Origin: Ruminococcus sp.
GTDB lineage: Bacteria; Bacillota; Clostridia; Oscillospirales; Acutalibacteraceae
Assembly (NCBI GenBank): GCA_017403985.1
Contig: JAFRDE010000041.1
Span: 1 to 64,000, forward strand
Length of the DNA stretch: 64,000 bases
Direction: 5' to 3'
In this document: positions 1 to 64,000 of the stretch, one piece after another
Layout of the letters: each line of letters starts with the position of its first letter
Position numbering within the stretch: the first letter of the stretch is position 1
The notes under the pieces: generated by a model
What the model saw: the letters and a program-made list of their open reading frames with translations, nothing else
Databases searched by the model: none
Told to the model about the DNA's origin: nothing
Position numbers and translations under genes: made by a program

Positions 1-6
1 CTCCCT

Positions 7-95
7 GAAAACAGTCCTCTGGACTGTTTTCACCCTCAAAATGCGCTTTTGCTTATTTTGAGGGCACGGTCGCCTTCGATCCCGTCCGTCTCCAC
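7..95. repeat. Two palindromes plus an inverted tRNA 3'-end copy
   Basis: Positions 7-17 and 21-31 form an 11-bp perfect hairpin with a 3-nt loop, and 33-42 pairs with 55-64. Positions 76-95 are an exact 20-nt inverted copy of 151-170, which is the T-arm/acceptor 3' end of the tRNA-Ala gene. No coding signal is seen here. It looks like a palindromic element that captured, or inserted beside, a tRNA end. Confidence 0.6.
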
Positions 96-109
96 TTTGC
101 TTGTATAAC

Positions 110-141
110 AAAAGAGAGGCACCCTTTGGTACCTCTCTTTT
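110..141 (-). terminator. Intrinsic terminator of tRNA-Ala
   Basis: Ten base pairs (110-119 with 132-141, AAAAGAGAGG/CCTCTCTTTT) lie 8 nt beyond the CCA end of the tRNA on the minus strand. The T-rich 3' side continues as TTTTGTTAT, as expected for factor-independent termination. Confidence 0.75.
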
Positions 142-148
142 CATGATA

Positions 149-224
<76 letters not shown>

Positions 225-296
225 AAAGCAGTATTATATTACCACAACTCTAAGAATAATGCAAGTAAAAATTTTAAAATAATTTCAGATACGCTG

Positions 297-325
297 AAAA
301 CACCGGTTGATCAATACAACCGGTG
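297..325 (-). terminator. Terminator of the rsgA operon
   Basis: A perfect 9-bp stem (CACCGGTTG, 301-309, with CAACCGGTG, 317-325) and a 7-nt loop are followed on the minus strand by TTTT. It lies 10 nt past the rsgA stop and ends the long operon that starts at yicC. Confidence 0.8.
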
Positions 326-334
326 CGTCAGTAA

Positions 335-1222
335 TCAATTATTTATCTGCCAATCCTTGATGTCTTTTACCTCGTTATACATGCGGACATAGCTGTCGTG
401 GCGCGACTGAGGGATCACGCCGTCCGATACCGCGTCCAGCACCTTACAGCCCTTTTCGCAGACATGATTGCAGGAATTGAACTGACAGGTCCCGAAGTAA
501 TCCTCAAACTCCGGAAACGCGAATTTAAGTTCGTCTTTTCTGATCAGCTCGAACCGCTCGATATCAACGGTAGAGAATCCCGGCGTATCGGCGATGTAAC
601 CGCCGTGCTTTTTGAAAAGCTCCACGGTTCGGGTGGTATGTCTGCCTCTGCCCAGCTTTTCGCTGATCTCTCCGGTCTGCAGCTCCAGCTCGGGGAACAG
701 CGCGTTGAGCAGGGTGCTCTTTCCTACTCCCGAGTTGCCGCAAAAGGCGGTGACCTTGCCCTTCAGCTCGGCTTTTATCTCATCCAGACCGCGGTTATCC
801 ATACAGGAAAATGCGTATGCGGGGATATTTACCCTGCGATAGATATCGACGTAGCTGTCGACGGAAGCCAGATCGCTTTTGGTAAAGACAACGATCGGCG
901 TGATATCCTTGCTGACGGCGGCGGCAGTCATCTTATCGACCAGATACAGATTGACGTCCGGCTCCCTGACAGAGCTGATGATCATCAGGTTATCCAGATT
1001 AGCCAGTGCGGGACGCACCAAAAAATTTCGCCGCTCATGGATCCTGTCGATCGAGCAGTACCCGTCGTTCGGAACGGTGATATCAACGATATCTCCGACC
1101 AGCGGCGATGTGCCGCGCTTGCGGAATACGCCGCGCGCCTTGCACTCATATACACTTTCGGCGGCCTCTACATAATAGAAGCCGCCTGTGATTTTACAAA
1201 TGATTCCGGTATGTTGTTCCAT
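335..1222 (-). CDS. rsgA: Ribosome small-subunit GTPase RsgA
   Basis: Circularly permuted GTPase that helps late 30S subunit maturation in the cytoplasm. The 295 residues give an N-terminal OB fold, then the GTPase motifs in permuted order: G4 TKSD (114-117), G1 GNSGVGKST (162-170) and G3 DTPG (212-215). The C-terminal zinc site is CQFNSCNHVCEKGC. Length and order are typical of the YjeQ/RsgA family. The ATG lies 3 nt after the prkC stop, so the two are cotranscribed; kinase, phosphatase and RsgA are commonly linked in Firmicutes, and RsgA is a known PrkC substrate in Bacillus (family knowledge). It is the last gene of the operon, with a terminator at 297-325. Confidence 0.96.
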   Translation of the reverse strand: MEQHTGIICKITGGFYYVEAAESVYECKARGVFRKRGTSPLVGDIVDITVPNDGYCSIDRIHERRNFLVRPALANLDNLMIISSVREPDVNLYLVDKMTAAAVSKDITPIVVFTKSDLASVDSYVDIYRRVNIPAYAFSCMDNRGLDEIKAELKGKVTAFCGNSGVGKSTLLNALFPELELQTGEISEKLGRGRHTTRTVELFKKHGGYIADTPGFSTVDIERFELIRKDELKFAFPEFEDYFGTCQFNSCNHVCEKGCKVLDAVSDGVIPQSRHDSYVRMYNEVKDIKDWQINN

Positions 1223-1225
1223 AGA

Positions 1226-3259
1226 TTACTCTTCGGTATTGTTGTCGGCAGCGTCGGTTTGCTCATCCGGCTGCTCGGGAGCCTCGGTCTCAGGCTCGGT
1301 CTCCTTCGGCGTATACGAATAGGAATTCACCAGCTCGACGGAATTATCATCATAGTTGACCTTGTACTCACGATACTTTTCATCGTCCAGCAGCACTACG
1401 ATATTCGCGTCGTTTTTCACCTTAACGCTCACGGTATAATACGGGCTGTAGGAGGGAATGACCGATTTACTGTTGTCGGAGTCGATCGCGCCGTCGACCA
1501 AAACGGTCAGCTTCACTTCATCGGATACGGAAGAAGGCAGATCTACTTCGATGTTAACGGTCTTTTCCTTATTCGCGCCCTTAGAGCAAACTACGACGAT
1601 CTCATAATCAGCAGGGATCTCACTGCCCTGGAGCGGATTCTGACGAACAACCTCGTCCTTACCCGCCTCGATCTTATCGTCATATTCGACCTTATATGTG
1701 GTAAAGCCGGCTTCCTTCAAAGCGGCAACAGCCTCTTCGGCGTTATAGCCCTTGATGGAAGGCATCTTGATCGTCGGCTTGGTAATGCCCTTGGACACAA
1801 ATACATATACGGTAGAGCCGATCTTGACCTCTGTGCCGACAGGCGGATAAATCGCGTCAACCTTCTGTGAGGTCTGATCGCTTTCGACATAAAGGATCTT
1901 GGGAACAAGATTGGCGGATTCGATACGCTGGATGATCTCTTCGCTGCCGAGAGAACCGCTGATATAAGGCACCTCTACGGCTGTATCGGCGGAATTGACG
2001 ATCAGCTCGATGGTCGAGCCCTCTTTCATCTTCTTGGAACCGCCGGCGGGACTCTGTTCGATGATCGAGTCAACGGGAATATCGTCGCTGTAACGGCTGA
2101 CATAGGTGAAATTGAACTTGCCGTTATTCACGGCGTTCGCTTCACTCAGCGTCATTCCGACAAAGTTGGGGACTTCTATCTCTTTCGGCTGTGCGGACAT
2201 ATAGCCCTGATACGCAGCCACGCCGCCGAAAATGACAAGAGAGATCAGCGCCGCGATGATGATACCTTTGATAGCGGAAAGCACGGGACTGCGAACGGGA
2301 ACTTCCTCTTCATAATAATCTTCCTCTTCTTCGTCCACGGGCTCTTCATATTCCGGTTCGGTTCTGGGTTCCTTTTCCGTTTCTTCGACAGGTTTTTTCT
2401 TGTCTCCGTACTGATAGTTGAAAACGATGCCCGGATTCAGGCGGAAACGTTCGATATCGCTGAGCATTTCAACAGCGGAGAGATAGCGGTCGTCGGGGTT
2501 CTTCTGCATCGCCTTCATGGTGATCTCTTCCAGACCCTCGGGGATATCGGGATTGATCTCACGGGGGCGCTTCGGCTTCGCCTGCAGCTGCATCAGCGCG
2601 ACCGTTACGGCGGAGTCGCCGTCGAAAGGCAGCGCGCCGGTGAGCATCTCATACATCATGACGCCGACGGAATAGATATCGGTCTTGCCGTCGGTCTTCT
2701 CGCCGCGAGCCTGTTCGGGAGCAATATAATGAACGGAACCGATCGCCTGCTCGGTCATCGTGCGGGTCGCGTTGGATGAAAAACGCGCGATGCCGAAGTC
2801 GGTGACCTTGATGGTGCCGTCCTGCAGCAGCATGATATTATGCGGCTTGATATCACGGTGAACGATACCGTTCTCATGCGCGTGCTGTAAGGCTTTCAGG
2901 ATCTGGGTGGTAAGATGAACGGTCTCTTTCCAGTCGAGCACGCCCTGCATATCGATATATTCCTTCAAGGTGATGCCGTCGATATATTCCATAACGATAT
3001 ACTGGATCATGTCGCCGAAGCTGACGTCATAGACGCGAACGATGTTCGGATGATTCAGAACGGCGATCGCCTTGCTCTCATTCTTAAAGCGGCGGATAAA
3101 ATCCTCGTTGTCGAGATATTCATCCTTTAATATCTTGATCGCGACCTCGCGGGCGTCGATGGTGTCATAGCAGTGATAAACATTCGCCATACCGCCTACG
3201 CCGATCAGCTCGCGGATCTCATATCTCCCGTCTAATTTTTTGCCGGTGTATTTGTCCAT
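1226..3259 (-). CDS. prkC: PASTA-domain Ser/Thr protein kinase PrkC
   Basis: Membrane eukaryotic-type Ser/Thr kinase that senses muropeptides or lipid II through extracellular PASTA domains. Visible are the Gly-rich loop GVGGMANV, ATP lysine K42, HRDIKPHN with catalytic D, DFG (154-156) and an APEQ activation segment. A linker rich in E and Y follows, then one membrane helix near 330-355, three PASTA repeats and an acidic, low-complexity tail. The start is taken as the ATG at 3259, because AGGAG ends 8 nt upstream; a GTG nine bases earlier overlaps that ribosome site. The phosphatase prpC ends a few bases upstream, giving the usual kinase/phosphatase pair. Confidence 0.96.
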   Translation of the reverse strand: MDKYTGKKLDGRYEIRELIGVGGMANVYHCYDTIDAREVAIKILKDEYLDNEDFIRRFKNESKAIAVLNHPNIVRVYDVSFGDMIQYIVMEYIDGITLKEYIDMQGVLDWKETVHLTTQILKALQHAHENGIVHRDIKPHNIMLLQDGTIKVTDFGIARFSSNATRTMTEQAIGSVHYIAPEQARGEKTDGKTDIYSVGVMMYEMLTGALPFDGDSAVTVALMQLQAKPKRPREINPDIPEGLEEITMKAMQKNPDDRYLSAVEMLSDIERFRLNPGIVFNYQYGDKKKPVEETEKEPRTEPEYEEPVDEEEEDYYEEEVPVRSPVLSAIKGIIIAALISLVIFGGVAAYQGYMSAQPKEIEVPNFVGMTLSEANAVNNGKFNFTYVSRYSDDIPVDSIIEQSPAGGSKKMKEGSTIELIVNSADTAVEVPYISGSLGSEEIIQRIESANLVPKILYVESDQTSQKVDAIYPPVGTEVKIGSTVYVFVSKGITKPTIKMPSIKGYNAEEAVAALKEAGFTTYKVEYDDKIEAGKDEVVRQNPLQGSEIPADYEIVVVCSKGANKEKTVNIEVDLPSSVSDEVKLTVLVDGAIDSDNSKSVIPSYSPYYTVSVKVKNDANIVVLLDDEKYREYKVNYDDNSVELVNSYSYTPKETEPETEAPEQPDEQTDAADNNTEE

Positions 3260-3275
3260 ATGAATCACTCCTATC

Positions 3276-4001
3276 TCAATATATGACCGTCACGGTGATG
3301 TTATCGTGACCGCCGTGTCGTTTTGCAATTTCAATCAGCGTATCGATGATGATATCGCCGTCGTTTTCTTCTACGGTTCGCACCATATCAGCCTTGCTGA
3401 CATAATTGGATAATCCGTCGGAACAGATCAGCAGCCTGTCGCCCTCGCTGAACTCGGCTTCGATATAATCGATATGTACCTCGTGAGAGATACCCAGCGC
3501 GCGCGTGATCAGGTTCTTGTTCGGATGCTTCATCGCCTGATCGGGCGTCAGCTCGCCGCGGCGAACCATTTCCTGAACCAGAGAATGGTCTTCCGTGATC
3601 TGCAAAATCTTACCGTTGCGGATCGAATAAGTACGGCTGTCGCCGACATGAACGACATGGGCGATCTCGCTGCGGACAAAGACCAGATCACAGGTCGTGC
3701 CCATACCGGCAAGCTCATAATCTTCCATCGCCAATTTATAGACGGTGAGATTCGCGCCGTCGACCGCAGCGATCAGCATCTCGCATAACGCTTCGTTATC
3801 CATATCGTCTTTATACTCGCGTCCGATATATTCGGAAATGTATTTGACGGCGGAAGAGGAAGCGGTCTTGCCGCCGTGGGCTCCTCCCATGCCGTCGCAG
3901 ATGACTGCCCAGGCGCAGTCCGAGGAGATGACGGAATAAGCGGAACTGTCCTGATTTTCATTACGGACCAGTCCGATATCAGTTTTTGAAAAAACTTCCA
4001 T
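3276..4001 (-). CDS. prpC: PP2C-family protein phosphatase PrpC
   Basis: Metal-dependent Ser/Thr phosphatase that reverses PrkC phosphorylation. Family motifs are seen in order: RNENQD near the N-terminus, CDGMGGAHGG (metal-binding Asp), GDSRTY, SDGLSNYV and HDNITV at the C-terminus. At 241 residues it is a minimal cytoplasmic PP2C without extra domains. The ATG at 4001 is preferred because AAAGGGG lies 9 nt upstream; the ATG at 4010 directly abuts that site and would overlap the rlmN stop. It sits between rlmN and prkC in one transcription unit. Confidence 0.95.
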   Translation of the reverse strand: MEVFSKTDIGLVRNENQDSSAYSVISSDCAWAVICDGMGGAHGGKTASSSAVKYISEYIGREYKDDMDNEALCEMLIAAVDGANLTVYKLAMEDYELAGMGTTCDLVFVRSEIAHVVHVGDSRTYSIRNGKILQITEDHSLVQEMVRRGELTPDQAMKHPNKNLITRALGISHEVHIDYIEAEFSEGDRLLICSDGLSNYVSKADMVRTVEENDGDIIIDTLIEIAKRHGGHDNITVTVIY

Positions 4002-4002
4002 G

Positions 4003-5034
4003 TCAAACATCCCCTTTCATGTATTTTCGTTTCAGTTGTCCGCACGAGGCGTCGATATCGGATCCGAGCGTCCTGCGGACGGTCGCGTTGATCCCCGCGG
4101 CGGTTAGTATATCAACAAAGGCGCGCTGCCTTTTGAGTGAGCTCTTTTTATAGCCTGCTCCGGTCACATTATTCACCGGGATCAGGTTGACGTGACACAG
4201 TAAACCTTTCAATAGTTCCGCAAGTTCCCTCGCCGTTTCGTCGGAGTCATTCTCTCCGTCGATCAAGGCGTATTCAAAGGTAATGCGTCTGTTGGTCTTG
4301 TTCACATAATAGCGTGAGGCGTCCATCACCTGAGCGATCGGATAACGGCGGTTGACCGGCATCGTGCGCAAACGCGCTTCATCATTCGGCGCGTGGAGAG
4401 AGACCGATAAGCCGCATTGCAGCTCGAGGTCGGCGAAATCTCTCATGCGCGGTACGATACCGCAGGTGGATATCGTGATATGACGCATGCCGATATTCAG
4501 CGAATCCTCGCTCGATACCAGCTTCAGAAATCGTATCACGTTATCATAATTATCGAACGGTTCGCCCATCCCCATCAATACGACGTTGGAAACACGCTCG
4601 CCGCAATCCAGCTCGGCAGAGCGGATCTGCGCGATCATCTCGGAGGCGGTCAGTGAGCGGGAGAATCCGCTCTTGCCGGTCGCGCAAAAGGTACAGCCCA
4701 TTTTACAGCCGACCTGCGACGAAATGCACATCGACCTGCCGTGGTGATAGCTCATCAATACACCTTCGACGTATTCGCCGTCGTATAAGCGGAACAGGTA
4801 TTTGGAGGTAACGTCGAGCTTGGAACGCTGGACGCGCTCGATATCCGCACACGCAAGATAGGCGTTCTCTTTGAGGAAATCTCTGAGCTTGAGCGGTATG
4901 TTCGTCATATCGTCAAAGCTGTCTGCATCCTGCTTGATCCAGCTCAGCACCTGCTTGGCGCGGAATTTTTCAAAACCGTAATCGACAAGATAAGCTGTCA
5001 GCTCGCTCAGATTCATCGACTTGATATCAGTCAT
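4003..5034 (-). CDS. rlmN: 23S rRNA/tRNA adenine-C2 methyltransferase RlmN
   Basis: Radical-SAM enzyme that makes 2-methyladenosine at A2503 of 23S rRNA and in some tRNAs. The cluster motif CKMGCTFC places cysteines at 110, 114 and 117; GMGEPFDNYDN and a late catalytic cysteine (DASCGQL) fit the family. Length is 343 residues from the ATG at 5034, which has AGGAGGG 6 nt upstream; an upstream in-frame start would precede that site. It overlaps the rsmB stop by 8 nt. Confidence 0.96.
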   Translation of the reverse strand: MTDIKSMNLSELTAYLVDYGFEKFRAKQVLSWIKQDADSFDDMTNIPLKLRDFLKENAYLACADIERVQRSKLDVTSKYLFRLYDGEYVEGVLMSYHHGRSMCISSQVGCKMGCTFCATGKSGFSRSLTASEMIAQIRSAELDCGERVSNVVLMGMGEPFDNYDNVIRFLKLVSSEDSLNIGMRHITISTCGIVPRMRDFADLELQCGLSVSLHAPNDEARLRTMPVNRRYPIAQVMDASRYYVNKTNRRITFEYALIDGENDSDETARELAELLKGLLCHVNLIPVNNVTGAGYKKSSLKRQRAFVDILTAAGINATVRRTLGSDIDASCGQLKRKYMKGDV

Positions 5035-6364
5035 ATCGAACCCTCCTGAGCTTAGCAATAAAGAAGCCGTCGGTGTTGTATGCTCCGGGCAGGAGCGTCA
5101 GACAATACGGTTCTTCTTCGATCACGCGGTCGATACCGTCGGGCAGATTCAAAGCCTCGCCGGTAAACTGAGGATGCTCCTCGAGAAAGCGTTTGATCAC
5201 ATCGTGATTCTCCGCTTTTCTCAGCGTGCAGGTAGAGTACACCAAAACGCCGTCTGTTGGTAGCTGTTCGGCACTCATACACAATATACTGTATTGCAAC
5301 TTCGGTAAGATGTCAATATTTGTGTCTGATTTGTAACGAATTTCGGGTTTTCGACGAAGAATGCCCCATCCGGAGCAAGGGACGTCGCACAATATCCGCT
5401 GACATTCCGGCAATTCCCGAGAAGAAGCGGCGTCGCGGATGGCGGTATGCATGATCGTAACACCCAAACGCTTCGCGTTGTCCTCCATCAATTTGATTTT
5501 ATGTTCATGGATATCATAGGAGAAAACCTCTCCCCTGTTCTCCATTTTAACAGCTGTGTATAGGGACTTGCCGCCGGGCGCGGCGCATACGTCCGCGACG
5601 CGTTCGCCGGGTTGTGCGTCGAGTATTTCGGCGCAAAGCTGGGACGCGGCATCTTCAACGAAGAAATGTCCCTGCTGAAACTGCGGGATCTTATCAAGAC
5701 TGCCGGTAGAGCTTAAAAACAGCGAGTTAACCAGATACGGAACACTTTCTGCCTTGATCCCCTGTTCTTTTAATGCGGTGATCAGTTTTTCTTTATCCGT
5801 TTTCAGCGTATTGACGCGGACGGTGATCGGCGGTCTGCCGATGATACCTTTCAGTATTTGTTCAGTCAGATCGTCGCCGTATGTATCGAGCAGCTCCTGT
5901 GTGATGCTTTCGGGGCAGGAATATACAACGCTCAGATAACGAAGCTGATCGCTTTGATTGGGGAGTTGATGTTGCTTATCCGCCCGGATAAAATTGCGGA
6001 GAACCGCGTTGACAAAGCCGGCGCTTTTATACAGCCTGAGCTGCTTGCACAGCTTTACGCTCTCATTCACGGCGGCGCTGTCGGGCACCTTATCCATCCA
6101 TACCAGCTGATACATGCCGAGGTAAAGAACGATCAGCGTTTTGGCTTCGATCTTTTTGATGCGGACGGACGAATACTGACGGATGATATATTCGAGCGTC
6201 AGCTTGCGTTCCAGCACGCCGTATACCAGTGCGGACAAAAAGGATACGTCGACGCCGCTGAGGTTTTCTTCGTGCACAGCGGTGTTGAGAGCTATGGCGG
6301 AATACGCGTCCTCACGGAGCACGCGGTACAGCACCTTATAAGCGATGTATCTGACATTAGCCAT
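5027..6364 (-). CDS. rsmB: 16S rRNA cytosine-C5 methyltransferase RsmB
   Basis: SAM-dependent enzyme that makes m5C967 in 16S rRNA. The N-terminal ~140 residues are a NusB-like RNA-binding domain (VRYIAYKVLYRVL). The C-terminal Rossmann domain carries CAAPGGKS, DVPCSGWGILRRKPEIRY with a catalytic Cys, and YSTCTL with the second Cys. The ATG at 6364, 6 nt after AGAGGAT, gives 445 residues, normal for the family. It follows the YugP-like protease gene in the operon, separated by a palindromic repeat (6451-6496). Confidence 0.95.
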   Translation of the reverse strand: MANVRYIAYKVLYRVLREDAYSAIALNTAVHEENLSGVDVSFLSALVYGVLERKLTLEYIIRQYSSVRIKKIEAKTLIVLYLGMYQLVWMDKVPDSAAVNESVKLCKQLRLYKSAGFVNAVLRNFIRADKQHQLPNQSDQLRYLSVVYSCPESITQELLDTYGDDLTEQILKGIIGRPPITVRVNTLKTDKEKLITALKEQGIKAESVPYLVNSLFLSSTGSLDKIPQFQQGHFFVEDAASQLCAEILDAQPGERVADVCAAPGGKSLYTAVKMENRGEVFSYDIHEHKIKLMEDNAKRLGVTIMHTAIRDAASSRELPECQRILCDVPCSGWGILRRKPEIRYKSDTNIDILPKLQYSILCMSAEQLPTDGVLVYSTCTLRKAENHDVIKRFLEEHPQFTGEALNLPDGIDRVIEEEPYCLTLLPGAYNTDGFFIAKLRRVRYD

Positions 6365-6450
6365 AGTGTTATCCTCTGTCGATTGAGTTTGCCGCATCAT
6401 TTTGAAGGGACTTCACAATATCATTAAATATCATGCGTTCTGCGCCTGTT

Positions 6451-6496
6451 TGTGGGATTGCCGCGTCAGCGGCTGTCGCCGCTTCCTCGCAATGAC
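6451..6496. repeat. Palindromic intergenic repeat, family 1
   Basis: Starts TGTGGGATTGCC and ends CGCAATGAC, with self-complementary ends. It is one of nine family members in this window and lies inside the operon between the protease gene and rsmB. Confidence 0.75.
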
Positions 6497-6505
6497 GTTT
6501 ATCAG

Positions 6506-7219
6506 TTATCTTCTGCGGTTGCCGAAGATCAGGATCAGTCTGAGCAGCTGCATGATAGAGGTCGCGGCTGCGGCGACATAGGTCATCGCCGCGGCGGAAA
6601 GCACCTTCTTCGCTCCGGCATATTCGCTTTCATTCAGCATACCGGTACTTTTGATCGTTTTCAGCGCGCGGGATGAAGCGTTGAATTCAACAGGGAGCGT
6701 GATCAGCGTAAAAACGACCGACGCGGAAAACAGCACGATACCGATCGTGATGACGAAATTGAACTGTACAGGCAGCAGCATACCGATGACCAGAACGATC
6801 CAGCTAAGCTTAGAGCCGATATTGGCAACCGGCACGATAGCGGATCTTATCTTGTTCGGCACATAACCCTCCGCGTGCTGTACGGCATGACCCGCTTCAT
6901 GGCAGGCGACGCCGACCGCGGAGACCGTCCGCGCGTTATAAACGGATTCAGATAATCTGATCACATTGGTGCGCGGATCGAAATGATCCGTCAGATTGCC
7001 CGAAACGGGTTCGATGCGGACGCCGGTAACGCCGTGATCGTTCAGCACCTGCTGAGCCGCCTGCGCTCCGGTCATGCCGCGCGAATTATTTACTTTGGAA
7101 TACTTACTGAAATTGGACTTGACTGACGCGCTGCAAATCAACGAAAGAATAAAGCAAGGCAGCATTATCAGGATATAAGTCCAGTCATAATACATTAAAC
7201 CTAATCCGGCTAATCGCAT
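6506..7219 (-). CDS. YugP-like membrane zinc metallopeptidase
   Basis: Predicted integral-membrane protease of the zinc_peptidase_2 (YugP) family. An N-terminal membrane helix is followed by a soluble part with the zinc motif HEAGH in VACHEAGHAVQH, then a pair of long hydrophobic segments (SWIVLVIGMLLP, FVITIGIVLFSA) and a late hydrophobic helix. The ATG at 7219 sits behind AGGTGA; a GTG 9 nt earlier overlaps that site. It begins 1 nt after the fmt stop. Its substrate is unknown; the family often sits beside fmt-rsmB in Clostridia. Confidence 0.85.
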   Translation of the reverse strand: MRLAGLGLMYYDWTYILIMLPCFILSLICSASVKSNFSKYSKVNNSRGMTGAQAAQQVLNDHGVTGVRIEPVSGNLTDHFDPRTNVIRLSESVYNARTVSAVGVACHEAGHAVQHAEGYVPNKIRSAIVPVANIGSKLSWIVLVIGMLLPVQFNFVITIGIVLFSASVVFTLITLPVEFNASSRALKTIKSTGMLNESEYAGAKKVLSAAAMTYVAAAATSIMQLLRLILIFGNRRR

Positions 7220-7220
7220 A

Positions 7221-8141
7221 TCAATCACCTAATTTCTCTTTGAGCTGAAGCGGATGACCGATCAGGAAGGTCTTGACGTCCATACGTTTTTTGCCTTCAA
7301 GCTGAAGTTCTTCGATCACGACCGCTCCATCTGAGCAGGCGACGGTCAACGGAGCCGTATCGATCACGCATCCCGCTTCACCGCTGCCTTTACCGACAGA
7401 AGTACGGTATATCTTCAGCTTCTTGCCATGTAAAGTCGTCTGCGCGATCGGCCAGCTGTAAAGCCCTCTGACAAGATTATGCACTTCAAGCGCGGGTTTA
7501 TGCCAGTCGATCACGGAGATCTCTTTATTCAGCATCGGAGCGTGCGTCGCGAGCGCTTCATCCTGCTTTTCGGGAGTCAGCTTCCCCTGTTCAAGAAGCG
7601 AAAGCGCTTCAACGATCATTTCACCGCCTAAATAGGAGAGCTTGTCAAACATACTCTCCGCGGTATCGTCTATTCCGATCGGGATCGCCTTTTGATACAG
7701 CATATCGCCCGTGTCGACGCCCTCAGCCATCTGCATGATGGTCACGCCGGTTTCCATATCGCCGTTGATCACCGACCACTGGATCGGCGCGGAACCGCGG
7801 TATTTCGGCAGCAAAGAGGCATGGACGTTGATACAGCCGTATATCGGGAAATCGAGCATCTCTTTGGGCAGGATCTTTCCGTAAGCCGCCACCACGATAC
7901 AGTCGGGTCGTATCGACTCGATGATCTTCATCGCCTCTCCGTTACGAAGAGTATTCGGCTGATAAACGGGAAGATCGTGATGTACAGCGCATACCTTTAC
8001 CTCGGGCGGCGTGAGCTCCTGCTTTCTGCCGCGCGGTTTATCGGGCTGGGTAAAGACCGCGGCGATCTCATGTCCCGCGTCAATCAACCTTTCCAGACAC
8101 GGCACGGCGAAATCGGGCGTACCCATAAATATCAGCTTCAT
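7221..8141 (-). CDS. fmt: Methionyl-tRNA formyltransferase
   Basis: Transfers a formyl group from 10-formyl-tetrahydrofolate to initiator Met-tRNA. KLIFMGTPDFAVP opens the protein; NVHASLLPKYRGSAPIQW holds the catalytic Asn-His and the SLLP loop; a C-terminal OB-like domain follows. It has 306 residues from the ATG at 8141, whose bases overlap the def stop (ATGA). An upstream Arg-rich extension of the frame is only a shadow of def. def-fmt coupling is the standard arrangement. Confidence 0.97.
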   Translation of the reverse strand: MKLIFMGTPDFAVPCLERLIDAGHEIAAVFTQPDKPRGRKQELTPPEVKVCAVHHDLPVYQPNTLRNGEAMKIIESIRPDCIVVAAYGKILPKEMLDFPIYGCINVHASLLPKYRGSAPIQWSVINGDMETGVTIMQMAEGVDTGDMLYQKAIPIGIDDTAESMFDKLSYLGGEMIVEALSLLEQGKLTPEKQDEALATHAPMLNKEISVIDWHKPALEVHNLVRGLYSWPIAQTTLHGKKLKIYRTSVGKGSGEAGCVIDTAPLTVACSDGAVVIEELQLEGKKRMDVKTFLIGHPLQLKEKLGD

Positions 8142-8623
8142 TCTTCCTCTTCCCTCATCTGCTTGAGTTCTTCCTCGGTCAGCATCCGCTCGACCTTCGT
8201 CTTGAAAAGAATACCGTCGAGGTGGTCGAACTCGTGGCACATCGCCTGCGCGAGCAAATCGTCGCCTTCCAGCTCGCAAACGTTGCCGTCACGGTCATAG
8301 AACTGAGCTCTGACGTGAGCGGGACGTGTGATGATGCCGAATTCACCGGGACAGCTCAGGCAGCCTTCCTGCACGCGCTGTTCGCCCTCGGCTTCAAGTA
8401 TCACGGGATTGATGAACTCGATCGGTCCGTCGCCGACGTCGATCACACAGATACGGCGCATGATGCCGACCTGAGGGGCGGCAAGTCCGACGCCGCCGGA
8501 ATCGGCAAGCGTCTCGATCATATCGTCGATCAGATCCCATAATTTTTGATCAAATTTTTCTACGGGGCGACATTTCTTTTCGAGGATCGGGTCGCCCTCG
8601 GTCACGATATTGCGTAAAGCCAT
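8138..8623 (-). CDS. def: Peptide deformylase
   Basis: Removes the N-formyl group from nascent proteins, using Fe2+ or a similar metal. All three family motifs are present: GVGLAAPQVG, EGCLS and HEFDHLDG, where the Cys and two His bind metal and Glu/Asp is catalytic. It has 161 residues with an acidic end (TEEELKQMREEEE) and overlaps fmt by 4 nt. A family-1 repeat (8681-8716) separates it from priA. Confidence 0.97.
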   Translation of the reverse strand: MALRNIVTEGDPILEKKCRPVEKFDQKLWDLIDDMIETLADSGGVGLAAPQVGIMRRICVIDVGDGPIEFINPVILEAEGEQRVQEGCLSCPGEFGIITRPAHVRAQFYDRDGNVCELEGDDLLAQAMCHEFDHLDGILFKTKVERMLTEEELKQMREEEE

Positions 8624-8680
8624 CGTGTTTCACTCCTAATACTATACTTCATTTATAACTGAAACATTCAGCATGAACTT

Positions 8681-8716
8681 GTGGGATTCCCACGGGGCTT
8701 TGCCCCTCGGAATGAC
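8681..8716. repeat. Palindromic intergenic repeat, family 1
   Basis: GTGGGATTCC to GGAATGAC with internal CGGGGC/GCCCC pairing. It lies in the priA-def gap. Confidence 0.7.
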
Positions 8717-8725
8717 ACTGATAAA

Positions 8726-11161
8726 TTAAAGATTCAGCGGATCCATGTCCGCGTATACCGTCACGCTGCTGAATTCTCTTATCGACGAGAACTGTACAAG
8801 CATGCGTCCGATCATATCACGAAAGCGATTATCGTTACGGCATTTTAATATCAATTTATATCTGTATTTATTGCTCACCTTGAATACCGCCGCCTGAGAC
8901 GGTCCAAGGACTCTGAGCGGTATGTCGGTGTATTCGGTTTTCAACAGTTCCGTCATTTTTCGGGTAAATGCAAACGCCGCGCCCTCGGTGAGCTTCGTGT
9001 TCTCACCGACAAAGCCGATCAGACAGATCGACGCAAACGGCGGATACAGCATCGCCTTGCGGATGCCGATCTCCGACGCGTAGAAAGCGTCGTAATCCTG
9101 TCTCGCCGCCAAAGAAATGATCGGATTCTCGGGCGTATAGGTCTGGATGATCGCTCTGCCCTTGTTATTGCCTCTGCCGGAACGTCCGACGACCTGCGTC
9201 AGCAGAGAAAAGGTGTTCTCAAAGCTGCGGTAATCGTCGAGATACAGCATATGATCTGCGTTCAGAACGCCAACCAGCGTCACATTAGGAAAATCCAAGC
9301 CTTTCGCAACCATCTGGGTACCGATCAGGATATCATACTCGCCGTTGGCAAAAGCTGTCAGTTTCTTCTCATGCGAGGAACGCGTCATCGTGGTATCGGT
9401 ATCCATCCTGAGGATTCGCGCGTGCGGAAAGATCTCCGCGATCTCTACTTCGGCGCGCTGGGTACCGGTTCCGCGGAGCCGCAGACTATGGCTTCCGCAG
9501 GCGGGACACTGCGTCTGATACGGGATCGAATAGCCGCAGTAATGGCACATCAGGCGGTTGTTCGCGCTGTGATAGGTCAGGGTGATAGAACAATTGGGAC
9601 AGGACAGCGGCTCGCGGCAGGAATTGCAGCAGACATACGAATTATATCCGCGGCGATTCAGCAGAAGGATACTCTGTCTGCCTGTATCCAGATTCTCCTC
9701 AATATTCTGTAAAAGAACATTAGAGTAAGATCCGGTATTACCGATTGCTATCTCTTCGTTCATATCGGCGATGATAACATCGGGGAGCGTAGCGGTGCCG
9801 TATCGCTTAGTCAGCGTGTGCTTATGATACCTGCCCTCGTTCGCGTAGTAATAGGTCTCCACACTCGGGGTAGCCGAAGAAAACAGCAGCAGCGCCTTAT
9901 GATAGGAACAGCGGAACTTCGCCAGCTCCTTGGCGTTGAAGCGCGGCTTGGACTCCGACTTATAGGTATGCTCCTGTTCCTCGTCCATGATGATCAATCC
10001 GAGATCCTTAAAGGGAGCGAAAATCGCCGACCGTGTCCCGATCGCGATCTTCGCGATACCGCGGCTCACGCGCTTATACTCGTCAAGGCGCTCTCCCAAT
10101 GATAAGGCACTGTGGAATACCGCGACCTTATCGCCGAAATGCGCGCGGAACATCGCGATCATCTGCGGCGTCAAAGCGATCTCGGGCACCATCACGATAA
10201 CGTCCTTACCGTCATCGAAGGCGCGCTCGATCAACTTAAAAAACACGGAAGTCTTACCGGATCCGGTGATACCGTACAACAGTGATACCTCCGGTGTGTC
10301 GGCTTCATACAGCTCGCTGAGTTCGTCATACGCCTTTTGCTGTTCATCCGTTAAGGTGACGTCACGCTTCGCGGACACGTTGTATTTCGGGACGCGGAAC
10401 ACCTCGTCGTCAAAATACACGGCGATCCCCTTGCGGACCAGCGTATCGGGAACGGAAGTTGTCACGCCGGTGTAGTAGCAAACCTCTTTGACGGAAGCGG
10501 AACCGACCGTCGACAGCAAATCAACGACGCTCTCCTGTTTTTCGCTGAGCTTCATTCCCTGCAGAAGCGTTTCCGCGTCGTCGCTCAGGCGCATCATCTT
10601 GATCGTCTTATCGCCGACCTTTCGCAGCGCGGTATCGTTCTTCACCAGAATACCGTCCGCTTCCATTTCATCGAGGACGGCGGAATCGGCGTAACCGAGC
10701 TCCTGCAGCAGCGCGTGCTTTTCGACTTTATTATTCTTTGAACGAATAATCGTTACGATCCTGCGCTGTTCATCGGGCAGATCATAGAACCGATCGCCCA
10801 GCTCTGCGCTGACGGAATACTCCAGCGACAAACGGTAGTTGATACCCGCGGGGAGCATCGCGCGCACCGCGTCATAGTAGGTGCAGAAACAATGGCTCTT
10901 CATAAAGCCGCACATCCTGATCATTTCATCATTCAGTATTGGCTCCGGATCCAACAGCTCGGAAATCGCTTTCAGATCATTCTGTTCCTCTTCACCGACA
11001 CTCAGGACGATACCCTGGCGCTTTGCGTTGCCTCTGCCGAAAGGGATCGCGACACGACAGCCGGGCTGTACGTTCATCCCCCCGGGGATACGGTAGCTGA
11101 ACGCGTGATCAAAATGAACGATCGCGTTCTCGACCGCGACATAAGCGACCTTAGCGGTCAT
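8726..11161 (-). CDS. priA: Primosomal helicase PriA
   Basis: 3'-to-5' DNA helicase that restarts stalled replication forks and loads the replicative helicase. Domains: N-terminal 3'-DNA-binding domain, a winged-helix-like region, the helicase core with Walker A GITGSGKTS and the DEEQEHTYK motif, and a zinc-binding insert of four CxxC pairs (from CNSC to CPACGS). Helicase motif V/VI (QVVGRSGRGNNKGRAIIQT) follows. Its 811 residues are typical. The start codon overlaps the rpoZ stop (TGATG). Confidence 0.97.
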   Translation of the reverse strand: MTAKVAYVAVENAIVHFDHAFSYRIPGGMNVQPGCRVAIPFGRGNAKRQGIVLSVGEEEQNDLKAISELLDPEPILNDEMIRMCGFMKSHCFCTYYDAVRAMLPAGINYRLSLEYSVSAELGDRFYDLPDEQRRIVTIIRSKNNKVEKHALLQELGYADSAVLDEMEADGILVKNDTALRKVGDKTIKMMRLSDDAETLLQGMKLSEKQESVVDLLSTVGSASVKEVCYYTGVTTSVPDTLVRKGIAVYFDDEVFRVPKYNVSAKRDVTLTDEQQKAYDELSELYEADTPEVSLLYGITGSGKTSVFFKLIERAFDDGKDVIVMVPEIALTPQMIAMFRAHFGDKVAVFHSALSLGERLDEYKRVSRGIAKIAIGTRSAIFAPFKDLGLIIMDEEQEHTYKSESKPRFNAKELAKFRCSYHKALLLFSSATPSVETYYYANEGRYHKHTLTKRYGTATLPDVIIADMNEEIAIGNTGSYSNVLLQNIEENLDTGRQSILLLNRRGYNSYVCCNSCREPLSCPNCSITLTYHSANNRLMCHYCGYSIPYQTQCPACGSHSLRLRGTGTQRAEVEIAEIFPHARILRMDTDTTMTRSSHEKKLTAFANGEYDILIGTQMVAKGLDFPNVTLVGVLNADHMLYLDDYRSFENTFSLLTQVVGRSGRGNNKGRAIIQTYTPENPIISLAARQDYDAFYASEIGIRKAMLYPPFASICLIGFVGENTKLTEGAAFAFTRKMTELLKTEYTDIPLRVLGPSQAAVFKVSNKYRYKLILKCRNDNRFRDMIGRMLVQFSSIREFSSVTVYADMDPLNL

Positions 11162-11364
11162 CAGTCCTCATCATCCTGTTCAAGGATATTGTATTTATGA
11201 TTCTTGAAATCCTCGATTGCGAGCAGGACGGGCTTATCATCGGTGATGACGCCCTCTTCCTTGAACTCATCCGCGATTTCTCTGGCGCGCTTCGCAACGC
11301 CGATCACCAGCGCGTAGCGGCTCTCCTTACCGGATAACATATCATCTAAAGATGCTCTTTTCAT
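11161..11364 (-). CDS. rpoZ: RNA polymerase omega subunit
   Basis: Small subunit that aids assembly and stability of RNA polymerase. Its 67 residues contain SRYALVIGVAKRAREI, the conserved helix that grips beta-prime, and an acidic tail. It lies between gmk and priA as in most Firmicutes, with a 54-nt gap after gmk. Confidence 0.93.
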   Translation of the reverse strand: MKRASLDDMLSGKESRYALVIGVAKRAREIADEFKEEGVITDDKPVLLAIEDFKNHKYNILEQDDED

Positions 11365-11418
11365 AACTCTACTCCTCCATGATTTATTGTCTTTGCGATG
11401 GACGGATCCATGGCATTA

Positions 11419-11988
11419 TTAAACATGATTCTTTCTGTCCGCGATGATGGACAGCACTTCTTCAACAGCCCTGTCCAGATCATCGTTAACGACTACATAG
11501 TCAAATAAATGCTGATGTTCCAACTCTTTTTCAGCGGTTTTCAGCCGTTCGGCGATGACCTCCTCGGACTCGGTGCCTCTGCCGCACAGACGCAGCTGCA
11601 GTTCTTCAAAAGACGGCGGCGCGATAAAGATCGTCACACAGTCGGGACAAGCCTCCTTGACCTGCAGAAAGCCCTTGACCTCGATCTCGAGGATCACGTC
11701 CAGCCCTTCATTGAGCATACGGAACACAGGTTCCTTGGGCGTGCCGTACTTGTTGCCGACGTACTCGGCGTACTCTAAAAAGCCGTTCTCGGCGATCATC
11801 TCGTCAAAGCGCTCGTGCGATACGAAATAATACTCTCTTCCGTCCTGCTCACCCTCGCGCGGCGCGCGGGTGGTAGCGGAAACGGAAAGGCGCAGATTCG
11901 GATTCTTCGCCAGAAGCTCTTTCATGATCGTTCCCTTGCCGACGCCCGAAGCGCCGGTATAAACGATCAGCAAACCTTTATTCAACAT
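11419..11988 (-). CDS. gmk: Guanylate kinase
   Basis: Phosphorylates GMP to GDP with ATP. The P-loop GASGVGKGT near residues 12-20, the GMP-binding segment TTRAPREGEQDGREYYFV and the lid region RGTESEE are present. It has 189 residues, overlaps remA by 11 nt and precedes rpoZ, the usual gmk-rpoZ pair. Confidence 0.96.
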   Translation of the reverse strand: MLNKGLLIVYTGASGVGKGTIMKELLAKNPNLRLSVSATTRAPREGEQDGREYYFVSHERFDEMIAENGFLEYAEYVGNKYGTPKEPVFRMLNEGLDVILEIEVKGFLQVKEACPDCVTIFIAPPSFEELQLRLCGRGTESEEVIAERLKTAEKELEHQHLFDYVVVNDDLDRAVEEVLSIIADRKNHV

Positions 11989-12223
11989 TTGCTTCCTCCA
12001 TTCTCGCGGCGATAGTTTCGGTCGTGAGCGCCGACAGGACGATATACTCGCTGTCGGTGATGATCACAGCCTTACACTTCCTGCCGAAGGTAGCGTCGAT
12101 CAGCGTGGACGCCGCCTTGCTCATCTGAACGATACGTTTGATCGGAGCGGATTCGGGGCTGACAACGGATACGATCTTGCTGATATTCACCACGTTGCCG
12201 AAGCCGATATTGACAAATCGCAT
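11978..12223 (-). CDS. remA: RemA/DUF370 DNA-binding regulator
   Basis: Small DNA-binding protein of the extracellular-matrix regulator RemA family (DUF370), which forms ring-like oligomers and activates matrix genes in Bacillus (family knowledge). RFVNIGFGNVV at the N-terminus and RKCKAVIITDSEYIVLSAL near the end are diagnostic. It has 81 residues and sits between yicC and gmk, its conserved place. Its targets here are unknown. Confidence 0.9.
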   Translation of the reverse strand: MRFVNIGFGNVVNISKIVSVVSPESAPIKRIVQMSKAASTLIDATFGRKCKAVIITDSEYIVLSALTTETIAARMEEANVE

Positions 12224-12234
12224 ATTCCCCTCCG

Positions 12235-13113
12235 TTATTCGATATTCTGGACCTGTTCGCGGATCTTTTCGAGCTCGCCCTTGATGTCGACCACCTTATG
12301 CGCCAGAGCGGAATCGTTCACCTTGGAGCCGATAGTATTCGCCTCACGGTTCATCTCCTGCACGATAAAGTCGAGCTTTCTGCCGACGGGTACGCCGGAA
12401 TCAAGGAATTGTTTCATCTGGTCGAAGTGCGAGCGCAGGCGGACGGTCTCTTCATCCACCGCGACCTTATCGGCGAAGATCGCCGCCTCGGTCAGGATAC
12501 GCTGATCGTCGATATTCGTGCTCTGCAGCACCTCGCTGAGCTTCGCGTACAGTCTGTCGCGGTATTCCTGCACCGTCTGCGGTGAACGTTCCTCGATCTC
12601 GCCGACGATATCGATGATCGTCTGCGCGCGGCTGAGGATATCCGCTTTCAGTTTTTCGCCCTCCGCCTGACGCATCGAAAGGAAATGCTCCAATGCGGCG
12701 TCGACCGCGACCTTGACGTCCGCAAAGACCGCATCTTCATCCGCGGGCGGACGGGTGATCTGGAAAACGTCGTTGAAGCGGGACAGCGTGGATACGGAAA
12801 TATCGTCCTTGACCCCGTATTCTTCGACCATCGCACGCATCGCGTTGATATAGCCGGAGGCGAGCGGCTTGTTCAGCTCGACCTCGACCGACGAATCGTC
12901 GTTATCGGTGACGGATACATACATATCCACCTTGCCGCGGCTGACACGCTCGGCGACATATTTCTTTAGCTTATCTTCTAAAAAGTTATATCCTCTGCTT
13001 GTGCGGCAGGAAAACTCGAAGTAGCGATGATTCACGCTCTTGATCTCTACGATAATATCACGGTTTCCGACAGAGAGCTCCGCTCTGCCGAAGCCGGTCA
13101 TCGACATTACCAT
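12235..13113 (-). CDS. yicC: YicC-family endoribonuclease
   Basis: YicC/YloC family, recently described as an RNA endonuclease affecting small-RNA decay. The N-terminus VMSMTGFGRAE and the C-terminal DUF1732 region (KLDFIVQEMNREANTIGSK) are hallmarks. The ATG at 13113 is preferred: it lines up with the family start M-x-x-SMTGFG and lies 7 nt after GGGGG. It has 292 residues and is the first gene of the 13-gene operon, with its own promoter at 13143-13170. Confidence 0.9.
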   Translation of the reverse strand: MVMSMTGFGRAELSVGNRDIIVEIKSVNHRYFEFSCRTSRGYNFLEDKLKKYVAERVSRGKVDMYVSVTDNDDSSVEVELNKPLASGYINAMRAMVEEYGVKDDISVSTLSRFNDVFQITRPPADEDAVFADVKVAVDAALEHFLSMRQAEGEKLKADILSRAQTIIDIVGEIEERSPQTVQEYRDRLYAKLSEVLQSTNIDDQRILTEAAIFADKVAVDEETVRLRSHFDQMKQFLDSGVPVGRKLDFIVQEMNREANTIGSKVNDSALAHKVVDIKGELEKIREQVQNIE

Positions 13114-13142
13114 CATGATTCCCCCTTTTTTCATATATTAAT

Positions 13143-13170
13143 ATTGTAGCAAACACGCGTAAAAAGTAAA
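13143..13170 (-). promoter_or_regulatory. Promoter of the yicC-rsgA operon
   Basis: Minus strand TTTACT (13165-13170), 16 nt, then TACAAT (13143-13148) preceded by TGC, an extended -10. It is the only convincing sigma-A site found upstream of yicC. Confidence 0.55.
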
Positions 13171-13177
13171 GGGTTTG

Positions 13178-13193
13178 GTTACAAAGTTGTAAC
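13178..13193. promoter_or_regulatory. Perfect palindrome between yicC and yebC
   Basis: GTTACAA-AG-TTGTAAC, a 7-2-7 exact inverted repeat midway between the -35 boxes of the two divergent promoters. This is a candidate operator for a dimeric repressor; no regulator is identified. Confidence 0.5.
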
Positions 13194-13199
13194 AACTAT

Positions 13200-13227
13200 T
13201 TGCAAAAACTTGTTATTATGCTATATT
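13200..13227 (+). promoter_or_regulatory. Promoter of yebC
   Basis: TTGCAA (13200-13205), 16 nt, then TATATT (13222-13227) with an extended TGC just upstream. The yebC start codon is 38 nt downstream. Confidence 0.6.
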
Positions 13228-13264
13228 AAATAGGTTAAATTAAGTAAAAAGGAATGATCAAACC

Positions 13265-13999
13265 ATGTCAGGACATAATAAATGGAGCACCATTAAACAG
13301 AAAAAGGGTAAGAACGACGCGGCGCGCGCAAAAGTATTCACCAAGATCGGCAGAGAGCTGATGGTAGCGATCCGCGACGGCGGCAGCGCCGACCCGAACG
13401 TCAACTCCAAGCTCAGAGACTGTATCGCCAAGGCGAAAGCGGCTAACGTGCCGAACGACAACATCGAGCGCATCATCAAGAAGGCTCAGGGCGGCGAGAC
13501 AGCCGACTACGAGTCCGTCACCTACGAGGGTTACGGTCCCTGCGGCGTAGCGGTCATCGTAGAAGCGCTGACCGACAACCGCAACCGTACCGCCGGCGAG
13601 GTCAGACATTATTTCGATAAGTTCGGCGGCAACATGGGCACCCCCGGCTGTGTCAGCTTTATGTTCTCCAAGAAGGGCGTGCTGATCATCGAGCGCGAGG
13701 AGCTCGACAAGGACGAGGACACCGTGATGGAAGCAGCATTAGAAGCGGGCGCATCCGACTTTGAGGCTGACGAGGATATTTTCACCATCTACACCGAGCC
13801 CGAGGATTTCGGCGCGGTACGCGACGACCTGCAGGCGCAGGGCTACGAGTTCGCCTCCGCAGAGGTCGAGCAGGTCCCCTCTACCTACACCAAGATCGAC
13901 GATCCCGACGCGCGCGTCCAGATGCAGAAGATGCTCGACATGTTCGAGGATAACGACGATATCCAGAACGTCTGGCATAACTGGGAAGACGCGGAATAA
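13265..13999 (+). CDS. yebC: YebC/PmpR-family translation or transcription factor
   Basis: Cytoplasmic YebC family; members are described as DNA-binding regulators and, more recently, as ribosome factors easing polyproline stalls. GHNKWSTIKQKKGKNDAARAK at the start and YEGYGPCGVAVIVEALTDNRNRT in the middle are family signatures. The protein is acidic (244 residues) with GC-rich codon choice suggesting high expression. It is monocistronic, with its own promoter and a terminator at 14051-14081. Confidence 0.95.
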   Translation: MSGHNKWSTIKQKKGKNDAARAKVFTKIGRELMVAIRDGGSADPNVNSKLRDCIAKAKAANVPNDNIERIIKKAQGGETADYESVTYEGYGPCGVAVIVEALTDNRNRTAGEVRHYFDKFGGNMGTPGCVSFMFSKKGVLIIEREELDKDEDTVMEAALEAGASDFEADEDIFTIYTEPEDFGAVRDDLQAQGYEFASAEVEQVPSTYTKIDDPDARVQMQKMLDMFEDNDDIQNVWHNWEDAE

Positions 14000-14007
14000 T
14001 ACAAATT

Positions 14008-14040
14008 GTCATTGCGAGGGCAACGCCCGCGGCAATCTCA
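14008..14040. repeat. Palindromic intergenic repeat, family 1
   Basis: GTCATTGCGAGGG to GGCAATCTCA, in the opposite orientation to the copies at 6451 and 22977. It lies between the yebC stop and the terminator. Confidence 0.75.
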
Positions 14041-14050
14041 ACTGATTTGA

Positions 14051-14081
14051 AAAGGCTGTTCACAAAAGTGAGCAGCCTTTA
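14051..14081. terminator. Bidirectional terminator, yebC/rnmV
   Basis: AAGGCTG(T)TCAC pairs with GTGAGCAGCCTT around an AAAA loop, with A-rich 5' and T-rich 3' flanks. It serves convergent yebC and rnmV. Confidence 0.8.
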
Positions 14082-14777
14082 TTATATGTTCTGATTCAGT
14101 TTTGACAAGTATTCCTCAAATTCTTCCTTTGTAAACAGGCAGTTGATCGCGGCGATCATCGCGTTCACGGTCAGATAGCGAGGCAAGCCCAATGAAGCGA
14201 GCACCTCTTCCCTATGCTGAGCCGCGTTCGCACAGCCGGTCAAGCCGTAGTCGTAGAAATCGAGTTTGGTGATCGTATTATCAATGGGTTTCTCCCTTTG
14301 GTCGATCAAATCATACAATCCCTCACCCGCTTCCGCGGGAGCTCCCTTTACCAAAGGGAGCCTATCTTCCATAATATGAGCGCCGCTCTGACGGATTGCT
14401 TCGAGCAGTTTTTCACGGTCGATACCCTCTACGCCTAAGATACCTTCTTTCGACGCTTCCGGTTTGCGCTTTTCCTTACCCTCGACAGTCGGAATGTAGG
14501 CGTGCAAAATCTGCTCCTGCGGTACGATGCCGCGCAGGAAGTTGCGGATCACAAAGCCCGCCGAATCCACGTCAGTCATCACCAGTATACCGCGGCGTGC
14601 CGCTACCGCGCGGATGAGCGTTTGTTTTTCCTTATCCTTGAACACGCGAAAGCCGCCGGTCTCGATGATCGGACTCGCGATCAGCTCGCTAAGGCGTATC
14701 CTATCGTAGCGTCCTTCGACGATGACGGTTTCTTTCAGGTGGATTTTGGAAAAAGGGAGCCTGTATTCTTCAATCAT
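14082..14777 (-). CDS. rnmV: Ribonuclease M5 with a repeat-derived insert
   Basis: TOPRIM-domain RNase that matures 5S rRNA. The N-terminal TOPRIM part shows ETVIVEGRYD (catalytic Glu) and GILVMTDVDSAGF (metal-binding Asp pair). The C-terminal DUF4093-like part has NTITKLDFYDYGLTG and REEVLASLGLPRYLTVNAMI. At 231 residues it is about 40 longer than Bacillus RNase M5. Part of the excess, the segment RLPLVKGAPAEAGEGLYDLI between the domains, is encoded by a complete family-2 palindromic repeat (14302-14364, 63 nt) in frame. The ATG at 14777 lies 9 nt after GGAGG and overlaps the holA stop by 8 nt. No frameshift or stop is seen, so the gene is probably functional. Confidence 0.9.
   Translation of the reverse strand: MIEEYRLPFSKIHLKETVIVEGRYDRIRLSELIASPIIETGGFRVFKDKEKQTLIRAVAARRGILVMTDVDSAGFVIRNFLRGIVPQEQILHAYIPTVEGKEKRKPEASKEGILGVEGIDREKLLEAIRQSGAHIMEDRLPLVKGAPAEAGEGLYDLIDQREKPIDNTITKLDFYDYGLTGCANAAQHREEVLASLGLPRYLTVNAMIAAINCLFTKEEFEEYLSKLNQNI
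14302..14364 (-). repeat. Family-2 palindromic repeat inside rnmV
   Basis: The element has the same outer hairpin (CTCCCTTTaccAAAGGGAG) and the same 24-nt end (TCGATCAAATCA..., 14302-14325) as the intergenic copy at 53474-53535. The inner hairpin is CCCGC/GCGGG here and GTCAC/GTGAC there. It is 63 nt long, 21 codons, without a stop in the gene's frame. Confidence 0.88.
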
Positions 14778-15816
14778 CGGAACGGTCCTCCGCGATCAGT
14801 ACCAGCCTGCACACGAGGCTCTCGATCTCGACACGCTCGTCAATCATTTCCGTTACCATGCGCTCCTGCACCGTCATCAGCTCGTCGATACTGCGCCGCA
14901 GCGACGAGGTCGTCACGCGGCCGATCTGACGCGACAGCTTATCGAGCACCCATTTGCGGTTCTTGTATCCGAAGTCCTCAGCGATCTCAGCGTTAGAAAT
15001 CCCCGCCTCCTTGCCGATCCTCGCACGATAGGCGTCGAGATAAGCGCCGGACAGCACGGTGCAGATATATACGCCGCTGACCTGCTGATAAAACAGCGTG
15101 CCGATCGCGGTCAGCGCCTTATCGGTGTTGCCTGTAACGATAAAGCCGAATAGGTCGTAAACGCTCGCCTCGGCAGTCTTGGACACCAGCTTTTCGATCA
15201 TTTCCGGTGTGATCTCACCGCCGTCGGCAAAGGCGGTCAGCTTCTTCATCTCGGCGTTCAGACGGTTCAGATCCTCGCCCGCGTATTGGATCAGCTGATG
15301 CGCCGTCAGCTCGCTCATGGTGCAGCCTCCGGCTTTCGCCCATTTGCACAGATCGCGCTCCAGCGCTAACCCGCTGCGGTGCGTCAGCTCGATACAAACG
15401 CCGTTTTTATCGACATAGGCGATCAGCTTCTTCATCTGCGCTTTAGCTGTTTTCGAGGTCAGCTCCAGCGTCGGCATCGCGATGATCACGACGGTCTGCG
15501 CGGAAATATTCTGCAATATCTTCATCAGCGACTCGAAATCATCCTTGCGCAGCTTATCGATATCCATATCGTTGATGCGCAGAAAGTTCCATTCGCTCAT
15601 AAAAGGGATCATATCCGCGCACACGGAGATATCGGCGATATCCGAATCGTTATCAAACACATGATAATTCATATCGTTGATATCGCCTTTGGAGATTTTC
15701 TTTTCTATCAGCTCGGCGGAACGCTTCACAAGCATCTTTTCTTCGCCGAAGCACAGATATAGATTTTTGAAGCTGCCGCTGTTCAGCTGCTTTTTCAGTT
15801 CGCTTTCCGTAATCAT
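14770..15816 (-). CDS. holA: DNA polymerase III delta subunit
   Basis: Clamp-loader subunit that opens the sliding clamp. Its 348 residues give an N-terminal NTP-fold start (NLYLCFGEEKMLVKRSAELI), no functional Walker motif (normal for delta), EDLNRLNAEMKKLTAF and a C-terminal helical collar (ERMVTEMIDERVEIESLVCRL). It starts 3 nt after the comEC stop and overlaps rnmV, matching the common comEC-holA order of Firmicutes. Confidence 0.93.
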   Translation of the reverse strand: MITESELKKQLNSGSFKNLYLCFGEEKMLVKRSAELIEKKISKGDINDMNYHVFDNDSDIADISVCADMIPFMSEWNFLRINDMDIDKLRKDDFESLMKILQNISAQTVVIIAMPTLELTSKTAKAQMKKLIAYVDKNGVCIELTHRSGLALERDLCKWAKAGGCTMSELTAHQLIQYAGEDLNRLNAEMKKLTAFADGGEITPEMIEKLVSKTAEASVYDLFGFIVTGNTDKALTAIGTLFYQQVSGVYICTVLSGAYLDAYRARIGKEAGISNAEIAEDFGYKNRKWVLDKLSRQIGRVTTSSLRRSIDELMTVQERMVTEMIDERVEIESLVCRLVLIAEDRSDD

Positions 15817-15819
15817 AAT

Positions 15820-18072
15820 TCACCTCAGCCGACAGCGGACGTCTCCGTTATCGGTAAAATACACGTGCTGATAACACGCTTTCAACGCGTCGGCGGTACG
15901 CCTCGCCGTCATCGTATCATCGCTGACGATCAGGGATTCACACCGCAGATTTTCCATCCCGGCAAACGCCTTTGACAGAATGATAATATCCGCCTGCCGT
16001 CTCTCGGGCGGGATATCTTCGATCCTGCATCCGTCGGGTATGAGCAGGATCGTTTTATTGCCTGCGTTAACATAAGGGACGGCAATATCATCACTGACCG
16101 ATACATTCAGGACGATCTCGTCGTCGGTGATCATCGTGCAGTCGTCGTCAAAACTGACGATGTTTTCTTCGTCCTTGTACAAGCCTTTCTTATCATACAG
16201 CATAATCTTCGAAATTGCAAATTCATCCTCACGGTACATCTGATACTTGCGCAGATCGTCTTCATCGCCGCAGAAGGCGGAATCAGCACCGTCATAATGA
16301 GCACACAGCGAATCCCATACATCATACAGCTCATTCGATTTCGCGTCCATACTCAGCAGATGAAGATGACTGCCGCTGTTGATGCCGGCGCAGATACCGC
16401 TGCCGCAGGGATATACCTCCAGTGACAGAGTGGATATTTCTAATATCTCATGCAGTAAACAGCCGGTCAGCAGGATGATCGCGGAGCAGAGCGCCGCCGT
16501 TTTCAGATAGCGGTAATGATTGCGATACAGAATCACCGCTATGCCCAACAATACGGTAACAGCCAGCCAAATATAGACGAAGCTCTGACTGATCCTGATA
16601 TACGCGAACGGAAGCGAAGACAAACCGTCGACGATCCACAGCACCAACCTGCAAAGCCACATCAGCGGGAATGACAGCAGCACCGCAAGCGTTCTGAACC
16701 AGAAGAATACGCATACCGCAAAAGATAATATCAATATCAGATAGATCTCCCAGTACAGCAGCAGCGCCGACAGCAAGGTCACCAGCGATATTTCACGAAA
16801 TACAAACACAGATACCGGAAAGGTCAGGATATTTGCGGCAAGGCTGACGGAAAGCATCAGCGCGATCGCGTTATACAGCTTTGTCAACCATAATTTGAAT
16901 GAGAACGGCTGTTTATCGGGCTTCTTCGGTTTATTCTTTGAAAACAAGCCTTTGATCCGCTCGCCGCAGGAACGAGCGAAGGCTCCGGGCTGAAACGTCA
17001 AGATATTACCGTACTGATCTTTACGGCACAGCTTCTTGGCGATCGGACTCGCCCACATCAGGATCGCCAGCGTCGCGTAAAAGGAGAGTATCAAGCCGAT
17101 ATCTCCGGCGCCGTACGGCGACACGATAAACGGCATAATGATACCCGCGATACCCAAATGATTCAGCGGATACGTTTGACGGCGGATCGTGTTGGCGATC
17201 ATCAGCATCGCCATCATAATCCCCGACCGCAAAACGGACGGCTGAAAGCCCGTTATCGCTGCGTAAGCGAGGATGAACAGCAGCATGATCACCAAACGGA
17301 CCCAGCGGTTAGCGCGCCTGAGCAATCTTTCGATCAGCAGACAGATGACCGCGAAATGTATGCCCGATACCACGATGAAATAGGACGCGCCCGCATAGCG
17401 GAAGTTATCTCTGACTTCGGTCCCCAGCGCGTACTTATCGCCGATCAGTACCGCCCTGCATAAAGCGGCGCAGTCCTTCGGCAGCAGGGTATCCAGCGCT
17501 TTTCTCATATACTGTCTGAGCTGCAGTGCATAATAGTACAGCGAATGATGAACGGCGGGCTTGACGTTCACGCTGATCTCCAAGCTGTCCGCGTTCAGGA
17601 AATAGCCCTTGGCACGGTAATAGTTATTATCCGTGACTTTCAGTTCGGATGTGAAAGTCAGGATTTCGTCCGTTTCTGCGTCTAAAGGACGGATCGTTTT
17701 CAGCAGCAGCTTTTGACCGACCTTTTCGCCGTCGATCTCTTTGACATTCAATTTGTAATAGTACTTCGAATATGACCGATACGGTTCATCTGCCAGCTCC
17801 GCGCGAACCGTATGGACAGCATCACCGTATTGCTCGACATAAGGCTTGACGAATAACGCGGTATAGCCGATGTTGATGATACAGGCGACCAGAGCGGCGA
17901 TCGCCATCGCGGGGAGAAAGATCGTTTGACGCGCTCTTTTGATGATGAAGAACAGTATCACGAGCAAAGCTGCGACGCCGCCGATGATCATGACTGCAAA
18001 ATCGGACAAATAAAAAGCGGCTGCCAGCACAGAAAAGTATGTAATACCGATCTGTGCCAATAACCGCTTCAT
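15820..18072 (-). CDS. comEC: ComEC/Rec2 competence channel protein
   Basis: Polytopic inner-membrane channel that passes single-stranded DNA during transformation. An N-terminal pair of helices, an OB-like extracellular domain (about 60-170) and the Competence domain with SGIHFAVICLLIERLLRR and GFQPSVLRSGIMM are visible among many membrane segments. The C-terminal ~190 residues have the size of the metallo-beta-lactamase domain of other ComEC proteins, but I see no HxHxDH metal motif, so that domain appears degenerate. No other competence gene is in the window. The 750 residues fit the family. Confidence 0.9.
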   Translation of the reverse strand: MKRLLAQIGITYFSVLAAAFYLSDFAVMIIGGVAALLVILFFIIKRARQTIFLPAMAIAALVACIINIGYTALFVKPYVEQYGDAVHTVRAELADEPYRSYSKYYYKLNVKEIDGEKVGQKLLLKTIRPLDAETDEILTFTSELKVTDNNYYRAKGYFLNADSLEISVNVKPAVHHSLYYYALQLRQYMRKALDTLLPKDCAALCRAVLIGDKYALGTEVRDNFRYAGASYFIVVSGIHFAVICLLIERLLRRANRWVRLVIMLLFILAYAAITGFQPSVLRSGIMMAMLMIANTIRRQTYPLNHLGIAGIIMPFIVSPYGAGDIGLILSFYATLAILMWASPIAKKLCRKDQYGNILTFQPGAFARSCGERIKGLFSKNKPKKPDKQPFSFKLWLTKLYNAIALMLSVSLAANILTFPVSVFVFREISLVTLLSALLLYWEIYLILILSFAVCVFFWFRTLAVLLSFPLMWLCRLVLWIVDGLSSLPFAYIRISQSFVYIWLAVTVLLGIAVILYRNHYRYLKTAALCSAIILLTGCLLHEILEISTLSLEVYPCGSGICAGINSGSHLHLLSMDAKSNELYDVWDSLCAHYDGADSAFCGDEDDLRKYQMYREDEFAISKIMLYDKKGLYKDEENIVSFDDDCTMITDDEIVLNVSVSDDIAVPYVNAGNKTILLIPDGCRIEDIPPERRQADIIILSKAFAGMENLRCESLIVSDDTMTARRTADALKACYQHVYFTDNGDVRCRLR

Positions 18073-18132
18073 GTTGATACCTCATATTTTGTTTCTCACG
18101 AACACGAGTGTCCGCTCGATCAATGATTTAAA

Positions 18133-18240
18133 CCCTCAGTCAGCATTCGCTGCCGCCCTCCTCAGCGGAGGCAGCAGACCCTTTTGTCCGCTGTGCGGAC
18201 ATTTCCCCTATCAGGGGAATCTCCTTAGGAAAGGGAGCCT
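18133..18240. repeat. Family-2 palindromic repeat, long variant
   Basis: Begins CCCTCAGTCAGC and ends AGGAAAGGGAGCCTA, with extra internal palindromes (TCCGC/GCGGA and CCCCT/AGGGG). It lies 9 nt past the phosphoribosyltransferase stop and may end its transcript. Confidence 0.65.
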
Positions 18241-18248
18241 ATTCTGTT

Positions 18249-18788
18249 TTACTTAGGGAATACGGGCAGTTTCTCTAAGAAGATGATGTCGTCGCGATCC
18301 GCGGCTGAACCCTCCGCCAGAACCGCAACCTTGCCGACGATATTGCCGCCTGTCTTTGCGACCAGCTTTTCCAGCGCTTTCAAGCTCTCACCGGTGGAGA
18401 TAACATCGTCGACGATAAGGACACGCTTGCCTTTCATCGCTTCGGCGTCGTCGCTGCCGAGAAACAGCGTCTGACGGCTGAGCGTCGTGATCGATTTGAC
18501 CTCAACGCAGATGGGATCGGGCATATAGACCTTTAATCCCTTACGAGCGATGATATACTTGCCGCAGCCCTGACGCGCCATTTCGTAGCAAAGCGGGATA
18601 CCCTTCGCCTCGGCAGAGATGCAGATATCATGCTCGGGAGCGACCTTCAACAATTCCGCGGCAGCCTTTTCGGTGATCTCAACATCACCGAACATAATAA
18701 ACGCGGCGATATCCAAATGCTCGTCAACTTCGCACAGCGGAAGCTCGCGCTCACAACCGGCGATGGTCATTTTATAAGTCTTAGCCAC
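18249..18788 (-). CDS. Apt-like phosphoribosyltransferase
   Basis: Type I phosphoribosyltransferase fold: RVLIVDDVISTGES is the PRPP-binding loop, and ISAEAKGIPLCYEMAR plus YIIARKGLKVYM match adenine/xanthine phosphoribosyltransferase-like proteins. Likely a purine salvage enzyme or a purine-responsive protein; the base is not determined. The start is taken as GTG at 18788 (AGAAGG 7 nt upstream), giving 179 residues. It lies 38 nt after the HIT gene and is probably cotranscribed with it. Confidence 0.85.
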   Translation of the reverse strand: MAKTYKMTIAGCERELPLCEVDEHLDIAAFIMFGDVEITEKAAAELLKVAPEHDICISAEAKGIPLCYEMARQGCGKYIIARKGLKVYMPDPICVEVKSITTLSRQTLFLGSDDAEAMKGKRVLIVDDVISTGESLKALEKLVAKTGGNIVGKVAVLAEGSAADRDDIIFLEKLPVFPK

Positions 18789-18826
18789 AATAAAACCTTC
18801 TTTATGAAATATTTGATTAGATCTCT

Positions 18827-19168
18827 TCAAGCCATTCCGACACCGAGCTGCTTACCGCCCAGCAGATGGAAATGGAGGTGCATCACGGACTGACAGCCTT
18901 CCTTGCCGCAGTTCGTTACGACGCGGTAGCCGTTCTCAAGCCCCAGCTCCTTCGCGACGGCGGGGATCTTCGAGAAGATGTGTCCTACGATATCGCAGTT
19001 ATCCTCATTGATCTCGTTCGCGCTGCTTATATGCTCCTTCGGAACGAACAGCACATGCACCGGCGCCATCGGGTTGATATCGTGGAACGCGATGATGCGG
19101 TCGTCCTCATAGACTTTATTCGACGGGATCTCGCCCGCAGCGATTTTGCAAAAAATACAGTCAGACAT
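18827..19168 (-). CDS. HIT-family nucleotide hydrolase
   Basis: Histidine-triad protein (HinT type) that hydrolyses purine nucleoside phosphoramidates such as AMP-lysine. The zinc-site start DCIFCKIAAGEIPS, the substrate loop DINPMAPVHVLFVPKEHI and the triad HLHFHLLGG are clear. It has 113 residues from the ATG at 19168 behind AGGAGG. Its promoter is at 19205-19233, and an Apt-like gene follows. Confidence 0.95.
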   Translation of the reverse strand: MSDCIFCKIAAGEIPSNKVYEDDRIIAFHDINPMAPVHVLFVPKEHISSANEINEDNCDIVGHIFSKIPAVAKELGLENGYRVVTNCGKEGCQSVMHLHFHLLGGKQLGVGMA

Positions 19169-19204
19169 AATTACCTCCTGAATTATCATTGATTCGACAT
19201 CATT

Positions 19205-19233
19205 ATTTTATAACTAACGCCGTGAATAGTCAA
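19205..19233 (-). promoter_or_regulatory. Promoter of the HIT gene
   Basis: Minus strand TTGACT (19228-19233), 17 nt, then TAAAAT (19205-19210), close to the sigma-A consensus. Confidence 0.65.
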
Positions 19234-19236
19234 GAC

Positions 19237-20196
19237 TTATTCAACGCTCAGATCGCAGGATTTGATCATATCGCGCAGTGTCTTTGCCGAATCACGCAGC
19301 TTTTTCAGTTCATCATCATCCAGTGTGAACGGGATCTCGCTTTCGATACCGTCCTTGCCGACGACCACGGGGATCGACAGCGCGACGTCGTTCAAGCCGA
19401 AACGCCCGTGCTGGATCGACGATACAGGCAGGATGCTCTTTTCATCGCGGATGATCGCCTCACAGATGCGCTTAGCCGACATCGCGATACCGTAATAGGT
19501 AGCGCGCTTTTTGCTGATGATATCATAAGCGGCATTCTTGACCTCTTCGGCGATATTCTCCTTTGCCAGATCATGGTCGTGATAATAGCCGCGCATCTCA
19601 CAGAATCGGCTGATGTCTACGCCGGAAACATTGGCGCTGCTCCACGCGGCAAACTCGCTGTCGCCGTGCTCGCCGATGATGAACGCGTGGATGGAACGGG
19701 GATCGACGCCTAAATGCTCGCTGAGATTGAAGCGCAGGCGCGCGGAATCCAGAACGGTACCGGAACCGAATACACGGCTGTCGGGGAGTCCGGAGAGCTC
19801 CTTCGCGGCATAAGTCAGGACATCGACCGGATTCGCGACGATCAGCAGGATACCCTTGAAATTGCGCTTCGCGATCTCGGGAATAATGGATTTAAAGATA
19901 CCGACATTCTTTTTGATCAGATCAAGACGCGTCTCGCCGGGCTTCTGCGCGGCGCCCGCCGTCACGATAATGATCGCGCTGTCCGCGATATCGTCGTAAT
20001 CGCCGGCATAGATCTCACAGGGTTTTGAAAACGGTACGCCGTGAGAGATATCCAGCGCCTCGCCCTCCGCCTTTGCTCTGTCGGCGTCCAGCATCACGAT
20101 CTCGGAAAACAGACCGCTCTGCATCAGCGCAAACGCCGTAGCCGATCCGACAAATCCGCAGCCTACAACGGCAACTTTTCTTGAATTGACAGCCAT
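19237..20196 (-). CDS. ldh: L-lactate dehydrogenase
   Basis: NAD-dependent reduction of pyruvate to L-lactate at the end of fermentation. The Rossmann motif VVGCGFVGSA opens the protein. AGAAQKPGETRLDL carries the Gln that selects lactate over malate (malate dehydrogenases have Arg there) plus the catalytic Arg; the active-site His is in GEHGDSE. It has 319 residues with its own promoter (20242-20270). It fits a sugar-fermenting anaerobe. Confidence 0.96.
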   Translation of the reverse strand: MAVNSRKVAVVGCGFVGSATAFALMQSGLFSEIVMLDADRAKAEGEALDISHGVPFSKPCEIYAGDYDDIADSAIIIVTAGAAQKPGETRLDLIKKNVGIFKSIIPEIAKRNFKGILLIVANPVDVLTYAAKELSGLPDSRVFGSGTVLDSARLRFNLSEHLGVDPRSIHAFIIGEHGDSEFAAWSSANVSGVDISRFCEMRGYYHDHDLAKENIAEEVKNAAYDIISKKRATYYGIAMSAKRICEAIIRDEKSILPVSSIQHGRFGLNDVALSIPVVVGKDGIESEIPFTLDDDELKKLRDSAKTLRDMIKSCDLSVE

Positions 20197-20241
20197 AGTT
20201 TACAACTCCTTATAAAAATTGATTAATTACATCTTTATAAT

Positions 20242-20270
20242 ATCATAACCACATAAAAAAGCAATATCAA
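20242..20270 (-). promoter_or_regulatory. Promoter of ldh
   Basis: Minus strand TTGATA (20265-20270), 17 nt, then TATGAT (20242-20247), 46 nt upstream of the ATG. The remainder of the 303-nt AT-rich gap to the amidohydrolase holds its promoter and a family-2 repeat; nothing else is seen. Confidence 0.55.
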
Positions 20271-20355
20271 TATCGTATTATTTTTCGATATTATTCTTAT
20301 AACGAATGATAATGAAAATAAATTCAAATTTATTGCTTTAATTCTTTAAATCTTC

Positions 20356-20384
20356 TTGACTTTAAATCGTTGAAGTGTTAAGAT
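20356..20384 (+). promoter_or_regulatory. Promoter of the amidohydrolase gene
   Basis: TTGACT (20356-20361), 17 nt, then TAAGAT (20379-20384). A family-2 repeat lies in the leader between this promoter and the start codon. Confidence 0.6.
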
Positions 20385-20408
20385 AGACACGTTGCTGATT
20401 CCTAAATC

Positions 20409-20465
20409 AGGCTCCCTTTCCTAAGGGAGCTGTCACATGACGAGCGTGTCATGTGACTGAGGGTT
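20409..20465. repeat. Family-2 palindromic repeat in a 5' leader
   Basis: GGCTCCCTTTCCTAAGGGAG outer hairpin and inner hairpin GTCACATGAC/GTCATGTGAC, ending ACTGAGGGTT. It would be transcribed in the leader of the amidohydrolase gene. Confidence 0.75.
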
Positions 20466-20499
20466 GATACGCGAGAATAATAAGATATTAGAAGATAAT

Positions 20500-21330
20500 A
20501 TGATCATAGATTTTCACACACATGTCTATCCCGATAAAATAGCGCAAAGAACGGTCAATGCGCTCCAGAAATTCGTCGACGGCACGCCGTATACCGACGG
20601 CACGGTCGACGGACTGCTGCACAGCATGAAGGAAGCGGGCGTTGGTAAATGCGTTATCCTCCCCGTCACTACCAGATCGGGGCAATTCGAAAGCATTACG
20701 AAATTCGCAAAGCACATCAATGATACATACGATAACCTGATCTCCTTCGGCGGTATCCATCCCGATGATGAAGATATCCCCGCCAAGATTCGTTTCCTTA
20801 AAGACAGCGGCTTCAAAGGGATCAAGATTCATCCCGACTACACCGAAACGTTTATCGACGACGAACGATACATCCGTATGATCGCCGAAGCAAAGCAAGC
20901 GGGGCTCTCAGTGATCACCCACGCGGGAAAAGATCCTGCATACGACATAATCCACTGCCCGCCCGACAGAGGGATCAACATGCTCAGAAAAGTCAATGAG
21001 CTTGTCCCCGGGACAAAGACCTTTCTGATATTCGCCCATTTAGGCGGCAGTCTTGATATAAAAGAAGCGGAGAAGTATCTGGTCGGACAGAACTGCTATA
21101 TCGATATCAGCTGTTCGTTCAACGACATCGGTACGCTCAGTAAAACAACCGACGACGATATCGTCAGAGTGATCAAAAATCACGGCGCCGACAAGATCCT
21201 GTTTGCGACCGATTCCCCTTGGAACGGTCAGAAGGAATATGTCAAACGCTTCAAAACGCTCAAAGGTCTTTCCGATACCGAAAAGGAAATGATCCTCGGA
21301 AAGAACGCCGAGAGAATCCTGAATTTGTAA
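20500..21330 (+). CDS. Amidohydrolase-2 family metal-dependent hydrolase
   Basis: TIM-barrel hydrolase or decarboxylase of the amidohydrolase_2 family. The metal motif HTH is at the N-terminus (MIIDFHTHVYPD); GIKIHPDY, VITHAGKD, FAHLGG and late FATDSPWN (metal Asp) follow. The ATG at 20500 is preferred over an upstream TTG because HTH should start near residue 6. Family members act on 2-pyrone, salicylate-like or other ring carboxylates, but the substrate cannot be told here. The symporter and aryl-CoA ligase genes downstream make an aromatic or carboxylic acid plausible. Confidence 0.85.
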   Translation: MIIDFHTHVYPDKIAQRTVNALQKFVDGTPYTDGTVDGLLHSMKEAGVGKCVILPVTTRSGQFESITKFAKHINDTYDNLISFGGIHPDDEDIPAKIRFLKDSGFKGIKIHPDYTETFIDDERYIRMIAEAKQAGLSVITHAGKDPAYDIIHCPPDRGINMLRKVNELVPGTKTFLIFAHLGGSLDIKEAEKYLVGQNCYIDISCSFNDIGTLSKTTDDDIVRVIKNHGADKILFATDSPWNGQKEYVKRFKTLKGLSDTEKEMILGKNAERILNL

Positions 21331-21376
21331 TCTATATGTCATCCAATGACATGATATATAAGGAGAGAAAACAGAA

Positions 21377-22954
21377 ATGGACATGTTTATCAAAATCGCT
21401 TTCTTGGTCATCTTCTTCGCCGTTATGATCGGCGTAGGCGTTTACTGCAGAAGGCAAAGCACAGACGTCAACGGCTTCGTACTGGGCAACCGCTCCGTCG
21501 GTCCCTGGCTGACCGCGTTCGCCTTCGGTACCTCGTACTTCTCGGCGGTCATCTTCGTCGGCTACGCAGGACAGTTCGGCTGGAAGTTCGGTATGGCTTC
21601 CACCTGGATCGGCTTGGGCAACGCCTTTATCGGCTCTCTGCTGGCGTGGAACATTCTGGGCAGACGTACCCGCGTCATGACTCAGCATCTGGATTCCGCC
21701 ACCATGCCCGACTTCTTTATGAAGCGTTATGATTCCAAGGCGCTGAAGATCGCCGCGGCGATCATCATCTTCATCTTCCTGATCCCCTATACCGCTTCGC
21801 TGTACAACGGTCTTTCCAGACTGTTCGAGATGGCGTTTGGTATCCCCTACTGGATCTGCGTTATCGCGATGGCGGTTCTGACCGGCATCTATGTCGTTAT
21901 CGGCGGCTACATGGCTACCGCGATCAACGACTTTATCCAGGGTATCATCATGATCTTCGGCATCGTTGCCGTTATCTGGGCGGTACTGAGAGTCAACGGC
22001 GGTTTGGGTTCTACCATCACCCTGCTTTCCAAGATCAAAACGGAAACCAGCGCTATGGACGGTCCCTTTACCTCCTTCTTCGGTCCCGATATCTTCGGTC
22101 TGATCGGCGTTGTCATCCTGACCTCGCTCGGCACATGGGGTCTGCCCCAGATGGTGCAGAAATTCTATGCCATCAAGTCTGAGAAATCCATCAGCACCGG
22201 TACCATCGTATCCACCGTATTCGCGATCATCGTCGCGGGCGGCTGTTACTTCCTCGGCGGCTTCGGTCGTCTCTTCGGCACGGCAGGAGCAGACGGCAAG
22301 CCCGTAGGCGGCTTCGACTCCGTCATCCCCACCATGCTCGAGACTCTTTCCCCCGTTCTCATCGGTATCGTCGTCATCCTCGTACTGTCGGCTTCCATGA
22401 GCACGCTGTCGAGCCTCGTTCTGACCTCGAGCTCCGTACTGACGATCGACTTCATCGACCCGGTATTCTTCAAGAAGAAGGAACTCGGCGAGAAGAAAAA
22501 GGTATCGATCATGCGTATCTTCATCGTCTTCTTTATCGCCCTTTCCGCGGTCATCGCGATCATTCAGGCGAATTCGCCCGTCATGTTCATCTCGCAGATG
22601 ATGGGCGTCAGCTGGGGCGCTTTAGCGGGCGCGTTCCTCGCGCCGTTCATGTACGGTCTGTATATGAAGCGCGTTCCGAAGATCGCCGTATGGATCAACT
22701 ACATCTTAGGCGTCGGTATCTCGCTCGCATCCTTTGTCTGCAATATGGCAGGCGTGAAATTCGCAAGCCCGATCCTCACCTACTTCCAGTCTCCGATCAA
22801 CGCGGGCATGGCGGCTATGCTGCTCGGTATCATCATCACCCCGATCATCACACTGATCGCTCCCGCCAAGGATAAGGACAGACAGGAACAGATCTTCTCC
22901 TGCTACAAGAAGACGCATACTGTTTCTTCAAAGCATTCCATCGACGAGAACTGA
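21377..22954 (+). CDS. Sodium:solute symporter (SSS family)
   Basis: Polytopic Na+-coupled importer with about 13 hydrophobic segments. The family pattern RSVGPWLTAFAFGTSYFSAV, the GYAGQFGWKFG turn, GGYMATAINDFIQG and SASMSTLSSLVLTSSSV (sodium-site Ser/Thr) are visible. It has 525 residues. Substrates of SSS proteins include acetate, proline, pantothenate and aromatic acids; context (amidohydrolase before, phenylacetate-CoA ligases and IorAB after) suggests an organic or aryl acid, by inference only. A terminator hairpin follows at 23039-23076. Confidence 0.9.
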   Translation: MDMFIKIAFLVIFFAVMIGVGVYCRRQSTDVNGFVLGNRSVGPWLTAFAFGTSYFSAVIFVGYAGQFGWKFGMASTWIGLGNAFIGSLLAWNILGRRTRVMTQHLDSATMPDFFMKRYDSKALKIAAAIIIFIFLIPYTASLYNGLSRLFEMAFGIPYWICVIAMAVLTGIYVVIGGYMATAINDFIQGIIMIFGIVAVIWAVLRVNGGLGSTITLLSKIKTETSAMDGPFTSFFGPDIFGLIGVVILTSLGTWGLPQMVQKFYAIKSEKSISTGTIVSTVFAIIVAGGCYFLGGFGRLFGTAGADGKPVGGFDSVIPTMLETLSPVLIGIVVILVLSASMSTLSSLVLTSSSVLTIDFIDPVFFKKKELGEKKKVSIMRIFIVFFIALSAVIAIIQANSPVMFISQMMGVSWGALAGAFLAPFMYGLYMKRVPKIAVWINYILGVGISLASFVCNMAGVKFASPILTYFQSPINAGMAAMLLGIIITPIITLIAPAKDKDRQEQIFSCYKKTHTVSSKHSIDEN

Positions 22955-22976
22955 TTATAGTACGGCATCTGTAATT

Positions 22977-23012
22977 TGTGGGATTGCCACGCCCTAAAGG
23001 GCTCGCAATGAC
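22977..23012. repeat. Palindromic intergenic repeat, family 1
   Basis: TGTGGGATTGCCACGCCC-TAAA-GGGCTCGCAATGAC, nearly identical to the copy at 39173-39208. Confidence 0.8.
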
Positions 23013-23038
23013 AGAATAAATAATCGACAAATAAATAC

Positions 23039-23076
23039 AAAAGGAGTCTATCGGCTATTGCCTTTAGACTTCTTTT
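23039..23076 (+). terminator. Symporter terminator overlapping the paaK promoter
   Basis: AAAAGGAGTCTA pairs with TAGACTTCTTTT (one G-U pair). The descending arm and loop contain the -35 box of the next promoter. Confidence 0.6.
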
Positions 23077-23086
23077 GCGCTATAAT
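23058..23086 (+). promoter_or_regulatory. Promoter of the paaK-iorAB operon
   Basis: TTGCCT (23058-23063), 17 nt, then a consensus TATAAT (23081-23086), 58 nt upstream of the paaK ATG. Confidence 0.7.
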
Positions 23087-23143
23087 AAATATGTATGTAC
23101 GCCCGATAAGGACGCACGAAAATCGAAAAGAGGAATTTACAAC

Positions 23144-24445
23144 ATGATTTTTCAAAAGGACATTGAAACTTTACCGAGAAAAGAAATCGAAGCGCTCCAG
23201 CTCGAACGCCTGAAATGGGTGGTCAAGTACTGCTATGATAACGTACCGCTCTATCATCAGCGCCTGACTGACTGCGGCGTGCTGGACGGCTCAAAGATCA
23301 AGCAGCTCTCCGATATCGAGTACATCCCCTTTACCACCAAGGACGATTTCAGAGATAACTATCCCTTTGGTCTGGTTGCCGCCGACATGAAGGATATCGT
23401 GCGCATCCACGCGTCCTCCGGTACCACCGGCAAGCCCACCACCGGCGTTTATACGAAAGAAGACCTCGATATCTGGTCCGACTGTGTCGCGCGCGTCGCG
23501 TGCGCGGGCGGCGTGACCCCCGACGATATCATCCAGATCAGCTTCGGCTACGGTCTGTTCACCGGCGCGCTGGGTCTGCACTACGGCATGGAAAAGCTCG
23601 GCGCGACCGTCATTCCCGCTTCTTCGGGCAATACGCCCAAGCAGCTGATGATGCTCCGCGACTGGGGCGTGACCGGTCTGGTCGCGACGCCGTCCTACGC
23701 GCTGTATCTGTCCGAAGCGATGAAGGAAGCGGGTTATCCGCTGTCCGATTACAGCCTCAGACTCGGTATCTTAGGATCTGAGCCCTGTACCGTATCCATG
23801 CGTGAGCAGATCGAGCGCAACTTCAATATCCGCGTCTCCGACAACTACGGCATGACGGAGCTCGGCGGTCCCGGCGTTTCCGGTGACTGTGAAGCGCGCG
23901 ACGGCATGCACTTTGCAGAGGATCATTTCCTGCCCGAGATCATCGACACCGATACCGGCAAGAGACTGGGCGAAGGCGAGGTCGGCGAGCTGGTCGTCAC
24001 CACCCTGACCCGCAAGGGTATGCCCGTCCTCAGATACCGCACCAAGGACATCACTAAGCTTGATTATCAGCCCTGCTCCTGCGGCAGAACCCATTGCAGG
24101 ATGGCAAAAACCATGGGCAGAACCGACGATATGCTGATCATCAAGGGCGTCAACGTCTTCCCCACCCAGATCGAGAACATCCTGATCAACATCCCCGATA
24201 TCGCGCCGCATTACATGCTGTACATCACGCGTCAGAACTACCGCGACAGTTTAGAGATCAAGGTCGAGGTCATCAACGAAGCACTGCTCGACAACTATCA
24301 GATGCTCGACGGCTTAAAGAAGCGTATCGAGGCAAAGCTGCAGTCCGTTCTCGGTCTGAGAACCAAGGTCACGCTGGTAGCGCCCAAGACGCTTGAAAGA
24401 TTCCAGGGCAAAGCGAAGAGAATCGTCGATCTGAGAAATCAATAA
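23144..24445 (+). CDS. paaK: Phenylacetate-CoA ligase, first copy
   Basis: AMP-forming aryl-acid CoA ligase: aryl acetate + ATP + CoA to aryl-acetyl-CoA. The ATP loop HASSGTTGKPT, DNYGMTELGGPGV, TKDITKL and the C-terminal hinge GRTDDMLIIKGVNVFPTQIE are all present. It has 433 residues from the ATG at 23144 behind AGAGGAA; an upstream in-frame ATG would run through the promoter. In this setting it probably serves aromatic or indole acetates linked to IorAB and could run in either direction. The codons are GC-rich. Confidence 0.92.
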   Translation: MIFQKDIETLPRKEIEALQLERLKWVVKYCYDNVPLYHQRLTDCGVLDGSKIKQLSDIEYIPFTTKDDFRDNYPFGLVAADMKDIVRIHASSGTTGKPTTGVYTKEDLDIWSDCVARVACAGGVTPDDIIQISFGYGLFTGALGLHYGMEKLGATVIPASSGNTPKQLMMLRDWGVTGLVATPSYALYLSEAMKEAGYPLSDYSLRLGILGSEPCTVSMREQIERNFNIRVSDNYGMTELGGPGVSGDCEARDGMHFAEDHFLPEIIDTDTGKRLGEGEVGELVVTTLTRKGMPVLRYRTKDITKLDYQPCSCGRTHCRMAKTMGRTDDMLIIKGVNVFPTQIENILINIPDIAPHYMLYITRQNYRDSLEIKVEVINEALLDNYQMLDGLKKRIEAKLQSVLGLRTKVTLVAPKTLERFQGKAKRIVDLRNQ

Positions 24446-24468
24446 TAGGTTCGCCTTCGGCGTAAATT

Positions 24469-24522
24469 CATACAATTCCTCAGTCGCCATACGGCGACAG
24501 CTCCCTTTACCAAAGGGAGCCT
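24469..24522. repeat. Family-2 palindromic repeat ahead of iorA
   Basis: CATACAATTCCTCA, inner hairpin GTCGC-CATACG-GCGAC, outer hairpin CTCCCTTTACCAAAGGGAG. It ends some 20 nt before the iorA start, next to its ribosome site. Confidence 0.8.
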
Positions 24523-24542
24523 TGAAGAAAGGCAAGATGCAT

Positions 24543-26291
24543 ATGAAAGACTTATTGATCGGTAACGCCGCGGTCGCGCGCGGCTTATATGAGGGCGGAT
24601 GCGCCGTGATCTCCAGTTATCCCGGCACACCCAGCACCGAGATTACCGAATTTTTTGCGAAATATGACGACGTCTACGCCGAGTGGGCGCCGAATGAAAA
24701 GGTAGCGATGGAGGCGGCTTTCGGCTCCGCGCTGCGCGGCAAGCGTTCCGCGTGCTGCATGAAGCACGTCGGCTTGAACGTTGCCGCCGATCCGCTGTTC
24801 ACCATGTCCTACACCGGCGTGAACGCGGGTATCGTCATCTGCGTCGCCGACGATCCCGGCATGCACAGCTCCCAGAACGAACAGGACTCCCGCCACTACG
24901 CGATCGCGTCCAAGGTCCCGATGCTCGAGCCGTCCGACTCTCAGGAGGCGCTGGATTATGCGAAGCTCGCGTATGAGATTTCCGAACAGTTCGACACCCC
25001 CGTTCTGCTGAAGATGTGCACCAGAGTCGCACATTCTCAGAGCATCGTCGAATTAGGCGAGCGCACAGAGATCACCAAGGATTATACCAAGAATCCGCAG
25101 AAATACATCATGACCCCGGGCAACGCGATCCGCCGTCATCCGTTCGTCGAAGAACGAACCCGTAAGCTGACCGAGTACGCCGAGACCTCTTCCCTCAACC
25201 GCATCGAAGAGGGCGACGGGAACCGCGGGTTCGGAATCATCACTTCCTCCACCTCCTACCAATATGTAAAGGAAGCCTTCGGCGACAGCGTATCCGTCTT
25301 GAAGCTCGGCATGATCAATCCACTGCCCGTCAAGCTGATACAGGATTTCTCAGCGAAAGTCGGCAAGGTCTATGTCATCGAAGAACTCGATCCGATCATC
25401 GAGACCCATTGCAAGAACATCGGCGTCGACGTCATCGGCAAAGATAAGTTCTCTATCCTCGGCGAGTTCAGCCAGAAGAGCATCGAGCAGGCGTTCGAGA
25501 TGGCTGACAAGACCGTATTCAGCCTCGATACCGAGATCCCGGTACGCCCCCCGATGATGTGCTCCGGCTGTCCGCACAGAGGCATCTACTATGTCCTCGC
25601 CAAGAACAAGATCACCGCGCTCGGCGATATCGGCTGCTACACCTTAGGCGCCGCGCCGCCCCTGAACGCGCTGGATATGACGCTCTGCATGGGCGCTTCC
25701 GTCTCCGGTCTGCACGGCTACAACAAAGCCGGCGGCGACGAGACCGAGGGCAAGACCGTATGCGTGATCGGCGACTCGACCTTTATGCATTCCGGCATCA
25801 CGGGTCTGGTCAATATCGCGTATAACCAGAGCAATTCGACCGTCATCATCCTCGACAACTCCATCACCGGCATGACGGGTCATCAGCAGAATCCGACCAC
25901 CGGCTATAACATCAAGGGCGATCCCGCCGGTAAGGTCAATCTCGAGGAGCTCTGCCGCAGTATCGGCATCAACTCCGTGCGCGTGGTCGATCCGTATAAC
26001 CTCGAGGAATGTGAGAAGGCGGTCAAGGAAGAGCTCGCGAAAGACGAGCCCTCCGTCATCATCTCCCGCCGTCCGTGCGTACTCTTAAAGTACGTCAAGC
26101 CCAAAAAGCCGCTGTGGGTGAATCCCGAAACATGCCGCGGCTGTAAGAAATGTATGAAATTCGGCTGTCCGTCCATCTCTTTCCGTGACGGTCACGCCGT
26201 TGTAGATACCACCCTTTGCGTCGGATGCGGCGTATGCGCTCAGCTCTGCCCCTTTGACGCGTTTGAAAGCGAGGTGCCCGGTAATGACTAA
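24543..26291 (+). CDS. iorA: Indolepyruvate:ferredoxin oxidoreductase alpha subunit
   Basis: Thiamine-diphosphate enzyme converting aryl pyruvates and CoA to aryl-acetyl-CoA, CO2 and reduced ferredoxin (reversible). Order: pyrimidine-binding part (SSYPGTPSTEITEFF), middle domain, TPP pyrophosphate domain (GDIGCYTLGAAPP, then GDSTFMHSGITGL), and two C-terminal 4Fe-4S motifs, CRGCKKCMKFGCP and CVGCGVCAQLCP. It has 582 residues from the ATG at 24543; an ATG 6 nt earlier is also possible. It overlaps iorB by 8 nt. Two paaK genes flank the pair, which ties the acyl-CoA product to free aryl acids. Confidence 0.95.
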   Translation: MKDLLIGNAAVARGLYEGGCAVISSYPGTPSTEITEFFAKYDDVYAEWAPNEKVAMEAAFGSALRGKRSACCMKHVGLNVAADPLFTMSYTGVNAGIVICVADDPGMHSSQNEQDSRHYAIASKVPMLEPSDSQEALDYAKLAYEISEQFDTPVLLKMCTRVAHSQSIVELGERTEITKDYTKNPQKYIMTPGNAIRRHPFVEERTRKLTEYAETSSLNRIEEGDGNRGFGIITSSTSYQYVKEAFGDSVSVLKLGMINPLPVKLIQDFSAKVGKVYVIEELDPIIETHCKNIGVDVIGKDKFSILGEFSQKSIEQAFEMADKTVFSLDTEIPVRPPMMCSGCPHRGIYYVLAKNKITALGDIGCYTLGAAPPLNALDMTLCMGASVSGLHGYNKAGGDETEGKTVCVIGDSTFMHSGITGLVNIAYNQSNSTVIILDNSITGMTGHQQNPTTGYNIKGDPAGKVNLEELCRSIGINSVRVVDPYNLEECEKAVKEELAKDEPSVIISRRPCVLLKYVKPKKPLWVNPETCRGCKKCMKFGCPSISFRDGHAVVDTTLCVGCGVCAQLCPFDAFESEVPGND

Positions 26292-26853
26292 GAATATCAT
26301 GATCGTCGGCGTAGGCGGTCAGGGCTCCCTGCTCGCCAGTAAGCTGCTCGGCAGACTGCTCGTAGACGAAGGCTTTGACGTCAAAGTAAGTGAAGTACAC
26401 GGCATGAGTCAGCGCGGCGGTTCCGTCGTCACCTATGTCCGTTTCGGCGACAAGGTCTACTCCCCCGTCATCGAGGACGGCGAGGCTGACTTCATCGTAT
26501 CGTTCGAAAAGATCGAAGCGGCGCGCTATGTGCAGAATCTCAAGAAGGACGGCACCATCATCGTCAACACCCAGCAGATCGACCCCATGCCCGTTATCAT
26601 CGGCGCGGCGACCTATCCCGCCGACATTATCGCCGAAATGAAAGCAAAGGGCATCAACGTCGACGATATCGACGCGCTGTCGCTGGCGAATGAAGCCGGC
26701 TCCTCCAAGGCATGCAACATCGTTCTGATGGGCAGACTCGCCAAATACTTCGATATGCCGAAAGAAAAATGGCTGACAGCGATCGAAAAGATCGTCAAGC
26801 CGCAGTTTGTCGAAATCAACAAGAAAGCGTTTGATTTAGGATATAACTGCTGA
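26284..26853 (+). CDS. iorB: Indolepyruvate:ferredoxin oxidoreductase beta subunit
   Basis: Gamma-domain partner of IorA that completes the enzyme. MIVGVGGQGSLLASKLLG and EVHGMSQRGGSVVTYVRFG are family signatures. It has 189 residues from the ATG at 26284, inside the iorA 3' end (translational coupling) with GAGGTG upstream. Confidence 0.95.
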   Translation: MTKNIMIVGVGGQGSLLASKLLGRLLVDEGFDVKVSEVHGMSQRGGSVVTYVRFGDKVYSPVIEDGEADFIVSFEKIEAARYVQNLKKDGTIIVNTQQIDPMPVIIGAATYPADIIAEMKAKGINVDDIDALSLANEAGSSKACNIVLMGRLAKYFDMPKEKWLTAIEKIVKPQFVEINKKAFDLGYNC

Positions 26854-26857
26854 TTAA

Positions 26858-26880
26858 GCCTCCCTTTTCCAAGGGAGCCT
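26858..26880. repeat. Remnant of a family-2 repeat
   Basis: GCCTCCCTTTTCCAAGGGAG outer hairpin only, 5 nt after the iorB stop. It may act as a 3' stem for iorB mRNA. Confidence 0.5.
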
Positions 26881-26914
26881 CAGTATATGAAAAAACTCAG
26901 AAAGGATGAGACCC

Positions 26915-28234
26915 ATGGCAAAAAAATTCTATCAGCCCGAAGCTGAAACCATGCCGGTCAACGAGATCAAAAAGCTGCAGGAGTACAAGCTGATCCGTCA
27001 GGTGCGCTATGTTTACGAGCACGTTGAGTACTACCGCAAGCTGATGGATGAAAAAGGCGTCAAGCCCGAGGATATCACCTCTCTCGAGGATATCAGCAAG
27101 CTGCCGTTCCTGAGCAAAAACGATCTGCGTGAAGCCTATCCCTACGGGATGCTCGCGACCGACCTCAAAAACTGCGTCCGCATCCACTCCACCTCCGGCA
27201 CCACCGGTAAACGCGTCGTCGCTTTTTACACGCAGAACGACGTCGATATGTGGGAGGACTGCTGCGCCAGAGCGATCGTCGCGGCAGGCGGAGACGCGGG
27301 CGACGTCGTACAGGTTGCCTACGGCTACGGCTTATTCACCGGCGGCGCGGGTCTGCACGGCGGCTCGCACAAGGTCGGATGTCTGACCCTGCCCATGTCC
27401 AGCGGCAACACCAACCGCCAGATCCAGTTTATGATGGACCTCAACGCCACTATCCTCTGCTGCACCCCCTCCTACGCCGCATATATCGGCGAAAGCCTGA
27501 AGGAAAAAGGCTACGCGCCCGGCTACAACAGCCTTAAGGCGGGTATCTTCGGCGCGGAACCGTGGACAGAAGAAATGCGTCACGATATCGAAAACAGCCT
27601 CGGCATCAAGGCGTATGATATCTACGGACTGACCGAATCCAGCGGTCCCGGCGTAGCGTTCGAATGCTGTGAGCAAAACGGCATGCACATCAACGAAGAC
27701 CACTTCTTAGCCGAGATCATCGATCCAGATACCGGCGAGGTACTTCCCGAAGGCAGCAAAGGCGAGCTGGTATTCACCTCTCTCGATAAAGAGGCCTTCC
27801 CGCTCATCCGTTACCGCACCCGCGACATCACCGTCCTTTCCCGCGAGAAATGCTCCTGCGGCAGAACCTTCATCCGTATGCATAAGCCGATGGGACGTTC
27901 CGACGATATGATGATCATCCGCGGCGTCAACGTCTTCCCGAGCCAGATCGAAGCGGTTCTGCTGAATATGGGCTATGCTCCCAACTACCAGATCCTGATC
28001 GACCGCGTCAATAACACCGACACCTTCGAGATCCATGTAGAGATGCTGCCCGAGGACTTCTCCGACAAGCCCAACATCATCACTAAGAAGGAGAAGAAGA
28101 TCCAGTCCGCGATGAAGGAAATGCTCGGCATCAACCCCACCATCCGTCTTGTAGCGCCGAAGTCCATCGCCCGCAGCGAGGGCAAGGCGGTCAGAGTGAT
28201 CGATAACCGCAAAAAGCTGGGAATCAATATTTGA
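26915..28234 (+). CDS. paaK: Phenylacetate-CoA ligase, second copy
   Basis: Second AMP-forming aryl-acid CoA ligase: HSTSGTTGKR, YGLTESSGPGV, TRDITVLSREKCSCGRT and GRSDDMMIIRGVNVFPSQIE. It is clearly homologous to the copy at 23144 throughout but not a recent duplicate, which suggests a different aryl acid. It has 439 residues from the ATG at 26915 with AAAGG 9 nt upstream; an ATG 9 nt earlier touches that site. It lies between iorB and the double-ACT gene. Confidence 0.92.
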   Translation: MAKKFYQPEAETMPVNEIKKLQEYKLIRQVRYVYEHVEYYRKLMDEKGVKPEDITSLEDISKLPFLSKNDLREAYPYGMLATDLKNCVRIHSTSGTTGKRVVAFYTQNDVDMWEDCCARAIVAAGGDAGDVVQVAYGYGLFTGGAGLHGGSHKVGCLTLPMSSGNTNRQIQFMMDLNATILCCTPSYAAYIGESLKEKGYAPGYNSLKAGIFGAEPWTEEMRHDIENSLGIKAYDIYGLTESSGPGVAFECCEQNGMHINEDHFLAEIIDPDTGEVLPEGSKGELVFTSLDKEAFPLIRYRTRDITVLSREKCSCGRTFIRMHKPMGRSDDMMIIRGVNVFPSQIEAVLLNMGYAPNYQILIDRVNNTDTFEIHVEMLPEDFSDKPNIITKKEKKIQSAMKEMLGINPTIRLVAPKSIARSEGKAVRVIDNRKKLGINI

Positions 28235-28298
28235 TCACACACCCGATATAAACGGGAGGCGCAAGCCATCCCCTACAATATGAATAAGGAGTAACATT

Positions 28299-28730
28299 AT
28301 GGCAATTAAACAGTTATCCATCTTTGTTGAAAACCGTGAAGGCACCCTCGTAACCGTGACTGACGCGATCGCCAAGGCAGGCGTCGATATCCGCGCGATG
28401 AGCGTAGCCGATACCAACGATTTCGGCATTTTCCGCCTGATCGTCACCGATATCGCGAAAGCGAAGCAGGCGCTGGACGATGCAAACGCCTTCGTATCCA
28501 TTACCGAGGTCGTCGGCGTAGCTGTTCAGGATGAACCCGGCGCGCTCGCCAAAGTCGTCAAGATCCTTGCCGACGCCAACATCAACATCGAGTATATGTA
28601 CGCGTTCATCACCGTATCTAAGCAGTTCGCGTATGTCGTGCTCCGCGTGGAAGACAACGCCGCGGCGGAAAAGATCCTCACCGAGAACGGGATCGAGCTC
28701 GTCACCGAAGAGGATATGGCGAAATTATAA
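28299..28730 (+). CDS. Tandem ACT-domain protein
   Basis: Two ACT domains fill all 143 residues: first KQLSIFVENREGTLVTVTDA, second VQDEPGALAKVVKILADANI. ACT domains bind amino acids. Stand-alone double-ACT proteins often sit beside paaK/ior genes and may sense an aromatic or branched amino acid; that role is inferred. A shared terminator follows at 28748-28777. Confidence 0.85.
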   Translation: MAIKQLSIFVENREGTLVTVTDAIAKAGVDIRAMSVADTNDFGIFRLIVTDIAKAKQALDDANAFVSITEVVGVAVQDEPGALAKVVKILADANINIEYMYAFITVSKQFAYVVLRVEDNAAAEKILTENGIELVTEEDMAKL

Positions 28731-28747
28731 TCATCATCGTATATGTC

Positions 28748-28777
28748 AAAAGCCCGTCTGAAAATCAGACGGGCTTT
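28748..28777. terminator. Bidirectional terminator, ACT gene/DUF1643 gene
   Basis: AAAGCCCGTCTGA-AAA-TCAGACGGGCTTT, a 13-bp perfect stem between convergent genes. Confidence 0.9.
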
Positions 28778-28784
28778 GCTTCTG

Positions 28785-29390
28785 CTATTTTAAACTGTTT
28801 ATATACGTTTCCACGTCAAACGGATCGAGCGGCGTATCCTTTTTCAGATACAGCGGATGGTGCGGATGCCCTTTCACGGATATCTTTCCGGCGGAATACC
28901 ACCTGGCGTGATGCTCGGTACCGAGCGCGATCATCGAGCGCACGCAGTCGGGCAGATACTTCCGCTTTTCGATGATATTCCCCCATGCCGCCCAGATCGC
29001 CGGTTCATCGCTCAGACTGAGGATATAGTCAAAGGCTTTCATATTCTCCTCATGCAGAACGACGTTGCACTCGCGCTCCATATCGTCGGGATTCGTCGCG
29101 CGCTGGGCATATACATTGAACATGATGAAGCTGTCAAAGCCGTTTGATAAAGCGATCCGCTCGACCGATTTGAGGGTATTATCGAGGTCGTCTGGCGCGG
29201 CGGTAGAAGGATTGATACCGATACAGATCAGCGGCTTCTCTCCGCGGGTACCGAGGATATAACGGTACTCACTGTAGAAATCGGGAACATACAGCCAGCG
29301 GGACTTATCGTAAGCGTTATTCGTGCTGATCAACGCGTCCGCAAAAGTAAGGACTTCTATATCAACGGTATCGGATGACGGAATATGCAT
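28785..29390 (-). CDS. DUF1643 family protein
   Basis: Conserved DUF1643 protein of 201 residues. LICIGINPSTAAPDDLDNT (the NPSTA motif), SFIMFNVYAQRATNP and IWAAWGN fit the family, whose function is unknown; it is common on mobile and accessory DNA. The ATG at 29390 lies 5 nt after GGAGG. No partner gene is evident, and it is followed by the terminator at 28748-28777. Confidence 0.8.
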   Translation of the reverse strand: MHIPSSDTVDIEVLTFADALISTNNAYDKSRWLYVPDFYSEYRYILGTRGEKPLICIGINPSTAAPDDLDNTLKSVERIALSNGFDSFIMFNVYAQRATNPDDMERECNVVLHEENMKAFDYILSLSDEPAIWAAWGNIIEKRKYLPDCVRSMIALGTEHHARWYSAGKISVKGHPHHPLYLKKDTPLDPFDVETYINSLK

Positions 29391-29432
29391 AACAGCCTCC
29401 AAAAGAATGCTAAAGTAAAACGAAGATGAAAC

Positions 29433-29456
29433 GGGAGCAGACCGAAGCCTGCTCCC
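29433..29456 (-). terminator. Terminator of the amylase gene
   Basis: GGGAGCAG/CTGCTCCC stem with an 8-nt loop, followed on the minus strand by GTTTCAT. It is 33 nt past the amylase stop. Confidence 0.6.
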
Positions 29457-29488
29457 TTTAATGTGTGTTATTTCAGTTGAAATGTGAC

Positions 29489-31266
29489 TTAAGAATTCCA
29501 GCCGGTGACCTTGTAGTGACCGAGGTTATTCTTGGTGCCGTCCATCCAGTAGCCTTCATAGGTACCGAAGTCGGTGATATCCTCTGTCTGAGCGCCGTTG
29601 CCGTTATTCAGGATAACGCCGACTGCGCCTTCGGGTACATAGCAGCGGAACTGAGTCTCGCCGTAGCCGTTGGTGATGGTCTCAGCCTGAGAAGCACCGG
29701 GCCACTCGCCGTTGAGCGGGTTGCCGTCAGCATCCCAAGCGTAAACGTAAGCGGAGCCCCAGTTGAAGTTATCGGTCAGCAGGAAGGAGATCTGACCACC
29801 TTCATTACCGTTGCCGCCTTCATTACCGTTGCCGCCGTTATCACCGCTGATGTCATAGAAATCAACCTGATAATGACCCTCGGAATCAAGATCGGTCATA
29901 TAGACGCCGGTAGAACCGGTGAAAGGAATGTCAACGGTCTGAGAAGAACCGTCGTTAATGATATAGTTGGTCATGCCGTCAGGCATATCGAAGGAGAATC
30001 TCTCTTCGCCAAACTCGTTCTGACCGATAGAGGTCATTGGAACGCCGGGCCACTCGACGGGCTGCTGATCGTCAGACCAGTAATAAATGTTAACAGAGCC
30101 AAAGCCCTTGTTGTTGGAGAAGATGATGGTGTTGCCTTCGGTAACAACAGGAGGATCGGAAGGAACATAGCCGCCCTGACCTTCATCGCCGCCGTCATTA
30201 TTGCTATCGCCGTAGTTCCAGCCGGTGACGATGTAATGACCGAGCTCGTTCTGCGTACCGTTCATCCAGTAGCCGTCATAGGAGAAATCGGTGATATCTT
30301 CTGTCTGAGCGCCGTTGCCGTTGTTCAGGATCACGCCTGCAGCGCCTTCGGGGATATAGCAGCGGAACTGAGTCTCGCCGTAATCATTGGTAATGGTCTC
30401 AGCCTGAGAAGCGCCGGGCCACTCGCCGTTGATAGCGTTACCTGCTGCATCCCACGCGTAAACATATGCAGTACCCCAACCGAAGTTATCGGTCAGCAGG
30501 AAAGAACCGGTCGTGTTGTCGCCGCCCTGACCGCCGCTTTCGCCGCCGCTTTCGCCGCCGCTTTCGCCGCCGCTTTCGCCGCCGGAAGAACCGCCGGAGC
30601 CGTCAGAGTTCCAACCTGTGACCTTGTAGTGTCCGAGGTCGTTCTTGGAACCGTCCATCCAGTAGCCGTCATAGCTGAAGTCGGTGATGTCTTCGGTCTG
30701 TTCGCCTTCGCCGTTACTCAGGATAACGCCGGCTGCGCCATCGGGAATATAACATACGAACTGGGTCTCGCCGTATTCGTTGGTCTGGGTCTGAGCCTGA
30801 GAAGCGCCGGGCCACTCACCGTTCAGCGCGTTGCCGGCAGCATCCCATGCGTATACATATGCCTTGCCCCAGCCGAAGTTATCGGTCAGCAGGAAGGAAC
30901 CGCAAGTGTCGTAACCGCCGCCTTCGCCGCCGCCTTCGCCGCCGCCTTCACTGCCGCCGCCGGAACCGTCGGATCTCCAACCGGTAACCAGATAATGACC
31001 GAGGTCATTCTGTTCACCGTTCATCCAGTAGCCGTCATAGGTGAAGTCTGTGATATCTTCTGTCTGCGCGCCTGCGCCGTTATTCAGGATAACGCCGACA
31101 GCGCCTTCGGGAACGTGGCAGATAAACTGAGTCTCTCCGTACTCATTAGTCTGGGTCTCAGCCTGAGAAGTGCCGGGCCACTCGCCGCCAATAGGGTTGC
31201 CATCGGCATCCCAAGCGTAAACATAAGCGCTGCCCCAACCGAAGTTATCGGTCAGCAGGAAGCTGT
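29489..31266 (-). repeat. Near-identical CBM26 repeat DNA
   Basis: Units at about 30970-31266, 30607-30900, 30212-30507 and 29489-29790 share long stretches of identical sequence, with a diverged fifth unit at about 29850-30140. Short Gly/Ser/Glu codon repeats separate them. This is a likely substrate for unequal recombination. Confidence 0.9.
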
Positions 31267-33220
31267 CCTTTACGGGCGGGATATAAGGCTCGGTGGGATC
31301 CTCTACCGGATCGGTCGGGAATACAACCGGAGTAGTGGGCTGTACGGGCTGAACCGTCTTTTCCTTACCGATGTCATACTTGACGGACATATTAGCGACA
31401 TAGCGCTGGATCAGCGTCGCGTCGATAACGGTAACGATACCGTCGCCGTCTACGTCAGCAGCGAGAACCTGCTTTTCAGTCAGAGTCATAGCATCGATGG
31501 TCGCGCGCATAACCAGCGTCGCGTCGATGGAATCGACCGAACCGTTACCGTCGACGTCACCAAGGATGTAGGTCTCGGGAGGATCGGTGGGAGCGGGAGG
31601 ATCGGTAGGCTTAACCTCTTCGTTGTTCTCGTAGATAACAGCTACGCCGGTGGAACCGACGGAACCGGTGATCTTGCCGCCGGATACTGTAAACTTGTTG
31701 CCGGTGATAGCATCTTTGTAGGTGCCTGCCGCCAGTCTGTTCGCCTTGAGGGAAACGTTCTTGGCAGTGGTGCCGCCGAGATTGACGATTATCGCACCGG
31801 AGGTACCTCTCTCGATGTAAGCGGTACCGCCGGAATTGTTGGTGCAATACTCGGACTGACCGATGAAGTAGTTATGGAACTGGTTGATCGCCTTGGTGGT
31901 AGCGTTGGACCAAGAGGTCTTGCGCGCGTCGCCGAGGGTGATGTTGTAAAGAGAATTGGTGTTGGTATCGTCGGAAGGACGGGCAAGATATACGGAAGAA
32001 ATGCCCGAACGACCGCCTACGAGAGCCCAGATCTTACCGCGCTGAGTAGTGTTCAGATCGGTAGTGGAGCCGTCGACATAGGTGTCATGGGACTCATCCC
32101 ACAGCATGGTGTTAGCCGCTGTGAAGTTGGAGTTCGGATAGGAAGGAGTCGCGTTGTTCCATTCGCCGACAGAACCGCCCTGTGTTACGGCGTTCTTGAT
32201 CTGCCAGTAGCCCTTGGAGTCGGTGACGTCGAACAGCTTGGTGTACCAGCTGAAGGGGCGGCTGATACCGCAGGTGTTCAGGATCTCACCGTAAGCATAG
32301 ATTTCCTTATCGGTATACTTGTTCTGAACCTTCACCAGCGTATCGGTCCAGAAATCGGAGCCGAGACCGTCATGATCGTCGGGAGTCTCGATATGCTTCG
32401 CCGCGTCGAAACGGAAGCCGTCCGCGCCGGAAGCGATCAACTCATCCATGTAATCATAGATCGCGTCCTGTACACGCTGATCCTCGGTCTTTAAGTCAGG
32501 CAGACCGGAGGTGCAGTTACGGGTCAGGTCATAAGCAGAGTTGTAATAAGTATTATCGCTCTCGATGTAGGTCATCTTCTTCCAAGGAGTATGGAACAGC
32601 TTGTTGTTGTAGATCGTAGCTTCAAACTGCTGCGCCTTGGGAGTAACGTGGGACATCGGGTCGGTAGAAGTGTTGTTGTCGTCGTTTTCCTTGGTACCCA
32701 TATGGTTGATAACGGCGTCAACGATGACCTTCAGACCGAGCTCATGCGCCTCGCTGCACATGGAAGTGAACTCAGCTTTGGTGCCCAGTGCGTTATCGGT
32801 GCTCTCGTTGAGCTGGAAGCCTGCGGGCTGATAGAACATCCACCAACCGTTCTTACCGTCGCTCTGCAGGAATTTAGCGCCCTTGGTAGCCTTCTTGATC
32901 TCGTTGGGCGGAGATACCTGGATCGTGGTAAAGCCCTGCTCGGCGATGGTCTCCAGATTCGCTTTAATATTAGCGTAGGACCAGGTCCAAGCCTGCAGGA
33001 TGGTACCGTCGTTTACGGTCTGTGACAAGCCGTAGTTGTTTTCAGGTGTTACTTTGGACAGCATATCTTCATATGCCGAGCCTGCTGCAGCAACGTTAAC
33101 GTTCGCGGCGGTGTCAGCCGCATCAGCGCTTGCCGCCGAGGTAGCGACGACGCCGACAGAGAGAACGGAAACGAGCATAGCGACAGCTAATAACACGCTT
33201 AGTAATCGTCTCATTTTCAT
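29489..33220 (-). CDS. Secreted GH13 alpha-amylase with dockerin and five CBM26
   Basis: Extracellular starch hydrolase, 1243 residues. A signal peptide (KMRRLLSVLLAVAMLVSVLS, cleaved near ATSAASA) precedes a GH13 domain (about 50-500) with nucleophile D272 in GFRFDAAKH, acid/base E312 in YGEIL and D379 in ESHD. A dockerin follows at about 550-617 with two Ca loops (GDVDGNGSVDSID and ADVDGDGIVTVID), then Pro/Thr linkers. Five CBM26-type starch-binding modules lie near 652-750, 774-871, 905-1003, 1029-1124 and 1144-1243. Modules 1, 2, 3 and 5 are nearly identical (SFLLTDNFGWG...), and 4 is diverged. The Gly/Ser/Glu linkers vary in repeat number. The dockerin predicts docking to a cohesin scaffold, as in Ruminococcus bromii amylosomes; no cohesin is in the window. 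AGGAGG precedes the ATG. Confidence 0.95.
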   Translation of the reverse strand: MKMRRLLSVLLAVAMLVSVLSVGVVATSAASADAADTAANVNVAAAGSAYEDMLSKVTPENNYGLSQTVNDGTILQAWTWSYANIKANLETIAEQGFTTIQVSPPNEIKKATKGAKFLQSDGKNGWWMFYQPAGFQLNESTDNALGTKAEFTSMCSEAHELGLKVIVDAVINHMGTKENDDNNTSTDPMSHVTPKAQQFEATIYNNKLFHTPWKKMTYIESDNTYYNSAYDLTRNCTSGLPDLKTEDQRVQDAIYDYMDELIASGADGFRFDAAKHIETPDDHDGLGSDFWTDTLVKVQNKYTDKEIYAYGEILNTCGISRPFSWYTKLFDVTDSKGYWQIKNAVTQGGSVGEWNNATPSYPNSNFTAANTMLWDESHDTYVDGSTTDLNTTQRGKIWALVGGRSGISSVYLARPSDDTNTNSLYNITLGDARKTSWSNATTKAINQFHNYFIGQSEYCTNNSGGTAYIERGTSGAIIVNLGGTTAKNVSLKANRLAAGTYKDAITGNKFTVSGGKITGSVGSTGVAVIYENNEEVKPTDPPAPTDPPETYILGDVDGNGSVDSIDATLVMRATIDAMTLTEKQVLAADVDGDGIVTVIDATLIQRYVANMSVKYDIGKEKTVQPVQPTTPVVFPTDPVEDPTEPYIPPVKDSFLLTDNFGWGSAYVYAWDADGNPIGGEWPGTSQAETQTNEYGETQFICHVPEGAVGVILNNGAGAQTEDITDFTYDGYWMNGEQNDLGHYLVTGWRSDGSGGGSEGGGEGGGEGGGYDTCGSFLLTDNFGWGKAYVYAWDAAGNALNGEWPGASQAQTQTNEYGETQFVCYIPDGAAGVILSNGEGEQTEDITDFSYDGYWMDGSKNDLGHYKVTGWNSDGSGGSSGGESGGESGGESGGESGGQGGDNTTGSFLLTDNFGWGTAYVYAWDAAGNAINGEWPGASQAETITNDYGETQFRCYIPEGAAGVILNNGNGAQTEDITDFSYDGYWMNGTQNELGHYIVTGWNYGDSNNDGGDEGQGGYVPSDPPVVTEGNTIIFSNNKGFGSVNIYYWSDDQQPVEWPGVPMTSIGQNEFGEERFSFDMPDGMTNYIINDGSSQTVDIPFTGSTGVYMTDLDSEGHYQVDFYDISGDNGGNGNEGGNGNEGGQISFLLTDNFNWGSAYVYAWDADGNPLNGEWPGASQAETITNGYGETQFRCYVPEGAVGVILNNGNGAQTEDITDFGTYEGYWMDGTKNNLGHYKVTGWNS

Positions 33221-33285
33221 ATTATTCCTCCTAAAATTGCGGATAACCGGACATAGTTATCCTATACTGAGTATTCCTCATAGTT

Positions 33286-33314
33286 AGTATAGCAAATTTG
33301 TCAACAATCTTCAA
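33286..33314 (-). promoter_or_regulatory. Promoter of the amylase gene
   Basis: Minus strand TTGAAG (33309-33314), 17 nt, then TATACT (33286-33291) with extended TGC. The leader is about 60 nt. Confidence 0.6.
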
Positions 33315-33423
33315 TTCACTTTTTCTACAAATATTACATTAAATATTCAACAAATTTGCCAATTTGATAAACCGGAAGTTGCATTCATTTATGATTCGTG
33401 TTAAAATAGCGTCGGTGGTTTTT

Positions 33424-33804
33424 ATGAAGAAATGTGAATACTGCGCGAAAGAGATATCTTATCACGAGATGTACTGCTGTGATGAATGTCAGACGAGCGC
33501 CAACAAATACTATGATTTAAGAGATAAATTCCAAAAGCCGTACGCCGTTATCAACGGCATATGCGTGATCGCGATCGGCATCTGTATCTTTTTATACTCC
33601 TTCCTGCGCGATGTCGGCGCGATCGGCGGCGGTTCTGCGCTGGTGATACTGGGACTGATGTATTTCTTTCTCCCCTTTGCGCCGGACGTAATGATACAGA
33701 AATATAAGTTAAAAAAATCCATATTCATTACCAAGATCATCGCAGGCGTCATTTTTGCGCTGGGACTGATCGTGTTAATATTTTACTTGACCGGCGTGAT
33801 ATGA
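33424..33804 (+). CDS. Small zinc-ribbon membrane protein
   Basis: Unrecognised 126-residue protein. The N-terminus has two Cys pairs (KKCEYCAKEIS, then MYCCDECQ), like a short zinc ribbon. Two hydrophobic hairpins follow (INGICVIAIGICIFLYSFL / ALVILGLMYFFLPF and IFITKIIAGVIFALGLIVLIF). The ATG at 33424 is chosen because the Cys pair then opens the protein; an upstream extension looks non-coding. It stands 59 nt before the DUF378 gene. Confidence 0.65.
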   Translation: MKKCEYCAKEISYHEMYCCDECQTSANKYYDLRDKFQKPYAVINGICVIAIGICIFLYSFLRDVGAIGGGSALVILGLMYFFLPFAPDVMIQKYKLKKSIFITKIIAGVIFALGLIVLIFYLTGVI

Positions 33805-33863
33805 ATATCGTATCCGTTTCGGTAAACACTAAGAGTACAGTTTTTCTGTAAGGAGGTTTACCG

Positions 33864-34091
33864 ATGCTGGATAAAATCGCATTGACATTATTGATCGTAG
33901 GCGGTATCAACTGGGGCAGCATAGGATTGTTTCAGTTTGATCTGGTCGCGTTCCTCTTCGGCGGTCAGTCGGGAGTCGTCAGCCGTATCGTCTATATTAT
34001 CGTCGCGCTGGCGGCGCTGTGGTGTATCTCGCTTCTGTTCAGAGATAATACCGAGGCGGGCGACCGCGATTACAAACCGAGTACCACATAA
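33864..34091 (+). CDS. DUF378 membrane protein
   Basis: 75-residue protein with two membrane helices (IALTLLIVGGINWGSIGLF and RIVYIIVALAALWCISLLF). The pattern LLIVGGINWG is the DUF378 signature. Function is unknown. AAGGAGG lies 7 nt before the ATG, and a terminator follows at 34097-34126. Confidence 0.85.
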   Translation: MLDKIALTLLIVGGINWGSIGLFQFDLVAFLFGGQSGVVSRIVYIIVALAALWCISLLFRDNTEAGDRDYKPSTT

Positions 34092-34096
34092 AGATG

Positions 34097-34126
34097 AAAG
34101 CTGCTTCCGAGAGGAGGCAGCTTTTT
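34097..34126. terminator. Terminator between DUF378 and iclR genes
   Basis: AAAGCTGC-TTCC-GAGA-GGAGG-CAGCTTTTT, usable in both directions by the convergent genes. Confidence 0.8.
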
Positions 34127-34154
34127 CATATAGTTGTATTATTCACATATCATA

Positions 34155-34922
34155 TCACTTATCAAAACCCAATGCGGCGGACAGCATCCGCGCCTGCTTC
34201 ACCGTCGCGTCGACCGCGTTTCCAAAATCCGCCGACGCGACCCTGCGGAAGAAGCCGATCGTCGTCAGCGCGTATCGGAGCGTACCGGATGAGTCAAATA
34301 CGGGAGCGGATACGGAGCGCAGACCGACCTTGTACTCGCCGTCCTCGATCGCGTATCCTTTTTCGCGTATTACATCCAGCTGTTCAGATAAGCGATCCAA
34401 ATCCGATATCGTATGCGGCGTGTACTGCTGCAATGCCTGCCGTCTGTACATGGAATTCACCTTTTGAGGCGGCATATATGCCAGCATCAGCTTGCCCTGA
34501 GAGGTGCAGTGAAGCGGCAGCCTGACGCCGATCTCCGGCAGGATCTGGACGCCGGAGGAGCTGACGGCATAGTCGAAGGATACCGCGTTCTCGCCGTCAA
34601 GCAGACTGATCACGGAATTCGCGCCGGTCAGGGAGCTGAGACTCTCCAGATACGGACGCGACAGCGCGCTGATATCAAAGCCGCGCGAGAACGCCGAGCC
34701 GTATTCAAACAGTCTGATCCCCAAGGCGTAGGAACCGTCTGGGAGCTGTCGGATCAGTCCCCTGTCGCGCATCGTGGAAGCAAGCGCGTGGGTCGTGCTC
34801 TTGGGATAACCGCATTTCACGGATAGATCGTTGAGCGTCAAGCCCTGTCTTGCGGCGCACAAAACGTCGAGGATATCGATCGCCTTTGAAAGCGATTTGA
34901 CTTTTCCTTTGATTTCGTCCAT
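34155..34922 (-). CDS. IclR-family transcriptional regulator
   Basis: 255 residues: N-terminal winged helix (SLSKAIDILDVLCAARQGLTL, then KSTTHALASTMRDRGLI) and a C-terminal effector domain (GVRLPLHCTSQGKLMLA). IclR proteins bind small carboxylates or aromatic acids. It is transcribed away from modABC, and its consensus promoter overlaps that of modA, so it may regulate itself and the molybdate/cofactor operon; this is inference from layout. The ATG at 34922 follows AGGTGATATC. Confidence 0.88.
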   Translation of the reverse strand: MDEIKGKVKSLSKAIDILDVLCAARQGLTLNDLSVKCGYPKSTTHALASTMRDRGLIRQLPDGSYALGIRLFEYGSAFSRGFDISALSRPYLESLSSLTGANSVISLLDGENAVSFDYAVSSSGVQILPEIGVRLPLHCTSQGKLMLAYMPPQKVNSMYRRQALQQYTPHTISDLDRLSEQLDVIREKGYAIEDGEYKVGLRSVSAPVFDSSGTLRYALTTIGFFRRVASADFGNAVDATVKQARMLSAALGFDK

Positions 34923-34959
34923 GATATCACCTGATTCCGTAATACTGAATGATAATTCT

Positions 34960-34988
34960 ATTATACGGAACACACTTCATTGTGTCAA
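34960..34988 (-). promoter_or_regulatory. Consensus promoter of the iclR gene
   Basis: Minus strand TTGACA (34983-34988), 17 nt, TATAAT (34960-34965): a perfect sigma-A match. Its -35 box shares 3 bp with the modA -35 box on the other strand. ACACA/TGTGT arms (34970-34974 and 34981-34985) lie in the spacer and -35, a candidate operator. Confidence 0.85.
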
Positions 34989-35008
34989 CCGTTATATCAT
35001 GATAAAAT
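34980..35008 (+). promoter_or_regulatory. Promoter of modABC-moa
   Basis: TTGTGT (34980-34985), 17 nt, TAAAAT (35003-35008), face to face with the iclR promoter. Confidence 0.6.
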
Positions 35009-35043
35009 AGAAATGCGAATTTATCATTGAAAGGAAGACAGAA

Positions 35044-35880
35044 ATGAAAAGAATTATCGCATTAATGATGGCTTTACTGATCATCGGAGTCATAATGACC
35101 GCCTGCGGAGAAAGCACAAACAACAGCAGCGATCCTGTCGCAACGATCGACGAAAAGGGCGCGAACCCCACTGAGGTCGTCGTATTTGCCGCGGCAAGCA
35201 TGACCGAGACGCTCGAAGAACTCGCCGATAAATATGAGGCGGATCATCCCACCGTCAAGCTGACTTACAACTTTGATTCCTCAGGCACCTTAAAGACCCA
35301 GATCGAAGAGGGCGCCGCGTGCGATCTCTTTATCTCCGCGGCTCAGAAGCAGATGAACGGACTCGAGGAAGGCGGTTACATCGACAGCGATACCCGTATC
35401 GACTTGCTGGAGAACAAGGTCGCTCTGTGCGTCGCAGAGAATTCCGATTCCGGGATCAAGTCATATGACGACATGAAAGATCATCTGGAATCGGGCGACG
35501 TCCTGATGGCGATCGGCAACGAGGACGTTCCGGTCGGACAGTACACGCAGAAGATCTTCACGTATTACGGTCTCGATGAAGCTGCGCTCAACGATAAAGG
35601 CGTGCTGACCTACGGCTCCAACGTCAAGGAAGTCACCACACAGGTCGCCGAGGGTACCGTCGATTGCGGAATCATTTATCAGACAGACGCTTATTCCGCA
35701 GGCTTGGACGTCGCCGATACCGCGACCGAGGAGATGTGCGGTCAGGTCATCTATCCCGCCGCCGTTCTCAGCAACAGCAAGGCGTCAGCAGAAGCAAAAG
35801 CGTTCCTCGATTATTTACAAACGGCAGACGCGTCCGCAGTATTTGAAAAGGTCGGCTTTTCGCCTCTTGCAGGCAAGTAA
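35044..35880 (+). CDS. modA: Molybdate-binding lipoprotein ModA
   Basis: Extracellular solute-binding lipoprotein of the molybdate ABC importer. The signal ends in a lipobox (IGVIMTACGES). EVVVFAAASMTETLEELADKY, FDSSGTLKTQIEEGA (anion-binding Ser) and CGIIYQTDAYSA fit ModA. It has 278 residues and is the first gene of the modABC-moa operon. Tungstate or molybdate specificity cannot be told. Confidence 0.94.
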   Translation: MKRIIALMMALLIIGVIMTACGESTNNSSDPVATIDEKGANPTEVVVFAAASMTETLEELADKYEADHPTVKLTYNFDSSGTLKTQIEEGAACDLFISAAQKQMNGLEEGGYIDSDTRIDLLENKVALCVAENSDSGIKSYDDMKDHLESGDVLMAIGNEDVPVGQYTQKIFTYYGLDEAALNDKGVLTYGSNVKEVTTQVAEGTVDCGIIYQTDAYSAGLDVADTATEEMCGQVIYPAAVLSNSKASAEAKAFLDYLQTADASAVFEKVGFSPLAGK

Positions 35881-35912
35881 TAAGCAGTATTTATCAATTA
35901 CCGGAGATCATC

Positions 35913-36578
35913 ATGGATCTGTATCCCTTATACAATTCATTAAGAATATCAGCCATATCGGCAATCGTCGTATTCTTCATCGGTATCGCGGCGGCGTATT
36001 ACATCGCGAAGCTCCCGCGCTTCATCAAAGGCATACTGGACGTCATCTTCACCCTGCCGCTGGTTCTGCCGCCGACGGTCGTGGGCTATCTTCTGCTGCT
36101 CGTATTGGGACCTAAAAGATCAGTCGGATCGTTTTTTCTCGATACCTTTGACGTACGGCTGACGATGCAGTGGTGGTCGGCGATCTTCGCCGTCACGGTG
36201 ATCGTGTTCCCGCTGATGTACCGCACGGCAAGAGGCGCTTTCGAGCGCTTTGACGAAAATTTAGCCGACGCGGGCAGGACGCTCGGGCTCTCCAACTCTT
36301 ACATATTCTGGCGCATCCGCATCCCCTACTGCAGGCAGGGGATCATCGCGGGCGTGGTGCTGTCGTTCGCCAGAGCGCTGGGCGAATACGGCGCGACCTC
36401 GATGATCGCGGGCTATACGCCCGGCAAGACGGCTACCGTCTCCACCGCCGTTTATCAGCTCTGGCGCACCGGCAACGATGCGCTCGCCCTGAAATGGGTG
36501 CTGATCAACATCGCGATCTCAGCGGTCGTTCTGTTCATACTGAACTGGATCGAAAAGCCGCAAAGGAGGCGAAGCTGA
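35913..36578 (+). CDS. modB: Molybdate ABC transporter permease ModB
   Basis: Inner-membrane channel with about five helices. TLPLVLPPTVVGYLLL and the ABC-contact EAA-like loop (ENLADAGRTLGLSNSYIFWRI, then SFARALGEYGAT) are typical of ModB/CysT permeases. It has 221 residues, and its stop overlaps the modC start (TGATG). Confidence 0.95.
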   Translation: MDLYPLYNSLRISAISAIVVFFIGIAAAYYIAKLPRFIKGILDVIFTLPLVLPPTVVGYLLLLVLGPKRSVGSFFLDTFDVRLTMQWWSAIFAVTVIVFPLMYRTARGAFERFDENLADAGRTLGLSNSYIFWRIRIPYCRQGIIAGVVLSFARALGEYGATSMIAGYTPGKTATVSTAVYQLWRTGNDALALKWVLINIAISAVVLFILNWIEKPQRRRS

Positions 36579-37273
36579 TGCTGTACGTCAACATCGAAAA
36601 GAAACTTGACCGTTATACGCTGAAAGCCGCATTTGAGTGCGACCACAATACACTCGCCCTGTTCGGCGCTTCGGGAGCCGGCAAAAGCATGACGCTGAAA
36701 TGCATCGCCGGTATTGAAAAGCCCGACAAGGGTGTGATACAATTAAACGGCAAAACACTCTTTGACAGTGAGAAAAAGATCAACCTGCCGCCGCAGAAGC
36801 GCCATGTCGGCTACCTGTTTCAGGACTATGCCCTCTTCCCCAACATGACCGTCAGCGGCAATATCACGGCGGGTTTGAGGAAACTGCCGAAAGCGGAACG
36901 GGAAACAAAACTGCGCGAGCTGATCAACCGTTTTCATCTGGACGGTCTGGAAGATCGTAAGCCCGATACATTGTCGGGCGGCGAAAAACAACGGGTCGCC
37001 CTCGCGAGGATCTTCGCATCTTCTCCGGAGGTATTACTGCTGGACGAGCCCTTTTCTTCATTGGATACCATGCTGAAATTACAGCTCATCCCCTATATCC
37101 GCGGGATCATCGCCGATTTCGGCGGTGAAACGATACTGGTGTCGCACGATATCGACGAGGTGCGACAGCTTTGTCACGCGCTCATCCCCATCGCGGACGG
37201 CGTTACCGCAGACGCTCAGGATACAGAAGAATACTATATTACACTAAAGGAACAATTTGAAAACCTGAAATGA
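36578..37273 (+). CDS. modC: Molybdate ABC transporter ATPase ModC
   Basis: ATP-hydrolysing subunit. Walker A GASGAGKS (30-37), Q-loop LFQDYALFPN, signature LSGGEKQRVALAR, Walker B LLLDEP and switch VSHDIDE are present. At 231 residues it lacks the C-terminal molybdate-binding (MOP/TOBE) domain of the ~350-residue ModC, so feedback sensing there is absent. The ATG follows AGGAGG. Its stop overlaps moaA (ATGA). Confidence 0.94.
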   Translation: MLYVNIEKKLDRYTLKAAFECDHNTLALFGASGAGKSMTLKCIAGIEKPDKGVIQLNGKTLFDSEKKINLPPQKRHVGYLFQDYALFPNMTVSGNITAGLRKLPKAERETKLRELINRFHLDGLEDRKPDTLSGGEKQRVALARIFASSPEVLLLDEPFSSLDTMLKLQLIPYIRGIIADFGGETILVSHDIDEVRQLCHALIPIADGVTADAQDTEEYYITLKEQFENLK

Positions 37274-38220
37274 TGATACAAGACAGCTACGGAAGAAAAA
37301 TCGAATATCTGCGCCTGTCCGTCACCGACCTGTGCAATTATCGGTGCATCTACTGTATGCCCGAAGAGGGCGTATGCAAGAAAGCGCACAGCGATATCCT
37401 CAGCATCGAGGAAATGACTGAGATCGTGCGCGCGGCTCACGCGCTCGGAATCAAAAAAATTCGTCTGACAGGCGGCGAACCTCTTGTTCGCAGAGGGATC
37501 ATTACACTCTGCGAGAATATCAAAGCGATCGATCCTGAGATCGAACTGGGGATCACCACCAACGGCTCGCTGTTAGCGCCGATGGCAAAGGACTTAAAAG
37601 CGGCGGGCGTCGACCGGCTGAATATCAGCCTCGACAGCCTTGATCCCGAAACCTTCAGAACAATCACCCGAGGCGGCGACCTGCAGGACGTGTTGAACGG
37701 TATCAGGGCGGCGCAGGCAGCGGGCTTTGACAACATCAAGATCAATGCCGTACTGCTCAAAGGGATCAATGAAAAGGATATTCTTGATCTGATCCGCTTG
37801 ACAAAAGACGAAACCATCCATGTGCGGTTCATCGAGCTGATGCCTCTCGGTGTTGCGAAGCACTGGAACAGCGACAGATTCATCTCGACCGAAGCAATCG
37901 AAAAACACATGATAAATGCCGATTTAATCAAAATAGACGGCGTCGCGAGGGTTTACAGACTGCCGGGTCACAAAGGTACCGTCGGGCTGATCTGTCCGAT
38001 GTCGAACAGCTTCTGTCCCACATGCAACAAGATCCGCGTCACAGCGGACGGAAAGCTCAAGCCCTGCCTGCACTCGGATCAGGAGATCGACCTCAGAGGA
38101 TTACACGGTGAGGCGCTGACGCAGGCGATCCGTGACGGGATCACGCAGAAACCCGAGAGTCATCACTTCGGCGCGGCAGACGCCGCGACCGAACGCTTTA
38201 TGAATGAGATCGGAGGATAG
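37270..38220 (+). CDS. moaA: GTP 3',8-cyclase MoaA
   Basis: Radical-SAM enzyme for the first step of molybdenum cofactor synthesis. The N-terminal cluster has Cys 22, 26 and 29 (CNYRCIYC); the C-terminal cluster starts [20 protein letters not shown]; the SAM-binding LTGGEPL is present. It ends with Gly-Gly (EIGG), as the family requires. It has 316 residues and overlaps modC by 4 nt. Confidence 0.96.
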
Positions 38221-38221
38221 T

Positions 38222-38686
38222 ATGGATTTTTCTCATATCAATGAACAGGGACGCGCCAAGATGGTCGACGTCACGGATAAGGACGAGACCTTCCGCGAGG
38301 CAAAAGCCGCCGGTACGGTAAACGTCAGAACAGAAACAATGGAGCTGATCAAAAGCGGCGGCGTCAAAAAGGGCGACGTTCTCTCCGTGGCGCAGATCGC
38401 CGGAATCATGGCGGCGAAAAAGACCTCCGATATCATCCCGATGTGTCATCCGCTGACGCTCAGCGGCGTGGATATCTCTTTCGAGCTGACCGATACACAG
38501 ATACATATCACTGCGGCCGTCAAATGCAAGGGCAGTACCGGCGTGGAGATGGAAGCGCTGACCGCCGTCAGCACCGCGGCGCTCACGATTTACGATATGT
38601 GCAAGGCGGTACAGAGAGATATCACGATCACCGATATCCGTCTGTTGTACAAAAGCGGCGGCAAAAGCGGGGTGTTCGAGCGATGA
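38222..38686 (+). CDS. moaC: Cyclic pyranopterin monophosphate synthase MoaC
   Basis: Completes formation of cPMP with Moa[19 protein letters not shown], the active-site region [14 protein letters not shown] and [20 protein letters not shown] are signatures. It has 154 residues from the ATG at 38222 behind GGAGG. It overlaps the MOSC gene by 4 nt. Confidence 0.97.
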
Positions 38687-39126
38687 ACGAAACGGTTTTG
38701 GCAGTCTGTATCAGCGAGCAGAAGGGTACGCGCAAGCATCCCGTACCCTCAGTTGTATTAAAAGAGGATCACGGGATCATCGGCGACGCGCACGCAGGAG
38801 CATGGCATCGGCAAATCAGCCTGTTAGCCGATGAAAGCGTTGATAAGATGCGCGCTAAGGGCGTGGTACTGCAAGCAGGCGATTTTGCCGAAAACATCCT
38901 CACCAAAGGGATCGATCTCAAGAACCTGCCCGTCGGCACCAAAATGATCATCGGTGAAGCGGAATTAGAAGTCACGCAGATCGGCAAGGAATGTCACAGC
39001 GACTGCGAGATCAGGAAGCTGACCGGACAGTGCGTCATGCCGACCGAGGGTATCTTTGCTATCGTCATTAAAGGCGGAGAAATCCGACCGGGAGACAGCA
39101 TACAAGCCTTAAGTCAATTGATATGA
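38683..39126 (+). CDS. MOSC-domain protein
   Basis: 147-residue MOSC (Moco sulfurase C-terminal-like) protein, thought to handle sulfur or the cofactor for molybdoenzymes. [18 protein letters not shown] and the conserved Cys region [11 protein letters not shown] are visible. It is translationally coupled to moaC (ATGA). A cPMP-stage neighbour suggests a role in cofactor finishing; the exact reaction is unknown. Confidence 0.88.
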
Positions 39127-39172
39127 TCGAAACAGTGTTTGACTGCCATAACAGAAAAGAACTGTTCCTCTT

Positions 39173-39208
39173 TGTGGGATTGCCGCGCCCTAAAGGGCTC
39201 GCAATGAC
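39173..39208. repeat. Palindromic intergenic repeat, family 1
   Basis: TGTGGGATTGCCGCGCCC-TAAA-GGGCTCGCAATGAC, between the MOSC and MoeA-like genes of the operon. Confidence 0.8.
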
Positions 39209-39216
39209 AGTTATTT

Positions 39217-39250
39217 TGTGGGATCGTCAGCCCAAAAGGGCACGAAACGA
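39217..39250. repeat. Degenerate family-1 repeat, second of a pair
   Basis: TGTGGGATCGTCAGCCC-AAAA-GGGCACGAAACGA, directly after the copy at 39173-39208 in the same orientation; the right end is decayed. Confidence 0.55.
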
Positions 39251-39271
39251 TAATCATACGGAGAAAAAAGC

Positions 39272-40288
39272 ATGAAACTGATTAAAACCATCGACGCCGT
39301 CGGACACGTGCTGTGCCACGACATGACGCAGATCATCCCCGGAGAATATAAGGGAGCGCGCTTTCGCAAGGGACATATCGTTACCGAAGAAGATATCCCC
39401 GTCCTGCTGAGCATGGGCAAGGAGAACCTCTACATCTACGAAATGGACGAAAACAAGCTCCACGAAAACGACGCGGCAGAGATCCTGTGCAAAATCTGCA
39501 AAGGACAAAACATCAGCCGCAGCGACGTCAAAGAAGGTAAGACAGAACTGAAAGCGGAGATCGACGGTCTGTTCACCGTCAACCGCGACAAGCTCAACGC
39601 GATCAATTCTGTCGACGAGCTCATGATCGCGACCCGCAAGGGCGATACCGCCGTACATAAAGGAGATAAACTGGCGGGCACCCGCGTGATCCCGCTGGTC
39701 ATCGACAAAGCAAAGCTCGATGAAGCCGAACGGATTGCCGGCGATACGCCGATCATGAGCGTCCTCCCCTATCGGTTAAAAACCGCCGGTATCATCACCA
39801 CCGGCAGCGAGGTGTTCCACGGCAGGATCGAGGACCGTTTCACGCCCGTCCTGATCGAAAAGCTGAAAGCCTACGGCATTGACGTCACAAGTCATATCCT
39901 GTGCGACGACGACGCCGAAAACATCAAAGAAGCCATCAAGCTCGTCCGCGGCAACGTCGATATGATCCTGTGCACCGGCGGCATGAGCGTCGACCCCGAC
40001 GACAACACGCCCGGCGCGATCAAACTCAGCGGCGCGGATATCGTCACCTACGGCGCGCCCGTCCTGCCCGGCGCGATGTTCCTGCTGGGATATTACGAGG
40101 ACGGTACGCCTGTCATGGGCTTACCCGGGTGCGTGATGTACGCAAAGGCGACGATCTTCGAATTAGTGCTGCCGCGGATCGCCGCGGGCGTCAGACTCAG
40201 CAAAGCGGATTTCGTCGCGTACGGCGAGGGCGGTTTGTGCCTCGGATGTACAGAATGTACCTATCCGCACTGTGCGTTCGGGAAGTAA
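39272..40288 (+). CDS. Molybdopterin-binding (MoeA-like) protein
   Basis: 338 residues. The N-terminal half (VGHVLCHDMTQIIPGEYKGA, GHIVTEEDIPVLLSMGK) resembles the MoeA substrate-entry region; the C-terminal half is a MoCF-binding domain (GIITTGSEV, ILCTGGMSVDPDDNTPGAI, GLPGCVMYAK). The tail is Cys-rich (LCLGCTECTYPHCAFGK), an uncommon addition that could bind metal. Such proteins occur with molybdenum hydroxylases of Clostridia; here it probably performs or assists molybdenum insertion. Confidence 0.85.
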   Translation: MKLIKTIDAVGHVLCHDMTQIIPGEYKGARFRKGHIVTEEDIPVLLSMGKENLYIYEMDENKLHENDAAEILCKICKGQNISRSDVKEGKTELKAEIDGLFTVNRDKLNAINSVDELMIATRKGDTAVHKGDKLAGTRVIPLVIDKAKLDEAERIAGDTPIMSVLPYRLKTAGIITTGSEVFHGRIEDRFTPVLIEKLKAYGIDVTSHILCDDDAENIKEAIKLVRGNVDMILCTGGMSVDPDDNTPGAIKLSGADIVTYGAPVLPGAMFLLGYYEDGTPVMGLPGCVMYAKATIFELVLPRIAAGVRLSKADFVAYGEGGLCLGCTECTYPHCAFGK

Positions 40289-40301
40289 GGAGATATTCAC
40301 T

Positions 40302-40775
40302 ATGTACAAAGCAAGCGTCATCACCGTCAGCGACAGAGCAGCAAACGGAATCTACGAGGATCAAAGCGGTCCCGCGGTCAGCAAAATGCTCATAGCGCAG
40401 GGATATGATGTTATGAACACAACAATAATTTCCGACGAGAAAAATAAAATCATTGAAACACTGGTGAAAGAATGTGAAAGCGGCGTTCATCTGATCGTCA
40501 CCACAGGCGGAACAGGCTTCGCGCCGACCGACGTCACGCCCGAAGCGACCAAAGCCGTCATCGAAAAGGAAGCGCCCGGTATCGCCGAGTATATGCGGCA
40601 AAAAAGCATGGAGATCACGCCGAGGGGAATGCTCTCACGTGGAATCGCGGGGATCAGAGGAAACAGCCTGATCATCAACCTGCCCGGTTCACCGAAGGGA
40701 GCGACAGAAAACCTCGGCTTCATCCTCCCCCACCTCAGGCACGGATTAGATATGCTCAACGGAGAAAAAGAATGA
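40302..40775 (+). CDS. mogA: Molybdopterin adenylyltransferase MogA/MoaB
   Basis: Adenylates molybdopterin before metal insertion. ASVITVSDRAANG, TTGGTGFAPTDVTPEAT and INLPGSPKGATENL are MogA/MoaB signatures. It has 157 residues from the ATG at 40302 behind AAGGAG. It is the last gene of the operon. No moaD, moaE or molybdoenzyme is in the window. Confidence 0.94.
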   Translation: MYKASVITVSDRAANGIYEDQSGPAVSKMLIAQGYDVMNTTIISDEKNKIIETLVKECESGVHLIVTTGGTGFAPTDVTPEATKAVIEKEAPGIAEYMRQKSMEITPRGMLSRGIAGIRGNSLIINLPGSPKGATENLGFILPHLRHGLDMLNGEKE

Positions 40776-40856
40776 TCTCAGTAGTCTGAGGTATGTATAG
40801 GCACAAGCCTTTCAACATATCAACATCAATGAAATGGGATGAAGTGGGAAAAACCG

Positions 40857-40927
40857 TTTGTCATTGTCATTGTCATTGTCTTTATCTTTATTTTATTCTT
40901 TATCTTTATATTTGTCTTTATCTTGGT
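40857..40927 (+). repeat. Low-complexity pyrimidine-rich tract
   Basis: Three TGTCAT units followed by degenerate (T)CTTTAT units make a 70-nt T-rich tract in the mogA-dockerin gap (40776-41011). Short open frames across it translate only to Ile/Val/Phe runs and are not credible genes. Confidence 0.75.
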
Positions 40928-40972
40928 GCTTTTTGTCACAACTCTGCACAATTGTGCTTTATCACATAAAGA

Positions 40973-41003
40973 AACCGCCCTCGATCGAGAGCGGTTATCT
41001 TTT
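40973..41003. terminator. Bidirectional terminator, mogA/dockerin gene
   Basis: AACCGC-CCTC-GATC-GAGA-GCGGTT followed by ATCTTTTA. It lies between convergent genes. Confidence 0.75.
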
Positions 41004-41011
41004 ATTCAATA

Positions 41012-42016
41012 TTATCCCGGAACAATTCCGTTTTCAAACTTGATGTACTCTTCTGCCTGATGACCCGCATTGTCGATCGCGATCACTTTGACGATATAGC
41101 CGGCTCCCCATTCAAGCATCGACATATCCCAGTCGGTCTCCGTTCTCGAGAAGAAGCCGCAGCAGAGGAAAAGATCGCCTTCATCATTATACGGATACAT
41201 ACCCCAGTCTGTATCGGGATGCTCGGAAACATAATGATTGAAATGCGCAACATCTTCTTGTGTCAGCGAACAGGTCGTATTGTCATTTCCGTACGCCCAA
41301 TCCTCAAGACGATAGAGTTCCAGCGCGTACTGATACGGTCCCGTGCCGCCCATCGCCTCAGCGATCAGGCCGAGATCATAGCTTGTGCCCGGCAGGTCTC
41401 TCCATCTGACGCTCTTGAAGCCGAATTCATCATACGGATAATCTTCAACCACCTGATAATCGAAGATAGTTTTATCTTCATAAAAGCCCTGCCAGTTATA
41501 CACTCTGACCTTGATATTATAGTAACCGCTGTTCTCAAATGTGTGCGTGTAAGTATTGACCGTCGAGCGCTCCTGTACCAATACCCCGTCCACATAAAAC
41601 TCAAAAGAGGGAGCGTATTCATCATACTTCACCGCGGTAAAGGTGACCGGCACGCCGACCGACGCTTTGCCGGATTCATAGGAGGCGTAAAAGCTGTTGA
41701 CATAGAACCAGTATTCCGCTTCACCGCCGATACCGTAAGGAACATTCATCCCGGCAAGGCTGCGCTGCATCCATGTTACGTCCATTACCGTAACGATACC
41801 GTCATGGTCAAAGTCCGCCATCGGCTTTTCCCACCAATCATTGAACCCGATCATATCGGCAAGATAACGCTGCACCAGCGTTACGTCTACGGTATCGAAA
41901 TCAAAGTTCGAGTCCACGTCGCCGCAGACGTCAGGCGGCAAGGCTGCATTGACATTCAGCGTAAACAGAGCAACAAAAATAATCAAAGCTAATAATAAAG
42001 AAATGATTTTTTTCAT
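41012..42016 (-). CDS. Secreted protein with N-terminal dockerin-like pair
   Basis: 334 residues. A signal peptide (KKIISLLLALIIFVALFTLN) precedes two dockerin-type Ca loops near 30-95 (GDVDSNFDFDTVDVTLVQRY and ADFDHDGIVTVMDVTWMQRS). An Ig/PKD-like segment follows (VPVTFTAVKYDEYAPSFEFY, then YNIKVRVYNWQGFYED). The remaining ~130 residues also look beta-rich, ending EWGAGYIVKVIAIDNAGHQA. No catalytic motif is seen. The dockerin-first order is unusual and suggests a small cohesin-bound accessory protein. It lies between mogA and ackA with no operon link to either. Confidence 0.75.
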   Translation of the reverse strand: MKKIISLLLALIIFVALFTLNVNAALPPDVCGDVDSNFDFDTVDVTLVQRYLADMIGFNDWWEKPMADFDHDGIVTVMDVTWMQRSLAGMNVPYGIGGEAEYWFYVNSFYASYESGKASVGVPVTFTAVKYDEYAPSFEFYVDGVLVQERSTVNTYTHTFENSGYYNIKVRVYNWQGFYEDKTIFDYQVVEDYPYDEFGFKSVRWRDLPGTSYDLGLIAEAMGGTGPYQYALELYRLEDWAYGNDNTTCSLTQEDVAHFNHYVSEHPDTDWGMYPYNDEGDLFLCCGFFSRTETDWDMSMLEWGAGYIVKVIAIDNAGHQAEEYIKFENGIVPG

Positions 42017-42127
42017 AAAGCAACTTCCTTTATACTAATCAAGGAGTCCAACGATGGATTGCGGAAATCAAACCGATAAGAATATCGAGTTTTTAATGAA
42101 AATCAGTATTATACTCTCGCTGTTCAA

Positions 42128-42151
42128 AACCGCCCCTTTTCAGAGGCGGTT
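42128..42151 (-). terminator. Terminator of ackA
   Basis: AACCGCC/GGCGGTT stem followed on the minus strand by TTTTGAA, 18 nt past the ackA stop. Confidence 0.75.
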
Positions 42152-42168
42152 GAATCAGTTGATGTATC

Positions 42169-43371
42169 TTACAGCTTTTCTACGATAGACTTGGTATCTC
42201 TCGCGATCGCGAGCTCCTCGTTGGTCGCGATAACGGCAACGGGGATGGAGGAATCGTCAGCGGAGATAAACGCCGTATCTCTGGTCACGGCGTTGACTTC
42301 CTTGTTCAGCTTCACGCCTGCGAATGCGAGATAATCGATGACCGCCTCACGCAGCGCGGGCTGATTCTCGCCCAGACCAGCGGTGAAGACGATACCGTCG
42401 CAGCCGCCCATCGCGACCCAATACTGACCGATGTACTTCGCGATCTGGTAGTACAGCATCTCGTGAACGAGCTTTGCGCGGTGGTTGCCGGCTTCCTCGG
42501 CGGCGGTAACGTCGCGGTCGTCGGAGGAGACACCGGATACGCCTAAAAGACCGGATTTCTTGTTCAGCAGGGTGTTCATCTCCTGCGGAGAGAGGTTATC
42601 CTTCTCGGCGATAAAGGTGACGACGGAGGGATCGAGGCAGCCGGAGCGGGTACCCATCAGGATACCGTCGAGGGGCGTCAGACCCATGGAGGTGTCGATA
42701 ACCTTGCCGTTCTTGACGGCGGTGATGGAGGAACCGTTGCCGATATGGCAAGTGATGAGCTTGAGGTCCTTGATATCCTTGCCCATCAGGTCAGCCATCG
42801 CGCCGGAAACAAAGCGGTGGGAGGTGCCGTGAGCGCCGTAACGGCGAACGGCGTACTTCTCATAATACTCGTACGGTACAGCGTACATATACGCCTTTTC
42901 GGGCATAGTGGAGTGGAACGCGGTATCGAAGACGACGACCATCGGGATCTTGTCGCCGAATACCTGCTGACAGCCGCGGATCGCCTGTACATGACCGGCG
43001 TTGTGGAGCGGAGCAAGCGGGATCAGGCTCTCGATGCCCTTGATAACCTCTTCGGTGACCAGCTCGGGATCGCTGAACAGCGCGCCGCCCTGGACGATAC
43101 GGTGACCGATCGCGGCGACCTCGTCAAGGTTCTTGATCACGCCGTATTCTTCGGAAAGAAGCGCGTCGCTGACGGCGATGAACGCCTTCGCGTGGTCGGG
43201 CATGGGGATCTCTTTGGTGAAAGCGCGTCCGTCGGCAGTCTTATGACCGATAAAGGAGCCTTCCTGACCGATACGCTCGCAGTTGCCCTTTGCGATCATC
43301 TGCTCGGTATCCATGTCGATCAGCTGATATTTCAGGCTGGAGCTGCCCGCGTTGATAACTAATATTTTCAT
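42169..43371 (-). CDS. ackA: Acetate kinase
   Basis: Makes ATP from acetyl phosphate in acetate fermentation. ILVINAGSSSLKYQLID at the start, VVFDTAFHSTMPEKAY (catalytic Asp), RRYGAHGTSHRFVS, CHIGNGSSITA and MGTRSGCLDPSV are all family motifs. It has 400 residues behind AGGAGG, with a promoter at 43418-43446. A pta gene is not in the window. Confidence 0.98.
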   Translation of the reverse strand: MKILVINAGSSSLKYQLIDMDTEQMIAKGNCERIGQEGSFIGHKTADGRAFTKEIPMPDHAKAFIAVSDALLSEEYGVIKNLDEVAAIGHRIVQGGALFSDPELVTEEVIKGIESLIPLAPLHNAGHVQAIRGCQQVFGDKIPMVVVFDTAFHSTMPEKAYMYAVPYEYYEKYAVRRYGAHGTSHRFVSGAMADLMGKDIKDLKLITCHIGNGSSITAVKNGKVIDTSMGLTPLDGILMGTRSGCLDPSVVTFIAEKDNLSPQEMNTLLNKKSGLLGVSGVSSDDRDVTAAEEAGNHRAKLVHEMLYYQIAKYIGQYWVAMGGCDGIVFTAGLGENQPALREAVIDYLAFAGVKLNKEVNAVTRDTAFISADDSSIPVAVIATNEELAIARDTKSIVEKL

Positions 43372-43417
43372 AAACTGTTCCTCCTGTATTGAAAATTCAA
43401 CAATAATAACATATACT

Positions 43418-43446
43418 ATAATAGTACATAATCATTTGTTTTTCAA
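43418..43446 (-). promoter_or_regulatory. Promoter of ackA
   Basis: Minus strand TTGAAA (43441-43446), 17 nt, TATTAT (43418-43423). The -10 region overlaps a plus-strand TATAAT (43417-43422) that could serve tmcAL, though no good plus-strand -35 is seen. Confidence 0.6.
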
Positions 43447-43476
43447 GCATTTTTCAAGGAAAAGAGGAAGATTCGT

Positions 43477-44610
43477 TTGATTGTACAGCGCGCGGCGGTC
43501 ATTTGTGAATTCAATCCCTTTCATAACGGACATAAATTTCTTTTAGAGAAAATAAAATCAGACCCGCATAACGAGATCGTCTGTATCATGAGCGGCAATT
43601 TTGTCCAGCGCGGCGATATCGCGATCACCGATAAATACGTGAGAGCACAGGCGGCGCTGGAAAACGGCGCGGATATCGTCGTCGAGCTTCCGACAGTATA
43701 CGCTTTATCAAGCGCACAGGTTTTCGCTGACAACGGCGTTCACATTGCCGCCGCACTCAACTGTAACAGGCTGTACTTCGGAGCGGAAAACTCCATCAGC
43801 GATCTGTCTGAGGTTGCGGGGTTACTGGAAAACGAATTGATAAACGACAAAATTCGTTCCGCGATGAAGGGCGGGCAGTACTATCCCAAAGCGCTGAGCG
43901 CGGCGGTCGGCGATAAACATGCCCATATCCTCGAACAGCCGAACAATATCCTTGCGCTCGAGTACATCAAAGCATGTCAGAAATACGGTATCCTGCCGAT
44001 CGCAATTCCGCGTAAGGGCGCGAATCACGATGAAGATGTGATACGCGACGGGATCGCCTCGGCAAGCAAGATCCGAGAGATGATCGGGAACGGCGAGTCG
44101 TACAAGCTGCTCACGCCGATGGAGATCACCGATCCGTGCCATATCAAAAGCATAGAGCCCGCGATCCTCTATCGGCTCAAAACCATCACACCGGAGGAGC
44201 TGCATCATATCGCTGACGTCAGCGAGGGCTTAGAATACCGGATCATTGACGCGGCTAAGAAATATAATTCTCTTACAGAAATATACAACGCCGTCAAAAC
44301 CAAGCGCTACACCATGGCGCGGATCCGCAGGATCATCCTCTCGGCTTTCTTGGACATCACGCAGGAGATGCAGAACACGCCTGTCCCCTATCTGCGGATC
44401 CTCGGCGTCAGATCGGTACTGTCAGGCACTTTGAGCGGCGCAAAGCTGCCGCTGATCGTCAAAACGAAGACGGATTATGAAAACTTGAATCATATTTCTG
44501 CAAAAGAAATATTCAACGTTGATTTACGCGCCGCCGAAGCGATGAATATCGCCGGCGGACAGATCAACAATGAATTCTCCCGCGGCGTCATCAGACTTTT
44601 AAGCCGATAA
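43477..44610 (+). CDS. tmcAL: tRNA(Met) cytidine acetate ligase TmcAL
   Basis: Makes N4-acetylcytidine at C34 of elongator tRNA-Met from acetate and ATP. The nucleotidyltransferase start ICEFNPFHNGHKFLLEK, MSGNFVQRGDIAITDKY, NGADIVVELPTVYALSSAQ and SASKIREMI are diagnostic of the YlbM family. It has 377 residues, beginning at TTG (43477) behind AAGAGGAAG. It is divergent from ackA, placing two acetate-using enzymes side by side. Confidence 0.93.
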   Translation: MIVQRAAVICEFNPFHNGHKFLLEKIKSDPHNEIVCIMSGNFVQRGDIAITDKYVRAQAALENGADIVVELPTVYALSSAQVFADNGVHIAAALNCNRLYFGAENSISDLSEVAGLLENELINDKIRSAMKGGQYYPKALSAAVGDKHAHILEQPNNILALEYIKACQKYGILPIAIPRKGANHDEDVIRDGIASASKIREMIGNGESYKLLTPMEITDPCHIKSIEPAILYRLKTITPEELHHIADVSEGLEYRIIDAAKKYNSLTEIYNAVKTKRYTMARIRRIILSAFLDITQEMQNTPVPYLRILGVRSVLSGTLSGAKLPLIVKTKTDYENLNHISAKEIFNVDLRAAEAMNIAGGQINNEFSRGVIRLLSR

Positions 44611-44675
44611 AGTATTGCTATTTGAACCGATTACTGATATAATTTCTACACAGCAGTTGCAAAGGAGGTGTGTTC

Positions 44676-45614
44676 GTGTCAGACACCCCATATGTATTCA
44701 TCAGCTACAGCTCTAAGGAAACCACCGCAGCCGAACAGCTGCGCGACGTTCTGATAAAAAACGGATTTACCTGCTGGATGGCTCCGGCGTCCATTGAAGG
44801 CGGCTCAGATTACACCAAAGCGATACCCGCCGCGATCACAAACTGCGGCGCCGTCGTGCTGGTCTGTTCTGAGAATTCCCAGAATTCTTATTGGGTCAAA
44901 TCCGAGGTCATAGACGCCATTTCCAAAGGCAAGCCCGTCATCCCGTTCATCATCGACAGAGCTGAAATGAACAGCGAATTCAACTTCATGTTGTCCCCCT
45001 CCCAGCGAATCATCGCGTATAATGATAAAGCAAAAGCATACCAGTCGCTGATCAACGCGCTGAACGGTCATTTTTATGTGGAGCCGACCGATCCGTCCGT
45101 TCCGGAAACCCCGATCCCGGCGACCAAACAAAAAGCCGTACAAAAGCCCGTCAAAGACGCCGTATACATGACAGCGGAAAAGCCGACAAGCTATTCTTTT
45201 TCTACGATAATGATATGGATCCTGTATGTCATAGGACTGGCACTGTTTATCCTAATCCTGAGTAATAACACTGAGGTAAAGGTCGGGAATATCACGATGA
45301 CATCTTTCTTCATGATGACCTTTCTGATGCCGTTTACATTAGTCTGCACCTTCATTATCCGCAGGCACAAAACAGCACCGGTCAAGGTCATCAAAAAGCG
45401 CAGGATCATTATAATGATGATTTTTATCATCTGCTGGGTTATTGTCGAAACGCTGAATCTGCTGACCTATTCAGGCGCTCTGCCATCCCTGATCAATAAT
45501 GATACCGGCTTCGGCAGCGTCATCGCCGTCATTTTCATCAGCGCTGTTGCAGCGATCATCATAGAGATCGCCGCTACTGCTTCGTTCCGCAAAACAAAAT
45601 ACAAGGTTACATAA
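44676..45614 (+). CDS. TIR-domain protein with four membrane segments
   Basis: 312 residues. A TIR domain (about 5-130) starts YVFISYSSKETTAAEQLRDV, has the loop WMAPASIEGGSDYTKAIPAA and carries W73-x3-E77 in SYWVKSEVIDA, where Glu matches the NAD-cleaving residue of bacterial TIR enzymes. A ~45-residue Pro-rich linker precedes four hydrophobic segments to the C-terminus. The GTG at 44676 is chosen, 7 nt after AGGAGG. It could be a membrane-anchored immune effector or a signalling protein; no known defence partner lies nearby. It follows tmcAL by 65 nt and has its own terminator. Confidence 0.85.
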   Translation: MSDTPYVFISYSSKETTAAEQLRDVLIKNGFTCWMAPASIEGGSDYTKAIPAAITNCGAVVLVCSENSQNSYWVKSEVIDAISKGKPVIPFIIDRAEMNSEFNFMLSPSQRIIAYNDKAKAYQSLINALNGHFYVEPTDPSVPETPIPATKQKAVQKPVKDAVYMTAEKPTSYSFSTIMIWILYVIGLALFILILSNNTEVKVGNITMTSFFMMTFLMPFTLVCTFIIRRHKTAPVKVIKKRRIIIMMIFIICWVIVETLNLLTYSGALPSLINNDTGFGSVIAVIFISAVAAIIIEIAATASFRKTKYKVT

Positions 45615-45617
45615 CAT

Positions 45618-45641
45618 AAAGGCGCCCAAAAGGGCGCCTTT
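45618..45641. terminator. Bidirectional terminator, TIR gene/carboxyltransferase operon
   Basis: AAAGGCGCCC-AAAA-GGGCGCCTTT, a 10-bp perfect stem between convergent genes. Confidence 0.92.
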
Positions 45642-45649
45642 GTTGTATG

Positions 45650-47050
45650 TTATACCGGATGGATCTTATTCTGTTTATCGACCAGCTCGGAATTGACGCC
45701 GAGCTTTTTGTTTCTGCGTTTCTCGAAGAAGTCGACGGCGACTTTCGGGAACTGGGCGTAACTGAGGACGTCCTCCTCCTGCTCGATATACTGCGGGATC
45801 TCCGCGCGCAGTTTTTCGAGTTCCGGCTCCAAAAGATCGGCGGGACGGCAGTCGATGGGCTCCATATCGCCGATGATGCGCTTGCGGAATTCGGGATCGA
45901 TCGGCATCGGGGTCGTGCCGTACTTGCCGGCGACCAGATCCTTGAACTCGTTGGTGCACATCTTATAGCGCTCGCCCATGATGACGTTGAACACCGCCTG
46001 TGTGCCGACGATCTGAGAGGTCGGGGTGACGAGCGGCGGGTAACCGCTGTCCTCACGCACGCGCGGCACTTCCTCGAGCACCTGCGTGAGCTGATCCTCC
46101 TTGCCCGCCTGCTTGAGCTGAGACAGCAGGTTCGACAGCATACCGCCGGGCACCTGATAGATCAGGGCTTTCGCGTCGGTCGCGAGCATCTTGGGATCGA
46201 GCAGACCGCTCTTGATGTATTTCTCGCGCAGGGTCATGAAATATTCGCGGATCGGCGTCAGGCTTTCCAGCTTGATGCCGGTGTCATATTCGGTACCCAT
46301 GAACGCGGCGATCATGCTCTCGGTCGGCGCGTGAGAAGTACCCAGCGCCAGCGGAGAGATCGCGGTATCGATCATATCGACGCCCGCTTCCACGCCTTTC
46401 ATCAGGCACATGGAGGCGAGACCGGAGGTATAGTGGGTGTGAAGCTGTAAGGGCAGATCGACTTCCGCTTTGATCGCCCTGACGAGCTTTTCGGTATTAT
46501 ACGGCGTCAATAAAGCCGCCATATCCTTGATGCAGATGGAATCCGCGCCCGCGTCGGCGATACGCTTGGCATACTCGACATAATACTCGTCGGTAAAGAC
46601 GGGACCGGTCGTATAGCTGATGGCGACCTGTGCGTGAGCGCCTTCCTTTTTTGCCGCTTTAATAGCGACCTGCAGGTTCTTGATATCATTCAGCGCGTCA
46701 AAGATACGGATGATATCGATACCGTTGGCAACGGAACGCTGTACAAAGTATTCGAGCACATCGTCCGCGTAGTGGCGGTAGCCCAACATATTCTGACCGC
46801 GGAACAGCATTTGCAGCTTCGTGTTCTTGCAGTGATCGCGGATGGTGCGCAGGCGATCCCACGGATCCTCGTTCAAAAAACGCAGACAGCTGTCGAACGT
46901 CGCGCCGCCCCAGCACTCGAGCGAATAGAAGCCGATCTGATCCATCTGATCGAGGATCGGGAGCATCTCTTCGGTCGTCATGCGGGTCGCGATCAGACTC
47001 TGGTGCGCGTCGCGCAGGGCTGTCTCGGTGACTAAAATCTTCTTTGCCAT
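45650..47050 (-). CDS. oadA: OadA/5S-type pyruvate carboxyltransferase subunit
   Basis: TIM-barrel carboxyltransferase that moves CO2 between biotin and pyruvate/oxaloacetate. ETALRDAHQSLIATRM (metal site), YSLECWGGATFDSCLRFLNE, SICIKDMAALLTPY (carboxylated Lys) and LHTHYTSGLASM are standard; the C-terminal part is the PYC_OADA domain. At 466 residues it ends before the biotin domain, which is a separate gene just upstream. It is part of a carboxyltransferase-BCCP-5S set. Confidence 0.94.
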   Translation of the reverse strand: MAKKILVTETALRDAHQSLIATRMTTEEMLPILDQMDQIGFYSLECWGGATFDSCLRFLNEDPWDRLRTIRDHCKNTKLQMLFRGQNMLGYRHYADDVLEYFVQRSVANGIDIIRIFDALNDIKNLQVAIKAAKKEGAHAQVAISYTTGPVFTDEYYVEYAKRIADAGADSICIKDMAALLTPYNTEKLVRAIKAEVDLPLQLHTHYTSGLASMCLMKGVEAGVDMIDTAISPLALGTSHAPTESMIAAFMGTEYDTGIKLESLTPIREYFMTLREKYIKSGLLDPKMLATDAKALIYQVPGGMLSNLLSQLKQAGKEDQLTQVLEEVPRVREDSGYPPLVTPTSQIVGTQAVFNVIMGERYKMCTNEFKDLVAGKYGTTPMPIDPEFRKRIIGDMEPIDCRPADLLEPELEKLRAEIPQYIEQEEDVLSYAQFPKVAVDFFEKRRNKKLGVNSELVDKQNKIHPV

Positions 47051-47060
47051 ATTGATCTCC

Positions 47061-47426
47061 TTAACCGATGGTCACGAGGGTCGCGCCGGTGTCGACGCTC
47101 TCGCCCTTGTTGACGGAGATACCGGTAACGGTGCCGTCCTTGGGCGCTTTGATCTCATTCTCCATCTTCATCGCTTCGAGAACGACGAGGACGTCGCCTT
47201 TCTTGACAGCCTGACCGTCGGATACGTTGACGGATACGATGGTGCCGGGCATGGGAGCCGCAACCTTTTCACCGGCTCCGACAGCCGCGGGCTTTTTTGC
47301 GGGAGCGGGAGCGGCCGCCTTTACGGGCGCCGCGGGAGCAGCGGCAGCGGGCGCAGCGCCTTCGCCGATCTCTTCAACCTGTACGTCATATGCGACGCCG
47401 TTTACGGTAATTCTCAGATTTTTCAT
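47061..47426 (-). CDS. Biotin carboxyl carrier protein (1.3S/GcdC-like)
   Basis: 121 residues: a short N-terminal strand domain ([18 protein letters not shown]), a flexible Ala/Pro/Lys linker and a biotinyl domain with [11 protein letters not shown] (biotinylated Lys). It has the size and layout of the transcarboxylase 1.3S or glutaconyl-CoA decarboxylase gamma subunits. It lies 10 nt before the OadA-like gene. Confidence 0.94.
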
Positions 47427-47436
47427 AATTTATACC

Positions 47437-47730
47437 TCAACTAAAGTATTTTTTATATGTGCTGTAATCAAATCCGCATTCACACTTTTCATCGGAAATG
47501 CTGTTGATTTTACCGCAGCTCAGACATTTCCATGAATCCTGTGAAATATCCGACGAAGCTTTCGACGAATCGAAAGGAGTCGAACGCTGATTGATCCCAT
47601 TTGTCTGTTTTAACTTTCTGTTTTTCTTCGCTCTTTTGATGCGGGATACAATACCCCAAATGACTGCATAGAAAACTGCACCGAATATGATCAGGAATAT
47701 GGTGAGAAAAATTTTATCTCCGGGCTTCAT
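47437..47730 (-). CDS. Small membrane zinc-ribbon protein
   Basis: 97 residues with one N-terminal helix (KIFLTIFLIIFGAVFYAVIW), a basic stretch (RIKRAKKNRKLK) and a C-terminal ribbon CLSCGKINSISDEKCECG. It occupies the place where OadG/GcdD-type membrane subunits are found in decarboxylase operons, but I cannot show homology. It is more AT-rich than its neighbours. It could be an unrelated insertion. Confidence 0.7.
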   Translation of the reverse strand: MKPGDKIFLTIFLIIFGAVFYAVIWGIVSRIKRAKKNRKLKQTNGINQRSTPFDSSKASSDISQDSWKCLSCGKINSISDEKCECGFDYSTYKKYFS

Positions 47731-47744
47731 AGCAGTTACTCCTC

Positions 47745-49025
47745 TTAAAGCGTTGAATGCTTCTTAGGTAAAGATGAAACGCGTTTGCTTGACAGCATAT
47801 CGAGCGCCGCGACGAGCTTATCTCTCAAGCCGTCGGGCTCGACGATATCGTCAACATAGCCGTCCTCTGCCGCTTTTACGGCAGACAGGTTCGCCTTGAC
47901 GTAATCCGTCGCGAGCGCGTCCTGTTCAGCGACAGGCGCGTCGGCGATGCTGTCATCCAGGATGAACGCCGCCGCCTTGGGCGCGATCGGCGATACGACG
48001 GCTTCGGGGAGCGCATAAACCAGATCGGCGCCGGAGGTCGAACCGGCAAGTGCGATATAGACGGCGCCTACTGCGGTACCGGAGACGATCGATATCTTCG
48101 CCGTGGTCGCTTCGGCATAGACGGAAACGAGCTTGGACGCGTCATGAAGGCTATCGAACTGCTCCGCGTCAACGATCGTGATAACGGGGATCGAGAACGC
48201 GTCACAGAAGCGCACATGCTTACTCATTTTCTTCGAGCTGTCAGCGGAGATCGTGCCGCCCTTGGTGACGATGATACCGACGGGATAACCGTTCACTCTG
48301 CCGAACGCGGTGCAAACGGGCTCGCCATAGCCGCCGCCGACACAGAGAAGAGAGTTCTCATCGGCAAAATACTTCGGCAGTTTATCGGGAGTCGCGTAAG
48401 CGGGAACGGTCTCAAATGCGGGAGCGGGCTCCAGATTATTCGCCGGGAAATAACCGAGCAGGTCCTTTGCCTTATCAACACACGCCTTGTATCCCTCACA
48501 AATAAAGGATACGATACCGCTGTTCAGGTTATCGTCGGCGGACGCGTTTTCGCCGGTCGTGTCGACGCTGAGCTTCGCGTCCTTTTCCATGATGATGTAA
48601 TCGGCGGAAGCCGCGATCAGCGCCGAGGTGCCGAGGCAGCTGCCGAGCACGATGGAGATCTGCGGAACAACGCCGCTGAGCTTCGCGCTCTTTCTCAGAA
48701 TATCGCCGTATGCGGAAAGAAGCTCATACTTCTGCTCCAGTCTGCCGCCGACAGAACGGTAGAAGCCGACGACGGGAGCGCCTGTCTTCAGCGCCGCGCT
48801 GTAAATCTTGGTGATCTTCTTCGCCTGCGCCTTGCTCATCGCGCCGCCGCACGCATCCACATTCTGCGCGAACGCGTATACAGCAACGCCGTCGACGGTC
48901 CCGAAGCCGGTCACAGCCTCCGCTTCGCCGCCTTCGCTCTTCAGATAAGCGTCGGTCTCGCTAAAGCTGCCGTCGTCAAAAAAGGCGTTAAGCACATCGT
49001 AGGATGAATACTTTTCTGCACCCAC
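47745..49025 (-). CDS. Acyl-CoA carboxyltransferase (12S/MmdA-like), divergent
   Basis: Crotonase-fold carboxyltransferase with two halves. FDDGSF, AVTGFGTVDGVAVYAFAQN, GVVPQISIVLGSCLGTSALI (first oxyanion site) and PVITIVDAEQF with GTAVGAVYIALAGSTSGADL (second half) follow the MmdA/PccB pattern. At 426 residues it is about 80 shorter than typical, and motifs such as SGGARIQ read SVGGRLEQ, so it is divergent. The GTG at 49025 is 7 nt after AGGAGG; an ATG two codons earlier abuts it. It is the first gene of the operon. The substrate (methylmalonyl-, malonyl- or other CoA ester) is open. Confidence 0.85.
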   Translation of the reverse strand: MGAEKYSSYDVLNAFFDDGSFSETDAYLKSEGGEAEAVTGFGTVDGVAVYAFAQNVDACGGAMSKAQAKKITKIYSAALKTGAPVVGFYRSVGGRLEQKYELLSAYGDILRKSAKLSGVVPQISIVLGSCLGTSALIAASADYIIMEKDAKLSVDTTGENASADDNLNSGIVSFICEGYKACVDKAKDLLGYFPANNLEPAPAFETVPAYATPDKLPKYFADENSLLCVGGGYGEPVCTAFGRVNGYPVGIIVTKGGTISADSSKKMSKHVRFCDAFSIPVITIVDAEQFDSLHDASKLVSVYAEATTAKISIVSGTAVGAVYIALAGSTSGADLVYALPEAVVSPIAPKAAAFILDDSIADAPVAEQDALATDYVKANLSAVKAAEDGYVDDIVEPDGLRDKLVAALDMLSSKRVSSLPKKHSTL

Positions 49026-49086
49026 AAACATTCCTCCTAAAAGGCAGATCAATTCAAATCAACTGCCACAAAATAATTCATTTTAT

Positions 49087-49115
49087 ATTATATTACAATC
49101 ACCGTAAAATAGCAA
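49087..49115 (-). promoter_or_regulatory. Promoter of the carboxyltransferase operon
   Basis: Minus strand TTGCTA (49110-49115), 17 nt, TATAAT (49087-49092). Confidence 0.65.
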
Positions 49116-49146
49116 GAAAAAACAGGATTTTTTCCGCAAAAAATAA

Positions 49147-49164
49147 GCTCCCTGATTAGGGAGC
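49147..49164 (-). terminator. Terminator after the rluB-linked hypothetical gene
   Basis: GCTCCCT-GATT-AGGGAGC, followed on the minus strand by TTATTTTTTG; 1 nt past the stop codon. Confidence 0.8.
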
Positions 49165-49165
49165 G

Positions 49166-49519
49166 TCAGTCATGATGATGATTCAGTATTTTTGAAAGGT
49201 CGCTTTTCATCCTGCCGTCTTTCATCGAGAAGCGCAGCGCCTCCAGCGTCGGGTACAGCACAGGGTTCTCGGATTCCAGATAAAAGCAGGAATGATTCAG
49301 CCCGTAAGAACCTAAGGCACGGATGATCGTGTCCAGAATACCGTATTCGGCGCGATCCATGTTCTTCGGATCGGCAGGCAGAGGCAAGAGCTCGTCCACG
49401 ATGAGGATATACCCGTTGTGATGAAAACGGATATATCCGCAGGGAGCGCCGTCCAGAAAGGCGTTCAGCGCTTTGTTTTCACTTGATTCATTTTTAGGAT
49501 CGGGTTTAACAACAAGCAT
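49166..49519 (-). CDS. Conserved-looking hypothetical protein
   Basis: 117 residues, not recognised. CGYIRFHHNGYILIVDELLPL and ALGSYGLNHSCFYLESEN suggest a mixed alpha/beta domain, perhaps a reduced GNAT-like fold, and it ends in HHHD. Codon usage resembles its neighbours, and the gene ends at a good terminator, so it is likely real. It is the last gene after rluB, separated by a palindromic repeat. Confidence 0.65.
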   Translation of the reverse strand: MLVVKPDPKNESSENKALNAFLDGAPCGYIRFHHNGYILIVDELLPLPADPKNMDRAEYGILDTIIRALGSYGLNHSCFYLESENPVLYPTLEALRFSMKDGRMKSDLSKILNHHHD

Positions 49520-49542
49520 AAATTCCTCCGCAGTTATTTGCC

Positions 49543-49590
49543 GTAGGGACGGTCATTGACCGTCCGCGGACGAGCAATGCTCGTCCCTAC
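49543..49590. repeat. Palindromic repeat, family 3, overlapping the rluB stop
   Basis: GTAGGGACGGTCATTGACCG...CGAGCAATGCTCGTCCCTAC: two inner hairpins closed by GTAGGGACG/CGTCCCTAC. The TAG stop of rluB (49587-49589) lies inside the element's right end. Confidence 0.85.
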
Positions 49591-50354
49591 AATAATGCAT
49601 CAACATCAAAACCTGCACTCGGATTGGGGTCGGCAGAGAGCTTGCGCACCTCGAGCTCGGTGAGGTCGCGGTACATGCCGGAGCGCAGCTTGCCGAGCTT
49701 TACGCCGCCGATCGCGATGCGCTTCAGACGCGCTACCTCGAGTCCGACCGCGTCGCACATCTTGCGGATCTGGCGGTTCCTGCCCTCGCGGATGACGACC
49801 TCCAGCACACAGCGTTCATTATCCTTATCACGGCTGACGACGCGCACCTGAGCGGGAGCGGTCTTTCGTCCGTCGATCACGACGCCGCTTTCGAGCTTTG
49901 CGACCTGCTCGTCCTTGATATTCGGACGCACCGTGACGCGATAGACCTTATTGACGTGCTTTTTCGGATGCATGATGTGGTTGGCGAATTCGCCGTCATT
50001 GGTCATCAGCAGCATCCCCTCGCTGTCGCGGTCAAGCCTGCCGACGGGATAGAGACGTACGTCGATGTCCTTGATCAGGTCGGCGACGCACTTTCTGCCT
50101 TTTTCATCGCTCATCGTGGTCAGCACGCCGCGCGGCTTATTCAGCATGATATAGCGCAACCCCGGTCTGGCGGTACCGGTCACGCGGCGTTTGCCGATAT
50201 AGACCTTGTCGTTATACGGATCGACCTTGTCGCCGATCTTCGCTACTCTGCCGTTGACGCGCACGCGTCCCGCCGCTATCAATTCTTCACTTTTTCTGCG
50301 CGACGCTACGCCGCAGTCGGCGAGCATCTTTTGTAATCTGACTAACTGTGCCAA
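49587..50354 (-). CDS. rluB: 23S rRNA pseudouridine synthase RluB
   Basis: RsuA/RluB family enzyme modifying 23S rRNA near U2605. N-terminal S4 domain (RLQKMLADCGVASRRKSEELI), catalytic GRLDRDSEGMLLMTNDG (nucleophile Asp) and REGRNRQIRKM are clear. It has 255 residues from a TTG start (50354) with AAAGGA 9 nt upstream, overlapping dacF by 13 nt. The last codons run into a family-3 repeat that supplies the stop. Confidence 0.95.
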   Translation of the reverse strand: MAQLVRLQKMLADCGVASRRKSEELIAAGRVRVNGRVAKIGDKVDPYNDKVYIGKRRVTGTARPGLRYIMLNKPRGVLTTMSDEKGRKCVADLIKDIDVRLYPVGRLDRDSEGMLLMTNDGEFANHIMHPKKHVNKVYRVTVRPNIKDEQVAKLESGVVIDGRKTAPAQVRVVSRDKDNERCVLEVVIREGRNRQIRKMCDAVGLEVARLKRIAIGGVKLGKLRSGMYRDLTELEVRKLSADPNPSAGFDVDALL

Positions 50355-51457
50355 TGTAACAGATCCTTTATATATTCAATAAAACTTCTCTTATTATTGT
50401 GATAATCAATGCTTTCGGAAGCTGTCAAAGGGGCTTGGGCGATAACTTTATCGTCTATCGTGTAAGATACCTTTCCGACGCTGTCCCCCGCTTGAACGGG
50501 TGCATAAAGAAACGCGGGCAGCATGATCTGTGTATTCACCTCGCCGTGTTCCTTCGGTACGACAGCTGATACATCCGCCGCATCCAGTAAAACGGAATCC
50601 TGTTCGCCTCCGACGACGTCGATCATGCGTTCATCCGTATGAAAGGTCTTCATCTCAAAATTTGCAAAACCGTAATCATACAGGGCGATATGATCGTCCC
50701 AGTCGTCGTGATCGTTCAGGGTTACGGCGATCAGGGTCAAGCCGCTGCGCCGTGCCGCCGAAACCAGCGTCCTGCCTGCTGCGTCCGTATAGCCGGTCTT
50801 GCCGCCGATACAGTCGTCATACATCCTTAGCAGCTTATTGTGGTTCGGATAGGTGATGAACTTGTCGGCAGGATAGATGAAATGTACTTCCATCGAGGTC
50901 TGCGACGTGATATAGGCGAAATCATCATTCTGCAGGGCGTACGCCATCAACAGCGCCATATCCCGCGCGGTAGAGTAATGATCCTCGTCATCCAGACCGC
51001 TGGGCGTCACAAAATGGGTATGCGACATCCCGATCTTTTGCGCTTTCTCATTCATCAGCGCGGCAAAATCCTCGATACTGCCGGCGATCGAAATCGCGGC
51101 TGCGTTCGCGGCGTCGTTGCCCGACTGCATCATCATGCCGACGGCGAGATCGTATAAGGTGACCTTCTCCCCTCTTTTGAGGTACATGGAGCTGCCCTCG
51201 GCAGTCATTTCATCGGTGAATTCGACAGTACGGTTATCATCAGCCGCCGCTTCCAGTGTCAGGAGCGTCGTCATGATCTTCGTCGTTGACGCGATCGGGA
51301 GCTCTTGATCGGCGTTATCCGAAAGCAATATTTCTCCGTTATCCGGACAATACAGAACATATGCCTCGGCGGAGGTGTTAACCTCAACGGCATTAATCGC
51401 CGGTACCGACAGAACAATTATGATAAGAATCAACGCCGTACAAAATAGCCTTTTCAT
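50342..51457 (-). CDS. dacF: D-Ala-D-Ala carboxypeptidase (DacF-like)
   Basis: Secreted, membrane-linked peptidoglycan DD-carboxypeptidase of family S11. A signal peptide (KRLFCTALILIIIVLSVPAI) precedes the triads STTK (nucleophile Ser), SGND and KTGYTDAAG, then the C-terminal PBP5-like beta domain. It has 371 residues from the ATG at 51457. In Bacillus the cognate dacB gene is followed by spmA, spmB and rluB; here rluB follows directly. Confidence 0.93.
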   Translation of the reverse strand: MKRLFCTALILIIIVLSVPAINAVEVNTSAEAYVLYCPDNGEILLSDNADQELPIASTTKIMTTLLTLEAAADDNRTVEFTDEMTAEGSSMYLKRGEKVTLYDLAVGMMMQSGNDAANAAAISIAGSIEDFAALMNEKAQKIGMSHTHFVTPSGLDDEDHYSTARDMALLMAYALQNDDFAYITSQTSMEVHFIYPADKFITYPNHNKLLRMYDDCIGGKTGYTDAAGRTLVSAARRSGLTLIAVTLNDHDDWDDHIALYDYGFANFEMKTFHTDERMIDVVGGEQDSVLLDAADVSAVVPKEHGEVNTQIMLPAFLYAPVQAGDSVGKVSYTIDDKVIAQAPLTASESIDYHNNKRSFIEYIKDLLHWHS

Positions 51458-51522
51458 ATCATCACCTGATGCAATATATGACGGCAAAAGATGAATTATG
51501 AAACGCAAACAGATACAGTCGG

Positions 51523-51570
51523 CAACCCTCCGGCTCCTGCGAAGCCACCTCCCTTAGAAAAGGGAGGCTA
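51523..51570. repeat. Family-2 repeat ending in the ytfJ stop codon
   Basis: CAACCCTCCGGCTCCTGCGAAGCC inner part (51523 onward) and outer hairpin CTCCCTTAGAAAAGGGAG, then GCTA. The TAG stop of ytfJ (51568-51570) is the element's terminal triplet. Confidence 0.7.
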
Positions 51571-51984
51571 TACGTCAAAGCTGTCGAGATCGTTTTCGAG
51601 GTCGGTCTTATCCTTTTTATCCTTCTTGATAAAGGAAGAGATCTTGTCGAACGCCTCGGGGATCATACCGACGATACGGTCGGCTGCGCCGTCGTACTTC
51701 TCGATCGGGATGAACTTCACGTTGCCCTTGCTGATGCTCAGGAAACCGACGGGCTGGATGGTCACGCCCGCTCCGGCGCCTCCGCCGAAGCAGTCGCGTG
51801 TATCCTTCTTGGTCGGCAGATCGGAACCGCCGGACGCAAAGCCGTAGGTGACCTTGGAAACAGGGATAATGGTGGTACCGTCAGGGGCGGTGATCGGATC
51901 GCCGATGATGGTATTGACGTCGATCAGTTCCTTGATTTTCTTCAGGGAAGTGTCCATAATACTGTTGATAGGATGATCGCTCAT
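51568..51984 (-). CDS. ytfJ: GerW/YtfJ-family sporulation protein
   Basis: 138-residue protein of the GerW (YtfJ) family, linked in Bacillus to spore germination. DGTTIIPVSKVTYGFASGGSD, GGGAGAGVTIQPVGFLSISKG and a Lys/Asp-rich tail are typical. It sits between the DUF2953 and dacF genes, as in spore formers. It supports descent from a sporulating lineage but does not prove sporulation. Confidence 0.92.
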   Translation of the reverse strand: MSDHPINSIMDTSLKKIKELIDVNTIIGDPITAPDGTTIIPVSKVTYGFASGGSDLPTKKDTRDCFGGGAGAGVTIQPVGFLSISKGNVKFIPIEKYDGAADRIVGMIPEAFDKISSFIKKDKKDKTDLENDLDSFDV

Positions 51985-52000
51985 ATTAACAACTCCTTTA

Positions 52001-52190
52001 TTAGTGACAAGTGGTCAGTGACCAGTGATCAGTTAATGTTTTAAATCTTCTCTGACGTTCAGCAGCTTGACAGCAGCCTTAATAGTAACCGGTGGCAAGT
52101 GACCGGTGATCAGTTGATATACAATTCCAAAAGGGAATCAATTACAGTTTGATTCTGACGATCAGCAGCTTGACTGCCGCCTTGATCGCC
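52001..52190. repeat. Diverged tandem duplication with a gene-tail remnant
   Basis: AGTGACAAGTGG...GATCAGTT (52003-52034) recurs as AGTAACCGGTGG...GATCAGTT (from 52084). Positions 52050-52083 copy the last ~34 nt-scale stretch of the DUF2953 gene (52154-52187) with a few mismatches. The unit is about 104 nt. Confidence 0.7.
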
Positions 52191-52774
52191 GCGGCTACAA
52201 CAAATATGACGCGCAGATACGCGTGTACGTCCGCGTAGACCTCGGTCGGTCTATCGGGATCGAACACCGGCTCGACAACGACGTTGTAGTCCCTGCACAC
52301 CATCACCTTTGAGATGACGTTCACCGCGGGATACAGCGCGGAGCATACTCTGCCGTAATTCACGGCTACGCTCGCGGCGTCCTCGCCGGACAGGGCGATG
52401 CCGACGTCGAGCTTTTTGATCACGATATGGGAGAAAATGCTTTTCAGCATGCCGCCAGCTATTTTAGCAACAGAAGTGAACAGCGAAATCAGTCCGCTGA
52501 GTCCCTTCTTTTCCTTGAGTTTGCTCAGATAGGACGGCTTTTTCTCCTTTTTCTTTTCTTCCTTCTTCGGTTTCTTTTCCTCAGGCTTTTTCTTTTCAGG
52601 CTTTTTCTTTTCGGGCTTCTTCTTTTCCTTTTGCGGAAGAAGCCGGATCTTCACAAAAAGCACCTTGACCGAGAGCGTCAGATCTTCCGCGTACTGCGCG
52701 AACACCTGTACTCTGATCATCATGATCAGAAAAAGCAGGAGCAAGATACCGAGTATAATATATAACGCAACCAA
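52142..52774 (-). CDS. DUF2953 (YtfI-like) membrane protein
   Basis: 210 residues: an N-terminal helix (VALYIILGILLLLFLIMMI), a long Lys/Glu/Pro repeat linker (KKPEKKKPEKKKPEEKK) and a DUF2953 domain with a hydrophobic C-terminus. It is associated with ytfJ in sporulating Firmicutes; function is unknown. A TTG start (52774) lies 3 nt after the scpB stop with GAAGG upstream; start confidence is moderate. Confidence 0.85.
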   Translation of the reverse strand: MVALYIILGILLLLFLIMMIRVQVFAQYAEDLTLSVKVLFVKIRLLPQKEKKKPEKKKPEKKKPEEKKPKKEEKKKEKKPSYLSKLKEKKGLSGLISLFTSVAKIAGGMLKSIFSHIVIKKLDVGIALSGEDAASVAVNYGRVCSALYPAVNVISKVMVCRDYNVVVEPVFDPDRPTEVYADVHAYLRVIFVVAAAIKAAVKLLIVRIKL

Positions 52775-52777
52775 CTT

Positions 52778-53431
52778 TTACGTACCTTCTACCGCTTCGG
52801 TGACGATTTCCTCGACCGTTCCGGTCACGGTACCGTCGTCGGATGATTCGGTCGATTCGGTTTCTTTTTCGCCGTCGTTCTCAAAGATACTGAGCTGTTT
52901 GCCTCTGCCGCCCTTGTCCTCATCCTTCGGGATGGGAGGCAGCTCGTCCAGCGAACGGATGGAAAAACAGCGCAGGAAATGGTCGGTGGTGCCGTACAGC
53001 AGCGGTCTGCCGGGCAGCTCCAGACGTCCCTTTTCCTCAATCAGACCCTTCGTCGTCAGGGAACCGATGACGCCGGAGCAATCCACGCCTCTGACCTGTT
53101 CGACAAAGCTCTTGGTAACGGGCTGGTTATAGGCGATAACGGCAAGCACCTCCATCGCCGCCTGTGACAGCGGGATGTTGCGCCTGAGATCCATTGCCTT
53201 ACGCACCTGCGGCGCGTATTCTTTGACGGATACCATCTGGAAACTGTTATTCAGACGGATAATCGTGATGCCGCGGTCCATTTCGGCGTATTCATCCATC
53301 AGGATGTTCAGCTGTGTTTCCACGGCGCTTTCGGGTAATTTCAAGGTTTCAGCCAATCTTTTGATATCTACGGGATCGCCCGCCGCAAAAAGTATTGCCT
53401 CTATCGAGGACCGATATTCTTTTTCTGTCAA
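52778..53431 (-). CDS. scpB: Condensin subunit ScpB
   Basis: Kleisin-interacting winged-helix subunit of the SMC-ScpAB chromosome condensin. SSIEAILFAAGDPVDIKRLAE, LSQAAMEVLAVIAYNQPVTKSFVEQVRGVD and RLELPGRPLLYGTTDHFL are strong ScpB signatures. It has 217 residues with an acidic tail, from TTG at 53431 behind GGAGGGG. A family-2 repeat separates it from scpA. Confidence 0.95.
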   Translation of the reverse strand: MTEKEYRSSIEAILFAAGDPVDIKRLAETLKLPESAVETQLNILMDEYAEMDRGITIIRLNNSFQMVSVKEYAPQVRKAMDLRRNIPLSQAAMEVLAVIAYNQPVTKSFVEQVRGVDCSGVIGSLTTKGLIEEKGRLELPGRPLLYGTTDHFLRCFSIRSLDELPPIPKDEDKGGRGKQLSIFENDGEKETESTESSDDGTVTGTVEEIVTEAVEGT

Positions 53432-53473
53432 AGCAACCCCTCCAAATAATTGAATATAGTTTCTCGCTTTACT

Positions 53474-53535
53474 CGATCAAATCATACAATCCCTCAGTCA
53501 CTCCGTGACAGCTCCCTTTACCAAAGGGAGCCTAT
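53474..53535. repeat. Family-2 palindromic repeat between scpA and scpB
   Basis: Best intergenic copy: TCGATCAAATCATACAATCC, inner hairpin GTCAC-TCC-GTGAC, outer hairpin CTCCCTTT-ACC-AAAGGGAG, then CCTA. It shares its first 24 nt and outer hairpin with the copy inside rnmV. Confidence 0.9.
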
Positions 53536-53541
53536 GGGATA

Positions 53542-54315
53542 TCATTTTTCTATCATGCTGACGGTAGCGCTGTCGCCCTCGCCCTCGATGCGGATGCGCT
53601 TGCCTTTGACAAGCTCCAGCACCGCCAAAAAGGTGGCGACAAGCTCGCTTCTGCCGTTGCTGGAAACGAACAACTCGCGGTAAGTCACGGTCCTGCCGTG
53701 CCACAGGCGGCGCATCACATGAATGATACGCGACGACACGGACACGATCTTCCTGCTGACGATGCCCTCAAAGGCGGAGCGGTCAGGCGGGAGTCGGCGC
53801 TGACCGCGTCCGACAGCACTGACATACGCCGCGGAAATATCCATAGGATCGTGGATACGGTTATAGGTCAGATCGAAGTCGACCTCGGACGGCTCCTTGG
53901 TAAAGGTGTCGAAGTCGACCATCGGCGCGAGCATCCGCGCGATCTCACGGCACTGCTGATACTCGATCAGCTGTCCGGTCAGCTCTTTCTTCAGATCCTC
54001 CGCCTCGTCCTCGTACTTCGGCAGAAGCATCGCGGACTTGATATACACCAGCCGCGAAGCCATCTCGAGGAACTCGGACGCGATATCCATCTCATTCTCG
54101 CGCATGAGCTCGATCTGTTCCATATACTGCTCAAGGAGCTCAGCGATCGGGATATCGTAGATATCGATCTTATTCTTGATGACCAGCGTCAACAGCAGGT
54201 CGAGCGGTCCTTCGAAAACGTCGAAATGATAGGTGAACTGCTGTTCGCCGACCTGTATCGTTGCCGCGTCGGAGGGCAGTATGGTGATCTGACTATTCTG
54301 TTGTTCAGGCATCAT
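53542..54315 (-). CDS. scpA: Condensin kleisin subunit ScpA
   Basis: Kleisin that bridges SMC heads. FDVFEGPLDLLLTLVIKNKIDIYDIPI at the N-terminus, SEFLEMASRLVYIKSAMLLP, and the C-terminal winged helix (RSELVATFLAVLELVKGKRI) are typical. It has 257 residues behind AGGAGGG. It is the second gene of the M50-scpA-scpB unit. Confidence 0.96.
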   Translation of the reverse strand: MMPEQQNSQITILPSDAATIQVGEQQFTYHFDVFEGPLDLLLTLVIKNKIDIYDIPIAELLEQYMEQIELMRENEMDIASEFLEMASRLVYIKSAMLLPKYEDEAEDLKKELTGQLIEYQQCREIARMLAPMVDFDTFTKEPSEVDFDLTYNRIHDPMDISAAYVSAVGRGQRRLPPDRSAFEGIVSRKIVSVSSRIIHVMRRLWHGRTVTYRELFVSSNGRSELVATFLAVLELVKGKRIRIEGEGDSATVSMIEK

Positions 54316-54328
54316 AAACCCTCCTTTT

Positions 54329-54360
54329 TAGTGATCAGTGACCAGTGGTTAGTGATCAGT
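54329..54360. repeat. GTGATCAGTGACCAGTG-type repeat
   Basis: AGTGATCAGTGACCAGTGG with TTAGTGATCAGT following, in the gap between scpA and the M50 gene; the same motif occurs at 52003-52034. Confidence 0.6.
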
Positions 54361-54371
54361 AAGATGCACTA

Positions 54372-55058
54372 TTATTTAAAGAAAGAGAACGGCAGCGCGG
54401 TGAGCCAGTTCACGAACTTCAGCACATAACCGCTCAAAAAGCTCAGCGGTATGCTCAGCACGCCCAGCCACAGCATGGCGATCAGGATGATGGAAATGAT
54501 CTGCTGATACTTATAGAACCACATGACCGCTTTATCCGGCAGGAAGATGAACAGGATCTTGGAGCCGTCGAGCGGCGGGATCGGGAGCAGGTTGAAAACA
54601 GCTAAGCTGACGTTGATCGACACATAATAGGATAAGAACAGATAAACGTAGTAGCCGAATCCCTGTCCCGCGAAGAATGACGGCGCAAAGGTCGCGATAG
54701 CCTGAAAGATCAGTCCGCCCGCGATGGCGGCGACGATATTGGCGACGGGTCCCATCAGCGCGACGATGCCCATATAGAGCTTGGGCTTTTTGAAGTTGCG
54801 CGCGTCGACGGGAACGGGCTTTGCCCAGCCGAAGCCGAACAGCAGCAGCGCCAAAGCGCCGAACGGATCGACGTGCGCCAGCGGGTTCAGCGTCAGTCTG
54901 CCGCGGTATTGGATGGACGTATCGCCCAACTTGTACGCGGTAAAGGCGTGCGCCCATTCATGGAACGGCAATATGATAAAGATGATCAGCAGGATCGCGA
55001 ACACTTCGGCGAGCGCCGAATAAAAATCGAGCTTGCCCGATAATAACGAAATCAACAT
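54372..55058 (-). CDS. Site-2 protease family (M50) membrane peptidase
   Basis: Intramembrane zinc protease, 228 residues, five or so helices. HEWAH gives two His and the Glu, and NLLPIPPLDGSKIL gives the Asp ligand. This YwhC/M50B subgroup is commonly upstream of scpAB; its substrate is unknown. The ATG at 55058 follows GGGTGA. The leader contains a hairpin (55074-55097). Confidence 0.93.
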   Translation of the reverse strand: MLISLLSGKLDFYSALAEVFAILLIIFIILPFHEWAHAFTAYKLGDTSIQYRGRLTLNPLAHVDPFGALALLLFGFGWAKPVPVDARNFKKPKLYMGIVALMGPVANIVAAIAGGLIFQAIATFAPSFFAGQGFGYYVYLFLSYYVSINVSLAVFNLLPIPPLDGSKILFIFLPDKAVMWFYKYQQIISIILIAMLWLGVLSIPLSFLSGYVLKFVNWLTALPFSFFK

Positions 55059-55073
55059 AATATCACCCGAAAG

Positions 55074-55097
55074 ACGGTTATCAGGTCGGATAACCGT
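55074..55097. promoter_or_regulatory. Hairpin in the M50 gene leader
   Basis: ACGGTTATC-AGGTCG-GATAACCGT, a 9-bp perfect stem between the promoter and ribosome site. It could be an operator or an RNA stem; no factor is assigned. Confidence 0.5.
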
Positions 55098-55121
55098 AAT
55101 TGACATATCAATACAGAGTAT

Positions 55122-55150
55122 AGTATACTATAAACCGTCAAAAATAGCAA
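55122..55150 (-). promoter_or_regulatory. Promoter of the M50-scpA-scpB operon
   Basis: Minus strand TTGCTA (55145-55150), 17 nt, TATACT (55122-55127). Confidence 0.55.
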
Positions 55151-55184
55151 GTTGAAAAAGATGAAATAAATTTTGCAAAAACTA

Positions 55185-55213
55185 TTGATTTTTTGATAAG
55201 ATTCTGCTATTAT
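55185..55213 (+). promoter_or_regulatory. Promoter of rpmB
   Basis: TTGATT (55185-55190), 17 nt, TATTAT (55208-55213) with extended TGC. Confidence 0.65.
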
Positions 55214-55259
55214 ATACGAGTTAATGCATGTATTAATTTTTCAAAGGAGGTGTACAAGC

Positions 55260-55448
55260 ATGGCAAAATGTGATTTTTGCGGCAAGGATGTTAAATTCGG
55301 CATCAAGGTCTCTCACTCACACAGACGTTCCAACAGAACATTCAAGCCTAACGTTCAGAGAGTAAAGGCTATTGTTGACGGCACTCCTAAACGAGTACAC
55401 GCTTGCACCCGTTGCTTACGTTCAGGTAAGGTAACAAGAGCGGTATAA
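55260..55448 (+). CDS. rpmB: Ribosomal protein L28 (bL28)
   Basis: 62-residue large-subunit protein. AKCDFCGKDVKFGIKVSHSH shows the zinc-type CxxC at the start; the second pair is in HACTRCLRSGKV, so this is the C+ (zinc-binding) form. AAAGGAGG lies 9 nt before the ATG at 55260. It is monocistronic with two terminators downstream. Confidence 0.97.
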   Translation: MAKCDFCGKDVKFGIKVSHSHRRSNRTFKPNVQRVKAIVDGTPKRVHACTRCLRSGKVTRAV

Positions 55449-55460
55449 TCAACAGCAAAC

Positions 55461-55486
55461 GACCCCCGAGGAAACTCGGGGGTTTA
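55461..55486 (+). terminator. Terminator of rpmB
   Basis: ACCCCCGAG-GAAA-CTCGGGGGTTTATTG. Confidence 0.92.
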
Positions 55487-55503
55487 TTGTTTGATATGAC
55501 TGA

Positions 55504-55532
55504 GGGCGGCAAATTTCCGTGCCGCCCTTTTT
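55504..55532. terminator. Second terminator, rpmB/dockerin gene
   Basis: GGGCGGC-AAATTTCCGT-GCCGCCC followed by TTTTTT; it can also act on the minus strand. Confidence 0.85.
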
Positions 55533-55576
55533 TACTTCTATTCCCTATTCAACGATATCTGATAAACTTCTTTGGT

Positions 55577-55612
55577 TGAGATTGCCACAGGGCTAAAGCC
55601 ATTCGCAATGAC
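55577..55612. repeat. Palindromic intergenic repeat, family 1
   Basis: TTGAGATTGCCACAGGGCTAAAGCC...TCGCAATGAC, 10 nt past the stop of the repeat/dockerin gene. Confidence 0.7.
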
Positions 55613-55621
55613 AATTTATAA

Positions 55622-58396
55622 TCAATCCGTCCACAGCGATTTCTGCTCGTTGGCGTGCTGGAAGATCGCTTTCGCGTCGGCGGAATTGATTTTGTTCTTC
55701 GGACTCGCGACGTCAGCGCATTTCTTTTTGTACTCATCAGTAATGAGCTTCTGCTCGTTGCCATGCTGGAACGCAGCCTTTGCGTCGGCGGCATTGACCT
55801 TGCCGTTATTATCGGCGTCACCGATCGGACAGATCTTGACGTCCTGTGTCGTGTTGCCGGATATGGTGACGTTATAGTCCCGAGCAACGTGATTTTTCTT
55901 ACTCACGCGCAGAGTGTAGCCGCCGGATGCGATGTTGACGAGGGTATAGTTCACGTTGTTGCCCTTTACGCTCGTGCTGTACTTGACGCTGCCGCTCTGC
56001 AGCAGTTCAACCGTAATGTTGCCGTTAGTGTCCAAAAAGCTCGTGATACTGCCGCTGAGCGTATACTTCTGCGAAGGAGGCTCCGCGGTCGCAGGGAAAG
56101 TATACTCGATATAACGGTGAGCGGAATTGGAAGCCGCGACTTTGACCGTACCGGTCTTGCCGTTGACGGTGCCGGTCACATTATCAGTAAACTCACAGAA
56201 TTCATCGGCAGGCTTGAGCAAGACATAGACCGTATACTGTTTTCCGGCTTTGAAGTTACCGGATGAACCGTCTGTCGGTATGTAAAAGTTATCGTCGTAC
56301 CCCCACTCTACGCCGTTTTTCCACATGATATTATTGGTTTCGGTTTTGACCACATAACCCGACCCGGACGGAACCGTCGCGCTGAATACCGGCGCCTGTC
56401 CCGCAACGGGCGCCGTGACGGACACGGCGACATTACTCACGATCGTGCGGCTCTTACAGGTATAGGTATACTCGACCCATACCATATCGCTGTCGACACG
56501 GCCGACAGACCCCGCGTGACCGTTGAGTGTACCGGTCAGACCTGAGGTCACGAATCTGTAAACATTGCTGGTGCGCGACAGATAGACACGCACCGTATAA
56601 CGCTTGCCGGATTCAAAACGCTCCGAGGACTCCATTGACCTTGCTGCGCTTTCGTTGCGCCAATGGATACCGTACTTCGTCGTTGAACCCACATTGTAAG
56701 AGGTATTGACCACATAGCCCTTCCCCCCGGGAGTGGTTGCGTAATAGGCAGGCTGCGTATCGGGAAGCGGCACAAAAACGTCGGCAACATTGACGGAGTC
56801 GATGTAGGTAGGATACTTCGCGGTAAAGGTGTAGGAAAGTCCGATGTTGGGCGTCGAACCGCTGTAGTGTGTAACCGCAGCGCTGTTTCCGTTGATTGTT
56901 CCGGTTACGTTCGGGTGAAAAGTATAATCATCGGTGTTTGTGACGATCAGAGAGATCTTGACGCTGTAGCGTTTGCCTATGACGAACTTATCGGATTCGG
57001 TCATGACTTTTCCGTCCGTCTCATTCTTCCAGATCATACCTTTGATCCAGTTTCCGCTCGTCAGCGGTTCGATCCGAAAGACCGAGCCGGTGGGTAACGA
57101 TGCGGAAAAGACAGGGCTCTGGCCGTCGATCGGCTCGTTCACTTCAGTAACCTTTACAATGGATATACCGTAAACAGCGGTGAATTCATACTCTACGGTG
57201 AGGTAGCCGGATCTATCATAACCGTACATTCCATAAACACCGGCGGTTTTGCCGTTGACTTTCCCGGTAACGCCGGATTCCGGAAACTCATATCCTGAAT
57301 TCGCTTTCACAAGAACAGAGACACGGTATTTATGATCTTTGATGAATTTAACGGTACCGCTTGTCGCAACAACAGAACCCGCTGTCATATCGTACCATTC
57401 CACACCGTTTTTATAATAAGATGTATTTAATGACGTATCAACGTCGTACCCTGAAGCGGATTCGGTCGCCGTAAAGGACGGAGCCTCGGCGGCAAGGGGA
57501 GCGGTCACAGTGACAGAGATCGAATTGATCTTCTCATTCTCACAGGTAAATTGGTATTTCAGACTGATATTTCGGTCGGCGTTATCGGGATCGCTAAAAT
57601 CCCCGACGGTCGCGGTACTGCTGTTGATCTTACCGGTGATGGAAGAGGTCGTCTTATAGAACGAATAACCTGTTTTCGGCACCAGAGAAACCGTGACGGT
57701 ATATTGATGTCCGCTGACAAATTTGACCGGATCGGAAGCATTGATAGAGGATCCGGCGGTATCATCGTACCAGCGTACGCCGTCCTTATAAGAAACACCG
57801 TCATAATCCTCCACTTCATATCCCGCGTTAGTATCGGGTATCCACGCGGAATAAGACGGATACTCGCCGGGAACGGGTCTCGCAATGCTCGCCTGCACCG
57901 ACTTCAACCCGGTATCGGCAATTTTGGTAAAGGTCTTAATTACCTGAATACGGTAGGACGGAGAATAACCGGAAACGGAATATGCCGAGGCTGAGCTGCC
58001 GTTGACCTTAACGGTCACACCGGGAGAGGAACCGGATGTCTCAAACTGATAACCGCTGCTCGGTACAAGCTCCAGCGTGAGCGTATAGTTGAAGCCCGCA
58101 CGGAAAATGTCCTTAGAAGCGTCCATCGCAACGGAGGATCCTGTTTCCCAAGAAGACCACCTCACAGACACGATAGAGTAGGTATTATTACCGGGACTCA
58201 CGTTAAAATCAGGATGTTTGCCGGCATAAGGCGCCGTCGCTACGATATTGACGGTGCTGATCGTTGTCGCGCCGGTATCGGCAGCGTCGGCTTCAGCGGC
58301 GGTATCCGCAACGTCCGCTTCAAGGGCAAATGCAGAAGTCGGTAACGCGCATATCAGCATAAAAAACGCTAATAGGACGGATATGGTTCGTTTCAT
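55622..58396 (-). CDS. Secreted six-repeat protein with C-terminal dockerin
   Basis: 924 residues. A signal peptide (KRTISVLLAFFMLICALPTS) precedes six tandem ~120-residue repeats, each opening like VSVTAPVAGQAPVFSATVPS, with W/Y-x-[KR]-[ND]-[GE] and 'Y-x-V-x-[VL]-x-L' strands and ending near Y-x-F-T. A carboxypeptidase-regulatory-like domain (YTLSGSITSFLD, then ASGGYTLRVSKKNH) and a dockerin follow: GDADNNGKVNAADAKAAFQH, then a second half ASPKNKINSADAKAIFQH with a lengthened loop. It probably sits on a cohesin scaffold and binds carbohydrate or cell wall; no catalytic motif is seen. The ATG at 58396 is 7 nt after AGGAGG. Confidence 0.8.
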   Translation of the reverse strand: MKRTISVLLAFFMLICALPTSAFALEADVADTAAEADAADTGATTISTVNIVATAPYAGKHPDFNVSPGNNTYSIVSVRWSSWETGSSVAMDASKDIFRAGFNYTLTLELVPSSGYQFETSGSSPGVTVKVNGSSASAYSVSGYSPSYRIQVIKTFTKIADTGLKSVQASIARPVPGEYPSYSAWIPDTNAGYEVEDYDGVSYKDGVRWYDDTAGSSINASDPVKFVSGHQYTVTVSLVPKTGYSFYKTTSSITGKINSSTATVGDFSDPDNADRNISLKYQFTCENEKINSISVTVTAPLAAEAPSFTATESASGYDVDTSLNTSYYKNGVEWYDMTAGSVVATSGTVKFIKDHKYRVSVLVKANSGYEFPESGVTGKVNGKTAGVYGMYGYDRSGYLTVEYEFTAVYGISIVKVTEVNEPIDGQSPVFSASLPTGSVFRIEPLTSGNWIKGMIWKNETDGKVMTESDKFVIGKRYSVKISLIVTNTDDYTFHPNVTGTINGNSAAVTHYSGSTPNIGLSYTFTAKYPTYIDSVNVADVFVPLPDTQPAYYATTPGGKGYVVNTSYNVGSTTKYGIHWRNESAARSMESSERFESGKRYTVRVYLSRTSNVYRFVTSGLTGTLNGHAGSVGRVDSDMVWVEYTYTCKSRTIVSNVAVSVTAPVAGQAPVFSATVPSGSGYVVKTETNNIMWKNGVEWGYDDNFYIPTDGSSGNFKAGKQYTVYVLLKPADEFCEFTDNVTGTVNGKTGTVKVAASNSAHRYIEYTFPATAEPPSQKYTLSGSITSFLDTNGNITVELLQSGSVKYSTSVKGNNVNYTLVNIASGGYTLRVSKKNHVARDYNVTISGNTTQDVKICPIGDADNNGKVNAADAKAAFQHGNEQKLITDEYKKKCADVASPKNKINSADAKAIFQHANEQKSLWTD

Positions 58397-58505
58397 GATC
58401 ATTCCTCCTTGATAAGATAATGATTCCCGCTACTTAAATTATATCATATATACAGCCGTGACACAATCCAAAAAACGAACGGTCAATTTAGTCATAATTC
58501 ACAAC

Positions 58506-58539
58506 AAAAAGGCTCCCTCTGTCAATGACAAAAGAAGCC
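58506..58539 (-). terminator. Terminator of alaS
   Basis: Minus strand GGCTTC...TGTCATTGACA...GGGAGCC then TTTTTG, 17 nt past the alaS stop. Confidence 0.7.
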
Positions 58540-58555
58540 AAAATAGAATATATGA

Positions 58556-61186
58556 TTATTTAAGCATTTCTTCTACGATACCCTTGACGGCATAGAGCGC
58601 CTCGTCGGCTTTGTTAACGTCTTTACCGCCTGCCATGGCGATATCGGGCTTGCCGCCGCCGTTGCCTCCGGCGATCTGTGCAACCGCGCGAACGATGTTG
58701 CCGGCTTTCAGACCCTTCTTGATCGCCGTCTTGGTGCAGAGACAGGAGAAAATCAGCTTGCCGTCCGTGACGGATGCGATTACCGCGACGCCGTCGTCAA
58801 CGACCTCAGCGATATTCTCGCACATCTTACGCAGGGAATCGGCAGGCGTGCCGTTGAACATCGCGGTAATGATCTTTGTACCGTTCACTTCCTCGGCGTT
58901 ATCGAGGATAGCGCCGGTCTGATCTTTAGCGATCTCTGCCTTCAGCTTTTCGATCTCCCTTTCCGCTTCTTTCAGGCGGAGCATCATACGCGCGGAGCCC
59001 TGAACCAGCTCGAGCGGGTTATTGATATGCATAGCGCTTGCCGCCTTACCGATCATCATCACGGCTTCATTGATGAATTTCATGAAGTTGTGACCGGTAA
59101 CAGCCTCGATACGGCGTACGCCCGCCGCGACGGAACCCTCCTGTTTGATCTTGAACATGCCGACCTTTGCGGTGTTGTCCACATGCGTGCCGCCGCAGAA
59201 TTCCTTGGAAAAATCACCGGCTTCCACGACACGGACAACGTCGCCGTACTTTTCGCCGAACAGCGCCATCGCGCCCTTCTTCTTCGCTTCATCGATCGAC
59301 ATTTCGGTGCAGGTGACGGGGATGCCTTCGAGGATGATATCGTTCACGCGCTTCTCGACGAGGATCAGTTCTTCGGCTGTCATCGCGGAGAAATGGGTGA
59401 AGTCAAAGCGGACGATGTCCTCGTTGACGAGCTGACCTGCCTGCTGAACGTGGGTACCGAGCACCTCTCTGAGAGCCGCCTGCAGCAGGTGAGCCGCGGT
59501 GTGGTTGCGCATGATATCCTGACGGCGCTCGATATCGATCGAAGCTGTAACGGTATCGCCTACCGCCAGCGTGCCGGTCGAGACCTCACACATATGCATG
59601 AATACGCCGGATGCGTCCTTCTTGACGTCGTCGACGTCGATCTTGCAGTCGCCGGCGTTCAGCTCGCCGGTATCGGATATCTGACCGCCGCTCTCGGCAT
59701 AGAAAGGCGTGCGGTCGAGGACGATGACGACTTGATCGCCCTCCTGCGCGCGGTCGACGCGCTCGCCGTCCTTGACGACAGCGAGAACCTTGCTCTCGCT
59801 CTCATAATCGGTATAGCCGATAAACTGTGTCGCGGCGATATCGTTCAGATCGATCGCATCGCTGACCCACGCGTCCGCGCCCGCATTCTTGCGCGCCTTG
59901 CGGGAGCGCTGCTTTTGCAGCATCATCAGCTCATGGAAGCGGTCTACGTCGACCTTGATGCCTCTCTCGGAGAGGATCTCGCGGGTCAGATCGATCGGGA
60001 AGCCAAAGGTATCATTGAGCTTGAAGGCATCCTCACCTGTGAGGATATCGACGTCCTTGTTCTCGATGATCTCTCTGAGCATCGCGAGACCCGCGTCGAT
60101 GGTCTTGGCAAAGTTCTCTTCCTCGACCTGGATGAGCTTGATGATATAATCCTTCTTCTCGACTAATTCGGGATAAGCGGAAGCGTTCTCCTTGATCACA
60201 GTATCACAGATCTGATACAAGAAGGGTTCCGTTCTGCCCAAAAGTCTGCCGTGGCGTGCCGCTCTGCGGAGCAGTCGGCGCAGGACATAGCCTCTGCCCT
60301 CGTTGGAAGGCATAACGCCATCGGCGATCATAAAGGTGGTGGAACGGATATGGTCGGTGATGACGCGCAGGGAGATATCCTTCTTGTCATCCTCGCCGTA
60401 AGTCACGCCCACGACCTGAGAGATGTGCTTCATGATATTCTGAACGGTATCGACGAGGAACAGGTTATCGACGCCCTGCATCACGCAGGCAAGGCGCTCC
60501 AGACCCATACCGGTATCGATATTCTTCTTCGCAAGTTCGGTATAGTTGCCCTTGCCGTCGGATTCGAACTGAGAGAACACGAGGTTCCAGACCTCGACAA
60601 AACGGTCGCACTCGCAGCCGACATGGCAATCGGGCTTGCCGCAGCCCTTTTCGTCGCCGCGGTCAAAGTAGATCTCGGAACAGGGGCCGCAGGGACCGGA
60701 GCCGTGCTCCCAGAAGTTGTCCTCCTTGCCCATGCGAACCATATGAGAGGGATCTACGCCGACTTCCTTTGTCCAGATATCATAGGCTTCGTCATCGTCC
60801 TGATAGATGGAAACATAGAGCTTGTCGATCGGCATCTCGAGCTCCTTGGTGAAGAACTCCCAAGCCCATGCGGTCGCTTCCTTCTTAAAGTAATCGCCGA
60901 AGGAGAAATTGCCCAGCATCTCAAAATAAGTGCCGTGACGCGCGGTGATGCCGACGCGCTCGATATCAGGGGTACGGATGCACTTCTGGCAGGTCGTCAC
61001 GCGCTTGCGCGGCGGCGTTACCTCACCGGTGAAGTACTTCTTCATCGGCGCCATACCCGAATTGATCAGGAGCAGAGAGTTATCGTCCTTGGGGATAAGC
61101 GGAAAGCTCGGAAGACGCAGATGTCCCTTGCTCTCCATAAAGGATAAGAATCTTTCTCTGAGTTCATTCAAACCCATATACTGCAT
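58556..61186 (-). CDS. alaS: Alanyl-tRNA synthetase
   Basis: Charges tRNA-Ala and edits mischarged Ser/Gly. Class II catalytic part (MNELRERFL-like start, GMAPMKKYFTGEVTPPRKRVTTCQK), editing domain (RNHTAAHLLQAALREVLG and CGGTHVDNTAKVG, zinc ligands) and a C-terminal DHHA1 domain (GNGGGKPDIAMAGG). It has 876 residues, full length, behind GAGG. It is expressed from its own promoter through a T-box leader. The cognate tRNA-Ala(GGC) gene is at the other end of the window. Confidence 0.98.
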   Translation of the reverse strand: MQYMGLNELRERFLSFMESKGHLRLPSFPLIPKDDNSLLLINSGMAPMKKYFTGEVTPPRKRVTTCQKCIRTPDIERVGITARHGTYFEMLGNFSFGDYFKKEATAWAWEFFTKELEMPIDKLYVSIYQDDDEAYDIWTKEVGVDPSHMVRMGKEDNFWEHGSGPCGPCSEIYFDRGDEKGCGKPDCHVGCECDRFVEVWNLVFSQFESDGKGNYTELAKKNIDTGMGLERLACVMQGVDNLFLVDTVQNIMKHISQVVGVTYGEDDKKDISLRVITDHIRSTTFMIADGVMPSNEGRGYVLRRLLRRAARHGRLLGRTEPFLYQICDTVIKENASAYPELVEKKDYIIKLIQVEEENFAKTIDAGLAMLREIIENKDVDILTGEDAFKLNDTFGFPIDLTREILSERGIKVDVDRFHELMMLQKQRSRKARKNAGADAWVSDAIDLNDIAATQFIGYTDYESESKVLAVVKDGERVDRAQEGDQVVIVLDRTPFYAESGGQISDTGELNAGDCKIDVDDVKKDASGVFMHMCEVSTGTLAVGDTVTASIDIERRQDIMRNHTAAHLLQAALREVLGTHVQQAGQLVNEDIVRFDFTHFSAMTAEELILVEKRVNDIILEGIPVTCTEMSIDEAKKKGAMALFGEKYGDVVRVVEAGDFSKEFCGGTHVDNTAKVGMFKIKQEGSVAAGVRRIEAVTGHNFMKFINEAVMMIGKAASAMHINNPLELVQGSARMMLRLKEAEREIEKLKAEIAKDQTGAILDNAEEVNGTKIITAMFNGTPADSLRKMCENIAEVVDDGVAVIASVTDGKLIFSCLCTKTAIKKGLKAGNIVRAVAQIAGGNGGGKPDIAMAGGKDVNKADEALYAVKGIVEEMLK

Positions 61187-61213
61187 TTTTCATTACCTCA
61201 CTTCATTCTAAGT

Positions 61214-61254
61214 TGTCATTCCGAGGAGGGACGCAGTCCCGACGTGGGAATCCC
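61214..61254. repeat. Palindromic repeat, family 1, in the alaS leader
   Basis: GTCATTCCGAGGAGGGACGC...GACGTGGGAATCC, inverted relative to the copy at 61304-61341. It lies between the T-box terminator and the alaS start. Confidence 0.7.
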
Positions 61255-61303
61255 CCTGCGGTTAAATACCGTTTCGTGCAGCAGAAAAGTCGGAGCACCG
61301 CTT

Positions 61304-61341
61304 TGTGGGATTGCCACGGCTCTGGAGAGCCTCGCAATGAC
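61304..61341. repeat. Palindromic repeat, family 1, in the alaS leader
   Basis: TGTGGGATTGCCACGGCTCTGGAGAGCC... ending CGCAATGAC, 18 nt downstream of the T-box terminator on the transcript. Confidence 0.75.
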
Positions 61342-61359
61342 AAAAATCATCAAAAAATA

Positions 61360-61388
61360 AAGCCCGCCCCATAACATGGGACAGGCTT
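61360..61388 (-). terminator. T-box-controlled terminator of the alaS leader
   Basis: AAGCC(C)GCCCCAT-AAC-ATGGGACAGGCTT stem with TTATTTTTTG after it on the minus strand. It shares bases with the antiterminator region. Confidence 0.85.
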
Positions 61389-61393
61389 GACCT

Positions 61394-61575
61394 GCGGTAC
61401 CACCCAAATTGCCGTATCAATGATACGACCGCTCAGATCTCTTTAACGCAGAGTTACGCCGCGCTTTCACACGGAGGCTCAGGGGTGGCTGCGTATACTT
61501 CCCGTAAGGTCTTTCACCGACCGACCTCTCTCTGCACCGGGGGGCGTAAACGCTCGTCCCATCACAGCCGAAATA
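61394..61575 (-). ncRNA. T-box riboswitch (alanyl-tRNA)
   Basis: The minus strand carries the T-box GGGTGGTACCGC (61394-61405), pairing site for the tRNA acceptor end, just before the terminator. Upstream is a long stem-I region with AGAGAGAG/GGTCGGTCGGTGAAAGACC elements. Uncharged tRNA-Ala should stabilise the antiterminator and raise alaS expression. I could not place the specifier codon with certainty; GCA or GCC in ATACGCAGCC is a candidate. Confidence 0.9.
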
Positions 61576-61576
61576 T

Positions 61577-61605
61577 ATTATAGTACGCTTAAAGTGTAAA
61601 GTCAA
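61577..61605 (-). promoter_or_regulatory. Promoter of the alaS leader
   Basis: Minus strand TTGACT (61600-61605), 17 nt, TATAAT (61577-61582). The gap from alaS to the U32 gene (61187-61659) is filled by this promoter, the T-box and two repeats. Confidence 0.85.
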
Positions 61606-61614
61606 TATCGCGAT

Positions 61615-61638
61615 TGATGAAAAGAACGCTTTTCATCA
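61615..61638. terminator. Hairpin between the U32 gene and alaS promoter
   Basis: TGATGAAAAG-AACG-CTTTTCATCA, a 10-bp perfect stem. There is no T run after it, so termination is uncertain. Confidence 0.45.
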
Positions 61639-61659
61639 GCATTATTCTGTCAATAATCG

Positions 61660-62892
61660 TCAGCAGACGTCAGAATTGCGCTTTCTGATAACAGAACCTT
61701 GCGGGATCGGCTTATCGGTCGTCATATACAACCGCTGCATCGGATGCGGCGCCGACGGCACCTCTTCCCCATCCTCGTTCATCAGTTTCAGACATCTGAC
61801 CTCGTAGGAAAAGCCGTCGGGCGGCAGGATATCCAGCGTATCGCCGACAAGGAATTTATTGCGCTGAGTCACGACGGCGATATTCTGATCATTACTGCTT
61901 TGTTCACATACCGCTACGGCGTTATACCGACGAATGTAGCCGCCTCTGACAGTCTCCTGACCGGGTTCGCCGTAGAAAAAGCCGGTCGAATAGGCGCGGT
62001 GGCTGATCTTTTCGAGCTCCTCGCGGATCCACGGGCTCAGGCGGTAATCCTCGTCGTCAAGATGATCGAAATACTCGTCCATCGCGTGGCGGTAGGCGTT
62101 GGTCGTCACGGCGGTGTAGTAATAGGTCTTTGCCCTGCCCTCGATCTTCAGACTGTTGACGCCAGCTTTGACCAGCTCGGGGATATGCTCGATCATGCAC
62201 AGATCGCGCGAGTTGTAAAGATAGGTGCCCTTATCGTCCTCTTCAACAGGGAAATATTCGCCCTCGCGGGTCTCTTCCATCAAATGATATTTCCATCGGC
62301 ACGGCTGAGCGCAGTCGCCGCGGTTAGCGTCGCGTCCGGTCATAAAGGACGAGATCAGGCATCTGCCGGAAAAAGACACGCACATCGCGCCGTGGACAAA
62401 GCACTCGATCTCCAGATCATCCGGGATCTTCGCGCGCAGCTCGGCGATCTCCTCGAGGCGCATTTCACGCGCCAGTACCACGCGCTTCACGCCCATATTG
62501 TACCACGCAAGAGCTGACTCATAGTTGATGATGCCGCCCTGCGTGGAGATGTGGCGTTCTACGTCGGGCGCGTATTTCTTCGCCAGTTCAAACACGCCGA
62601 GATCGGCGATGATAAACGCGTCGACGCCGCAACTCTGCGCCTTGCTCAAGAAGTCGGGCATCAGCGGGATATCCGCGTTGCGCGGGAGCGTATTGCAGGT
62701 CAGATAGACCTTTCTGTGCAATTCATGCGCTTTTTGACACGCAAGCGATAATTCTTCTAAGGAAAAATTCTTGGAAGCGGTACGCATGCCGAAACTTTTC
62801 CCTGCGAGATACACGGCGTCCGCTCCGTAGCGCAACGCCGTGTCAAAACTCTCCGGATCGCCCGCAGGCGAAAGGATCTCCGGTTTATTCAT
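61660..62892 (-). CDS. U32 peptidase-family protein (TrhP/YrrO-like)
   Basis: 410 residues of the U32 family; bacterial members such as TrhP/YrrO take part in 5-hydroxyuridine formation at tRNA U34 rather than proteolysis (family knowledge). EILSPAGDPESFDTALRYGADAVYL, ECFVHGAMCVSFSGRCLIS, the Cys set RDANRGDCAQPCRW and the signature NSLKIEGRAKTYYYTA are present. The ATG at 62892 overlaps the mltG stop by 8 nt, with AAGG upstream; the longer open frame is antisense-free shadow of mltG. Confidence 0.92.
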   Translation of the reverse strand: MNKPEILSPAGDPESFDTALRYGADAVYLAGKSFGMRTASKNFSLEELSLACQKAHELHRKVYLTCNTLPRNADIPLMPDFLSKAQSCGVDAFIIADLGVFELAKKYAPDVERHISTQGGIINYESALAWYNMGVKRVVLAREMRLEEIAELRAKIPDDLEIECFVHGAMCVSFSGRCLISSFMTGRDANRGDCAQPCRWKYHLMEETREGEYFPVEEDDKGTYLYNSRDLCMIEHIPELVKAGVNSLKIEGRAKTYYYTAVTTNAYRHAMDEYFDHLDDEDYRLSPWIREELEKISHRAYSTGFFYGEPGQETVRGGYIRRYNAVAVCEQSSNDQNIAVVTQRNKFLVGDTLDILPPDGFSYEVRCLKLMNEDGEEVPSAPHPMQRLYMTTDKPIPQGSVIRKRNSDVC

Positions 62893-64000
62893 AGTAATAG
62901 CCTTCATCGCTGTAACCGTAGTAATCGTAGTAGTAATCGTATCCGTCGTAGATATCGCTGTTGGCGGTCGCGGTGGAACCGTTGGCGATCGCCTCCAGAT
63001 ACGCCTCATGCTCTTCGTTGGTTACGGAATAGTACGGAGTAGAGCCGTTCTCTACCTTGTCATGACAGAAGTAGAGATAATCGGTCTCATTCGGCTTGAT
63101 CGCCGCCTTGATCGCCTCGATACCGGGGTTGCAGACAGGACCGGCAGGCAGACCGTCAAAGGTGTATGTATTATAGGTCGACTTGAAGGTCGAGCGGATC
63201 GACTCGGGAATATCCGCTTCTTTACGGTAGGGATAATACATCGTACTGTCGCAGTCGAGCTTGGACACATCATACTCGGCGCCGTACTTGAGACGGTTAT
63301 GCAGGATGGACGAGATGACGTACATATCGTCACGGGAAGCTGCTTCAGCCTGAATGATGGAAGCAATGGTGAGGATCTCATCCAGCGAGTAACCCGTCTC
63401 TTCCGCTTCTTCAGCCAGCGTAGACTTTTTAGAGTTGCCGAAATACTTCTCTTTATGGAGCATGATCTTGTTGTCGAAGTTGTTCAGGAACTTACTGATG
63501 ACCGACTTCGGCGCTTCGCCGACATAGAACTCATAGGTATCGGGGAACAGATAACCCTCGAGCTTATAGTAACGGTCGGAAGCGTTGTTGATGTCCTTCA
63601 GGAAGGTGAAATCCTCGTCGAAATAGTTATCGTTGCACAGATCAAGGAACTCCTGGATATCGCTGACAACGCCCTGCTCATGCAGCAGATCTGCAATCTC
63701 GACCACGTTCATACCCTCGGTGATCTGCACCTTTACGATATCGGTGCGGTTCACGTTGCTCTGCAGGAAGTTGATGATCGCCTCGTAGTCCTTATCGGTC
63801 TCGATCTCGAAGTCACCCTGACGGAAGCCCTCTTCGGAAGAGGTAAAGGTCGCGTACATCTTAAAGAAACCGGGCTGCTTGATCGCGTTCGCACGGTAGA
63901 GCGTATTGGCTACTTCGTCCATCGTCGGATCGGCGGGAATGTGGATCATCACCTTCGTCGGGTTATCCTCACGTGAGATCGCCATCAGATCATTGATACC
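62885..64000 (-). CDS. mltG: Endolytic murein transglycosylase MltG (5' end missing)
   Basis: YceG/MltG membrane lytic transglycosylase that cuts nascent glycan strands. The frame is open to the window edge (GINDLMAIS before the first internal Met), so the N-terminal membrane anchor lies outside. Seen: IHIPADPTMDEVANTLY, a LysM-like stretch, EGYLFPDTYEFY, TIASIIQAEA (catalytic Glu) and the C-terminal GLPAGPVCNPGIEAIKAAI. The tail is unusually rich in Tyr/Asp (YDGYDYYYDYYGY), which looks lineage-specific. It is coupled to the U32 gene. Confidence 0.94.
   Translation of the reverse strand, partial: GINDLMAISREDNPTKVMIHIPADPTMDEVANTLYRANAIKQPGFFKMYATFTSSEEGFRQGDFEIETDKDYEAIINFLQSNVNRTDIVKVQITEGMNVVEIADLLHEQGVVSDIQEFLDLCNDNYFDEDFTFLKDINNASDRYYKLEGYLFPDTYEFYVGEAPKSVISKFLNNFDNKIMLHKEKYFGNSKKSTLAEEAEETGYSLDEILTIASIIQAEAASRDDMYVISSILHNRLKYGAEYDVSKLDCDSTMYYPYRKEADIPESIRSTFKSTYNTYTFDGLPAGPVCNPGIEAIKAAIKPNETDYLYFCHDKVENGSTPYYSVTNEEHEAYLEAIANGSTATANSDIYDGYDYYYDYYGYSDEGYYYE

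Follow-up and report, generated by a model that had tools for sequence, protein, structure and literature searches.

An in-frame copy of a dispersed palindromic repeat in an RNase M5-like gene of Ruminococcus sp., and repeat-bearing linkers in its relatives

The window analyzed here, the whole stretch of 64,000 nucleotides, contains on its minus strand an open reading frame for a protein of 231 amino acids (14082..14777) that matches the TOPRIM and DUF4093 families and is referred to below as rnmV. A preliminary description of this DNA had identified the gene as encoding RNase M5. The solved RNase M5 structures 6tg6 and 6tpq match the TOPRIM part of the product and the C-terminal domain matches DUF4093 (57.6 bits, cut-off 25); the score against the NCBIfam equivalog model for RNase M5 (TIGR00334, 47.3 bits) lies under the cut-off of 110.65, so the safer name "RNase M5-like" is used. 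A protein search of the organism's own genome (E up to 0.001) returned one match to the product. The gene upstream of rnmV presumably corresponds to holA and the gene beyond it to yebC, both by resemblance. Between rnmV and an ORF ending at 13999 is a repeat of a family termed E2 (CATTGCGAGG...GGCAATCTCA; 14010..14040, plus strand), members of which are found within rnmV itself in related species.

The gene carries an internal copy of another repeat, E1, that spans GGCTCCC to GAGAAACC (14362 down to 14287, 76 nt) and includes two hairpins: GGCTCCCTTT-GGT-AAAGGGAGCT (14340..14362, minus strand), identified by an exact core match and its fold, and CCCGC-GGAA-GCGGG (14326..14339, minus strand), identified by its fold and by a stem that covaries in other copies. 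The frame is open across the repeat and reads RLPLVKGAPAEAGEGLYDLIDQREKP. Because the copy is 76 nt long when lined up with the other copies in the genome, 26 codons are assigned to it (residues 139-164; 14286..14363, minus strand), an assignment also based on the linkers of relatives that lack the insert. The 63 nt and 21 codons first reported were therefore too few; the stop-free, in-frame reading and the location between the TOPRIM and C-terminal domains were correct, the insert occupying the linker before DUF4093. A probable older E1 remnant, AGGCTCCCTTT, is present at codons 6-9 (14752..14762, minus strand), where the nearest relative (locus L109) has a complete E1. The N-terminus is 24 codons shorter than that of L109, and on this comparison it looks as if an older E1 was lost from it by in-frame deletion.

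The 23-nt core of E1, AGCTCCCTTTACCAAAGGGAGCC, has exact matches at 14340, 24499 and 53510, as expected from the earlier proposal that one repeat occurs within rnmV and at two intergenic places; there was no match in 100 shuffled versions of the window. The two intergenic copies, previously placed at 24469-24522 and 53474-53535, are present but longer, with boundaries set by eye at about 24448..24521 (minus strand, ahead of an ORF at 24541) and about 53458..53532 (minus strand, between ORFs 53542-54315 and 52778-53431); the names iorA, scpA and scpB given to the flanking genes in the preliminary description are putative. The reverse strands of both copies do start with RLPLVKGA, as had been noted. 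With up to 3 mismatches allowed, the core occurs at 79 places in the genome (a draft of 2,681,941 bases, 2.68 Mb, in 63 contigs), among them variants such as ACCTCCC..GGGAGGC, and the reversed pattern occurs at 0; in this respect E1 is a dispersed family of the kind represented by the Rickettsia palindromic elements (RPEs). A search of the window against Rfam returned only one T-box, the leader at 61374-61574 (minus strand), and one tRNA.

When 72 distinct sites are lined up, E1 consists of AA, hairpin 1 (GGCTCCCTTT.gg.AAAGGGAGCT), hairpin 2 (13-27 nt) and TGAGGRATTGYA, after which come a short stretch rich in A and T, a third, small stem, GAGAWACC and TT. The modal length at these sites is 78-79 nt and the overall range about 75-80 nt, the rnmV copy having 76 nt. 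The ends are AAGG/CCTT-like at most, with a consensus that starts AA-GGCTCC and finishes ACC-TT. In the 27 distinct 16-nt versions of hairpin 2 (34 of the 73 rows, whose loops differ in length, are outside this comparison), 95.7% of cells are paired, compared with 82.8% after shuffling, and 0 of 1000 shuffles were equally high; the stem is kept by compensating changes, and E1 is a stem-loop element, again as RPEs are. Per E1 site 2.86 of 6 frames are open, against 2.48 for dinucleotide-shuffled sequence (200 shuffles, highest value 2.77), and every site (71/71) has at least one; the repeat is somewhat stop-poor. Further inverted copies of the form AGCCTCCCTTTT..AAGGGAG are found at 26857-26877 and 51549-51569 and are perhaps truncated members of an E1/E4 superfamily (E4 has an E1-like hairpin with a different tail). 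A sub-class of E1 (L086, L088, L090, L097, L101, L104 and L106) is enclosed in a more extended inverted repeat, TTAAGAA/TTCTTAA (about TTAAGTTAAGAA ... TTCTTAACTTAA), which might represent a larger MITE or a frame resembling a terminator.

Tail sequences could be recognized at 77 distinct E1 sites in the genome, 11 of which fall in mechanical ORFs (35 codons or more on each side of the repeat). Five of the 77 are in genes recognizable on both sides, namely rnmV, birA, a trmN6-like methyltransferase gene, murF and metH, and all five are in frame; the four besides rnmV are likewise conserved genes. Among these copies both strands of the element are used, and it is read in three or more frames. 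NCBIfam scores for birA_ligase and murF are above cut-off, metH was submitted as a fragment, and trmN6 gave a weak match only; the trmN6-like name is in part our own presumption. Orthologues from up to 13 other genomes of the same genus were compared for the four genes. The insert is absent from all 13 rows for birA, from all 12 informative rows of 13 for the trmN6-like gene (truncated L213 dropped) and from all 12 rows for murF (L230, a weak match to another protein, dropped); the murF site of L218 and L219 holds short peptides of another kind (ARMDDSVE and ARMDDPAE), in which no repeat is recognized. Among 11 rows for metH, one has a separate E1 of its own elsewhere in the linker and one has E2. 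All five genes, rnmV included, consequently combine an in-frame copy with orthologues that lack it. The metH linker that holds E1 in this genome holds an in-frame E2-like repeat in genome G044 (L234) and an independent E1 in G017.

From five other genomes, 60 stretches were fetched, giving 64 distinct E1 sites (part of their copies). ORFs span 13 of these, and four are in family-matched genes: hflX, asnB, metH and an FkbM-family gene, in which E1 precedes the recognized domain. The other nine had no Pfam match (an antisense ORF in L247 aside). Six remaining ORFs across E1 in the organism's own genome and four in other genomes were also considered; nine of the ten lack a Pfam match (those of L017 and L285 were searched as about 400 residues only), and they are probably not genes. 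The tenth, in L006, was left uncounted, the SpoVAD match there lying only downstream of the repeat. At L006:938-1771, E1 and an E2-like repeat are upstream of, and frame-open with, a SpoVAD-like C-terminal part; the N-terminal part is absent from the frame, perhaps through a frameshift or rearrangement.

E1 core matches were detected in 30 of 118 related genomes (23 of 72 in the genus), with 0 control matches in all 118. In this count the genome described here has 69 places, G063 66, G017 49, G012 40, G044 25 and G035 15; G078, from another family, has 30, and a sister version (CTTGTGTAAAG) is present in some low-count genomes. Two further families are dispersed in the same way with 0 control matches: E2 (65 in G017, 52 in G012, 48 in G035, 8 in our genome, none in 4 of 14 genomes) and E3, a GTAG-headed palindrome (106 in G012, 104 in G017, 60 in G044, 43 in our genome, none in 3 of 14). 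A GTAG-headed double palindrome, GTAGGGACGGTCATTGACCGTCC...GGACGAGCAATGCTCGTCCCTAC, is REPIN-like and is located in the window at 49543-49590. E1 or its GCCTCCC variant E1b occurs in rnmV of our genome (linker), G044 (linker) and G035 (N-terminus), which have 69, 25 and 15 E1 copies; no genome with 0 copies has E1 in rnmV among those counted, and G004 (0 places) has a linker without it. In G063 the rnmV linker is empty despite 66 copies, so abundance of E1 alone is insufficient to fill the site.

The rnmV comparison covers the best 80 relatives' loci of a longer list, all from MAGs or drafts, 79 of which are readable (L139 could not be parsed, and the pattern mis-cut the linkers of L126, L137, L152, L161 and L175). 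The nearest named records among them, MAGs of gut origin and in many cases obtained from ruminants, bear the labels Ruminococcus, Clostridia or Clostridiales; NCBI assigns one relative, Ruminococcaceae bacterium P7, to Oscillospiraceae. The stretch from SGAH to ITK.DF has mostly 21-23 residues in relatives and is long in one clade. Alleles with and without an insert both exist, as the preliminary description had foreseen. A recognizable repeat is present in the linker at 9 of the 79 readable loci, in addition to our gene and L036, and at the remaining 70 there is none. The repeats, assigned by eye from the peptides both here and at the N-terminus, are an E1 variant, E2, E3 or E4, single or in tandem, and all are in frame: E3 in L109, L112 and L119; E1b in L110 and L111; one or two copies of E2 followed by E4 in L114, L116 and L117; E3 and E4 in L121; and, in L036, E2 with a nested E4-type element, then E3. 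Our gene has E1, shared at this position by none of the loci read. The linkers of L113, L115, L120, L125 and L127 exceed the common length of 21-22 residues with no recognized repeat. The N-terminus of rnmV is a second entry site, with E1 in L109 and L036 and an E4-type copy in L117; in L111, L112 and L114 an E1 tail stops immediately before the start codon. L117 and L114 have E2 in in-frame tandem, each species with its own versions of the unit, which suggests expansion or replacement within rnmV.

On a tree of 24 rows built from the rnmV core and HolA (HolA in 23 rows; linker excluded; the five overlong linkers scored as "none"), the state of the linker changes at least nine times. Our gene (E1) and its sister L109 (E3) differ at the linker (fork support 97/92). 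The E1b and E2+E4 linkers are common to two sister groups in crosswise fashion (forks 88/75 and 91/90, neither starred), and the linker blocks of L116 and L114 differ at only 4 of 108 sites, compared with 76.5% likeness at TOPRIM third positions. Given the crosswise linkers and this near-identical block, exchange of linkers between species has likely added to insertion. The same data would favor the stronger reading that linker variety is mainly the product of ready-made linkers swapped between species by recombination and not of repeated insertion. We regard that as unlikely: swapping leaves the first arrival of each family and the nested and tandem copies unexplained, and the E1 linker of our own gene has no counterpart among the loci read.

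The inserts might alternatively be useful, the loop tuning RNase M5 or the mRNA hairpins permitting autoregulation, so that hairpin repeats were selected in rnmV. The intact hairpins of our copy, and the arrival of three unrelated hairpin families (E1/E4, E2 and E3) in one linker among near relatives, speak for such a role, but it is improbable: E1 is also found in murF, metH and birA, the metH linker is likewise a recurrent site, most of the readable loci have no recognizable linker repeat, and the peptide varies among most carriers. The signal of selection on the peptide is mixed, with 9 of 14 differences at third positions in the E3 linker shared by L112 and L119, and 6 of 9 changed codons non-synonymous in the E1b insert of L110 and L111. 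It is equally doubtful that rnmV in this gut clade acts as a standing trap, in which unrelated stop-poor repeats would act as interchangeable linker cassettes, open to capture, duplication, in-frame trimming and transfer between species, with their mRNA hairpins or protein loop adjusting RNase M5 output. Chance likeness, an assembly artefact or a dead gene is scarcely credible even in a draft of 63 contigs: the reversed and shuffled controls gave 0 matches, on which a chance origin is rejected, the same kind of insert is found in separate assemblies of other species, and a pseudogene is rejected, as rnmV has no stop or frameshift and its C-terminal domain is intact, with DUF4093 matched. Neither that frameshift nor the presence of the same residues in repeat-free relatives, either of which would have told against the preliminary description, was found.

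Very probably, then, E1 is a mobile repeat whose rare copies within genes survive only in places that leave the frame open and where the protein can accommodate a loop. E1 would be a non-autonomous palindromic element, about 75-80 nt long and forming three stem-loops, that spread, chiefly between genes, through an Oscillospiraceae-like genome; its rare entries into genes would still be seen only if the frame was kept, no stop was introduced and the loop was tolerated. Greedy ORFs make the window about 90% coding, and only 5 of the 77 sites in the genome are in genes in spite of this, suggesting that nearly all hits on genes were lost or avoided. Survival would then hinge on a tolerant site, such as those between recognized domains of rnmV, metH and birA; in rnmV the tolerant places would be the TOPRIM-DUF4093 linker and the N-terminus, where copies of E1 and at least two other repeat families would have gone in, with subsequent in-frame trimming, duplication and, probably, transfer from one species to another. 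We infer that E1 transposed actively in the past, that purifying selection determined which in-gene copies survived, and that the repeat-derived peptide is translated with a near-neutral effect on the enzyme.

The possibility that a Y1 or RAYT transposase accompanies E1 was considered and rejected. The Y1 transposase family (PF01797) has 0 matches in our draft genome and is present in 61 of the 118 genomes, and E1, E2 and E3 are absent from the flanks of nine relatives' Y1 loci that were fetched (about 1.5 kb per side, several ending at contig ends). No target duplication is clear by eye at the three sites of our genome with empty relatives beside them (trmN6-like, murF and metH).

RPEs, in the available text of PMC2229807, are Rickettsia elements 105-146 bp long whose terminal inverted repeats measure 12 bp; the first report gave 19 reading frames with palindromes fused in frame, intergenic copies also occur, and one RPE-bearing enzyme stayed active with a changed affinity. 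Compared by description with that text, E1 is alike in lying in frame within conserved genes and between genes, and differs in its length of about 75-80 nt, its three small stems and its setting in gut-type Clostridia. REP-decorated genes, as portions of PMC3733652 describe them, occur in several species; the inserts lengthen the products by 20-30 residues, a single gene can hold two of them, and a site in Xanthomonas recB is shared. The GTAG/CGTC REPs of those portions are like the present system in having in-ORF copies, and E3 begins with GTAG; E1 and E2 are unlike them, neither tag being visible by eye at either repeat, and E1 has no GTAG or CGTC at a hairpin foot and, as noted above, no RAYT/Y1 partner. 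Several unrelated families in one linker do not appear in the REP-in-ORF section of PMC3733652, and the available main text of that paper has 0 occurrences of "clostridi" and "firmicutes". Bacterial MITEs such as ERIC/RU-1 and Correia are small non-autonomous repeats with open frames that become fused to genes (PMC2229807, in part); E1 may differ from them, as its ends are at most AAGG/CCTT-like and no target duplication could be made out by eye.

The preliminary description had drawn a parallel with Rickettsia. As a way of working the parallel is apt, but in-frame palindromic repeats have been published well beyond that genus, in enterobacteria and Neisseria among others (parts of PMC2229807, PMC10969869 and PMC3733652). 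The available text of the RepRanger paper (PMC12306157) has 0 occurrences of "clostridi" and "ruminococc". No such element in Clostridia, Faecalibacterium or Ruminococcus was found among the literature matches listed, the scope of which excludes subscription journals and preprints; to that extent the earlier remark that the process is little described in Clostridia was borne out, and this silence is weak evidence of absence. Wolbachia palindromic repeats are reportedly protein-coding palindromes outside Rickettsia. On our best reading, E1 in rnmV resembles the RPEs of Rickettsia and the REP-decorated ORFs; the mode is already known, and its clostridial setting is apparently new.

The range of palindromic repeats that code for protein, for which Rickettsia is the best-known source, would thereby extend to gut-type Clostridia. 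For the annotation of these genomes, peptides such as RLPLVKGA or HCEE..WQSQ can be repeat-derived. Across related species, one and the same enzyme can be compared without an insert, with a single repeat and with repeats of several families; this natural series bears on which positions of a protein accept foreign peptides, and it allows one to ask directly whether the inserts are carried along neutrally or supply material from which new protein segments arise.
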